DNA from: Cytophagales bacterium
GTDB taxonomy: Bacteria > Bacteroidota > Bacteroidia > Cytophagales > VRUD01
Direction of reading: 5' to 3'
NCBI GenBank assembly: GCA_019456305.1
Contig: VRUD01000035.1
Coordinates: forward strand, 1-41,050
Length of the DNA stretch: 41,050 bases
In this document: positions 1-41,050 of the stretch, piece after piece
Layout of the letters: each line of letters begins with the position of its first letter
Position numbering within the stretch: position 1 is the first letter of the stretch
Translations under genes and position numbers: made by a program
Notes under the pieces: model-generated
The model's database searches: none
What the model was told of the DNA's origin: nothing
The model's input: only the letters and a program-made list of their open reading frames with translations

Positions 1-141
1 AAAAAAGGCAATAAAGTAGCTGTAGATGGCAAGCTTATTAACCGGAATTATGAAGATAAGGAAGGCATTAAGCGCTATGTCACTGAAATATTAGTGAATG
101 AATTTTTGATGCTGACACCAAAAGATCAACCTGTCAGTTAA
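1..141 (+). CDS. ssb: Single-stranded DNA-binding protein, C-terminal part (5' truncated)
   Basis: Frame 1 is open from the window edge to the TAA at 139-141, giving 46 residues. The core (VAVDGKLINRNYEDKEG, then RYVTEILVNEFLML) matches the last strands of the SSB OB-fold, where families read EGKL..R.YEDK.G.KRY.TEI. SSB coats single-stranded DNA during replication and repair. The C-terminus ends PKDQPVS and lacks the long acidic linker and DDIPF-like tip of housekeeping SSBs, so this could be a short paralogue. The gene runs convergently toward polA. The family call is from motif recognition; the start lies outside the window. Confidence 0.75.
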   Translation, partial: KKGNKVAVDGKLINRNYEDKEGIKRYVTEILVNEFLMLTPKDQPVS

Positions 142-181
142 AAATAATATTCATTGTATCTCAACAGTTATGTTGAGTAAA

Positions 182-232
182 AAGGGGGATTGGTAGAGAC
201 GTTGCAATGCAACGTCTCTACCAATCCCCCTT
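182..232. terminator. 51-bp palindrome, likely bidirectional terminator (GAGACG repeat copy 1)
   Basis: A perfect inverted repeat with one central base. It carries the core GTAGAGACGTTGCA and its complement, extended by locus-specific arms (AAGGGGGATTG / CAATCCCCCTT). Runs of T follow on both strands (TTATTTTT on plus, TTTTTTA on minus), and it sits between the convergent ends of ssb and polA. It therefore probably terminates both. The same core recurs at 10058-10095 and 32313-32368. Confidence 0.75.
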
Positions 233-270
233 ATTTTTGTGCGTTTTGTTTTTATGGTTTACTATTAAAT

Positions 271-3087
271 TCAATGCGCTTCCAGCCAATTCTCCCCAAC
301 ACCAACATCTACGACTACCGGCACTTTAATAGCAATAGCATTTTTCATAAAATCCGGCACTTTTTCCTTTACTGCATCCAGTTCATCCTTACGCACATCA
401 AAAACAAGTTCGTCATGCACCTGCAGGATCATTTTTGTTTCAAGCTTTTCTTTTTTCAGCCAGTTATGAATATTGATCATTGCTACCTTGATCATATCGG
501 CAGCGCTGCCCTGTATGGGAGCATTGATGGCATTTCGCTCGGCATAGCCTCGCAGGGTCATGTTTCTTGAATTGATGTCGCGCAAATACCTTCTTCTGCC
601 AAGTATGGTCTCTACAAATTCATTTTCCCGGGCTTTGTTAATGATATCATCCATATACCTTTTAATAGCCGGGAATTCTGCAAAATAGGAATCAATAATT
701 TCAGCAGCTTCCTTACGCTGAATATGAAGCCTTTGCGATAATCCAAAAGGAGATATACCATAAATGATCCCGAAATTCACCATTTTGGCTTTCCTGCGCA
801 TCTCATCATTGACATCATCCGTTCCTACTCCAAAGACCTTGCTGGCAGTTGTAGCGTGGATATCAACTCCATCCCTGAATGCTTCTATCATGCTTTCATC
901 TTTGCTAAAGGAAGCCATAATGCGAAGCTCTATTTGGGAATAATCTGCCGATAATAAAACGTATTTGTCATTTTTAGATATAAATGCTTTTCTTATCTCC
1001 CTGCCCTTTGCCGTTCTTATTGGGATATTCTGCAGATTTGGGTTTTGAGAGCTTAATCGTCCCGTAGAGGCTACTGCCTGGTTAAAAGAGGTGTGCACCC
1101 TGTTATCTTTTTTGCTTATCAACTCCGGCAAAGCGTCAACGTAAGTAGATTTGAGTTTCTGTACTTCACGGTAATCCAGTATCTTTCTTACGATCTCATG
1201 TTTATCAGCCAATTTGGAGAGTACATCTTCAGCCGTAGCATACTGGCCGGTTTTGGTCTTTTTTGGTTTTTCATCTATTTTAAGCTTTTCAAATAAGATC
1301 GTGCCTAATTGTTTTGGAGAATCAATGTTAAATTCTGTACCAGCGTCATCAAGTATGCTTTGTTTTAAAACACTGCTTTCCTTTGCAAGCAGCCTGGAAT
1401 ATTTACTTAGAGCGCCAGGGTCAATATTCACACCTGCCCTTTCTATATCGGCTAATACATGGATAAGGGGAAGCTCCACTTCATTGAATAACTTTTGTAG
1501 TTTTTTTTCTTTTATTAAAGGTGCAAAAATATTTTTAAGTTTAAGCGTAATATCAGCATCTTCACCGGCATATTCCACCACTTTTTCAACCGGGATATCT
1601 CGCATATTGCCCTGCTCCTTTCCTTTTTTGCCAATAAGTGTGTCGATAGAAACGGGCGTATAATCTAAGTAACTTTCGGCAAGGGCATTCATATTATGAC
1701 GCATGTCTGGCTCAAGCAGGTAATGAGCAAGCATGGTGTCAAACAAAGGGCTCTTTACCTCAATGTCATAATTTTTCAAAACCAGGATATCGTATTTTAT
1801 GTTCTGGCCTATTTTAACGATTTGCTCATTTTCCAGGACACCTTTAAATTCATTCGCAATGTTTTTGGCTTCTTTGTCATTTTTTGGAACAGGCACATAA
1901 TAAGCTTCCCCCTTTTTGTAAGAAAATGCCAATCCTACCAGTTTGGCATCCATTGTATCAATAGCTGTAGTTTCCGTATCAAAGCAAAATTCTTTTTGTT
2001 TTTCAAGGTCTTTGATAAGCTTTTTCCTCAATTCAGGCGTGTCTGCAAGGTGATAATGATGAGTAGTTGTATCAATATTAACTTTAGTGATTGATTGTTG
2101 ATTTTCAGGAATTTTGTTCTTCTTTTGATCATTTTCACGAGACAAATTTCGTGCTGCAGTTTCACCAAACAAACTCATTTGGTCAGAAGAAGCAGAGGTG
2201 GTTTTTTCTTCTCCATCTCCAAATAGTCTTTTCTTTATGGTCCGAAACTCCAGTTCGTCAAGCAAGGCTATAAGAGCGTCATTATCTGGGCCTTTATAGA
2301 GGAGCTTTTCTTCATCAAAATCAAGGGGTACCCCGGTATCGATCGTTGCTAATTGTTTGGAAAGCAAACCTTGTTCTGAAAACTCAACGACCCTCTCCTT
2401 TAGCTTGCCTTCTAATTGGTCAGCATTTTCAATCAGGTTTTCAACAGAGCCGAATTCTTCAATAAGTTTTTTGGCAGTTTTTTCTCCAACACCCGGTATC
2501 CCCGGAATATTATCCACCTTATCTCCCTGCAATCCCAGGATGTCTATAACCTGGTCAATTGACCTGATCTCCCATTTTTCCAATACTTTTTTTTTGTCGA
2601 GGATGTCTACCCCATTTCCCATGTAGGCCGGCTTATAAAGGTAAATGTTATCACTGACAAGCTGGCAGAAATCCTTATCAGTGCTCATCATATAAACCTG
2701 GAGGTCAGCTTCAGCAGCTTTTTTTGCAAATGTTCCTATGATATCATCCGCTTCATAACCATCTTTTTCCAGGACAGGAATATTGAACGCGTCAATGAAT
2801 CTCTTTATGTAGGGAATGGCAGTGACAATATCTTCGGGGGTTTCCTGTCTTTCTGCCTTATATTCTTTGTATGCTTTGTGCCTGAATGTAGGTGCAGATG
2901 TATCAAAAGCGACAGCAATGTGGGTAGGTTTTTCTTTATTGATGATTTCAAGCAAAGCATTGGCAAACCCTAACACGGCACTGGTATTGAGGCCCTTTGA
3001 ATTGATGCGCGGGTTTTTACTGAATGCAAAATGAGCACGGTATATGAGCGCCATGGCATCGAGGAGGAAGATTTTTTGTGCAGGCAT
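271..3087 (-). CDS. polA: DNA polymerase I
   Basis: 938 residues, the usual length for a three-domain Pol I that fills gaps and removes RNA primers in replication and repair. Residues 1-290 form the 5'-3' exonuclease/flap domain (YRAHFAF, GYEADDIIGT, STDKDFCQLV, GDKVDNIPGIPGVGEKTA). The 3'-5' proofreading domain keeps its acidic residues (FDTETTAID, GQNIKYD, YAGEDADITLK), so it should be active. Polymerase motifs are intact: motif A (LSADYSQIELRI), motif B (RRKAKMVNFGIIYG) and motif C (QVHDELVFD). The start is supported by a promoter match 28 bp upstream. It is transcribed alone, divergently from the defence island. Confidence 0.97.
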   Translation of the reverse strand: MPAQKIFLLDAMALIYRAHFAFSKNPRINSKGLNTSAVLGFANALLEIINKEKPTHIAVAFDTSAPTFRHKAYKEYKAERQETPEDIVTAIPYIKRFIDAFNIPVLEKDGYEADDIIGTFAKKAAEADLQVYMMSTDKDFCQLVSDNIYLYKPAYMGNGVDILDKKKVLEKWEIRSIDQVIDILGLQGDKVDNIPGIPGVGEKTAKKLIEEFGSVENLIENADQLEGKLKERVVEFSEQGLLSKQLATIDTGVPLDFDEEKLLYKGPDNDALIALLDELEFRTIKKRLFGDGEEKTTSASSDQMSLFGETAARNLSRENDQKKNKIPENQQSITKVNIDTTTHHYHLADTPELRKKLIKDLEKQKEFCFDTETTAIDTMDAKLVGLAFSYKKGEAYYVPVPKNDKEAKNIANEFKGVLENEQIVKIGQNIKYDILVLKNYDIEVKSPLFDTMLAHYLLEPDMRHNMNALAESYLDYTPVSIDTLIGKKGKEQGNMRDIPVEKVVEYAGEDADITLKLKNIFAPLIKEKKLQKLFNEVELPLIHVLADIERAGVNIDPGALSKYSRLLAKESSVLKQSILDDAGTEFNIDSPKQLGTILFEKLKIDEKPKKTKTGQYATAEDVLSKLADKHEIVRKILDYREVQKLKSTYVDALPELISKKDNRVHTSFNQAVASTGRLSSQNPNLQNIPIRTAKGREIRKAFISKNDKYVLLSADYSQIELRIMASFSKDESMIEAFRDGVDIHATTASKVFGVGTDDVNDEMRRKAKMVNFGIIYGISPFGLSQRLHIQRKEAAEIIDSYFAEFPAIKRYMDDIINKARENEFVETILGRRRYLRDINSRNMTLRGYAERNAINAPIQGSAADMIKVAMINIHNWLKKEKLETKMILQVHDELVFDVRKDELDAVKEKVPDFMKNAIAIKVPVVVDVGVGENWLEAH

Positions 3088-3114
3088 TATGAATAGTAAT
3101 TATACAAATACAAC

Positions 3115-3146
3115 CAAAGTTAATATATATTACCCATTCTGCAAAA
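3115..3146 (-). promoter_or_regulatory. Predicted polA promoter (Bacteroidota type)
   Basis: On the minus strand TTTTG (3142-3146) is followed after exactly 19 nt by TAACTTTG (3115-3122). This fits the Bacteroidota primary sigma consensus TTTG-N17-23-TAnnTTTG. It leaves a leader of roughly 20 nt before the polA ATG. Confidence 0.6.
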
Positions 3147-3398
3147 TCTGACTAATTAAAGAGAATTGAATAAAAAATGTAATATATTTGGCTGTGGAAA
3201 ATAAAAACATAAAAAATGTTTCAATCTTGCAAATTTTTCAAGATAACAACAACAAACCTGTGCCTATATGGTAGTTACAGGCAAGCGTAAAAAAGACAGT
3301 GCAACCCTGACAGTGACGACTGAAAAACGGAGACTTTGCAACTTGACAATTTAAGCAGACTGACTTGAAGCGTTCTTTAACAAACTGACACGGTAAGA

Positions 3399-3422
3399 CA
3401 ATCCGACACGCAATCCGACACG
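3399..3422. repeat. 12-bp perfect tandem duplication
   Basis: CAATCCGACACG occurs twice head to tail at 3399-3410 and 3411-3422. It lies in the otherwise non-coding stretch 3147-3594 between polA and the restriction-modification island. I see no gene in that stretch, only this tandem and the inverted repeat at 3481-3542. Confidence 0.6.
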
Positions 3423-3480
3423 AATGTTTTTAAAATTTTTCCCACCGCACTTTTTTTAAAACAATTTTACGCCTACCCGC

Positions 3481-3542
3481 ATTGGCACATTTGGTTTTGC
3501 CTGACACACAAGCCAACCCTTCGCAAAACCAAAAGAGCCAAT
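3481..3542. repeat. 20-bp imperfect inverted repeat at left flank of defence island
   Basis: ATTGGCACATTTGGTTTTGC (3481-3500) and GCAAAACCAAAAGAGCCAAT (3523-3542) are inverted with 18 of 20 matches around a 22-nt loop. There is no adjacent T run, so it is not an obvious terminator. Its position at the edge of the island suggests an interspersed or boundary element; that is inference. Confidence 0.5.
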
Positions 3543-3594
3543 CTTGCCGCCCCACAATTAGGAATGTTGATAAAATGTTTGCAGAAAAAGATGA

Positions 3595-3628
3595 AAATTT
3601 GGAAACTTTGTATATTTTTGCCAAATTT
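3595..3628 (+). promoter_or_regulatory. Candidate controller operator over the promoter of the R-M operon
   Basis: A perfect 8-bp inverted repeat, AAATTTGG (3595-3602) and CCAAATTT (3621-3628), flanks TATTTTTG (3613-3620), which matches the Bacteroidota -7 box TAnnTTTG. It lies 23 nt before the XRE gene start. C proteins of restriction-modification systems typically bind such repeats in their own promoter. No clear -33 box is seen at the usual spacing, so the promoter call is weaker than the repeat. Confidence 0.45.
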
Positions 3629-3651
3629 GTCAAGGCAAAATAATCAAGAAG

Positions 3652-3978
3652 ATGAAAGAAACCTTTGGAGAATACATTCACAAGTTACGAGTTGAGCACG
3701 GACTAACTCTGACAAAACTTGCTGCTGCACTTGATATTGACCAATCCACCCTTTCAAAAATTGAAAACCAAAAAAGGAATGTTCATGAAGTCATATTACC
3801 AAAATTGGCGAAGGTTTTCAAATTAGATATTAAGACGCTTGAAAGAGAATTTTACAGTGAAAAAATTGCAGAAATCATATATCAAGCACCAGATTCTGAA
3901 CAACTTTTAATGCTTGCGGAAGAAAAAGCAAAATATTTCAAATCCAAGAAAGCGAAACAGGGAAATTTAAAATTTTAG
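3652..3978 (+). CDS. XRE-family HTH regulator, putative R-M controller (C) protein
   Basis: 108 residues with an N-terminal XRE/HTH_3 domain at about residues 6-64 (GEYIHKLRVEHGLTLTKLAAAL, then DQSTLSKIENQKRNV). A charged C-terminal extension follows (about 65-108, rich in Lys and Glu). It is the first gene of a tight operon, 3 nt before the DNA methyltransferase. C proteins control the timing of methyltransferase and nuclease expression, and an inverted repeat overlaps the putative -7 box just upstream. The extension makes it longer than classical 80-residue C proteins. The controller role is inferred from context. Confidence 0.8.
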   Translation: MKETFGEYIHKLRVEHGLTLTKLAAALDIDQSTLSKIENQKRNVHEVILPKLAKVFKLDIKTLEREFYSEKIAEIIYQAPDSEQLLMLAEEKAKYFKSKKAKQGNLKF

Positions 3979-3981
3979 AAA

Positions 3982-4899
3982 ATGAAAAACGGAATAGAGA
4001 AATATTTAAACAAAGTAATACAAGGTGACTGCCTTGAGGTAATGAAGGGTATTCCGGACAAAAGTATTGATATGATACTTTGTGATTTACCTTATGGAAC
4101 GACCCAAAATAAATGGGACTCTGTAATTGACTTGGACTTGCTATGGCAACATTATGAGAGAGTGATTAAAGATGATGGAGTGATTGCCCTCACGGCACAA
4201 GGTCTGTTTACTGCGAAACTTATCATGAGTAACGAAAAGTTGTTTAAGTATAAAATTGTTTGGATAAAATCAAAATCCACGAATTTCCTGAACGCCAAAA
4301 AGCAACCGCTTAGAAAACATGAAGACATTTGTGTTTTCTACAAAAAGCAGCCAACGTATAACGCTCAAATGACTAATGGTGAAGCTTATGACAAAGGCAT
4401 AAGAAAAGACCAATATACTGGTAGCTACGGAGACTTTAAACCGAGACACGTAAAGAGCAACGGTGAAAGGTATCCGAATGACATCGTTTGTTATGAGGAA
4501 CAGCCCATTGACGATTTTGTCTATGTTAAAACAGCAGAATCGGAAGGACCCGTTTTGCACCCGACACAAAAACCCATTGAATTAGGAAGATATTTAGTTA
4601 AAACCTTCACTAAACCCGGAGATGTTATTCTCGATAACGCTTGTGGAAGTGGAAGTTTCTTGCTTTCTGCAATACTTGAAAACCGGCAATTTATAGGAAT
4701 TGAAAAAAACGAAGATGTTATGCTTCACAAGGTTAAACCAGTTGATTACATAAAAATATGTACCGACAGAATAGAAAATACCCTTAAAAGAAAAGAAATT
4801 GAGCAAGCCACATTAAAGTTGTTCAGTGAGCCAATCGTAAAATACCACACATTAAATTATGAAAAGAAACGAGAGAGATTGGGCGGGACAGCTTATTAG
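3982..4899 (+). CDS. Site-specific DNA methyltransferase, beta class (N6_N4_Mtase family)
   Basis: 305 residues. The catalytic motif IV DLPYG (residues 35-39) precedes HPTQKP (193-198) and the SAM-binding motif I DNACGSGSF (218-226). This permuted order defines beta-class N6-adenine/N4-cytosine methyltransferases. The KVIQGDCLEVMKGIPDKSID opening is typical of the family. It would methylate the recognition site to protect host DNA. The gene follows the controller by 3 nt, and its last 41 bp overlap the start of the nuclease-methyltransferase gene, implying translational coupling. The target sequence and the base modified cannot be read from sequence alone. Confidence 0.92.
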   Translation: MKNGIEKYLNKVIQGDCLEVMKGIPDKSIDMILCDLPYGTTQNKWDSVIDLDLLWQHYERVIKDDGVIALTAQGLFTAKLIMSNEKLFKYKIVWIKSKSTNFLNAKKQPLRKHEDICVFYKKQPTYNAQMTNGEAYDKGIRKDQYTGSYGDFKPRHVKSNGERYPNDIVCYEEQPIDDFVYVKTAESEGPVLHPTQKPIELGRYLVKTFTKPGDVILDNACGSGSFLLSAILENRQFIGIEKNEDVMLHKVKPVDYIKICTDRIENTLKRKEIEQATLKLFSEPIVKYHTLNYEKKRERLGGTAY

Positions 4900-7765
4900 T
4901 TGGATTCAGGAAACAATTCGTGAAGGTCAAACTGTTTTTGAGGATGCAACAAATGATACTGGAATAAAACTTGATTCGGGAAGAACGAAATTTCCTGATG
5001 TTCTACTTTTTACCGACAAAGTTTCCGGTATAGTTTTCAACGGTTGGGAACTTAAATTTCCTGACACTACCGTTGATGACGGGGAAATGATTAAAAATGC
5101 GCTGGAAAAAGCGGAGAGATTAAAGTCGGAATCATTTGTTACTTGGAATGGAACAGAGGCAATCATTTGGAAAATTGAAGATAGAAATTTTTCCATTGAT
5201 GCACTTACAAAACTTAAGGAATATCCGAAAGAACGTACGATTAGCACCCGGAATGACCTTTCCGACCCTGTAAAATTCAACCGGAACGAATCTATATTAA
5301 AGGCAAGAGCGAACGAAATACTCCATGACCTTGGACAACTTTATGAAAGGGGCGAGCTAAAACAAGCTATCAATATTACAGGAAATATTATAGAAGCCGT
5401 ACTTGAAGCTTCGGTAATAATTTTGCCTCAATTTCAACAAGCAATAGTTACAGAAAAGGGAAAGAGCGCATCATTCAGGAGGGAATATAATCACTGGAAA
5501 ATCTATGAAAGTTCTACTTTGAAAATTCTTGATTCTTCATCCCGCAGACCTGAAAATGTTATTGAAGAGGAGGTTCTTGCCAAGTTCACATTTTACAATT
5601 TGATTGGCAAAATCTTGTTCTATCTTACCTTATCAGAAAATCTCATGGGTGCAATAGATAGAATCAACATTGCGAATGCAAGAAACTTAAAACAATCTCT
5701 TGAAAGCTATTTTGCAGAAGCGCAGAAAATAGATTACCAAGCGATTTTCAAACCCTATTTTACAGACAAGCTACCCTTTTCAAAAGTTACCGGTGAAACA
5801 GTATTTCAGTTGATTCAAAAATTTACGGAGTTTGATTTCAGGATACTACCTACTGGTGTTATCGGGACAATACTTGAAAACCTTGTTCCAAAGTCCGAAA
5901 AGCAAAAATTCGGACAATATTTTACTTCTGAAACATTGGCAAACCTCGTTGCATACCCTGCCGTTCAAACAGCAAACGACTATGTATTTGACCCAACATC
6001 AGGAACAGGAACATTTTTGAACTCTTTTTACCAAATACTGAAATATCACGGAAAGAACAATCATGCAGAACTATTAAATCAAATTTGGGGTAATGACATT
6101 TCTCATTTTCCTGCAATACTTTCAGTAATCAACCTTTACAAGCAAGACGTAACTAAAACAGATAATTTTCCAAGAATAACGAGAGATGATTTTTTCAATC
6201 TAAATGCAGGAGATTTGATAGCATTTCCTGATTCAAGGGATTACAAAAAGCAAATAGAACAGCCGATACCGGAATTTGATGTTATTACCAGCAATTTCCC
6301 GTTCATACAACAAGAAGATATTCCGAATGACGTTTTAACAGCGTTTTTCAGAGAGAAATTTGAAGCCAGACAACAAGCATTCTTACAGGACAGGACATTC
6401 AAAATAAACGAGAGGTCAGATTATTTCACTTATTGCATTTATAACTCAATCCGATTCCTTAAAGAAGAAGGTTTCTTATCTGCAATAACCTCAAATGCTT
6501 GGCTTGGTAAAGAATACGGTGTACAGTTCAAAAGATTTCTGCTTGATAACTTTCATATAAAGTACGTAGTAAGAAGCAGTGCCGAACACTGGTTCTCATA
6601 TTCAAAAGTATCAACCATTTATACAGTTCTTCAAAAGGTAACCAATGACCAGCCAACAAAATTTATTACTCTGCATTTTAAACTTGAAAATGATTTTAAC
6701 CAAGACAATGTATCAGACCAACTAACACAAATTGAGGCTTTATATTCCGAGATAGAAAATTGCAATGACACCCGAAACAGGAACTGGAAGCAAGACATCA
6801 CCTTTAAAGAATTATTTCATAAAACAGATGACTCTGTATCGGTTAGTATTGTTCCAAAGAACAAGTTGATAGAATCATTACAGACAGAAGAAAACTGGTC
6901 TAAATATTTTATTTCGGCTAATCTGTTTGAAAAATTTGATGACGATTTGATTCAGTTATACCCTGACATTATTGATGCTTTCAGGGGAGAGAGAACAGGG
7001 TGGAATGAAATGTTTGTAATACCTGCGAATGAAGTAGAAGAAACAGGAATTGAGGAAGAATTTTTGGTTCCTTATGTAAAAAGTCCAACTGAATTAGATA
7101 TTCTTGAATTTTCAGGGGAGTATAATTACTATCTTTTTGTTTGCACTCGACCGCTTGACGATCTTAGAAATAACTATCCGGGAGCATATAACTGGATAAG
7201 ACGGTTTGAAAATGCGATGAATAAAAATCGCACTAAGACAATACAGGAAGCCTGTGCCGGACATAGGCCTTTTTGGTATTCATTAAGGCCTAAATCTGCA
7301 AATATTGTTACTGCAATAAATCCTTATGAAAGAAACTTCTTTTGTTTTTCAGAAGAAAGGTTTGTTCCCGACCAGAGATTAGCGATTATTAATGTAAAAG
7401 ACGGATATGACGTTGAACTGATTGCTGCATTACTTAATTCGATTGTTACATTCCTAACAATTGAAATGAGGGGAACATCAAGAAATCTTGGGGCCTTGGA
7501 CTTAAATGCAAATTATTTCAAAAGATTAAAAGTACTCAATCCAGATTTACTCTCAGATGATCAAGTTAATGCTATCAAGACTGCTTTTGAATCAATTAAA
7601 AAACGGCCAATTGAAACAATTTTTGAAGAAATTGAAAAGGAGGATAGAATAAATTTTGATAGGACTGTTTTACATTCATTCGGGATTGATGATTCAATTT
7701 TAGAAAGCCTGTATGAAACTCTTGTTTCTGCTGTGAAAGAAAGAGTAACAATGAAAGAAAGATAA
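4859..7765 (+). CDS. Fused PD-(D/E)XK nuclease / N6-DNA methyltransferase (type IIG-like restriction enzyme)
   Basis: 968 residues. The N-terminus (about 1-110) has a nuclease-like core: FPDVLLF (D47) followed by GWELKFP (E64, K66), the D...ExK pattern of PD-(D/E)XK enzymes. A helical region follows to about 345. The methyltransferase domain starts with FGQYFTSETLA (351-361), motif X-like, then SAM motif I FDPTSGTGTFL (377-387). Motif IV reads SNFPF (478-482), where NPPY/NPPF is canonical, so Phe480 replaces the first Pro. Residues about 620-900 resemble a target-recognition region. One polypeptide carrying nuclease, methylase and specificity parts is the type IIG plan. The start overlaps the preceding methyltransferase by 41 bp. 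A role as a standalone nuclease is possible if the changed motif IV has impaired methylation. Confidence 0.85.
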   Translation: MKRNERDWAGQLISWIQETIREGQTVFEDATNDTGIKLDSGRTKFPDVLLFTDKVSGIVFNGWELKFPDTTVDDGEMIKNALEKAERLKSESFVTWNGTEAIIWKIEDRNFSIDALTKLKEYPKERTISTRNDLSDPVKFNRNESILKARANEILHDLGQLYERGELKQAINITGNIIEAVLEASVIILPQFQQAIVTEKGKSASFRREYNHWKIYESSTLKILDSSSRRPENVIEEEVLAKFTFYNLIGKILFYLTLSENLMGAIDRINIANARNLKQSLESYFAEAQKIDYQAIFKPYFTDKLPFSKVTGETVFQLIQKFTEFDFRILPTGVIGTILENLVPKSEKQKFGQYFTSETLANLVAYPAVQTANDYVFDPTSGTGTFLNSFYQILKYHGKNNHAELLNQIWGNDISHFPAILSVINLYKQDVTKTDNFPRITRDDFFNLNAGDLIAFPDSRDYKKQIEQPIPEFDVITSNFPFIQQEDIPNDVLTAFFREKFEARQQAFLQDRTFKINERSDYFTYCIYNSIRFLKEEGFLSAITSNAWLGKEYGVQFKRFLLDNFHIKYVVRSSAEHWFSYSKVSTIYTVLQKVTNDQPTKFITLHFKLENDFNQDNVSDQLTQIEALYSEIENCNDTRNRNWKQDITFKELFHKTDDSVSVSIVPKNKLIESLQTEENWSKYFISANLFEKFDDDLIQLYPDIIDAFRGERTGWNEMFVIPANEVEETGIEEEFLVPYVKSPTELDILEFSGEYNYYLFVCTRPLDDLRNNYPGAYNWIRRFENAMNKNRTKTIQEACAGHRPFWYSLRPKSANIVTAINPYERNFFCFSEERFVPDQRLAIINVKDGYDVELIAALLNSIVTFLTIEMRGTSRNLGALDLNANYFKRLKVLNPDLLSDDQVNAIKTAFESIKKRPIETIFEEIEKEDRINFDRTVLHSFGIDDSILESLYETLVSAVKERVTMKER

Positions 7766-7869
7766 CAGCCCAGTCTATTGTTAAAAACATAAACTGCACT
7801 AATATACAAGTTGCTCAACCATAATAAAACAGAACCATCATTTAGGCACAATAGTAAAGACTGACAACA

Positions 7870-8799
7870 ATGGCAATATTTGACCTTTTCTCAAAAAGAC
7901 AAAAAAAACTTCGCGGTGAAGTTCCGGAAATTTATACTTATGAAAAAATTCCAGAACAGTTAAGAGTTCAAATTGTACACATAATCAGAGATGCTTTGGG
8001 AAATAATAAAGGCCACTATAAAAATAAACCCCAAGCAGCATTTAAGTTCATCCATGAATCTTTATGCAGAGAATACGGAGTATTTACATTAGGCAAGGGT
8101 CATCGTGAATCTGATGAAGAGTGCGTTCTAAATCATCTATTGCAGACTAATGACTACGAAAGAGTTATTGACACAATAGAGTTGTCATTCGAATATATAG
8201 ATAGAATCATCAATGATAATTTACAGGAATACATATATCACACGGAAATAAAGATATCGCCTAAAGATGCAATTGCAGAATTAAACGATAGATTTAAAGA
8301 ACATGGTGTTGGATATCAGTTCGAAGGTAGCGAAATTATCAGAGTTGACTCAACATATACTCATTCGGAAATTGTAATACCGACAATAACTCTTCTTTGG
8401 AATAAAAAATTTAAAGGTGCAAACGAAGAGTACCTTAAAGCACACGAACATTACAGACACGGAAGAAATAAAGAATGCTTGACTGAATGTTTAAAAGCAT
8501 TTGAAAGTGCAATGAAAATAATTTGTAAAGAAAAAGGATGGCAATATAACGAGACCGATACAGCAAAAAAACTTATTCAAATATGTTTTCAAAATGGACT
8601 TGTGCCTTCTTTTACGCAAAATCAGTTTACATCATTACAAAATTTACTTGAGAGTGGAATACCGACTATTAGAAATAAACTCAGTGGACACGGACAAGGT
8701 CAAGTTCCACAAAAAGTTAATGACGAAATGACCAGATATGCACTTAACCTAACGGGGACGAATATCATATTTTTGGTAGAACAAAGTGGAATAAAATAA
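7870..8799 (+). CDS. STM4504/CBY_0614-like protein with C-terminal HEPN/Abi domain
   Basis: 309 residues. The N-terminus (FDLFSKRQKKLRGEVPEIYTYE, residues 4-25) strongly recalls the STM4504/CBY_0614 family, whose N-terminal domain is related to AbiJ. The C-terminal third (about 185-300) looks like an Abi_C/HEPN helical bundle and contains RNKLSGH (268-274), matching the Rx4-6H catalytic motif of HEPN ribonucleases. Such proteins are usually abortive-infection effectors that cleave RNA on phage sensing. It sits 104 bp after the restriction enzyme on the same strand, so it belongs to the same defence island, but has its own spacing. The RNase activity is inferred from the motif. Confidence 0.75.
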   Translation: MAIFDLFSKRQKKLRGEVPEIYTYEKIPEQLRVQIVHIIRDALGNNKGHYKNKPQAAFKFIHESLCREYGVFTLGKGHRESDEECVLNHLLQTNDYERVIDTIELSFEYIDRIINDNLQEYIYHTEIKISPKDAIAELNDRFKEHGVGYQFEGSEIIRVDSTYTHSEIVIPTITLLWNKKFKGANEEYLKAHEHYRHGRNKECLTECLKAFESAMKIICKEKGWQYNETDTAKKLIQICFQNGLVPSFTQNQFTSLQNLLESGIPTIRNKLSGHGQGQVPQKVNDEMTRYALNLTGTNIIFLVEQSGIK

Positions 8800-9494
8800 A
8801 TTTCAAGAATAAGTTATCGTTTCCTCCGACACCGTTTCGGAAAAAATCCACCACTTCGCAGTCACATCATTAAGCAAATCGCTCAACACTCATCCCACTA
8901 ACCAAAATTTGCTTAATCATGTGCCTGCGCCTCCACAAAGACAAATAAAAAATCAAATAAAAATCTCTCTCCCTTTTTTTAAAATTTTTTGTTTCCCTGC
9001 TTAGGCAGGAATATTATTAACGGTGAGCTCTTTTACATTCTTTAACATTTACTATGTGGAAAAGTACGTACTTCAATCAAATTTTACGATTGACTTTAAC
9101 GTTCTGACAAATGACTATTATCATAAATTCAAACGTAGGAGTGATGCGGCAACAGAAGCTAACAGCGCATATAATCCATTGCGGTGGACGTAATAACATC
9201 AAGCGTTTGTGCTTTTTATTTACCTTTGCAGTGGGGGAAAAGTACGAAGCAATTAAATCGCAACTGCACATAGCCATGTCCGTTGTGCTCACCACCACCT
9301 TGCGGGCGGGCTTCAGGTCTTTCTACCTGCCGCTGAAGATCTCGGTGCTGCGGTAGAGCCGGGTCATTATCCTGTGGCTTATTACAGAAAGGTGGTAAAG
9401 CGGTTTGCCCATACGATTGATGAAAAAAGGTATTTCCTTTTTACTTTCTACGAGCGAAATATTAAAAGATAGTGTCAGAAAAACAAAATGCCTG
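8800..9494. other. Long intergenic stretch at right flank of defence island
   Basis: No complete gene is seen in these 695 bp. It holds an imperfect inverted repeat (8864-8879 with 8907-8922, 15 of 16 matching, arms around ATTAAGCAAAT), an AT-rich block near 8971-8990, and an open frame without a start codon at 9257-9472. The base composition changes abruptly near 9290-9360, which is GC-richer than the surroundings. This looks like accumulated recombination debris at the island edge. Confidence 0.5.
9257..9472 (+). pseudogene. Start-less open frame, possible gene fragment
   Basis: A frame open from a TAA at 9254 to the TAG at 9470-9472 encodes about 71 residues, ending YPVAYYRKVVKRFAHTID and then EKRYFLFTFYERNIKR. 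The C-terminal half looks protein-like (basic and aromatic, no low complexity) but no in-frame ATG precedes it. It may be the tail of a gene truncated when the island formed. I do not recognise the family. Confidence 0.25.
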
Positions 9495-11465
9495 TCACTT
9501 TTTCCATCTCCTCCACCAATATTGAAAAACAACCAATCCCCAGATCCTGGCATGGACATCTCCCGGATCTTTAGAAAATAACTTTTGCTTTAAACGCTTC
9601 ACCTCAACTTCATCAAAAATCCCTTGTTCCTTTATAAGATCATCATTTAACAGTTCATCCGTTATCGTAGATTTTAGTTCGTTTCTAAACCATTTTAATA
9701 ATGGCACCTCAAAACCATGCTTTGGCCTGTTATATAACTGTTCGGGCAAAATTTGTCTGAAGGCATCCTGAACTATTTTTTTTCTGTTTGATCTGTGGTC
9801 TATTTTTGAGCTCTCCGGTAATGAAAATGCAAAATCAACCAATTCATGATCCAAAAACGGTACCCTTACTTCCAGGCTGTTTGCCATTGACATCATATCT
9901 ACCTTCACAAGCATGTCATTTTGTAATGCGAGATTCATGTCGCAATAAAGGACCTCATTAATACCATTTTTACCGGTAATTTTTTGCGTAATTGAATCTT
10001 TCCTTTGTTGATATTCACTCAAATTAATTTTGCCATTTCCTCCCTCAATAAGTGGAGCCTTTGTAGAGACGTTGCATACAACGTCTCTACAAAGGAGCTT
10101 TAATGCTTCGTTTTCATTAACAAATCCACACCATAACCAGTATCTTTCCACTTCACTTAATTTCATTCCCTGCGAAAATCGATGAAACTGCCTGATCTTA
10201 TTTTCAAAATATGAATTTCGTGACTTTGGCAGCGCCTCCCACAATGGATGTAAATATTTTAACACAGTTGCTCCAAATCCACCATTTCTCGCCTTGTATT
10301 CACCTAGATATTTATTATAACCCGCGAAAAGCTCATCAGCGCCATCTCCTGATAAAGCTACTTTTACATGTTTGCGGGTATGATAACTCAAAATGTTCAC
10401 TGCGAGTGCAGATGAGTCAGCGAAAGGTTCGTCAATATAGTTTAGCGTATCAAAAAGATGCTCAAAAAGATCATCATTTGTAAGGGAAAAAACCGTATGG
10501 TTGGTATTAAATTTTTTTGCAACTAAATTGGCATAATGTGTCTCATCAAAAAAGGGTTCATCTTTATAGCCTATAGAGAAAGTATTTAATTTATCCGTGT
10601 GTCTTGAGGCAAGGGCAACGATCACAGAAGAATCTATGCCCCCACTTAAAAAAGCGCCTAATGGCACATCTGCTATGAGTCTTTTTTTAACAGATTCTTC
10701 CAGGAGCGCTACCAGCTCTTTTTGCTGCTGTTCATAATTCTGTTTGGAATAGGTATACTCATCCCTCGTCTCCTGCCCATCTTTCCCTGTCCAGGGAATC
10801 TTGTAATATTGTTTTTCTTCAACCTGGTCGTTTTTTATCAGCAGGCAATGCCCCGGCATTAACTTCCTGACTCCTACAAAAATGGTGGCAGGGGCAGGAA
10901 TATAATTCAATTGCAAATATTGGTACAACGAGACCGTATCCATCTCCTGTGGAATTCCAAACGCCATCAAAGCTTTCATCTCCGAAGCAAATATCAATTT
11001 ATCTTTATCCTGATAAATTAATAATGGTTTGATACCAATTCTATCCCTGGCAATAAACAGCACATTCTCTGCCTTATCGTAGACAGCGAAAACAAAAAAG
11101 CCGTTGAGCATGTCCAAACAATTTGTACCAAAATGAATGTAAAGTTTTAAAAGAACTTCTGTATCTGAATTGGTCTTAAATCCTACTCCTTTATTTTCTA
11201 ATTCTTTTCTCAATTCACGGAAGTTATATATTTCCCCGTTATAAATGATGATGTACCTGTTGGTTTCATCACACATCGGTTGGTTTGCATTTTCCGAAAC
11301 ATCAATAATAGAAAGCCTGGTATGTCCCAATGCAACCTGGTCATTAATAAATTTACCCTTTGCATCAGGCCCGCGGCTTTTCAACGCATCAATAGAAGCT
11401 GACAGGTTTTTAAAGCCTGACTTACCTGTTTCGGTAAACGCGAATATTCCTGTAATTCCACACAT
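9495..11465 (-). CDS. asnB: Asparagine synthase (glutamine-hydrolysing)
   Basis: 656 residues. MCGITGIF supplies the N-terminal Cys2 nucleophile of the class II glutaminase domain (about 1-190), which releases ammonia. The synthase domain follows, with the ATP-pyrophosphatase loop LSGGIDSS (274-280) and LSGDGADELFAGY. It converts aspartate, ATP and glutamine to asparagine; enzymes of this form in gene clusters can also amidate other substrates. Residues about 457-470 (LLCRDVVCNVSTK) are encoded by a GAGACG palindrome inserted in frame (10058-10095) in the synthase domain. The gene is monocistronic and divergent from the DUF2442 gene. Confidence 0.95.
   Translation of the reverse strand: MCGITGIFAFTETGKSGFKNLSASIDALKSRGPDAKGKFINDQVALGHTRLSIIDVSENANQPMCDETNRYIIIYNGEIYNFRELRKELENKGVGFKTNSDTEVLLKLYIHFGTNCLDMLNGFFVFAVYDKAENVLFIARDRIGIKPLLIYQDKDKLIFASEMKALMAFGIPQEMDTVSLYQYLQLNYIPAPATIFVGVRKLMPGHCLLIKNDQVEEKQYYKIPWTGKDGQETRDEYTYSKQNYEQQQKELVALLEESVKKRLIADVPLGAFLSGGIDSSVIVALASRHTDKLNTFSIGYKDEPFFDETHYANLVAKKFNTNHTVFSLTNDDLFEHLFDTLNYIDEPFADSSALAVNILSYHTRKHVKVALSGDGADELFAGYNKYLGEYKARNGGFGATVLKYLHPLWEALPKSRNSYFENKIRQFHRFSQGMKLSEVERYWLWCGFVNENEALKLLCRDVVCNVSTKAPLIEGGNGKINLSEYQQRKDSITQKITGKNGINEVLYCDMNLALQNDMLVKVDMMSMANSLEVRVPFLDHELVDFAFSLPESSKIDHRSNRKKIVQDAFRQILPEQLYNRPKHGFEVPLLKWFRNELKSTITDELLNDDLIKEQGIFDEVEVKRLKQKLFSKDPGDVHARIWGLVVFQYWWRRWKK
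10058..10095. repeat. GAGACG palindromic repeat copy 2, inside asnB
   Basis: 38-bp inverted repeat with one mismatched pair near the centre. The arms CCTTTGTAGAGACGTTGCA and TACAACGTCTCTACAAAGG share the 14-bp half-core seen at 182-232 and 32313-32368. It keeps the asnB reading frame open and contributes about 12 residues. Confidence 0.85.
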
Positions 11466-11520
11466 ATTTTTCTTTAAAGCCTTAAAGCCAATGTTAATAT
11501 TTAATATTAAACAATTTTGC

Positions 11521-11551
11521 TTGGTTTACGTTACTTAGTTTTGTAACTTTG
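11521..11551 (+). promoter_or_regulatory. Predicted promoter of the DUF2442 gene
   Basis: TTGG at 11521-11524 and TAACTTTG at 11544-11551 are separated by 19 nt, matching the Bacteroidota pattern. It leaves a leader of about 15 nt before the TTG start at 11571. Confidence 0.5.
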
Positions 11552-11570
11552 ACATTAAATTAAGTCTATT

Positions 11571-11939
11571 TTGAGAAAAACAAATGCTATACCGCGCATA
11601 TTAAAAATAAATGAATTAAATGGTTTTAAAATATCTTGTGTTTTTAACAACAGAGAATCAAGAATAATCGACTTCGACAAGTTATTTAAAACCTGGAAGG
11701 TAAAAAAGGGAGATATAGAATTTCCACTATTAAACTTAAAAGAGTTTAAAAAAGTACAATTACGGAATAATACTTTATCATGGAATAATTTGAAAATAAA
11801 ATTAATTGATAAAAATGAAGTCGAAACAGAACATCCCTATGAATTAAGTCCTGATCTATTATACAACGCTAGTCATCCTGATAAGAAAAGAAATACATAT
11901 TTCAAGGGTGAAATGATAAGGGAAAAAACTTATCATTAA
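11571..11939 (+). CDS. DUF2442 domain-containing protein
   Basis: 122 residues. The central part (FNNRESRIIDFDKLFKTW, then EFKKVQLRNNTLSW and ELSPDLLYN) matches the DUF2442 pattern found in small Bacteroidota proteins. Many DUF2442 proteins act as partners in toxin-antitoxin pairs with a DUF4160 or RelE-like neighbour, but no such partner is visible here, so it is an orphan. The start is a TTG at 11571, since there is no in-frame ATG before the conserved region; a promoter match ends 20 nt upstream. Function unknown. Confidence 0.7.
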   Translation: MRKTNAIPRILKINELNGFKISCVFNNRESRIIDFDKLFKTWKVKKGDIEFPLLNLKEFKKVQLRNNTLSWNNLKIKLIDKNEVETEHPYELSPDLLYNASHPDKKRNTYFKGEMIREKTYH

Positions 11940-12375
11940 CAGATAACACTTTTTCAGCAAACCCTATCTGGCGCCTACACGCCATGCGCAAAGTCACATG
12001 AAGGCAGGTGGGTAAGAAACCGAATTGTTATTAATTTTCCAGTTTCATCAGAGTCTCCCGCCACTACAAACTTCCTATCTGCCTGTTTTCGAAAAGTCAA
12101 CACATTGCAGTCAGATATACCCAAAACTTAATTAGGGGACTCTGATGCACACGAAATCAAATACTATTTAATGTCCTTTCTATTCCAGATCCATCAGAGT
12201 CCCCTTTTTAAGATCGTGGTATATTTGAATTTAGGAATTGCGGGAGACTCTGATGGGACTTTAACCTATAGCTGTCCGGTCAAAAGAACATTTAAGTCGG
12301 AACTTAATCCAGCTATATTATCAAAGTTGCAATATATTTAAAATCACTCTGTATTTAGAATAGAACCAAATTAAT
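11940..12375. repeat. Intergenic stretch with four copies of CATCAGAGTCYCC in nested inverted arrangement
   Basis: The motif lies at 12046-12060 (plus), 12135-12147 (minus), 12192-12204 (plus) and 12241-12255 (minus). The outer pair forms a 15-bp inverted repeat (CATCAGAGTCTCCCG) and the inner pair a 14-bp one (CATCAGAGTCCCCT). TTCCAG precedes both plus copies a few bases upstream. No gene is seen in these 436 bp. This looks like two related palindromic elements, one nested within the other or a tandem insertion. Confidence 0.7.
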
Positions 12376-13998
12376 TTATAACTTTTTTAAAATAGCCTCA
12401 GCAGCCAATGCCCCCGGAGCACACGTAATCCCGCCCCCCGGATGAGAGCCGCTGCCGCACAAATATAGCCCCGGAATTGGCGTTGCATACCGGGCACATG
12501 AAGGAACCGGCCGGGTGATCAACTGATCTGCCGCGTGTTCTCCATGATAAATATGCCCTTCAGTTAATCCATACCGTTCTTCCAGGTCAACAGGCGAAAG
12601 AATTTCACGCCCTGCTATAGATTCAGAAACGTTTGGAGCATATTGCTCCAGGCATTTAATCACCTTGTCCCCTAATTTTTTTCTCTGCTCATCTGTCCAA
12701 CCCCCGTCTAAATTAAGTGGAACAAAATGTACTAATATAGAAACTACACAATGGCCTTCAGGCGCTAATTGTGGATTTGAAACAATTGGTACATGTATAT
12801 CCAAAATCAACTCATCTGAAAAAGTTCTGTACTTGACACAATCGAAAGCTTTTTCCATTTCATCTAAAGTGTTGCAAGTTCGTATAAATTCAAATTCATT
12901 TATCTCAGCTATTTCCTTTATTCCCTGTTTTTCCTCTTTTCCTATATTTTTATACTGAGCTGTACCATACTTAAATCTAATCATTTTATTTAATGCCAGG
13001 TTAACCTTAGCCGTTGTTCCACGGGAGCGGATGTGAGCAATACTGTTTTCCAATCTATATTCAATTTCATTGCTTGCGAGTAAGTTCAGAAAAGTCTCTT
13101 TTGGGGTACATGAAGCCGCAACGACCTTAGCATTTATTACTTCTTTCTCTTTACTGCTACTACCACTGCCACTTATCTCCACACCCTCCACCCTACCCTC
13201 CTGATTGAGTAATATCTTTTGAACACAGGCATCCGTTCTCATCTCAACCCCGGCATCTTTAGCAGCTTTTTCAAGCGCCAGGATAAGCGCTTGCGGGCCG
13301 CCAGTAATATTATTTTTAGCGGTACATTCCCATAATAATAAATTTAGCGTGTTACCTGCAGACCAAGGCCCGGTAAATGATCCATAGATCGCAGGCGCAG
13401 CTATTCCTGCTTTCAGAAAATCAGTTTCAAACCTTTCATTAAGAAAATCCGCAACACACATAGGAGCAACCCGCAATAATTCCAGCATCGTTCTCTTGCC
13501 TAAAAGTCTCAAAGCCAGCCCTTTTTTTGCCAAAACCCAGAGCTGTTTTGGCCCCAAATCTTCAATATCAGGTGGCATCTGCAATAAATTGCCAAAGAAA
13601 CCACTGATCTTATCTATAAAATCACGGTATTCTATGTAAGCTGCCGCATCTTTTTTAGAGAACCGCTCAATGCTTTCTGCTGTTTCTTTAGTATTTGATG
13701 AAATAGAGATGCCCTGGCCTTCTTTAGATAGTAAGACAAAAGCAGCTCTTTCACTATTGGTTTTAAGCCCGTATTTTTCTAATTGAAGGGTTTTTATCAC
13801 GCTTTGTCTAACACCACTTGTATCGTGGAGCAATCCTGTAGTTCTATAACCAGGGTGAAATTCTTCCCCTGCAGCCATGCCACCCAAAATATTTCTTTTT
13901 TCAAGGAGGACCACTTTCTTTCCCTTTTTAGCAAGCAATGCTGCCGTAGTCAGGCCATTGTGGCCGCCACCGATTATTATTGTATCATATTTATTCAT
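12376..13998 (-). CDS. FAD-dependent oxidoreductase, CrtI / PYROXD2-like
   Basis: 540 residues from the ATG at 13998. The N-terminus KYDTIIIGGGHNGLTTAALL is the Rossmann dinucleotide-binding GxGxxG motif, then EKRNILGGMAAGEE, as in phytoene desaturase-like flavoproteins. The C-terminus has GLYLCGSGSHPGGGITCAPG, the second FAD-contact motif of this family. The GGGHNGL variant favours the PYROXD2-like branch over true carotenoid desaturases, and no carotenoid genes are adjacent, so the substrate is unknown. An ATG at 14022 would add eight residues, but homologues start at the later one. Residues about 275-284 (ISGSGSSSKE) come from a 28-bp repeat shared with kdsB. Confidence 0.85.
   Translation of the reverse strand: MNKYDTIIIGGGHNGLTTAALLAKKGKKVVLLEKRNILGGMAAGEEFHPGYRTTGLLHDTSGVRQSVIKTLQLEKYGLKTNSERAAFVLLSKEGQGISISSNTKETAESIERFSKKDAAAYIEYRDFIDKISGFFGNLLQMPPDIEDLGPKQLWVLAKKGLALRLLGKRTMLELLRVAPMCVADFLNERFETDFLKAGIAAPAIYGSFTGPWSAGNTLNLLLWECTAKNNITGGPQALILALEKAAKDAGVEMRTDACVQKILLNQEGRVEGVEISGSGSSSKEKEVINAKVVAASCTPKETFLNLLASNEIEYRLENSIAHIRSRGTTAKVNLALNKMIRFKYGTAQYKNIGKEEKQGIKEIAEINEFEFIRTCNTLDEMEKAFDCVKYRTFSDELILDIHVPIVSNPQLAPEGHCVVSILVHFVPLNLDGGWTDEQRKKLGDKVIKCLEQYAPNVSESIAGREILSPVDLEERYGLTEGHIYHGEHAADQLITRPVPSCARYATPIPGLYLCGSGSHPGGGITCAPGALAAEAILKKL
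13149..13176 (-). repeat. 28-bp repeat inside the oxidoreductase, shared with kdsB
   Basis: Aligns with 31561-31588 at 25 of 28 positions without gaps, read in the same strand and the same codon phase. It encodes ISGSGSSSK here and ISRSGSSSK in kdsB, in a loop where related flavoproteins are shorter. Confidence 0.65.
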
Positions 13999-14065
13999 TC
14001 CCGGATATTTTATAGCCCCCATTATACATAAAAAATTATGGCTTTAGTTTAATATAGCGTGTTAA

Positions 14066-14097
14066 ACCCCGCACCCCGAGTACTCGGGGTGCGGGGT
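14066..14097. repeat. 32-bp perfect GC-rich palindrome
   Basis: ACCCCGCACCCCGAGT and its complement meet with no loop. There is no T run on either side, and it lies upstream of the oxidoreductase start, so it is not a terminator. Its central 16 bp, CCCCGAGTACTCGGGG, recur at 40554-40569. The rest of the gap to 14368 is AT-rich and shows no gene. Confidence 0.75.
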
Positions 14098-14368
14098 AAA
14101 CTGTATCTTAGCTCTGTAAATTACAAAATTCCTTCGTGAAATAGTATTTAAAGACATTTTTTTTATATTTGTTGCGAAATTTAGGTAATGGGGTATTCAA
14201 TCGTCCCCAATTATTAGGAGGCTTTGAAAAAGCCAGATAAAAATATATAAAAAGTTTGTTTTGTATTTTAAAAGGCTTAACTTTACGCCCACACAACGAT
14301 ACCTAAAAATCTAAAAATTATGTACCCTTTTCGGGGAATTATATACAAATTATCCCAAAACAAGACAG

Positions 14369-14376
14369 TACCTTTG
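14369..14376 (+). promoter_or_regulatory. Possible -7 box for the exported-protein operon
   Basis: TACCTTTG matches TAnnTTTG and lies 31 nt before the ATG at 14408. No good -33 TTTG is found at the expected distance, so this is tentative. Confidence 0.35.
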
Positions 14377-14407
14377 CAGCGTTTTATTAACCAAAAAAGA
14401 GCTTATT

Positions 14408-15664
14408 ATGAAAACATTAAAGACATTCAACAGCAATTGTGCAAAAAATATTGTAATTACATTTATCAGCACATTATTATGGTCATCTTACCTGTTTGCC
14501 CAAGGGCCTGTAAAATATCCCTCAACGAACGGCAGCAAAATGAGCGCCAATGAGATTTTGGAGCTTGGAGGCGCTTTACAGGTAAATGTTTTACTTATTC
14601 CTGATACCTCTGGAGTTGGACATGGTAATCCTCCGAAATATTATATGGTTTTTGCGGATGATCAGGGGAAATTTTATAGGGGACCGGAGAGAAGATTGCC
14701 TGGCGGAAAGCCTGCTGGTGTTGGAGGTGGGAATCCAAATGCAGGCGCCTGTACAGGAGGACAAATATGGCAAAATACGGGCGATGATATTTATAAATGT
14801 CCGATAGCGGGGAATACTGCTTTTGGTAACCTTGATCCAAAAAAGAAGATCCACATTACATCTGTGCATCTAGAAAGTAGTTGTGTAGATGTTAATGGAC
14901 AGTTGGTATGTGCATCACATCAGGGAATGAGATTAGAAGATATAATAATTGATGATTTTAATAACCAATTGAACTCTGCTGCCTGGGATATAGAGCCGAT
15001 AGCATCTTCCGGAAATCTGCAAATAAGAACGCCTGGTAATGCTATACCGGTTATTATTTTTACCGAAGATGGCAATGTTTTTACAGGTTCTACCACTCAA
15101 TCAACTGTATTTCAGATTTCCGGTGCAGAAAATAATGGTTCGGTTGCGGCATTGAAATTAGTTTCGCCAGGCTCACAAGTGATGCTACTTGATGGCAATG
15201 AAATTGATGCTATTGGGACGAATCAAACTTTATATCTGAATGCTAATTCCAGTAATAATGTTGCTTTAGTACAAGGAGGTGGTAAAGTACGAATCGGCAG
15301 CCAAAGCATCATTTCTGGAACACATACTGATGGGAAATTATTTGTTAATGGCAAAATTGTAAGCAAATCTTCATTTGTTACGATTCAAAACTGGGGCGAC
15401 TATGTACTGCATAAAGATTATAAATTACCATCATTATTAAACGAAGTTGAACCATACATTAAAGATAACAAACATTTGATCGGGGTGCCTTCAGAAAAAG
15501 AAATTTTAGAGAATGGAGTAAACCTTGGAGAGATGGACGCTATACAAATAGTAAAAATAGAAGAGCTCACGTTGTACACGATTGAACAGCAAAAGCAGAT
15601 TGATGATTTGAAAAAAGAAATTGAATTATTGAAAAAGCACATGGGTTTGGAGTTAGATAAATAG
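14408..15664 (+). CDS. Exported tail-fibre-like protein with C-terminal coiled coil
   Basis: 418 residues with a signal peptide (residues 1-32, ending LLWSSYLFAQ). The middle is beta-rich and repetitive. The C-terminus (GKLFVNGKIVSKSSFVTIQNW, DYKLPSLLNEVEPYIKDNKH and PSEKEILENGVNLGEMDA) matches a tail-fibre-like domain common in exported Bacteroidota proteins. It ends in a coiled coil at about 385-418. In phage fibres related C-termini promote trimerisation. It starts a four-gene operon of exported proteins; the gap to the next gene is 33 nt. No T9SS domain is visible, and the function is unknown. Confidence 0.8.
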   Translation: MKTLKTFNSNCAKNIVITFISTLLWSSYLFAQGPVKYPSTNGSKMSANEILELGGALQVNVLLIPDTSGVGHGNPPKYYMVFADDQGKFYRGPERRLPGGKPAGVGGGNPNAGACTGGQIWQNTGDDIYKCPIAGNTAFGNLDPKKKIHITSVHLESSCVDVNGQLVCASHQGMRLEDIIIDDFNNQLNSAAWDIEPIASSGNLQIRTPGNAIPVIIFTEDGNVFTGSTTQSTVFQISGAENNGSVAALKLVSPGSQVMLLDGNEIDAIGTNQTLYLNANSSNNVALVQGGGKVRIGSQSIISGTHTDGKLFVNGKIVSKSSFVTIQNWGDYVLHKDYKLPSLLNEVEPYIKDNKHLIGVPSEKEILENGVNLGEMDAIQIVKIEELTLYTIEQQKQIDDLKKEIELLKKHMGLELDK

Positions 15665-15697
15665 AAAATAGCATTACATTTATAAAAATATAAGAAA

Positions 15698-17044
15698 ATG
15701 AAAACGCTAAAAATAAATGCCGTCTTTTTCTTCTTGATGTCTATCAATGCAGAAGCTCAATGGACAGAAGTTACCTCACCTGGTTCAGTATTAACGGATA
15801 TAGCAACGATTTCTGAAAATATTGCTTATGGTATTCACTCGAGTAATAAAATGTACAGAACATTTGACGGTGGAAAAACATGGAGTTCTGTAACTGTAAA
15901 TGTTGGTACAAATTTTATGACGAGCCATAATACCATTCAGTTCATCAATTCAAATATTGGCTTTGTTGGAGGCATGACCATGGTTAACGGAGGAGTATTT
16001 GGGGGAGGGTATGAAGCGCCAAGGATTTATAAAACCACGAATGGGGGAATCTCCTGGTCAGATATCAGTCCCCCTGAAATACCAGAAGATGGCTTAAGGG
16101 GAATAAATTATTTCTATTTCTTTAATCAATTAACAGGCCTGGCATTTGCTAATTATGGAGGCACCAAAGTCTGGAGAACCACAAACGGAGGCCTAAGCTG
16201 GAAATCTCAGGCTCCCTTACCAATTTATTTATATGATGTTTCATTTGACCAAAATGGACAGGGTTATGCCGCCGGTATATCTTCGGATTTCCATGGTAAA
16301 GGCGCTATAGCTTTTACAAATGACTTTGGCCGGACATGGTTAACCCATACCATAAATGATCATAGCGCGTACATTAAAGATATTGAGTTAATAGATGAAA
16401 ATACTGTGTATGCCTTAAATTATCCGGAGGTTTTAGCTTTGCATCCACCGTATCTTGTGGGAGAACCAAAAATATTCACATCTTTTGACAATGGTACAAC
16501 GTGGGATACAATCCACCTGCCAATGTATGCAAATAATATACATTTCTTTAATAAAATGGAAGGATTTTTAGTTGGGCCTGGAGATAATTTAACCCACAAT
16601 ACAAGGATTTTTAGTACGGTTGATGGTGGACAAAACTGGACACTTGAATTAACAATATCTAAATCCGGAGCTACGAAAATGAGATTTAACAAAAATGCCG
16701 GTTATATCATTGGAATTTATACAAACGCTGTCTTTGTTGCAAAATATACTGATACTGTTAATGCTTACCTGAATGAAGCTAATGGGATAATCTTTTCCAT
16801 ATATCCCAACCCTGCCCAATCAACAATTAATATTCATTTTGATGCAGTAAATAAAACAAACAACATTATATTCAGTATAACCGACATAAGCGGGAAAATT
16901 GTTAAAAGTAAAATAGTGAATGTTAGCAGCGGAATTTTCCTCATGGATGTATCAGACGTTAGAACAGGTCAATACATTTTACAGATACAACATAATGGAG
17001 AGATTTTAGATAGCAAAAAAATAATAATAACTAACTCACAATAA
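15698..17044 (+). CDS. Ycf48/Asp-box beta-propeller protein with T9SS sorting domain
   Basis: 448 residues. A signal peptide ends near residue 20 (SINAEAQ). Six Asp-box-like repeats are visible (FDGGKTW, TNGGISW, TNGGLSW, NDFGRTW, FDNGTTW, VDGGQNW), typical of Ycf48-like or sialidase-type propellers. The C-terminus (ISIYPNPAQST, DISGKIVKSK, then GQYILQIQHNGEILDSKKI) is a type A T9SS sorting domain, so the protein should be secreted and anchored at the surface or released. It is translationally coupled to the tyrosinase gene with 1 nt between them. A role in binding or assembling a partner is possible; none is shown. Confidence 0.88.
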   Translation: MKTLKINAVFFFLMSINAEAQWTEVTSPGSVLTDIATISENIAYGIHSSNKMYRTFDGGKTWSSVTVNVGTNFMTSHNTIQFINSNIGFVGGMTMVNGGVFGGGYEAPRIYKTTNGGISWSDISPPEIPEDGLRGINYFYFFNQLTGLAFANYGGTKVWRTTNGGLSWKSQAPLPIYLYDVSFDQNGQGYAAGISSDFHGKGAIAFTNDFGRTWLTHTINDHSAYIKDIELIDENTVYALNYPEVLALHPPYLVGEPKIFTSFDNGTTWDTIHLPMYANNIHFFNKMEGFLVGPGDNLTHNTRIFSTVDGGQNWTLELTISKSGATKMRFNKNAGYIIGIYTNAVFVAKYTDTVNAYLNEANGIIFSIYPNPAQSTINIHFDAVNKTNNIIFSITDISGKIVKSKIVNVSSGIFLMDVSDVRTGQYILQIQHNGEILDSKKIIITNSQ

Positions 17045-17045
17045 G

Positions 17046-18038
17046 ATGAAAAGTACTAAATATTTTGTAGCCCTGTTGATGATTGGCCTTACTGCCAATA
17101 CATTTTCGCAAGTCATCAGGAAGGATTACAGGGAATTTACCACTACCGAAAGACAGGCATTCCTTACTGCATTCAACACATTGTGGCAGCAAAATATTCC
17201 CAATACTGTAGAGTTGTATAGAATTGTACACAGTAATCTTTTTGATTCAATACACGATAGTGGCGATGACGCACAGAATCCATTTTTACCGTGGCACCGG
17301 GAATTTCTTCGTCAATTCGAACTATATTTGAAGAATGTTGATCTTGATGTTACCATTCCCTATTGGAATTGGATAGAAGATCAAAGTACTTCAGCAGCGA
17401 TATGGGGAAGTTCATGGTTAGGTCCCTATGATGACTTTTCTTTTTATTATTTTGATATTATACACAGGGTACCAGGGCCTGACCCTCTGCCAACTCAAGC
17501 TGAGCTGACTGTTGCTCTTAATGAAACTGATTTCCCCAGCTTTACATCGAGATTGGAAGAGACTCCATTGCATGATCGGGTTCATTGTTGGATATCCGAT
17601 GCAATGTGTTCTATTGCCAATGCACCTGCAGAACCAGCGTTTAGTTTCAGTCATGCTTTTCTTGATAAAATATGGCAAGATTGGGTTAATAGTAATTATA
17701 GCGTTATGCAAACCTGGGTTAATTCAACTGGTTGGACAAATCCAATGCCATGCGATGCAGGGGGTATAGATGTTATAGATCCAAATACTATTTGGGACTC
17801 CAGGGCTCTTGATATCTGGTATGCAAGTAACAATCTTGTAATATTAGATAAACATACTGTTTTTACCGGCTCACCAAAGATTTACAAGTACACCACAGGA
17901 GTAATTCAAGCAGAAAATGGCTTTATTGTACCAAACGGTGCTGACTGCACTCTTGAAGGAAATGTAAATTACGAAATTGCCATGTTACCGGGGTTTGGTG
18001 CAGAAGAAGGCAGTGAGTTTAGCGCAATCGTTCAATAA
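17046..18038 (+). CDS. Exported tyrosinase-family copper protein with an atypical CuA site
   Basis: 330 residues with a signal peptide (cut after about residue 21). CuB ligands are seen in LHDRVH (H176, H180) and FSFSHAFLDKIW (H203). CuA has H62 or H70 and LPWHREFLRQFE (H84). In classical tyrosinases a His lies nine residues before the last CuA His (Hx8H); here that position is Asp75. The DP of the usual DP.F..HH motif reads EP. The C-terminal stretch (YEIAMLPGFGAEEGSEFSAI) is a short motif common at the ends of secreted Bacteroidota proteins. Classical members oxidise phenols to quinones; with one ligand altered, activity is uncertain. It sits inside the exported-protein operon. Confidence 0.85.
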   Translation: MKSTKYFVALLMIGLTANTFSQVIRKDYREFTTTERQAFLTAFNTLWQQNIPNTVELYRIVHSNLFDSIHDSGDDAQNPFLPWHREFLRQFELYLKNVDLDVTIPYWNWIEDQSTSAAIWGSSWLGPYDDFSFYYFDIIHRVPGPDPLPTQAELTVALNETDFPSFTSRLEETPLHDRVHCWISDAMCSIANAPAEPAFSFSHAFLDKIWQDWVNSNYSVMQTWVNSTGWTNPMPCDAGGIDVIDPNTIWDSRALDIWYASNNLVILDKHTVFTGSPKIYKYTTGVIQAENGFIVPNGADCTLEGNVNYEIAMLPGFGAEEGSEFSAIVQ

Positions 18039-18074
18039 ATTTTTCAGAATTGGCTAGTTAATTTTATCCAAATA

Positions 18075-18749
18075 ATGATGTGTTTACTCAAATACTTTTT
18101 TGTTTTCTTCTTATTAACTGCAATTATTGCATGTAAAAAAGAAAAACCGGCACCAGAAGAACCGGCTTCATGTGCTACCTCCGGGTCAATTCCACAGGAA
18201 ATTCCCAATGCGGGTTTTGAGAATTGGGATACTACAAATGTTCTTCAAAACTGGTCGGTAAGATCTGGTAACATTAGTCAATCTACAGATAGCCATTCAG
18301 GCAGCTATGCTGCTTTAATCTGGACTTGGTATATTTATGTAAGTGAATTATTGGTCAATGGGAATTTACCTCCAAACACATATGAAATTCATAAAGCAGG
18401 CACACCAACTTCTGTTAAGCCAGCTTCTTTACGTGGAGTCTATAAATATACGGATGTGGCCCCTGGTGATTCTGCGGTGGCTATAGTATTATTAAAGAAA
18501 TATGATACTATTCAAAATAAAATAGATACCATCGGTTATGGAATAAAACTCCTGGGGCCTGTTAATACTTATACCAGCTTTCAAATTTGCATCACAGATA
18601 TGCAACCTTCTGCCACCCCCGATTCCATAGTAATTGCCTTTTCTTCAAGTGGTAATTTCTTAAAATCAAGCGTCAATGACATCAAATTCTGTAATGGTGG
18701 CACAGGGTACTGTTCTTACTTATATATTGATGCCTTGTCATTAAAGTGA
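18075..18749 (+). CDS. Putative lipoprotein, carbohydrate-binding-like
   Basis: 224 residues. MMCLLKYFFVFFLLTAIIAC is a lipoprotein signal with the lipobox IIAC (Cys20), followed by a Lys/Glu/Pro-rich linker. The body starts IPNAGFENWD, a phrase seen at the start of beta-sandwich, carbohydrate-binding-like domains of Bacteroidota surface lipoproteins (PCMD-like). It is last in the operon, 36 nt after the tyrosinase gene, so it may be the outer-membrane partner of the secreted proteins; that is inference. Confidence 0.7.
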   Translation: MMCLLKYFFVFFLLTAIIACKKEKPAPEEPASCATSGSIPQEIPNAGFENWDTTNVLQNWSVRSGNISQSTDSHSGSYAALIWTWYIYVSELLVNGNLPPNTYEIHKAGTPTSVKPASLRGVYKYTDVAPGDSAVAIVLLKKYDTIQNKIDTIGYGIKLLGPVNTYTSFQICITDMQPSATPDSIVIAFSSSGNFLKSSVNDIKFCNGGTGYCSYLYIDALSLK

Positions 18750-18837
18750 TGTAACTTCTTTTTTAGTGGTTCCTGATTACTTAAAGTAATTTATTATTAG
18801 AACTTCAATTTTATTTTAACCGTAAAACACTTGCTAA

Positions 18838-18987
18838 ATAATTACCATTCATCAGCACTTTTTTAATGTAAAGCAATCAATCAATTATAAGAAAAATAAA
18901 GCATCTATCTTGATTTATAATTTGCAAGGTGCCCAAATTAAAAGAATTGACATTTTAGCGCTCCCAACTGATTTGGCCCTTTCCTGA
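18838..18987 (+). pseudogene. Remnant of a secreted-protein C-terminal sorting domain
   Basis: An open frame without a start encodes VKQSINYKKNKASILIYN followed by LQGAQIKRIDI. This resembles the middle of a T9SS or tail-fibre C-terminal domain, where families read ASI.IYDLQGKQIK. The frame ends in TGA at 18985. No upstream body exists, so it is probably a decayed fragment in the 310-bp gap between the operon and the TPR gene. Nothing else is seen in that gap. Confidence 0.45.
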
Positions 18988-19059
18988 AAGGAATCTATTA
19001 GAATAATCAAATAGAGCAGCCACTACAAAAACCCTGACTTTATATTTATTTCCTTAATT

Positions 19060-20931
19060 ATGATAGTTAAACAATTAATGCCCGTATTGTTGATCTTCCA
19101 ATTTTTCATTTTTTCAATTTCTCAATCTTTTGCCCAGGAAAGAGAGATTGAGATCGCCAATCAATATTATCAGCAAGGTGAATTTGAGAAAGCCAGGATC
19201 GTTTATGAAAAGCTTTCAAAAAAAACAGAAAATATTCCTCTTTTGCATGCAAACTATTTGAACGCCTTATTTGAATTGCAAGCCTGGAAAGATGCTGAAA
19301 AGTATTTGAAAAATGTAATGAAGCGCCTACCCGAATATCTGTCATACAAAATTGATTATGGGTTGGTTTTAAAAAAACAGCAAAGGGATTCGGAGGCAAA
19401 AAAGACCTTTGAAAAAGTTGTTAACGGCATAAAATACACTAATGTAAATACAGCAGCAAATACCTTTATTAAATATGGCCTGTACGGGTATGCAGAAAGC
19501 GCATATTTGAAGCTCAGAAAAGCAAGCAAAAGCGATATTTTGTTTTACCAGCAGTTGGTTGCTTTATATATCCTTCAGGTAAAAACAGAAACGATGATAA
19601 ATGAATTGCTCAATGTTATTCAGTATGATCCGGGAAAGCTCAATTATGTGCAAAATACTTTACAAAACAATCTCACTATCCTGTCCCCTGATTCTCCCTT
19701 TAATAAAGAGAAAAAGCAAGAGGACTATGAAGCGCTTGAAAGTTTAATATATAGCAGAATTCAGAAACACCCTGATGTTGTTGCATATAATGAATTGCTG
19801 GTCTGGCTTCTCATCCAGCGAAAAGATTTTTACAATGCGTTTCTTCAGGCAAAAGCTATAGATAAGCGAAACAAAACTCCGGGTAATAAATTAATGCAGG
19901 TGGGGTTGATCAGCTTTAAAAATAATGATTTTGAGAATGCACAGTTAATATTTCAATACATAGTCAAAGAATATAAAAACCAGGCTAATTATGCTCTTGC
20001 CCGCAGGTATTTGATAAATACCAGGGAAGAAATTGTTAAAAATACCTACCCTGTCGAAAATATCCATATCAGGTCATTGATCAATGATTACCGCTCTTTG
20101 CTTAACGAATTGGAAACTCCTGAAACGCTGGAAGCGCTCAGAAACATGGCGCATTTGTATGCTTTTTATCTTGATAGAAATGATACAGCCGTCATAATCC
20201 TTAAAGAAGCGATCTCGCTGCCAAGGCAGAGATACCTCACTTCGTTCGGTACAAGTTTTGTTGCAAAGTGCAAATTAGACCTCGGAGATATCTACCTGCT
20301 AAAAGGGGAACACTGGGAGTCAACCTTGATCTATGCACAGGTAGCAAAAGCTGAAAAAGCTACCCCGTTAGGACATGAAGCAAAGCTGAGAAATGCAAAG
20401 CTTTCTTACTATAAAGGAGATTTTGAATGGGCACAGGCACAGCTCGATATTTTAAAATTAGCTACTTCAAGGGAAATTGCCAATGACGCTATGGACCTCA
20501 GCCTTCTGATCCAGGACAACCTGGCTTTAGATACTTCCACCCATGCGATGAAAGATTATGCCAATGCGGAATTATTGATCTTTCAGAATAAAAATAAAGA
20601 AGCGTTTGATCTGCTCGACCAAATGCTGCTAAAGTATCCCGATCACAGCTTAACTGACGAAATATATTGGCTGAAAGCCAAAACCTGGGAAAAAATGGGC
20701 GAATTTGAACAGGCGATAGTCGCACTTGAACAGATTACATTAGCTTTTAAATATGATATATTAAGCGATGATGCTCATTTCCTTTTGGCAAAGATCTACG
20801 AAGAAAAATTAAATAACAAGGAAAGGGCCATGGAACTCTATAAATCCCTTTTGATAGACTATCCCGGCAGTATTTATACTATTGAGGCAAGGAAAAGATT
20901 TAGGAAATTAAGAGGGGACAAGGTGAATTGA
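19060..20931 (+). CDS. Exported tetratricopeptide-repeat protein
   Basis: 623 residues with a signal peptide (residues 1-25, ending SQSFAQ). Tandem 34-residue TPR-like helical pairs run through the protein, for example ANQYYQQGEFEKARIVYEKL (29-48), DYGLVLKKQQRDSEAKKTFE and DDAHFLLAKIYEEKLNNKER near the end. TPR scaffolds mediate protein interactions, here in the periplasm or at the outer membrane. The family is common in Bacteroidota but without a named function. It is followed by 139 bp without a gene. Confidence 0.85.
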   Translation: MIVKQLMPVLLIFQFFIFSISQSFAQEREIEIANQYYQQGEFEKARIVYEKLSKKTENIPLLHANYLNALFELQAWKDAEKYLKNVMKRLPEYLSYKIDYGLVLKKQQRDSEAKKTFEKVVNGIKYTNVNTAANTFIKYGLYGYAESAYLKLRKASKSDILFYQQLVALYILQVKTETMINELLNVIQYDPGKLNYVQNTLQNNLTILSPDSPFNKEKKQEDYEALESLIYSRIQKHPDVVAYNELLVWLLIQRKDFYNAFLQAKAIDKRNKTPGNKLMQVGLISFKNNDFENAQLIFQYIVKEYKNQANYALARRYLINTREEIVKNTYPVENIHIRSLINDYRSLLNELETPETLEALRNMAHLYAFYLDRNDTAVIILKEAISLPRQRYLTSFGTSFVAKCKLDLGDIYLLKGEHWESTLIYAQVAKAEKATPLGHEAKLRNAKLSYYKGDFEWAQAQLDILKLATSREIANDAMDLSLLIQDNLALDTSTHAMKDYANAELLIFQNKNKEAFDLLDQMLLKYPDHSLTDEIYWLKAKTWEKMGEFEQAIVALEQITLAFKYDILSDDAHFLLAKIYEEKLNNKERAMELYKSLLIDYPGSIYTIEARKRFRKLRGDKVN

Positions 20932-21070
20932 AAAATATAAAATAAATTTCAATTATTTTACTAAAAAACTTGCAGTTTATAAAAATACACTTTATATTTA
21001 CAAATTCTTAATTCAAAAAATTATGGAGAACTTACATAACTTTTTAACTGATTTATTATAAGACTTTATT

Positions 21071-21208
21071 ATGAAAACAAGTGAGCCCCAAAAAAAAGCG
21101 GTAAAGATAAGCAAACCAGTCAACATTAGGAGGGTTGGCCGTCTCACACCTCTAAGGAAAGTTGGTAGATTAATAAGAAAAGAAAATGGCAGTAAGGTTA
21201 CCAATTGA
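21071..21208 (+). CDS. Small basic ORF overlapping the retropepsin-like gene
   Basis: 45 residues from ATG 21071 to TGA 21206-21208, strongly basic (MKTSEPQKKAVKISKPVNIR, then RVGRLTPLRKVGRLIRK). It contains a duplicated VGRL unit. It overlaps the start of the downstream aspartic-protease-like gene by 23 bp, an arrangement paralleled by the DUF5678/retropepsin pair at 36787-37405. I do not recognise the family. It may be a genuine partner or translational-coupling leader. Confidence 0.5.
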   Translation: MKTSEPQKKAVKISKPVNIRRVGRLTPLRKVGRLIRKENGSKVTN

Positions 21209-21611
21209 AATAACTTTTTGTTCTAAAACAGTAAAAGTTACGGCTATTGCCAATACTGGTTATGAAACAAACGAGCCTGAAATTCTTATGCCCTTATCAT
21301 TAGCCGCAAATCAACTGGGGATTAAAGAAAGCCAGGGGAAGGAAATTACTTACCAAACGGCAGGGAGACAGGATGTAGAATTTTACAGATTTGAAAATGC
21401 AGGTATTTGCGTTAATACAGATAATTCAAAATCTCCTGTAGTTACTGCAACACTAAATACTTCAGAAAATGAAGTGGAAGTTATTTTAAATGACATGCTT
21501 GTTGGCATGCTGGGTATTGTTCTGGTTAAAGTTGCAGAAGGGAAGTGGAGATTTTTGGATGATCCACCTGAGAAATTAAGAGATTCTTCACCAAAACAAT
21601 TATTTTATTGA
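21186..21611 (+). CDS. Retropepsin-fold (clan AA) aspartyl protease-like protein, catalytic Asp replaced
   Basis: 141 residues. VKVTAIANTGYETNEPEILM, then LSLAANQLGI, follows the pattern of single-domain clan AA proteases (LVDTGFE..EPEI..PL.LA..LG). The active-site DTG is NTG here (Asn at about residue 24). The C-terminus (NDMLVGMLGIVLVKVAEGKW) aligns with the second conserved block, usually L.SD.L...LGI. Loss of the Asp suggests a non-catalytic binding role, or sequence drift. The gene overlaps a small basic ORF by 23 bp. Confidence 0.7.
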   Translation: MAVRLPIEITFCSKTVKVTAIANTGYETNEPEILMPLSLAANQLGIKESQGKEITYQTAGRQDVEFYRFENAGICVNTDNSKSPVVTATLNTSENEVEVILNDMLVGMLGIVLVKVAEGKWRFLDDPPEKLRDSSPKQLFY

Positions 21612-21661
21612 AGAATAATGAAACTTAGGCGATCTCTGTTGCTTAAATGAATTTCAATAGT

Positions 21662-22129
21662 CTAGTATTCTTTGATTTGTTTCTCATTAAGCCTGCCATT
21701 GACCCACTCCCCGTCAAGTTCGGCATTGATCTTTTTATAAAATTCAATAGCGGGCTGATTCCATTCCAGCACCTGCCATGCCAGTCTTTTTGCACCTGTT
21801 TTTTTGGCCCGGGCAACAACTGAATCAAACAACTTTTTACCGATTCCTTTTCTTCGGTATTTTTCAGTGATAATGATATCATCAAGGTAAATTGCCCGCC
21901 CCTTCCATGTGGAATAACTAAAGAAATATAGCGCCATCCCTACGACCTCACCATCAACTTCAGCCACGCAGTACTCAAAAAAAGGTTTTTTGCCAAAACC
22001 ATCCTCTTCCATACTTTCAACGGTGGCGATCACTTCCTGGGGTGCTTTTTCATACAACGCCAATTCCTTTATGAGGCCTAATACTGCGGGGAGATCTTCT
22101 TTTTTGCCTTTTCTGATTGTTAGATTCAT
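21662..22129 (-). CDS. GNAT acetyltransferase, spermidine/thialysine acetyltransferase-like
   Basis: 155 residues. IRKGKKEDLPAVLGLIKELA and YEKAPQEV at the N-terminus, the acetyl-CoA loop RRKGIGKKL and the C-terminal LEWNQPAIEFYKK define the SSAT/SAT2-type GNAT subfamily, which N-acetylates small amines such as thialysine or polyamines. The length is normal. It lies 33 nt downstream of prmC on the same strand, so the two are likely co-transcribed. The exact substrate cannot be told from sequence. Confidence 0.88.
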   Translation of the reverse strand: MNLTIRKGKKEDLPAVLGLIKELALYEKAPQEVIATVESMEEDGFGKKPFFEYCVAEVDGEVVGMALYFFSYSTWKGRAIYLDDIIITEKYRRKGIGKKLFDSVVARAKKTGAKRLAWQVLEWNQPAIEFYKKINAELDGEWVNGRLNEKQIKEY

Positions 22130-22162
22130 TCAAACAATTATTTTAATGAAATTCAATTTACT

Positions 22163-23128
22163 TTATAATTCTCCCTTCACAAACCGTTCTTTACCCTGCA
22201 TGTCTTTTTTAATAGTGATGTTTTTGAATTGATACCTTTCAAATAACAGGGCTACCTGTTTTGCAAATTGCCCGTTTGTTTCAAAATATACCTGTCCATT
22301 CGGTAGTAAAATATCCTGGCTTAGTTCCAGGATATGCTCGTAAAAAATAAGAGGATTTTCATCCTTAACAAAGAGCGCCTGATGGGGTTCAAACCCGGTT
22401 ACATTTTCATCCATGAGCCTTTTCTCTGATTCGATTACGTAAGGGGGATTGCTCACAATTAAATTAATGGGTGGTAACAACCCTGCCACCTTTTTGTAAG
22501 CGCCAATATCTGATTCTATACAATGTATTTTTACATTATTTATTCTTGCATTCTCTCCGGCTAAATTCAAAGCTTTTTTATCATTATCTAAAGCATATAC
22601 TTTAGTATGAGGAAGTTCAGCAGCTAAAGTAACTGCAATACAGCCACTGCCCGTACCTACGTCTAATAGAGAGGCCCCCCTAACAGCCCCCCTTCCGTCC
22701 CCCCAAAGGGGGGAGACTTTGCCATCCCCTTTCCCTTTGGGAAGTGTGGTGGGAAAGTCCCCCCTTTGGGGGGATTTAGGGGGGCTATTGATCACCCATT
22801 CCACCAATTCTTCTGTTTCCGGCCTGGGAATTAAAACAGATGGGTTAACTTTGAATTTTCTGCCATAGAATAATGTTTCACCGAGTATGTATTGTATTGG
22901 CTCTTTATTCTTTAATCTGGCTAAATATGTTTCCAGGGTATTCTTTAATTCGTCATTGAAACCTTCTAAACTTTTATCACTTATTATTTCAGATTTTGAA
23001 AGACGAAAAATATCCTCTAATATAATAAATGTAATGCTTTTTGATTCATTAAGATCATACACAGCATTAATATTTTTCACAATTTCTTCGAAAAGCGCCT
23101 TTGATGAGTGGATATTATTGAATTTCAT
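22163..23128 (-). CDS. prmC: Peptide chain release factor glutamine N5-methyltransferase with in-frame insertion
   Basis: 321 residues from the ATG at 23128. An ATG at 23182 would add 18 residues not typical of the family. The N-terminal helical domain carries QYILGETLFYG and VLIPRPETEELVEWVI. The methyltransferase domain has LLDVGTGSG (motif I) and SNPPYV (NPPY at about 227-230), which methylates the Gln of the GGQ motif in release factors RF1 and RF2. Between them about 38 residues (114-152; SPPKSPQRGDFPTT, then SPLWGDGRGAV) are encoded by a C-rich inverted repeat at 22675-22787. In relatives the two parts are nearly adjacent. The insertion is at a linker, so function may be kept. Confidence 0.92.
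   Translation of the reverse strand: MKFNNIHSSKALFEEIVKNINAVYDLNESKSITFIILEDIFRLSKSEIISDKSLEGFNDELKNTLETYLARLKNKEPIQYILGETLFYGRKFKVNPSVLIPRPETEELVEWVINSPPKSPQRGDFPTTLPKGKGDGKVSPLWGDGRGAVRGASLLDVGTGSGCIAVTLAAELPHTKVYALDNDKKALNLAGENARINNVKIHCIESDIGAYKKVAGLLPPINLIVSNPPYVIESEKRLMDENVTGFEPHQALFVKDENPLIFYEHILELSQDILLPNGQVYFETNGQFAKQVALLFERYQFKNITIKKDMQGKERFVKGEL
22675..22787. repeat. C-rich inverted element inside prmC
   Basis: Two inverted copies built on CCCCCCAAAGGGGGG and GACTTT, each also with a CCCCCCTAA outer part, separated by about 25 bp. The right copy reads GGAAAGTCCCCCCTTTGGGG on the plus strand. A related fragment occurs in ribD (23909-23930). The element is in frame in prmC. Confidence 0.75.
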
Positions 23129-23228
23129 ATATTTGAATTGATTATTAACATCAACATTTAACATTTTGCCCCGAGTGGCCAATTGAAGGTAGGCAATATT
23201 CGATAAAAATATTAAATATTGAATTATG

Positions 23229-23386
23229 AGTCCCCTCTAAAAAGCAAAAAATTGAAAAGAAATCATTTCTCGCAAAGACGCAAAGTTCGCAAAGAATTGA
23301 ATATCAATTAGTTAATTATATAACTTTGCGTTCTTTGCGCCTTTGCGAGAACCAAAAACACTTTTTAGAGTGGACTCAATTATGAA
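23229..23386. repeat. Imperfect long inverted repeat with CGCAAAGACGCAAAG arms
   Basis: TCTCGCAAAGACGCAAAGTT on the left (from about 23269) is mirrored on the right by AACTTTGCG...CTTTGCGAGA (about 23322-23350). The outer ends also match in inverse (AGTCCCCTCTAAAAAG and CTTTTTAGAGTGGACT). It fills the gap between divergent prmC and ribD. The same CGCAAAGACGCAAAG motif is at 40510-40524 upstream of lpxH. It looks like a small non-autonomous element. Confidence 0.7.
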
Positions 23387-23403
23387 TAATAAATTTTGAA
23401 TGT

Positions 23404-24462
23404 ATGTATAACAAAAAAGACGAAATATACATGCTAAGAGCCCTGGAACTCGCTGAGCTTGGGAGAGGAAAAGTAAGCCCTAACCCAATGGTAGGTTGTG
23501 TGATCGTACACAACGACAAAATAATAGGCGAAGGTTGGCACCGGAATTTTGGCAGCCCACATGCCGAAGTAAATGCCATTGATTCGGTAAAAGATAAAAG
23601 CTTGCTGCCCCAGTCAACACTCTACGTCAACCTGGAACCTTGTGCCCATGTTGGAAAAACACCTCCCTGTGCTGACCTGATCATAAAAAAAAATATAAAA
23701 AAAGTGGTTATTTCTAATTTAGACCCCAACCCCCTCGTAGCAGGCAAGGGAGTTGAGAAACTTAAAACAGCAGGATGTAAGGTGCAATCCGGCATGCTTG
23801 AAGATAAGGGATACAACCTTAACAAAAGGTTTTTTACCTTTCATAATAACAAAAGGCCATTCATTATCTTAAAATGGGCAGAAACGCAGGACGGCTTTAT
23901 TGCGAGATCCCCCCTCCGTTCCCCTGAAAAGAGTGATAAATCTAAATGGATCAGCAACGAGCTTTCCCGGAAGTTGGTACATAAATGGAGAGCTGAAGAG
24001 GACGCCATAATGATCGGCACCAATACTGCAAAATATGATGATCCAGTGTTAAATACAAGACACTGGAATGGTAAAAACCCCGTACGTATCGTTATTGACA
24101 GAGAACGAAAGCTTAGCGATGATCTTAATATCTTTGATAACAAGCATCTTACTATTTGTTATAATGCAAAAATTAATGATGAGAATAAAAATTTATTTTT
24201 TATCAAAATCACTGACTGGGATGATCTGCTCGAAGAAATTCTTAAAGACCTCTATAACCGCAACATACAATCATTGTTGGTAGAAGGTGGCGGAAAGCTT
24301 TTGCAGAGCTTTATTGACAGCAACTTGTGGGATGAGATCAGGCTGTTTAAAGCAAGCAAGATATTTGGGAAAGGCATCCCCGCCCCGGTTTTTAGTGCCA
24401 GAGAGGGATCTGCAACAAGTTTGCTGGATGACCGGTTGATGATCTTTGCGCATGGCGCATAG
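23404..24462 (+). CDS. ribD: Bifunctional diaminohydroxyphosphoribosylaminopyrimidine deaminase / 5-amino-6-(5-phosphoribosylamino)uracil reductase
   Basis: 352 residues, normal length. The N-terminal deaminase has the zinc ligands H53-A-E55 (SPHAEVNAID), C80 (EPCAHVGKTPPCAD) and C89. The C-terminal reductase domain starts near residue 150 (ILKWAETQDGFIA) and includes LLVEGGGKLLQSFI. It performs the second and third steps of riboflavin synthesis. No FMN riboswitch is visible upstream, where a long inverted repeat sits instead. Residues SPLRSPEKS (about 170-178) come from a C-rich stretch related to the prmC element, at a loop variable in relatives. Confidence 0.96.
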   Translation: MYNKKDEIYMLRALELAELGRGKVSPNPMVGCVIVHNDKIIGEGWHRNFGSPHAEVNAIDSVKDKSLLPQSTLYVNLEPCAHVGKTPPCADLIIKKNIKKVVISNLDPNPLVAGKGVEKLKTAGCKVQSGMLEDKGYNLNKRFFTFHNNKRPFIILKWAETQDGFIARSPLRSPEKSDKSKWISNELSRKLVHKWRAEEDAIMIGTNTAKYDDPVLNTRHWNGKNPVRIVIDRERKLSDDLNIFDNKHLTICYNAKINDENKNLFFIKITDWDDLLEEILKDLYNRNIQSLLVEGGGKLLQSFIDSNLWDEIRLFKASKIFGKGIPAPVFSAREGSATSLLDDRLMIFAHGA

Positions 24463-24915
24463 CGGACAATGCTATGGGACAGGCAGCAGCTAAATTGGGA
24501 TTGGCAGGTATGGGTTTGGGTCAGACCCGCCAGAGGAACGGGCAGGCAAGAGTGAATTTGGGATAAACCAGAGTCAATTTGGGGTAGACAAGAGCTAATT
24601 TGGGATAGACCCGCCAGAGGAACGGGCAGGCAAGAGCCAATTTCGGTTGGTCAAAAGTGCTTTAATTACAGGCAGATGCGGGTTTGGGGTTGATTTTTGG
24701 TGGTTTTGGCAAGTTTTTTAGTTTTTTGTATTTGAATTCAGGATAATATTGCTTTGAAATAAAGCTCATATTAAGCATGATTATAGAAAATTATTAACGC
24801 AATTGACATTTTATTGAAAACTTTTTCAAAAATTACTTGTTTATTAAATATTGATTTTTTAAATTGCCGTCCTCTTACTAATTAACGGAATTTTAAATCT
24901 AAAACATCTGACATT
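24463..24915. repeat. Intergenic stretch with 21-bp tandem repeats
   Basis: From about 24484 to 24651 the sequence has a 21-bp period. Units starting CAAGAGTGAATTTGGG, CCAGAGTCAATTTGGG, CAAGAGCTAATTTGGG and CAAGAGCCAATTTCGG begin at 24547, 24568, 24589 and 24631. A different 21-bp unit (CCCGCCAGAGGAACGGGCAG) occurs at 24526-24546 and 24610-24630, exactly four units apart. No gene is seen; the rest (24700-24915) is AT-rich and serves as the leader region of the giant surface-protein gene. Confidence 0.7.
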
Positions 24916-27900
24916 ATGAAAGCAAAAAATTTACTTACGAATTGGGTAATGATAACAGTTACAGCATTTTTGTTTAATGCGAGTGCATTTGCCCAAACAG
25001 TACCTTCTACTTCGATTGGTTATTCTTTAAATGGTTGTATTTATGATTCTACCGGTAATTGTGATTCTATTGCACCAATGTATGTATATGACAGATTTGG
25101 TAACAAGAAGTTGCTCGAAGAAATTACTGTTTCTCAAAATTCATACGTGGCAGGGTTTTTTAGAATTCACTTTCAGGATGAGGAAACTTCTAATGGAATA
25201 GGTTTTGACGATCAAAATGCAGGTACATTTTTTGCTACGATTGGTCAAGACAGAAGGGAAGTAGTAATTCAGGTATTTGAAGATTTATCTGTTCTTTTAG
25301 GCGGAGTTCTTCCAAATCCTTACCCTAATGAACCAAGTCCATGTGCTAGTCCATCTGATCCATTTCCTCTATGCAGAGTAGTGGAAATTAATGTGAGGGC
25401 ATCTGCTGCTTTAGGAGGAGCTGGGGCCTCTGCCAATCAATGGCATCTTGATATTGGAACGGGCATTACGTATGGAAATGTGTGGGAATATATAAATACA
25501 GGATATGACCCTTACTTTAACTTGTCAAATCCGCCACTTGCCCCTGCACCTGCGTATCATGGATTTATGACAGTTGATTTTGTATCCGGTTTTACTTGGA
25601 ATACAAATTTAAATGCTGGTGCTGGAGTAGGGGAGCTTGACTTATATTCTGGTATATTGCACGAAGTATTGCATATGCTTGGTATGGGCTCGGCAATATC
25701 GTTTGATGGAACATCTTCATATATACCAGGTGCAGGAATAGGAACCGCTGGTAGGTATAATCTTTGGGATAATTTTCTACAAACAACTGGAGGAGTTTCT
25801 CTGCTTAATTTTGATCTTGATGCAGGTTGTTATGATCCACAATTTAATACTGCAACTTTAGGTTCTCTGACAGCAACATGCTCTGGAGTAAATTTTGTGG
25901 GACCCGGAAACACTCCTAATCACCCCATTACTACAACACCATCTTTTAATCCAGCAACTAGTTTAAGCCACTTTAATTGCAGCAACGTAGTGGGATTTGC
26001 GCTGAACCCAGGTATTAGCACTAATTCTACTCAACGATTTCCAAATATTGTTGAGGCACAGGCATTATGTGCATTGGGTTATAATGTTTCAGGAACGTAC
26101 GGAAATGGAGATTATGGAATATCAACTCACATTTATGGAGGTACTACCTGCTCGATTTCCAGAATTGTTTCTGGCACAAATGACTTTAAACAGTACAAAC
26201 TTGATAATACATGTTCTGCCTTTACGGTAGAATCTGGACAGCCAATAGATTTTATTGATTTTACAACTAATACTAATGCATGCAATGACAATTCAATATT
26301 AGATAATGATAATGGAGCTGTTGCAATATCATGTTTGGAAGTTGTTATTGGAGGTACAACAGCAGATAATTTATCAAATTTTACCTTACCTACCACTACT
26401 TCATTTACTTATACCCCGCCTATTTTATTTGTTGGGCAGGCATTGATAAAATATAGACCTGTAAATGCAAATAATGAAAGAGGAAATATTACATATATTT
26501 TCATTAATGTTACTGCTCCTCCTCTTGCTGTTTGTGTAGGTACTGGACTTTGTGGTGAGAATATATTATGTTACGGTAGTTTTGAAGAACTTACACCTGC
26601 CGGTATAAATGGTGCCTCCGGTTTAGCACCTCTCTTTGATTTTACTTGTACAGACATTGTTCAAGAATTAAATAATAAAGCTCATCTTTGGAGTACAGCA
26701 GGCCCTAATATAGTTTTTAATGTTTCATGTGGGACTGGTACTATGTTAGATGCTGTCGATGGAGATTTGGTTGTTGGTTTTTGGGAAGAAGTAGGTGGTG
26801 CTACTTTTGACCCTGTTATCTTTTTCCCACTAAGTAGACCAATAGAACAGAATCACACATATAATATATCTTATTTTGCCTATGTTTTAAATAATGCTAA
26901 TTGCATTGTGGATTTAGATATTAATTTGAGTGAACAATATCCATGTGTTCCTCCAAATCATACATTTAACTTAAGTCCATGTGATATAACCCCACCATGT
27001 GATACTTATGCTCCTCTATTAATCTGGGATGACGAAGCTGTAACAACTCAAACTTGGACACAACATTCCCTTATTTATACACATGCAGGTAATGACATGA
27101 ATTTTTTATTACTATCTATGGATGGAGTGGCGTTGGATAGTTATGTTTTTATTGATAATGTTAGTGTAGTTGAAGAAGAATTAGAACTTGGAGTTACCAG
27201 TGTTGTTTCTAATAATGCTCCCTGTGTGAATGATAACATTACAATTACTTATACGATATGTAATAATGGAATCATAACTAATATAGATGATATTGGTTTA
27301 TTAGCTAATGTACCTTCTGGTTTGAATATTGTCGCTAATGCCGATTTTAATATTAATGGTGAGGCAACAATTGCAGCAGGCACATTAGCTCCAAGTAACT
27401 GTGTTGACAGAATATTAGAATTAAACGTTGATCCTGGAGCTATTCCAGGTTCTCCCATACCTGTTGAACTAACAACCGTGCCGGGGGCATGTATAGATGG
27501 CATTCAGGTAATTGATGATATAATTCCCGGAATTGATGGTATTTTAACAATTTCAAAGAATGTTTCACAAAACATTATTTATAACGCTGGAGACCCGATT
27601 GTTTATGAAATCACAATTTGTAATACACAAGCACAGGCAGTTACAGGAATTATTGTAGAAGATATTCTGCCAACAGAGTTAATTTTTAATAGTGGCTTAA
27701 CCATTGACTTTACAGACATAAGCGGAACCTTAACTTCAAATCCTTTTGATCTGGCCGGAGGTCAATGTACAACTTTAGAAATTTTTGCAGACATTGACGG
27801 AACTGTTCCGAATTGTACGAATATCAATAATTGTGCAACTGTTGTTTCCGGGAATGGATTATGTAATACAATTGATGATTGTTTTGACATTACCCTTGGC

Positions 27901-29739
27901 GGATTGGACGCAATAATTAGTGCAAGTACAGATGAAAGTTGTAGCGGTGCATGTGATGGTGAAGCAACTGTTACGGTTACAGGAGGCACTTCACCTTTTG
28001 TGTATTCGTGGGATGATCCATTGCTGCAAAACACATCTACAGCCGTTAATTTATGTGCCGGTATTTATAATGTAACAGTTACCGATGCCAATTTATGTGA
28101 AGCGACAGCAAGTGTTACTATTAACGATCCGGGTATTCCATGTGTCTCTAACTGTAATGTCTCATTCTGGCTAGATGGTACGTCTGTAGTAAACTTGATT
28201 CCTCCATGTGATGGAGTATCTCCGGCTCCTCCTCCCCCGTCTGTATGGATTGCATCGCCTTGTCCAGGTTCTAATTATGGTTATGTCATTTTTATTTATA
28301 ACCCTTCTGGCAGTGAGACATGGAATGTTAATACTACAATAGACATACAATTAGACAATATGTTCTATTTAAACACTGTATATTCCACCTGTAATTTTAC
28401 AACTACTACCGTACCCGGCAGTTCATCGGTACAGTATGTACTTAATTCGCCTATACCAGGGGGCACTTTCTGTCAGATAGGAATGACAACTCAGAATATC
28501 ACAATACCCGGCAGTGGATTATGGAATACGACTGCCACAATGAACATAAATTGTGCTGATGGCTCTACTCCATCTTTTAATACCTCCCTACAGGAAGGAC
28601 CAGATACATGTTCCTGTGATCCTAATGAAAAACAAGTTTCCCCTGCAGGTTGTGGTGAATTAGGGTTTATTACTAATCAAGAGCTTACTTATACACTGTT
28701 ATTTCAGAATTTAGGTACTGGACCCGCACATGATATAGTTTTGCGGGATACAATAGATAATGATTTAGACCTTAATTCAATACAAATATTGGCAAGCAGC
28801 CATACAATTACAAATACTCAAATAAACCTGGCAGATCGTGAATTCGTAATCACCTTTCAAGGTATTGAGCTTCCTGCGGAACAAGATGATTCACCGGGAA
28901 GTAATGGTTTTGTAGCATATAGTATAATGCCTTTCCCGGGGTTACCGGAAGGAACTACCATTACTAACTCAACAGGTATCTTTTTTAACGGACTTCCGCC
29001 AGTTATTACCAATACGGTTATTAATACCATAGTAAATGATCCTGTTGTAACAGTGGACGCAGGACAGGATCAAATTGTATTTTTTGGATATGATCCTGAA
29101 GCATGTGTTACCCTTACAGCTACTGCTACTGGCGCTTTACCTCCATATAGCTTTGAATGGAGCACGGGAGAAACTACCCAAACTATTATAGTATGTCCTG
29201 AAGGAACTACTAATTATACTGTAATAGCAAATGCAAGCCGATGTTTATCTGCTCCTGATACTGTAACCGTAAATGTGGTAGATGTGCATTGTGGCAATAA
29301 TAATAAAAAGGTGCAAATTTGCCATATTCCACCGGGAAATCCTGATAATCCGCAAACATTATGTATAAGTTCAAACGCTGTTCCTGCTCATTTGACAAAT
29401 CATGGTGATTATTTGGGCCTATGTGTAGTGGATTCTTCATTATTTGACAGCTTAAATTTGCAAGTGCAATTTTCAAATGTGTTCTTAACAGCATATCCAA
29501 ATCCTTTTTCACAAAAGACGATCATTACTTTTAGTTTGCCTGAACCAGGGAACGTTATATTAGAAGTTTTCTATTTAAATAGTTTGGATGTTGTCAAGTT
29601 GTTTGAAGGTTATGCAGAAGCGAATATCTTGTATCCAGTAGAATTTAATACCATAGATTTATCGCCTGGCATATATTTCTATAGATTGGTAACTGATACA
29701 GAAACATATAATAAGAAGTTGGTATTAATTAATGACTAA
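24916..29739 (+). CDS. Giant T9SS-exported zincin metalloprotease / multidomain surface protein
   Basis: 1607 residues, signal peptide 1-27 (NASAFAQ). A zincin motif HEVLHMLGMG lies at residues 249-258. A further His in SLSHFNC (H352) and the end motif NIVEAQALCALGY resemble bacterial M8-like peptidases, where the third zinc His is far downstream. Then come a DUF11-like repeat (about 870-990), a SprB-like repeat (about 997-1075, CDGEATVTVTGG), a DUF7619-like domain (about 1230-1375, CSCDPNEKQVSP), a PKD-like domain and a CHIPPGNP motif. The protein ends in a T9SS sorting domain (AYPNPFSQKT to LVLIND). It is probably a surface protease or adhesin. The next gene follows by 11 nt. Confidence 0.85.
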   Translation: MKAKNLLTNWVMITVTAFLFNASAFAQTVPSTSIGYSLNGCIYDSTGNCDSIAPMYVYDRFGNKKLLEEITVSQNSYVAGFFRIHFQDEETSNGIGFDDQNAGTFFATIGQDRREVVIQVFEDLSVLLGGVLPNPYPNEPSPCASPSDPFPLCRVVEINVRASAALGGAGASANQWHLDIGTGITYGNVWEYINTGYDPYFNLSNPPLAPAPAYHGFMTVDFVSGFTWNTNLNAGAGVGELDLYSGILHEVLHMLGMGSAISFDGTSSYIPGAGIGTAGRYNLWDNFLQTTGGVSLLNFDLDAGCYDPQFNTATLGSLTATCSGVNFVGPGNTPNHPITTTPSFNPATSLSHFNCSNVVGFALNPGISTNSTQRFPNIVEAQALCALGYNVSGTYGNGDYGISTHIYGGTTCSISRIVSGTNDFKQYKLDNTCSAFTVESGQPIDFIDFTTNTNACNDNSILDNDNGAVAISCLEVVIGGTTADNLSNFTLPTTTSFTYTPPILFVGQALIKYRPVNANNERGNITYIFINVTAPPLAVCVGTGLCGENILCYGSFEELTPAGINGASGLAPLFDFTCTDIVQELNNKAHLWSTAGPNIVFNVSCGTGTMLDAVDGDLVVGFWEEVGGATFDPVIFFPLSRPIEQNHTYNISYFAYVLNNANCIVDLDINLSEQYPCVPPNHTFNLSPCDITPPCDTYAPLLIWDDEAVTTQTWTQHSLIYTHAGNDMNFLLLSMDGVALDSYVFIDNVSVVEEELELGVTSVVSNNAPCVNDNITITYTICNNGIITNIDDIGLLANVPSGLNIVANADFNINGEATIAAGTLAPSNCVDRILELNVDPGAIPGSPIPVELTTVPGACIDGIQVIDDIIPGIDGILTISKNVSQNIIYNAGDPIVYEITICNTQAQAVTGIIVEDILPTELIFNSGLTIDFTDISGTLTSNPFDLAGGQCTTLEIFADIDGTVPNCTNINNCATVVSGNGLCNTIDDCFDITLGGLDAIISASTDESCSGACDGEATVTVTGGTSPFVYSWDDPLLQNTSTAVNLCAGIYNVTVTDANLCEATASVTINDPGIPCVSNCNVSFWLDGTSVVNLIPPCDGVSPAPPPPSVWIASPCPGSNYGYVIFIYNPSGSETWNVNTTIDIQLDNMFYLNTVYSTCNFTTTTVPGSSSVQYVLNSPIPGGTFCQIGMTTQNITIPGSGLWNTTATMNINCADGSTPSFNTSLQEGPDTCSCDPNEKQVSPAGCGELGFITNQELTYTLLFQNLGTGPAHDIVLRDTIDNDLDLNSIQILASSHTITNTQINLADREFVITFQGIELPAEQDDSPGSNGFVAYSIMPFPGLPEGTTITNSTGIFFNGLPPVITNTVINTIVNDPVVTVDAGQDQIVFFGYDPEACVTLTATATGALPPYSFEWSTGETTQTIIVCPEGTTNYTVIANASRCLSAPDTVTVNVVDVHCGNNNKKVQICHIPPGNPDNPQTLCISSNAVPAHLTNHGDYLGLCVVDSSLFDSLNLQVQFSNVFLTAYPNPFSQKTIITFSLPEPGNVILEVFYLNSLDVVKLFEGYAEANILYPVEFNTIDLSPGIYFYRLVTDTETYNKKLVLIND

Positions 29740-29750
29740 AAACATAGATT

Positions 29751-30890
29751 ATGAAAACAATTAACTATTTATACCCGCTAAGTTGGCGGATTACAAAATT
29801 GGCTTTCTGTACAATTATATTTACAGTATTAGCTCAATTTTCTTATTCTCAAGTTCCTAATGACAGTTGTTTAAGTGCAACTAATTTAGGATATTTAGAT
29901 TGGTTTCCCGGTGGTTGTGTGCCCAGTCCAAGTGGGAATGAGATGGATACTTGTGTTTTTGGTTCAAATACTAATTCCATTCCAAATTTTCCCTATTATT
30001 CCATGTCTAATTGTTCAGGATATACTAATTCAACTGCATCTCCTGCCAATGACGTATGGTATAAGTTTAAAACGCCAGGATTTTCTATATATGTGCAAAA
30101 AGAATCGCCATCTGCAATTGATACATTGCATTTGAATATTTGGGTAGGTAATAATTGCTCATCATTAAAGCAACTAAAATGCTATACAATGGACTCAATA
30201 AGTACGGTATTAATAGATACACTTGCGTTTTTTGATGTTTTAGCTACGATTTCTGAGGATATTTATTTACAATTTAGCGGAAATTCTGTTGGAGTAATGG
30301 GCGATTTTTATTTTGAACTTAGGGGATGTTTAGCATGTTCCTTTTATTCGTTTTATAATGCCGGTATTGCTCCTGACAGCTTGTGTTTTGACTACCAAAC
30401 AGATTATTCTAATACAAGCTATACCGGAGCCAATGATGGGACAGCATCAGTTATAATAAGTGCAGGAAATGCCCCATATACATATAACTGGTCAGATGGG
30501 AATTCCGATAGTATCAGAACGAATTTATCTGAAGGTATTTATTATGTTACTATTTCAGATGTAAATGGGTGTACGGAAACAGATACTATTGAAATTCTTA
30601 CTGATTCTGTAGTATCTATTATTAATAATATCTATGATGACAAGACATTTAGAATTTATCCGAATCCAAATAGGGGCGAATTTGTAATAGAAATGGATGT
30701 TTTAAAAGTGCAGGATTTGGAAATTAAATTGCTAAATATAACTGGTCAGGTGATTTATGATGAATATTTGCAACAATTCAAGGGTGCTTATCTCAAACGA
30801 ATTGATGTAAAAGAGTTTTCTCCGGGGGTTTATCAGGTGCAGATAAAAACAGGTTATGGTGAAGTTAATGAAAAGATAGTTATTGAATAA
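29751..30890 (+). CDS. T9SS-exported protein with SprB repeat
   Basis: 379 residues with a signal peptide (about 1-33, FSYSQ). The first 200 residues are Cys- and Asn-rich (NDSCLSATNLGYLDWFPGGC, then ANDVWYKFKTPGFSIYVQ), resembling the beta-sandwich domains of secreted Bacteroidota proteases and adhesins. A SprB-like repeat follows (NDGTASVIISAGNAPYTYNW to GCTETDTI), then a T9SS sorting domain (FRIYPNPNRGEFVIEM to KIVIE). It lies 11 nt after the giant protein, so the two probably act together at the cell surface. No catalytic motif is visible. Confidence 0.82.
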   Translation: MKTINYLYPLSWRITKLAFCTIIFTVLAQFSYSQVPNDSCLSATNLGYLDWFPGGCVPSPSGNEMDTCVFGSNTNSIPNFPYYSMSNCSGYTNSTASPANDVWYKFKTPGFSIYVQKESPSAIDTLHLNIWVGNNCSSLKQLKCYTMDSISTVLIDTLAFFDVLATISEDIYLQFSGNSVGVMGDFYFELRGCLACSFYSFYNAGIAPDSLCFDYQTDYSNTSYTGANDGTASVIISAGNAPYTYNWSDGNSDSIRTNLSEGIYYVTISDVNGCTETDTIEILTDSVVSIINNIYDDKTFRIYPNPNRGEFVIEMDVLKVQDLEIKLLNITGQVIYDEYLQQFKGAYLKRIDVKEFSPGVYQVQIKTGYGEVNEKIVIE

Positions 30891-31061
30891 ACGTTCTCTT
30901 TCCTTTTCTTTTCAATCCTTTTGTGTCAAAGAACTACGAAATTTTCTGTTGAAACTAAAGTGTCAAATCGTTACTCTTTTCTTTTTGAAATTATTACGAG
31001 CGTTTCAACGGAGTACAATTTTTTATTTTATTGTTGCCAATGCATGGCGCCTGGGGTTCAT

Positions 31062-31080
31062 CCCCGCCAAATTGGCGGGG
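31062..31080. repeat. GC-rich hairpin between convergent genes
   Basis: CCCCGCCAA and TTGGCGGGG flank one A. A second inverted pair, GGCGC (31046-31050) and GCGCC (31085-31089), encloses it. It lies between the ends of the SprB-repeat gene and kdsB; there is no strong T run, so terminator function is uncertain. Confidence 0.55.
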
Positions 31081-31090
31081 CTATGCGCCT

Positions 31091-31849
31091 TTAACTGTCA
31101 ATTTTTCCCAGATCTTCTTTCGTATCAATACCAATACTATCAATCCCGGTAATCGCAACCTTAATTTTATATCCATTTTCAATCCACCTTAGCTGCTCCA
31201 AAGATTCACTTTGTTCGAGCGGGGAGGGAGGTAGTTTTGTTATTTTTTCCAATATGTCGCTGCGGTAGGCATAGATGCCTATATGTTTATAAAAGGAATG
31301 CTCATGAAGCCATTTAGACTCAGGTATTCCCTTCAGGTATGGGATGGTTTGGCGGCTGAAATAGATGGCATTAAAATCTTTGTCAAATATTACTTTTACA
31401 ATATGTGGGTCAAATAGTTCCCGGGTATTGTCTATTTTTTTAATCAGTGTGGCAATTTCAATAGGTGGTTTATTCAGCGTAGATATAAGGGTTTCTATTT
31501 GTTTGGGTTTAATAAAAGGTTCATCACCCTGGATATTTACAATAAAGTCATCAGGTTTTCCTTTACTGCTACTGCCGCTGCGACTTATTCGCCAGGCTTC
31601 AAAGCATCTTTCCGTACCGTTTTTATGGTCATGGCTTGTCATCACAACATGGCCGCCAAAAGCTAACACATGGTCATATATCTTTTTGTGGTCTGTGGCT
31701 ACCAATACCTGGTTGATTGAACCGGCTTTTGCAGCTTGTTCATAAACGCGCTGTATCATAGATTTACCCTTGATATTTGCCAGCGGCTTTCCCGGGAACC
31801 TGGTTGAATGATACCGGGAGGGGATTATGGCTGTTATTTGTTTATTCAT
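31091..31849 (-). CDS. kdsB: 3-deoxy-manno-octulosonate cytidylyltransferase
   Basis: 252 residues. AIIPSRYHSTRFPGKPLANI is the CTP-binding start, and HKNGTERCFEA, VNIQGDEPFI and HIGIYAYR are family motifs. The enzyme activates Kdo as CMP-Kdo for lipopolysaccharide core synthesis. It overlaps the end of cmk by 8 bp; cmk makes CDP from the CMP that Kdo transfer releases, so the pairing is sensible. Residues about 88-98 (ISRSGSSSKGK) just before the QGDEP strand come from the 28-bp repeat shared with the oxidoreductase at 12376-13998. Confidence 0.96.
   Translation of the reverse strand: MNKQITAIIPSRYHSTRFPGKPLANIKGKSMIQRVYEQAAKAGSINQVLVATDHKKIYDHVLAFGGHVVMTSHDHKNGTERCFEAWRISRSGSSSKGKPDDFIVNIQGDEPFIKPKQIETLISTLNKPPIEIATLIKKIDNTRELFDPHIVKVIFDKDFNAIYFSRQTIPYLKGIPESKWLHEHSFYKHIGIYAYRSDILEKITKLPPSPLEQSESLEQLRWIENGYKIKVAITGIDSIGIDTKEDLGKIDS
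31561..31588 (-). repeat. 28-bp repeat inside kdsB, shared with the oxidoreductase
   Basis: Matches 13149-13176 at 25 of 28 positions and in the same codon phase. The encoded peptide lies in a loop where kdsB relatives are several residues shorter. Confidence 0.65.
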
Positions 31850-32582
31850 TGATTTTTTCTTTCGCCAGCTTCATCACAAAACCCACCTGCTCCTCTACTG
31901 TAATAGAAGTAACGTCTAAGAGATAGGCGTCATTAGCTTTTACGAGCGGGCTGTCAATGCGGGTTGTATCCAGGAAATCGCGGTTTTTGATGTTTTCAAC
32001 GATCTGGTCAAAATCTTCTTTCTGGTTTCTTGCTAAATAATCTTTTTGCATCCTTTCTGCCCTTACATACAGATCGGCTTGCATAAATATCTTTAATTCT
32101 GCGTTGGGAAAGACTTTTGTTCCTATGTCCCTGCCGTCTATCACCACGCCCTTTTTTTTACCCAACTGCTGCTGCTGCGCAACCATAGCTTTTCTAACCT
32201 GGGTTATTGCACTTACCTCACTGACCTTTTCAGAGATATACATTTTCCTGATCTCCTCTTCTACATTCAACCCATTAAGATAAGTATCAGCTTTGCTGGC
32301 TGCTTTTTTAGTGGTATCAGGTGTTTGTAGAGACGTTGCATGCAACGTCTCTACAAACACCTGATACCGAAATGAAATATTAATAGCATCTAATGCTTTT
32401 GTTATGGCTTTATGATCAGAGGCGCTAATGTTATTTTGATGAAAATATAAGGTAACTGCCCTGTACATGGCTCCGGAGTCAATATAAGTGTAGGCAAGAT
32501 TGCCGGCTACTGCTTTGGCGGTAGTGCTTTTGCCGCAGGAAGAGTATCCGTCAATGGCGATGATAATTCGCTTCGCTGTCAT
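31842..32582 (-). CDS. cmk: Cytidylate kinase with in-frame palindrome insertion
   Basis: 246 residues, slightly long for the family (about 225-230). The P-loop is GYSSCGKST (12-20); other motifs are YIDSGAMYRAVTL, VVIDGRDIGTKVFPNAELKIFM and RIDSPLVKANDA. It phosphorylates CMP and dCMP. Residues about 72-90 (RYQVFVETLHATSLQTPDT) are encoded by a perfect 56-bp palindrome (32313-32368), placed between beta strands before YLNGLNVEEEIR, where relatives have a short loop. The gene overlaps kdsB by 8 bp. Confidence 0.95.
   Translation of the reverse strand: MTAKRIIIAIDGYSSCGKSTTAKAVAGNLAYTYIDSGAMYRAVTLYFHQNNISASDHKAITKALDAINISFRYQVFVETLHATSLQTPDTTKKAASKADTYLNGLNVEEEIRKMYISEKVSEVSAITQVRKAMVAQQQQLGKKKGVVIDGRDIGTKVFPNAELKIFMQADLYVRAERMQKDYLARNQKEDFDQIVENIKNRDFLDTTRIDSPLVKANDAYLLDVTSITVEEQVGFVMKLAKEKINE
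32313..32368. repeat. GAGACG palindromic repeat copy 3, inside cmk
   Basis: A perfect 56-bp palindrome without loop. The core half GTAGAGACGTTGCA is that of the copies at 182-232 and 10058-10095. The outer 14 bp on each side (GGTATCAGGTGTTT and complement) are specific to this locus. It keeps the cmk frame. Confidence 0.9.
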
Positions 32583-32932
32583 ACGGTTGTCATTCAGTTG
32601 TCATACGATTGTATGACTAACAATTAACCGATAATAAATAACTATTGTAGCAACAATTTAATTACGCAATATTGTAATCATAAAATACATTATTTCATTG
32701 TTCAATTGTTAAGATGGTTATATGGTTATATGGCTTTATGGCAACTAAATTGCCAGCAATTAAGCAGCGAGTTTAAACCTATGAGATTAGTAACTCTTTC
32801 AGCTAATCACAAACCATTTAACCATATAGCCATATAACCATTTGTTGATTAATAACGAAAGAATCTATTTATTACAAATTAATGTTGCAAAACTAAATTG
32901 TTGCTACACTACCATAAAAAATCTAAGTGGAT
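32583..32932. other. Intergenic stretch with inverted ATATGGTT repeats
   Basis: ATGGTTATATGG units at 32714-32740 are mirrored by CCATATAGCCATATAACCAT at 32822-32841, an imperfect inverted repeat of about 30-bp arms. A small palindrome (TCATAC/GTATGA, 32601-32616) lies just upstream of cmk. I see no gene in these 350 bp. Confidence 0.55.
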
Positions 32933-33061
32933 TCAACAATCCTTCATCGGGCAGGGTATGGGGCCGCCTTTTTTTGGTATTTTTTTGTTACTCTTGCAGC
33001 CATTTAAACCGCATGCTAAAAGAGAAAATACGAGGAAAAACAAAATAATTCTTTTTTTCAT
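32933..33061 (-). CDS. Small lipoprotein with C-terminal PCPMKDC
   Basis: 42 residues (MKKRIILFFLVFSLLACGLN, then GCKSNKKIPKKGGPIPCPMK and DC). The hydrophobic N-terminus with LLAC (Cys17) or LNGC (Cys22) is a lipoprotein signal, and the Lys-rich mature part ends in a CPxxDC motif. Short lipoproteins ending in PCPxKDC are a pattern I recall from Bacteroidota. It lies 91 nt after the DUF1573 gene on the same strand. The function is unknown. The coding call rests on the signal peptide and motif. Confidence 0.6.
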   Translation of the reverse strand: MKKRIILFFLVFSLLACGLNGCKSNKKIPKKGGPIPCPMKDC

Positions 33062-33152
33062 ATGTTGCTATATTTGTGTGGTCACTTATTCATAGTTTGT
33101 GTCTGTTAATTCTACTGCCATTTTTAAGAACTTAAATTTATTTAAAAAAGAA

Positions 33153-33713
33153 TTACTTAACATTTGCCTTAATGGTCAGATGCCTGTGAGCCGGCTCTGT
33201 ATTTGCGCTCACATGAATGATCTTTTGCTGGAATCCCGCAGGATTATCACCGCCAAGCTCAACCGTTATTTCTCCCGTTCCTCCCTGTGGTATTGGTTCA
33301 GTGGGCCAGGAAACAACGGATGCGCCTGCATCTGCGGTTACATTGCTCAACATCAGAGGAAGATTTCCCGTGTTTGTGAATTTAAAAGTATGGCTTTTTT
33401 TTGTACCCGCATTCAACGTCCCAAGATCAACATCAGTTTGCTCAAATATCATAGTAGTGGTTGAAGCTTGCTGCTGCCCGACATTGAGAGGAACAGTAGC
33501 GGACTGCTGACCCAGATCAATGGGAACAGTAACGGATTGCTCACCAGGAGTAACGGGCTTTTGCCCTCCCTGCATCTGTGTGCTGATGCCTGTGCCTCTA
33601 CCAATATCCGCACTCTTCTTTGAAGTCATTATCACGCCGGTCTGGATAATCAGGACAACGGCAATAATGCCCAACAAAGCTATTTTTAATTGTTCTTGCT
33701 TTTCTTTATTCAT
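33153..33713 (-). CDS. DUF1573 Ig-like protein with N-terminal membrane anchor
   Basis: 186 residues. One transmembrane segment (about 10-29, IALLGIIAVVLIIQTGVIM) is followed by a low-complexity spacer with 11-residue repeats (QSVTVPIDLGQ, QSATVPLNVGQ, 58-80). The C-terminal DUF1573 Ig-like domain (about 90-186) has FEQTDVDLGTLNAGTKKSHT and FKFTNTGNLPLMLSNV. Such domains occur in periplasmic or surface proteins of Bacteroidota. The spacer repeats correspond to a 33-bp period in the DNA. The role is unknown. Confidence 0.82.
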   Translation of the reverse strand: MNKEKQEQLKIALLGIIAVVLIIQTGVIMTSKKSADIGRGTGISTQMQGGQKPVTPGEQSVTVPIDLGQQSATVPLNVGQQQASTTTMIFEQTDVDLGTLNAGTKKSHTFKFTNTGNLPLMLSNVTADAGASVVSWPTEPIPQGGTGEITVELGGDNPAGFQQKIIHVSANTEPAHRHLTIKANVK

Positions 33714-33924
33714 GGTTGTTTTTTTAATTTGATGCTAATATACGAATAAAAATCTGTATAATCAGCGTAATCAATGTAATCAGCGGTTATATTTTTCTAC
33801 CTTTAACCACTCTCTGCTCTTTCCTGTATTTTTGTAGCTTCCTCTAGTCACGTGTCAGGTGAACTGAATTTAAATGATAAGCAGGCGATCTTTACATGAA
33901 CACATGAACACACGAACACTTTCC

Positions 33925-35073
33925 CTAAGCTTCACAAGGAGTTACCATGTCTAATACTGTAATATACCATTTCCCTCCAATCAAAGAGAAATAAAAGCTC
34001 ATTCCATCCGCTGTGAGGATAACCCCCAGGCTTACAGTAGATTCAATATTTTTTGCTTCTTTAATGTCCTGTCCGGAAATTCTATATTCCTTTGCCATAG
34101 CCGAATAATTAGCGGTAGCGTTTATTTTATTAAAGTTCTTTACATCATCCGAAAAACAACCTTGCTTGCTCCAACCATTCAATTTATCACAATCTACTGT
34201 AGGCAGCGCTTCATATTTTATAGCACAATCAATCTTTTGACCGGCAATCCATGAGTAAGATTCGATGATCTCTTCAAAAGATGTATATTTTGTTGCTATG
34301 GCAAATGCACCCGGATTACCAAGGACATAAATGCCATTTTCAGGATGAATATATTGATTGATCTCCGTATAATTCCTGGAGTAAATTAACCCCAAAATTT
34401 CATTAACATTGACAGCTTTAGCAATATCGGCTTCTTCAGGGTATAAAAGCCTTTGTAACTCTTCTATGAAAACAGAACCGGAAAGAGCAGAGTTATCTAA
34501 AATTTCTTTGATCTTTTCATCTTTCCGTTCCTGGTCTTTTTCAGAAAAGGCTTTTGTTGCCAGTATAGCAACAGCTACGTCTTTATCATTAAAAGTTACA
34601 TTTTCATTTTTTATCCAGCCACTCTTTTTTCTCTTATTCCCAATCACTTCAAGCCAATCGTCCTGCTCATTTACCACAGCAACCATCTCCATAGTTTCAA
34701 AAGCATCATCTGTACCGGTTAACAGGTCGGGCCTTTTATGAATAACTGCCTTTTGGATAAAAGCTGCCGGTACTGCATCTATGGCAAGCAGATATGCATG
34801 AACCCACCCTTGTTTTCCATCAGATAACCTAATATTGTAAAATTCCCTGTTTTTATCAGTAGAATCTATGGCGGTATCTCCGAGCATGGTGAGGGTTTCA
34901 CCAAGCGAAATTGAGGCTAACCATTTAGCCTGTTTTGAAGGTGCATCACGCAATGTGCTGCCCTCCCAGATACAAACCGCTGATAGCTCTTTGGCGGTGG
35001 TATCTTCCTGTTCAGATCGTTCTGTGCAGGAAGCCACTATTACCATAATAAGTAAGATTAAAATCTTTTTCAT
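33925..35073 (-). CDS. SH3-domain lipoprotein
   Basis: 382 residues. The lipoprotein signal MKKILILLIMVIVASC has the lipobox VASC (Cys16). Residues about 33-95 (VCIWEGSTLRDAPSKQAKWL to KQGWVHAYLL) form a bacterial SH3-like domain, and a second SH3-like repeat follows (about 105-155). SH3 domains of this type often bind peptidoglycan or its stem peptides. The C-terminal half is not recognised. Its ATG overlaps the stop of the upstream 91-residue gene by 1 nt (TAATG), so the two are coupled. Confidence 0.78.
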   Translation of the reverse strand: MKKILILLIMVIVASCTERSEQEDTTAKELSAVCIWEGSTLRDAPSKQAKWLASISLGETLTMLGDTAIDSTDKNREFYNIRLSDGKQGWVHAYLLAIDAVPAAFIQKAVIHKRPDLLTGTDDAFETMEMVAVVNEQDDWLEVIGNKRKKSGWIKNENVTFNDKDVAVAILATKAFSEKDQERKDEKIKEILDNSALSGSVFIEELQRLLYPEEADIAKAVNVNEILGLIYSRNYTEINQYIHPENGIYVLGNPGAFAIATKYTSFEEIIESYSWIAGQKIDCAIKYEALPTVDCDKLNGWSKQGCFSDDVKNFNKINATANYSAMAKEYRISGQDIKEAKNIESTVSLGVILTADGMSFYFSLIGGKWYITVLDMVTPCEA

Positions 35074-35348
35074 TATTTAAAAAATGTAAAAAGGAAACCT
35101 AAAATAAATGCTATCTGCCCTATCCAAAAGGCAAACATCCAGCGAATATTTTGGGTATGTAATGAGTGCATTTCTGTTCTTAGCCCACCTATTTCTTCTG
35201 CTAATCTTTTTTCAAATTTTTGTTCTGCATGTTCAATAATATCTCCCTTATTGTTACCATTAGCATCATTTATTAGGTCAACAAGAGAATCGGAAGCTTC
35301 ATCTCCTAATTTCTCTCTTAAAGGTTTTGGTATTGTAATAATTGCCAT
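35073..35348 (-). CDS. Small coiled-coil protein with C-terminal membrane anchor
   Basis: 91 residues. A helical, charged N-terminal part (DIIEHAEQKFEKRLAEEIGG, about 36-55) precedes one transmembrane helix (about 70-89, MFAFWIGQIAFILGFLFTFF). This resembles DUF1640/CCDC90-like tail-anchored coiled-coil proteins. It is coupled with the SH3 lipoprotein through a TAATG overlap. The function is unknown. Confidence 0.7.
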   Translation of the reverse strand: MAIITIPKPLREKLGDEASDSLVDLINDANGNNKGDIIEHAEQKFEKRLAEEIGGLRTEMHSLHTQNIRWMFAFWIGQIAFILGFLFTFFK

Positions 35349-35395
35349 AGTTTAGTATGTTTTATAATATTAAACGAATAATAATCAAAATTAGT

Positions 35396-36766
35396 TTATT
35401 TCATAAACGCCACCAAAATATCATGCTCGGTAATTATATGAACTTTGTTGTCTTTATCCCTAACTAATAAGGCTTTGTTTTCTTCGTTGATCAGCGATGA
35501 AAGTACATCAAGCGTGTTATCCATCGCCACAAAAGGAAACGGTTCATCCATTATCTCCCCAACAGGTTTACCCATGATATTAGGATTTTCGATCAGGGCG
35601 CTCACCACGTGAGTATCCATCAGGCTTCCAACTATATTACCATTTTCAAAGACGACAATTTGTGATATTGCCGTTTTGTTCATCTTTTTGATCGCTTCAC
35701 CTACTGTTTCATTTTTTTCAATGGTTATAAGCTTTCCATTTTCTCTCTTACTTAGTATAATTTCCCGGGCCGTAGCAAATCCTTTCTTTTCCAGGAAGCC
35801 ATGATCATTCATCCAGTCATCATTATAGACTTTATTGAGATAGCGTGTTCCATGGTCGGGCAGGATTATTACCATAAGATCGTCTTTATTCAAATGCTGC
35901 TTTGCCCATTCCAATGCTCCATGAACCGCTGAACCTGAAGACCAGCCGGCAAATATGCCTTCTTCTCTTACAAGCCTTCTCGTCATCAGGGCTGCATCTT
36001 TATCAGTAACCTTTACAAATTCGTCAATCAGGTCAAAATCTACGTTTTTAGGAAGTATATCTTCGCCAATTCCCTCGGTGAGGTAAGGATATATCTCATT
36101 TTTATCAAAAATGCCTGTTTCTTTATACTTTTTGAAAACCGAGCCATAAGTATCTATTCCCACAGTTTTGATATCTTTGTTTTGTTCTCTCAAATACTTA
36201 GCCACCCCGCATATCGTTCCTCCGGTACCTACTCCTGCTGCAAAACAGGTGATCTTACCCTCTGTCTGCTTCCAGATCTCCGGCCCGGTGGATTCATAAT
36301 GAGCGGCTGTATTGGACAGATTATCGTATTGATTCACATACACGGAATTGGGTATTTCTTTGTGAAATTTCCTGGCAACAGAATAATAAGACCTCGGATC
36401 ATCCGATGACACATTGGTAGGGCAAACGACCACCTCTGCTCCAAAAGCCCTGAGAATATTTATTTTTTCCTGTGATTGCTTGTCTGAGACCGTAAAAATA
36501 CATTTATAGCCTTTGGAAATAGCAGTTAAAGCTAATCCCATACCGGTATTGCCTGACGTCCCTTCTATGATGGTGCCGCCAGGTTTGAGTGTTCCTTCTT
36601 TTTCAGCATCTTCAATCATTTTTAAAGCGATCCTGTCTTTTACGGAGTGGCCGGGATTAAAATATTCAACCTTGACCAGGATGGCGCCCTTGATGCCTTT
36701 AGTTAGCTGGCTGAGCTTTATCAGGGGCGTGTTTCCAACGGTTTCTATGATGGAGTCGTGATACAT
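35396..36766 (-). CDS. Cystathionine beta-synthase (PLP domain plus CBS pair)
   Basis: 456 residues. The PLP lysine is K43 in NPGHSVKDR, and the phosphate loop is EGTSGNTGMG (about 67-76). GTGGTICGVAKYL and FAGWSSGSAVHGA are family motifs. The C-terminal part (about 335-456) is a tandem CBS domain pair, the regulatory module of eukaryotic-type cystathionine beta-synthases; no haem domain is present. It forms cystathionine from serine and homocysteine, or cysteine/H2S by related chemistry. The gene lies 20 nt downstream of a retropepsin-like gene, and 8-bp repeats occupy its leader. Confidence 0.93.
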   Translation of the reverse strand: MYHDSIIETVGNTPLIKLSQLTKGIKGAILVKVEYFNPGHSVKDRIALKMIEDAEKEGTLKPGGTIIEGTSGNTGMGLALTAISKGYKCIFTVSDKQSQEKINILRAFGAEVVVCPTNVSSDDPRSYYSVARKFHKEIPNSVYVNQYDNLSNTAAHYESTGPEIWKQTEGKITCFAAGVGTGGTICGVAKYLREQNKDIKTVGIDTYGSVFKKYKETGIFDKNEIYPYLTEGIGEDILPKNVDFDLIDEFVKVTDKDAALMTRRLVREEGIFAGWSSGSAVHGALEWAKQHLNKDDLMVIILPDHGTRYLNKVYNDDWMNDHGFLEKKGFATAREIILSKRENGKLITIEKNETVGEAIKKMNKTAISQIVVFENGNIVGSLMDTHVVSALIENPNIMGKPVGEIMDEPFPFVAMDNTLDVLSSLINEENKALLVRDKDNKVHIITEHDILVAFMK

Positions 36767-36792
36767 TGTTCTATTGTTCTATTGTTCTATTG
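36765..36792 (-). repeat. 8-bp tandem repeat in leader of the cystathionine beta-synthase gene
   Basis: Three and a half copies of ATTGTTCT (plus strand) lie between the retropepsin stop and the ATG at 36764-36766. On the coding strand they read AGAACAAT. Copy-number change would alter the spacing of the start codon from the upstream stop. Confidence 0.8.
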
Positions 36793-37206
36793 CATTGTAT
36801 TGAGTGTCTGTATTTTTTCAAAAATTATCTTTTGATTGTATTCTTCAAATATAATTTTGAACTTGTTAAATATATCTTTTCTTCCTAATAAATATGGAAC
36901 TTGTTCCGTTAAAGCAATAGCTACATTTGATTTTATTTCAACATTTGCGATTTTAAGTTCAACTTCCTTTATTATTACTGATATACCACCACGCCCAACT
37001 CCACTTAATCCTTTAATTTCTTCATCTTCGATCCTAATTCCTAAAAATCTAATAAATGATAAAGGTAAAAGTGTTATATCTGCTCCTGAATCCACACAAC
37101 CCAATGCAGAAACCCAACCTGTATTTGTTTTTATTCCGAATTCAATAAGCGGCATTAGAATTTCTCCAAATATAGGCGTACTTTCTTTTTTATATCTGAA
37201 TTCCAT
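36787..37206 (-). CDS. Retropepsin-like aspartyl protease, single domain
   Basis: 139 residues from the ATG at 37206, one base after the stop of the DUF5678 gene (TGATATG). The ATG at 37236 would overlap that gene. CVDSGADITLLPLSFIRFLG carries the catalytic DSGA (Asp at about 39), followed by the conserved LLGRKDIFNKFKIIF block, as in clan AA single-domain retropepsins that act as homodimers. Substrates of such bacterial enzymes are mostly unknown. It is co-transcribed with DUF5678, an association seen in other prokaryotes, and probably also with cystathionine beta-synthase. Confidence 0.85.
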   Translation of the reverse strand: MEFRYKKESTPIFGEILMPLIEFGIKTNTGWVSALGCVDSGADITLLPLSFIRFLGIRIEDEEIKGLSGVGRGGISVIIKEVELKIANVEIKSNVAIALTEQVPYLLGRKDIFNKFKIIFEEYNQKIIFEKIQTLNTMQ

Positions 37207-37207
37207 A

Positions 37208-37405
37208 TCAAATAAATAGGCCCTCTTTCCGAACAAATGCCAATACTGGGTTTTTGTCTGGATGTTCTTTTTTAGCTTTTTGGTAAACTTTTATCGCATT
37301 ATTTCCACTGGCAACCACCTTGTTTTTAATGATTGCGATATGCTTACCTCTATAGCTCTCAAGTTCATCGGTGGCATTAGCAAACCATTTTAATTCTTCG
37401 CTCAT
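37208..37405 (-). CDS. DUF5678 family protein
   Basis: 65 residues. ESYRGKHIAIIKNKVVASGN, then NAIKVYQKAKKEHPDKNPVL, is the DUF5678 signature (YRGKWVAI..G.VVASG...EV...A...YP). The family is often encoded just upstream of retropepsin-like genes, as here. It could be a partner or substrate-guiding protein of the protease; this is inference from context. It has a good promoter match 24-55 bp upstream of its start. Confidence 0.8.
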   Translation of the reverse strand: MSEELKWFANATDELESYRGKHIAIIKNKVVASGNNAIKVYQKAKKEHPDKNPVLAFVRKEGLFI

Positions 37406-37428
37406 TTTTTTCTAATAATTAATTGAAT

Positions 37429-37460
37429 CAAAAATAGTAAAGATCATTGAAATTGCAAAA
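37429..37460 (-). promoter_or_regulatory. Predicted promoter of DUF5678-retropepsin-CBS operon
   Basis: On the minus strand TTTTG (37456-37460) and TATTTTTG (37429-37436) are spaced by 19 nt, the same geometry as at polA. The ATG follows after 23 nt. Confidence 0.6.
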
Positions 37461-37506
37461 TTTTAAAGTATATTTTATGTAAAGAAAAGTTTTGGTCTTG
37501 AAAAAA

Positions 37507-38235
37507 CTAAAACTTTAACCCAGCGCCTATACTGATGCTTAGATCATTAAATTTATAAAATTCTTTCATTTCATAGTCAAATCCTGCGGTTCTTTGTTGT
37601 TTTATTGATAAACCAGGATTGTGTACTCTTTGCCATCTGCTGCCTAAAAACAAAATATCAACCGGAAATGATAATTCAAGATTAAGTTTGTCTGTAATGA
37701 AATATTTTACACCTGGAATAAATCCCAATAAAAATCCTGTATACAAATAGTGATATTTATACGAAAATGATAAATATGGAACTGTAATTTGGTCATAAAA
37801 AGAATATTTCATCGAACTCCCTATGTAAGGCTTGAAATCAGTTTCCTCATTTTTTAAAAAATAATAATTAAATTGATATTTTAATCCGATATCAATACGT
37901 CTAATTTTTGCACCACTAATAATATTCCCTTGATTATCAGTTGATTTTGTGTCTCTTTTATTGATACTTAATTTACTCAATTCAAATCCATGTGTAAACT
38001 TAAAGGTACGGCCTACCTCAATTTCGGGAGCAATATTTCCAAAGTTTGCTTCTTTAATATAATAGGAATAGTATAGATTTACTTTTTCTTTATCTTGAAA
38101 GGAATAGTATAGATTTATCTTTGCAATTTTTACTTTTAATTTCTTGTCATTTTCATGATCCTGACATACGGCTAGTATAGTAGGAAAGGTAACAAGTAAA
38201 ATGAATAGAGCTGGTGTTATTTTATTATTACGCAT
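37507..38235 (-). CDS. Outer-membrane beta-barrel protein
   Basis: 242 residues with a signal peptide (about 1-24, ending ILAVCQ). Alternating hydrophobic and polar strands (RIDIGLKYQFNYYFL, YLSFSYKYHYLYTGFLLGF, LSISIGAGLKF) and a C-terminal Phe fit an 8- to 10-stranded outer-membrane barrel. Near the N-terminus a 36-bp direct duplication yields KINLYYSFQD and KVNLYYSYYI. It is transcribed divergently from the DoxX-like gene. No function can be assigned. Confidence 0.75.
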   Translation of the reverse strand: MRNNKITPALFILLVTFPTILAVCQDHENDKKLKVKIAKINLYYSFQDKEKVNLYYSYYIKEANFGNIAPEIEVGRTFKFTHGFELSKLSINKRDTKSTDNQGNIISGAKIRRIDIGLKYQFNYYFLKNEETDFKPYIGSSMKYSFYDQITVPYLSFSYKYHYLYTGFLLGFIPGVKYFITDKLNLELSFPVDILFLGSRWQRVHNPGLSIKQQRTAGFDYEMKEFYKFNDLSISIGAGLKF

Positions 38236-38255
38236 TAAAAAAAGTTAAATTATTG

Positions 38256-38285
38256 TTTGCAAGTTAAAAAATATATCTACCTTCG
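38256..38285 (+). promoter_or_regulatory. Predicted promoter of the DoxX-like gene
   Basis: TTTG (38256-38259), 18 nt, then TACCTTCG (38278-38285), one base off TAnnTTTG. A hairpin follows in the leader at 38315-38334. Confidence 0.45.
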
Positions 38286-38314
38286 CGCCCTGGTTTTACA
38301 CTAACTAAATGTGT

Positions 38315-38334
38315 GCCAGGTGGAAACACCTGGC
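38315..38334 (+). promoter_or_regulatory. Leader hairpin with GAAA loop
   Basis: GCCAGGTG and CACCTGGC enclose GAAA, an 8-bp stem in the 5' leader 15 nt before the ATG at 38350. It may be an RNA stability element or part of an interspersed repeat. No T run follows. Confidence 0.45.
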
Positions 38335-38349
38335 GCCACTTCAAAAACT

Positions 38350-38724
38350 ATGGAAATTCTAACAACTACCGTTGCACGAATTATTTTCGCATTGCCATTT
38401 GGTATCTTTGGCGTTATGCATTTTATGGGGGCGAAGGATATGGGAGGCATGGTTCCTTCTTTTATTCCAGGAGGTGTTTTTTGGATTTATCTAACCGGTG
38501 CTGCTTTGGTAGCAGCCTGTATTAGCATCATTATTCAAAAAATGGCAAAGTTGTCATGCCTGTTATTGGCTCTTATGCTGCTTTTATTTATTCTTACTAT
38601 GCATATACCGGGCTTAATGAATGAGATGACTATGCAGATGTCTATGATGTCATTGCTAAAAGATATGGCACTCATGGGCGGAGCGCTTACTTATGCAGGT
38701 ATTTTTGCTAAAGAAGAAGCATAA
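38350..38724 (+). CDS. DoxX-like small membrane protein
   Basis: 124 residues from the ATG at 38350; an in-frame ATG at 38311 falls within the leader hairpin and is less likely. Four hydrophobic segments (VARIIFALPFGIFGVMHFM, GVFWIYLTGAALVAACISII, LLLALMLLLFILTMHIPG and the C-terminal LKDMALMGGALTYAGIFA) fit the DoxX family of four-helix inner-membrane proteins, some of which act in redox or oxidative-stress complexes. The partner is not seen here. Confidence 0.8.
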   Translation: MEILTTTVARIIFALPFGIFGVMHFMGAKDMGGMVPSFIPGGVFWIYLTGAALVAACISIIIQKMAKLSCLLLALMLLLFILTMHIPGLMNEMTMQMSMMSLLKDMALMGGALTYAGIFAKEEA

Positions 38725-38745
38725 GTAATCCCAACAATTTAATAC

Positions 38746-38807
38746 AAACCCTCCTTTTCTCATTAACCCCTGACTTAAGTCAGGGGTTAATGAGAAAAGG
38801 AGGGTTT
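38746..38807. terminator. 62-bp perfect palindrome, bidirectional terminator
   Basis: AAACCCTCCTTTTCTCATTA and its mirror extend to a TTAA centre without mismatch. Seven T follow on the plus strand (38805-38811), and the strand reads as convergent gene ends (DoxX-like and propeller). The long perfect stem resembles the one at 182-232. Confidence 0.8.
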
Positions 38808-38840
38808 TTTTGTGGGTTTGAAACAGGGCAGTCTGAAAAT

Positions 38841-39755
38841 CTATCTTTGTTTATAAATAAAAAAATAATCCTCCGAAAACAAACAGACCTGGTTTTTAAA
38901 AACTATGGTATTAATAAAAATTTTGTCTTCAGGTAATTGAATAGTCCTGGTATTAAAATTGTAAAGATGAAACAGGTGTATTTTATTGTCTTCCAGGTAA
39001 TATAGTTCTTCATTGAGAAAGCCGAAACTTTCGAGCCGGGTGAAAGGGAGTTTCTTTTTATAGTTACCTAGGTTATCAAACACTAAGATCCCGGAATTAT
39101 AGTCGTTGATAAAGAGCATATTCTGGTATTCCCGCATGAAGTTGATATCGTAGTCCCGGGCATCAAGCAGCAGGTCAAGTGGCGTTTCAATCGTAATGGT
39201 TTGAAGCTGAATGTCATGCTTTTTTAAGCTAAAATCGCTATCATCAATGATCCACAGGTTATTATCCGCGGCAAGGGTAGCTGTTCTTGCAAATCCAATG
39301 GATGAAAGGTCAAAATTATAAATGGATATCGGTGCAAGAAACCTGTCAAGCATTACGTACTCCTGAAAGTCTTTATAGAATAAAAATATCTTTACGCTGT
39401 TCCAGGCTTCAATCAATGAAATGCTGCCTATTTTCTGTGGAGAATAGGTTAATTTAGTATTTCCTGCTGTATCATATTTATTTACATTTCCGTCTCCGTC
39501 ACAAACAAAGATATTGTTATACCTGTCAACGGAAACTTTATCAGGTGACTTTACCGGTATGGTTTTAATTAGTTGTAGTGATTGGCTGTAACAGTTGAGA
39601 GTTGATCCCGATAAATATCGGGAACAGTTGACAATCAGCAGTAGACAAAGCGCAGCACGTAGAGCGCGCAACACATAGCGGATGGCGTAAATAATATGGT
39701 TAGTTTTAGGTTTCAAAATATTTAAGCTCCAGCTTTTCACCATCAAAAACAGCAT
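38841..39755 (-). CDS. Exported beta-propeller (NHL-like) protein
   Basis: 304 residues as an open frame from 39755, but the first 17 residues overlap lpxH. The mature part from about residue 60 (LQLIKTIPVKSPDKVSVDRY, NNIFVCDGDGNVNKYD) is an NHL-like propeller repeated in Bacteroidota next to lpxH. A hydrophobic stretch (AALCLLLIVNCS, about 34-45) looks like a signal. A GTG at 39672-39674 or a later start would avoid the overlap. The region 39590-39631 has a 33-bp duplication containing TCCCGATAAATATCGGGA, placed just in front of the mature propeller. The function is unknown. Confidence 0.7.
   Translation of the reverse strand: MLFLMVKSWSLNILKPKTNHIIYAIRYVLRALRAALCLLLIVNCSRYLSGSTLNCYSQSLQLIKTIPVKSPDKVSVDRYNNIFVCDGDGNVNKYDTAGNTKLTYSPQKIGSISLIEAWNSVKIFLFYKDFQEYVMLDRFLAPISIYNFDLSSIGFARTATLAADNNLWIIDDSDFSLKKHDIQLQTITIETPLDLLLDARDYDINFMREYQNMLFINDYNSGILVFDNLGNYKKKLPFTRLESFGFLNEELYYLEDNKIHLFHLYNFNTRTIQLPEDKIFINTIVFKNQVCLFSEDYFFIYKQR
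39590..39631. repeat. 33-bp in-frame unit with CCCGATAAATATCGGG flanked by direct repeats
   Basis: AACAGTTGA occurs at 39590-39598 and 39623-39631, 33 bp apart. Between them lies TCCCGATAAATATCGGGA (39606-39623), an inverted repeat. The unit is a multiple of three and keeps the propeller frame, adding SRYLSGSTLN to the region between signal and mature protein. Confidence 0.7.
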
Positions 39756-40473
39756 AAGCGCAGTGATGAACCCATTCTCCCAGGTTTATATACCGGCTGT
39801 TTTCAGAAACATCCATATCCATAGGCAAATGCCGGTGACCGAAAATATAATAATCGTGATGGGAGTTTGATTCTATTTGTTTGCAAAAGTTAAACAGCCA
39901 CTCCTTTTCTCCCATGAATTTTTCTTTCTGATCTTTAGCAAGCCGGCTTCTTTTTGAGGCATAATGACCAATTGCTATACCTGCATTGGGATGTATCCAT
40001 GCAAAAAGCCATTGACAAATTTTACTTTCAAAGATCTTTTTTATAAGCTTGTACAGTTTGTCGTGTGGGCCAAGTCCGTCACCGTGGCCTGTCAAAAATT
40101 TTTTGCCGGAAATGATAATTTCCTGGGCTTTTCTATAAACAGCAATGTTTAATTCTTTGGTAAAATAATCAAACATCCACATATCGTGGTTGCCCGTAAA
40201 AAAAACAACTGTGATGCCTTTGTCTGTGAGCTCTGCAAACTTGCCCTGGATCCTTATAAAACCCTTAGGGATGGCGTGCTTATACTCAAACCAAAAATCA
40301 AATATATCTCCTAATATAAATACAGCTTTTGCATCATTTTCTATACTGTTAAGCCATCTTACTATTTTTTTTTCCCTTTCAAGACTTTCAGCCGGGTTAG
40401 GCATACCGAGATGGAAATCGGAGGCGAAGTAAACTTTTTGACCGTTTTTGAGATGATCAATTGATTTTATCAT
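39706..40473 (-). CDS. lpxH: UDP-2,3-diacylglucosamine diphosphatase
   Basis: 255 residues, normal length. Calcineurin-like metallophosphatase motifs are complete: D-x-H in ASDFHLG (D19, H21), GD in FILGDIFDFW (D56), GNHD (94-97), GHGDGLG, and GHRH near residue 217. It hydrolyses UDP-2,3-diacylglucosamine to lipid X in lipid A synthesis. The propeller gene overlaps its 3' end on the same strand, a recurrent Bacteroidota neighbourhood. The start is the ATG at 40473. Confidence 0.92.
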   Translation of the reverse strand: MIKSIDHLKNGQKVYFASDFHLGMPNPAESLEREKKIVRWLNSIENDAKAVFILGDIFDFWFEYKHAIPKGFIRIQGKFAELTDKGITVVFFTGNHDMWMFDYFTKELNIAVYRKAQEIIISGKKFLTGHGDGLGPHDKLYKLIKKIFESKICQWLFAWIHPNAGIAIGHYASKRSRLAKDQKEKFMGEKEWLFNFCKQIESNSHHDYYIFGHRHLPMDMDVSENSRYINLGEWVHHCAYAVFDGEKLELKYFET

Positions 40474-40509
40474 TTATTTTTTAATGAGTATCCACTTTTA
40501 TACCTAACC

Positions 40510-40569
40510 GCAAAGACGCAAAGGATAATTTTTAAAAAGACTTTGCGTCTTGGCCCCGAGTACTCGGGG
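40510..40569. repeat. CGCAAAGACGCAAAG inverted pair plus GAGTACTC palindrome
   Basis: CGCAAAGACGCAAAG (40510-40524) is mirrored by CTTTGCGTC (40541-40549). Next to it CCCCGAGTACTCGGGG (40554-40569) is the same 16-bp palindrome as in 14066-14097. Two repeat families are thus adjacent upstream of lpxH. The gap from 40474 to 40697 has no gene. Confidence 0.65.
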
Positions 40570-40697
40570 GTGAAAAAAATTAGGTATGATTACGGATAGT
40601 CATGTATTTTTAGTAAGAAATTTAGTTTATCTCAACGCCAAATCTAAATGTTCTTTCCGGTAATTCTTTGGTTTTATCAAAAAAGTTGCAAAAAGTC

Positions 40698-40726
40698 TTG
40701 ACTTTAGTACAAAAATCACCTATATT
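40698..40726 (+). promoter_or_regulatory. Sigma70-like promoter of the partial regulator gene
   Basis: TTGACT (40698-40703), 17 nt, then TATATT (40721-40726). This fits the general -35/-10 pattern and also TAnnTTG. An ATG at 40749 leaves a leader of about 15 nt. Confidence 0.45.
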
Positions 40727-40748
40727 GTGAAAAAATATGAGCATTACT

Positions 40749-41050
40749 ATGAAAAATTATTCTTTACAGGTAAAAAATCTCACATGCAAGAGCTATAACT
40801 GTATACAGAAGCTAAAGGAACAGTTAGAAAAAATTCATGTTCATGTAAATAATATAGTGCCGGGAAAGATCATTCTTACCAATAAGCCTGGTCAGTTTCG
40901 GTTGATGAGGATAAGGGTTGTTTTAAGAAATAATAAAATGCAGCTTATTGTTAGCAGAAAGCAAATGATCGTGGAAAAGATAAAAGGTACCATAAATAAT
41001 TTAATTTTTAATAGCAAAATAAATATGAACAACTCTGATTATATAAGTGA
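40749..41050 (+). CDS. AraC-type regulator with HMA-like N-terminus, 3' truncated
   Basis: The frame is open from ATG 40749 (another ATG at 40737 is in frame) to the window edge, about 100 residues. MKNYSLQVKNLTCKSYNCIQ starts like an HMA metal-binding-like domain (MK.YIKNMVC.RCI in relatives), but the second Cys position is changed. The end, VEKIKGTINNLIFNSKINMN and NSDYISE, is the linker preceding the AraC HTH domain in a family of Bacteroidota regulators. The HTH lies beyond the window. Family assigned from sequence pattern; the start is uncertain. Confidence 0.6.
   Translation, partial: MKNYSLQVKNLTCKSYNCIQKLKEQLEKIHVHVNNIVPGKIILTNKPGQFRLMRIRVVLRNNKMQLIVSRKQMIVEKIKGTINNLIFNSKINMNNSDYIS

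Follow-up and report, generated by a model that had tools for sequence, protein, structure and literature searches.

Element A, a C-rich palindrome of about 100 bp, interrupts the prmC gene of a Cytophagales bacterium without breaking its reading frame, and further copies lie inside the reading frames of many other genes of the same genome. We consider it highly probable that the element belongs to a mobile or formerly mobile palindromic family that sits in frame in genes throughout the genome, is translated with them, and is tolerated in loops. The reading starts from direct observations, namely the sequence of the repeats, their copy number, their in-frame position, their frame and strand bias, and their absence from the orthologues examined. 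At the DNA level, a short variable centre is flanked by two C-rich arms in inverted orientation, and this unit is often combined with a second palindrome, B, into a mosaic. The element would be transcribed and translated together with the host gene, yielding a hydrophilic peptide rich in Pro, Gly, and Lys that is probably disordered. Tolerance would follow from which copies survive: these sit within loops or separate one domain from the next, keep the frame open and free of stops, and are mainly read in the one frame with a hydrophilic product.

The PrmC insert and a shorter piece in RibD

Gene and element: the window, meaning the whole stretch of 41,050 nucleotides analysed, encodes the release-factor glutamine methyltransferase PrmC on its minus strand (positions 22163–23182), in an open reading frame of 339 residues that has Pfam and structure matches. 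The copy of element A (22673–22786, minus strand) codes for SPPKSPQRGDFPTTLPKGKGDGKVSPLWGDGRGAVRGA, 38 residues, and the reading frame of this essential enzyme gene passes unbroken through a hairpin-forming repeat. In gene orientation, the 5' arm (22754–22786, minus strand) reads AGCCCCCCTAAATCCCCCCAAAGGGGGGACTTT from 22786 down to 22754 and codes for SPPKSPQRGDF, with matches to the arm pattern at 22759–22786 and 22754–22778. In the 3' arm (22673–22714, minus strand), the junction is the variant ACGGAA and an additional outer unit of the AGCCCCCCTAAC type is present (22674–22684), and the end of the inverted arm is the outer GCCCCCC (22674–22680). A repeat search gave 85% complementarity between the inverted arms (22688–22714 and 22758–22784), and the palindrome has a computed fold of -79 kcal/mol (z = -5.0), a stability reached in none of 200 shuffles. 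At two mismatches or fewer, CCCCCCAAAGGGGG occurs four times in the window against 0.2 expected, each time within the prmC element.

Position of the insert: Pfam matches PrmC_N at residues 53–101 and MTS at 171–253. HemK/PrmC structures from E. coli and T. maritima align with the protein up to the IPRPETE helix and resume at motif I, and the insert falls between the two, after IPRPETEELVEWVI and before the motif I sequence LLDVGTGSG. Counted by hand on the translation, 49 residues separate PRPETE from D[IV]GTGSG, compared with 17–21 in nine same-order orthologues with a measurable linker. The net gain is therefore about 28–32 residues, and the comparison suggests the loss or replacement of some 6–10 native linker residues. 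The first-pass annotation had described a C-rich inverted element adding about 38 residues to PrmC at a domain junction. The element is confirmed by its sequence, inverted arms, and fold, and the in-frame addition by the continuous 339-residue frame and the short linkers of the orthologues; all examined PrmC orthologues of the same order lack the insert, and no frameshift was found. The site also holds up as a tolerated position but not as an exact domain boundary, lying instead slightly within the methyltransferase core, at its N-terminal edge.

The ribD piece: a short arm-like segment in ribD (23909–23930, plus strand) codes for about SPLRSPE. The RibD linker has 14 residues (RSPLRSPEKSDKSK) versus seven in five orthologues (e.g., RTDYDSK), making this a seven-residue insert, and its DNA matches the prmC arm CCCCCTTCCGTCCCCC at 14 of 16 positions. 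The arm score was equalled by one of 500 composition shuffles and by 9 of 5832 window 28-mers, some of which probably overlap the piece itself; so short a sequence match would be weak by itself. The suggestion that ribD holds a related shorter piece proved sound, in that linker length and arm match together mark a real insert.

Families A and B and their host genes

Copy number: in the host genome, a 4.2 Mb draft in 159 contigs, blastn with element A returned 92 scored matches, and a one-arm pattern, chosen blind to coding, returned 65 matches at 48 loci. The second palindrome, B (GCCTCCCGCAATGCTGGCCCGATGTCCACTGGACATCGTCC), occurs at 38–39 places and often takes the place of one outer A arm. 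Places with A or B number 83 together, and 77 of them fall inside open frames of at least 190 residues; a looser arm pattern run on the same genome found no separate intergenic population. Further copies had been anticipated at first pass, rightly, although that annotation treated a single insert where the genome holds about 80. The terminal arms of A begin (ACC)AGCCCCCC, and in the mosaics a hairpin CCCCCCAAAGGGGGG is combined with one of several types of centre, with the ends of A or of B, and optionally with outer 12-bp units. A search of 396 genomes of the phylum found the peptide of A only in its own genome, the peptide strings of A and B were not found in a literature search, and at the locus Rfam returned nothing beyond chance microRNA matches, well short of their gathering scores. 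A further in-frame repeat coding FTDSPIHPFTDS (units of ATTCACCGATTCACC) lies beside A or B at four loci: L102 (C17:38070), L065 (C53:7197), L096 (C46:31453), and L111 (C93:77).

Hosts: a Pfam scan assigned a family to 47 of 50 host proteins, the exceptions being L095, L077, and L044. Besides prmC, the hosts include argS, alaS, pheT, ligA, mutL, holA, xseA, atpG, secDF, murF, and uvrD; two MiaB-like genes, asnB, hemF, a transketolase-type beta subunit, phosphoglucomutase, and ApbE; and acyl-CoA dehydrogenase, ceramidase, glycosyltransferases, and SpoIIE phosphatases. Pfam matches span the insert, split around it, or flank it in AsnB, ApbE, ceramidase, UvrD, MiaB-like proteins, AlaRS, HemF, AtpG, LigA, XseA, acyl-CoA dehydrogenase, and others. 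Residue-level structure alignments place the insert after residue 201 of 3ejo in HemF, after 158 of 2owo in LigA, at 209 of 8w0t in acyl-CoA dehydrogenase, and near 135 of 3htz in AlaRS, with the host frame continuing beyond it in all four. The junctions of HemF and LigA lack about 5–6 host residues, and that of acyl-CoA dehydrogenase lacks none. Four genes, L061 (alaS), L045 (asnB), L048, and L063, hold two separate inserts. We give very little credence to an assembly artefact: a draft of 159 contigs leaves room for repeat-driven chimaeras, but the 83 places are spread over many contigs with the host gene in frame on both sides, and whole two-insert genes (alaS, asnB) stand on single contigs. 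For annotators, a peptide common to unrelated proteins of this genome marks a history of the DNA and not a shared domain.

Recurrent sites: three SpoIIE phosphatases (L058, C2:67597; L042, C9:39963; L105, C64:13501) carry inserts after SGDFYW, in the same loop. Close TPR paralogues carry different modules at an identical site, A in L050 (C32:13222) and B in L092 (C40:29651) and L093 (C40:31582); either the site was reused or one module was swapped for the other. Together with the short linkers of the PrmC and RibD orthologues, these paralogues mark the inserts as foreign to their host genes.

Frame, strand, and length of the inserts

The arms of element A are symmetric, and each strand offers two open frames. 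These are used very unequally. The frame SPPKSPQRGDF...KGKGDGK...VPPLGGFRGA, which has a hydrophilic centre, accounts for 34 copies in long open reading frames, and the second open frame for about six. No copy in a long open reading frame uses the corresponding arm frame of the other strand, where the centre is hydrophobic; the only copy that does so (C21:47951) lies in a frame of 84 residues. Equal use of the four frames would give a chi-square p of about 1e-16. End-to-end length, counted by hand, is a multiple of three in 34 of the 40 copies measured (p about 2e-11; this value, like those for frame usage and for the contrast with other species below, assumes independent copies, an approximation that duplicated hosts do not fully satisfy). 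The same count on inner hairpins was uninformative because the length of the C-run varies.

A strand and frame bias of this kind is unexpected for DNA that is silent at the protein level, and it argues that the inserts are translated with the host protein. Judged from the sequence, PrmC, AlaRS, and LigA are predicted to contain insert-coded peptides that include GDFPTTLPK, SDGK, and GDGKVSPLWGDGR. Alternatively, the hairpin could be transcribed and then cut from the mRNA or bypassed by the ribosome, leaving a protein that lacks the insert. The great stability of the prmC hairpin would suit such a route, as would insertion into many core genes, which suggests phenotypic silence; neither bypassing nor excision, however, needs the open, in-frame, frame-biased copies of 3n length that are seen, and we hold this explanation to be quite improbable.

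If translated, the peptides might also be useful to their hosts as tags, localisation signals, or interaction segments kept by selection. The single dominant peptide frame and the recurrent insertion into one loop of the SpoIIE phosphatases are what such adaptive linkers would predict. Against this, the hosts share no common pathway, copies of A and B are found at all degrees of decay, and purging of hydrophobic frames explains the frame bias equally well. A role of this kind is very unlikely in our judgement, and we infer that the inserts are neutral for their hosts.

Mobility and comparison with other palindromic elements

Target sites: the copy number of A and B suggests that they were mobile in the past. 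No target-site duplication was found beyond chance, since at least 6 bp were shared by one of 40 flank pairs against 0.96 in shuffled pairs. The only 6-bp candidate, the GATGGA flanks of the acyl-CoA dehydrogenase insert (L064, C8:15400), fits the homologue and equals the shuffled expectation. The nearest relatives compared belong to the same order, too distant for an empty site to be read at the DNA level. The apparent loss of host linker residues in PrmC, LigA, and HemF is not explained by clean insertion. The lack of target duplication argues against a miniature element moved by a DDE transposase and fits a Y1-type or recombination mechanism. A classical MITE, i.e., a terminal-inverted-repeat element derived from a DDE insertion sequence, non-autonomous and moved in trans, would share with element A its length of about 100 bp, its inverted terminal arms, and its dozens of copies. 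It would, however, be expected to have fixed ends, whereas those of A and B vary (extra 12-bp units, or B for one arm), and no insertion sequence with A-like ends was seen among the 83 places; we consider this origin unlikely.

Candidate transposases: a profile search found seven Y1_Tnp matches in the genome, and with the mosaic of palindromes and the missing target duplication they make it a real, if not the favoured, possibility that A and B are REP/BIME-like mosaics mobilised by a transposase of the IS200 type (Y1, RAYT), an enzyme that creates no such duplication. The occurrence of the same arm as a REP-like, extragenic sequence in other phyla points the same way. On the other side, A and B are absent from the borders and ends of all seven Y1_Tnp genes, the closest association being an A copy about 1.1 kb from L032, in a neighbouring gene; moreover, REPs are mostly extragenic, and A and B are not.

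The arm in other genomes: the identical C-rich arm CCCCCTAAATCCCCC..GGGGGACTTT occurs in Cyanobacteria, Poribacteria, Bacteroidota, and others. Among the matches listed, 5 of 99 usable places elsewhere lie in a long open reading frame, compared with 43 of 48 here (Fisher p 8e-26); a looser, earlier count among the matches listed gave 11 of 133 elsewhere. Random spots fall in long open reading frames at 68% in the loci of other species and 64% in this genome. The latter figure underestimates the coding share, as short genes go uncounted, so the roughly 90% for the arm indicates no avoidance of genes and does not prove targeting. Between prmC and ribD lies a third palindrome (window 23262–23356; TTCTCGCAAAGACGCAAAGTTCGCAAAG...CTTTGCGAGAA, of the TTTGCGAG type), which is unrelated to A and B and has about 25–30 copies in the genome; one of 20 tested copies lies in an open reading frame, as expected for a sequence with stops. 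One arm sequence is almost always extragenic elsewhere and mostly intragenic here, and the contrast offers a natural experiment on the acceptance of new segments by proteins and on the factors that set a small palindrome between genes or inside them.

A bolder proposal is that this lineage turned a common extragenic palindrome into an intragenic one, preferentially placed or kept in coding frames, so that many proteins share disordered peptides. Either insertion would be coupled to coding or transcribed DNA, or non-genic copies would have been removed. We regard the proposal as speculative and rather doubtful; if it is true, AlaRS, ArgRS, LigA, MutL, HolA, AtpG, and SecDF would be among dozens of proteins sharing such peptides.

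Known systems: in-frame repeat insertions within genes have been described in Rickettsia and Wolbachia and, less frequently, among the REPs of several bacteria. Rickettsia palindromic elements (RPEs; Ogata et al. 2000, reviewed in PMC2229807) are in-frame fusions within conserved protein genes that are unrelated to one another; expression is reported for the genes that carry them, as is activity of an RPE-carrying guanylate kinase (PMC2229807). In architecture, A and B resemble these palindromes of 100–150 bp in their inverted terminal arms, many copies, and stop-free, in-frame position in conserved genes. They differ in their host, a Bacteroidota-type organism of 4.2 Mb as opposed to an obligate intracellular alphaproteobacterium, in having some 90% of copies in genes, and in forming mosaics of two palindromes. 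In several bacteria, GTAG/CGTC-tagged REPs occur inside open reading frames, which often encode tRNA synthetases or proteins of replication and repair; they add 20–30 residues, sometimes twice per gene, although most REPs there are intergenic (PMC3733652). Replication and tRNA-synthetase genes, sometimes with two inserts, are likewise hosts of A and B, which by contrast lie mostly within genes. Element A lacks the GTAG/CGTC tags, and B has CGTC after the GATGTCCACTGGACATC palindrome, a candidate tag. Bacterial MITEs with open frames, such as ERIC, the 107-bp Correia element, and YPAL, are small inverted repeats fused to host open reading frames (PMC2229807). A and B share that design, terminal inverted repeats included, but lack the target duplications and TA ends of those elements. 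They are also set apart from classical REP/BIME sequences by not being extragenic and by having no RAYT at their border.

By analogy with these systems, A and B would best be read as protein-coding palindromic elements, RPE-like but of another lineage, and as neither MITEs nor classical REPs. In this Bacteroidota-type genome, about 90% of a palindrome family lies in frame in genes, core genes of replication and translation among them. Other Bacteroidota have mostly extragenic arms among the matches listed, and in-frame arms are rare (in L226, an ilvD-like gene, and L343, UbiD-like, both names being read from sequence only). The ilvD-like gene (L226; G445:C86:19498-19607) holds three to four in-frame tandem copies of the arm unit.
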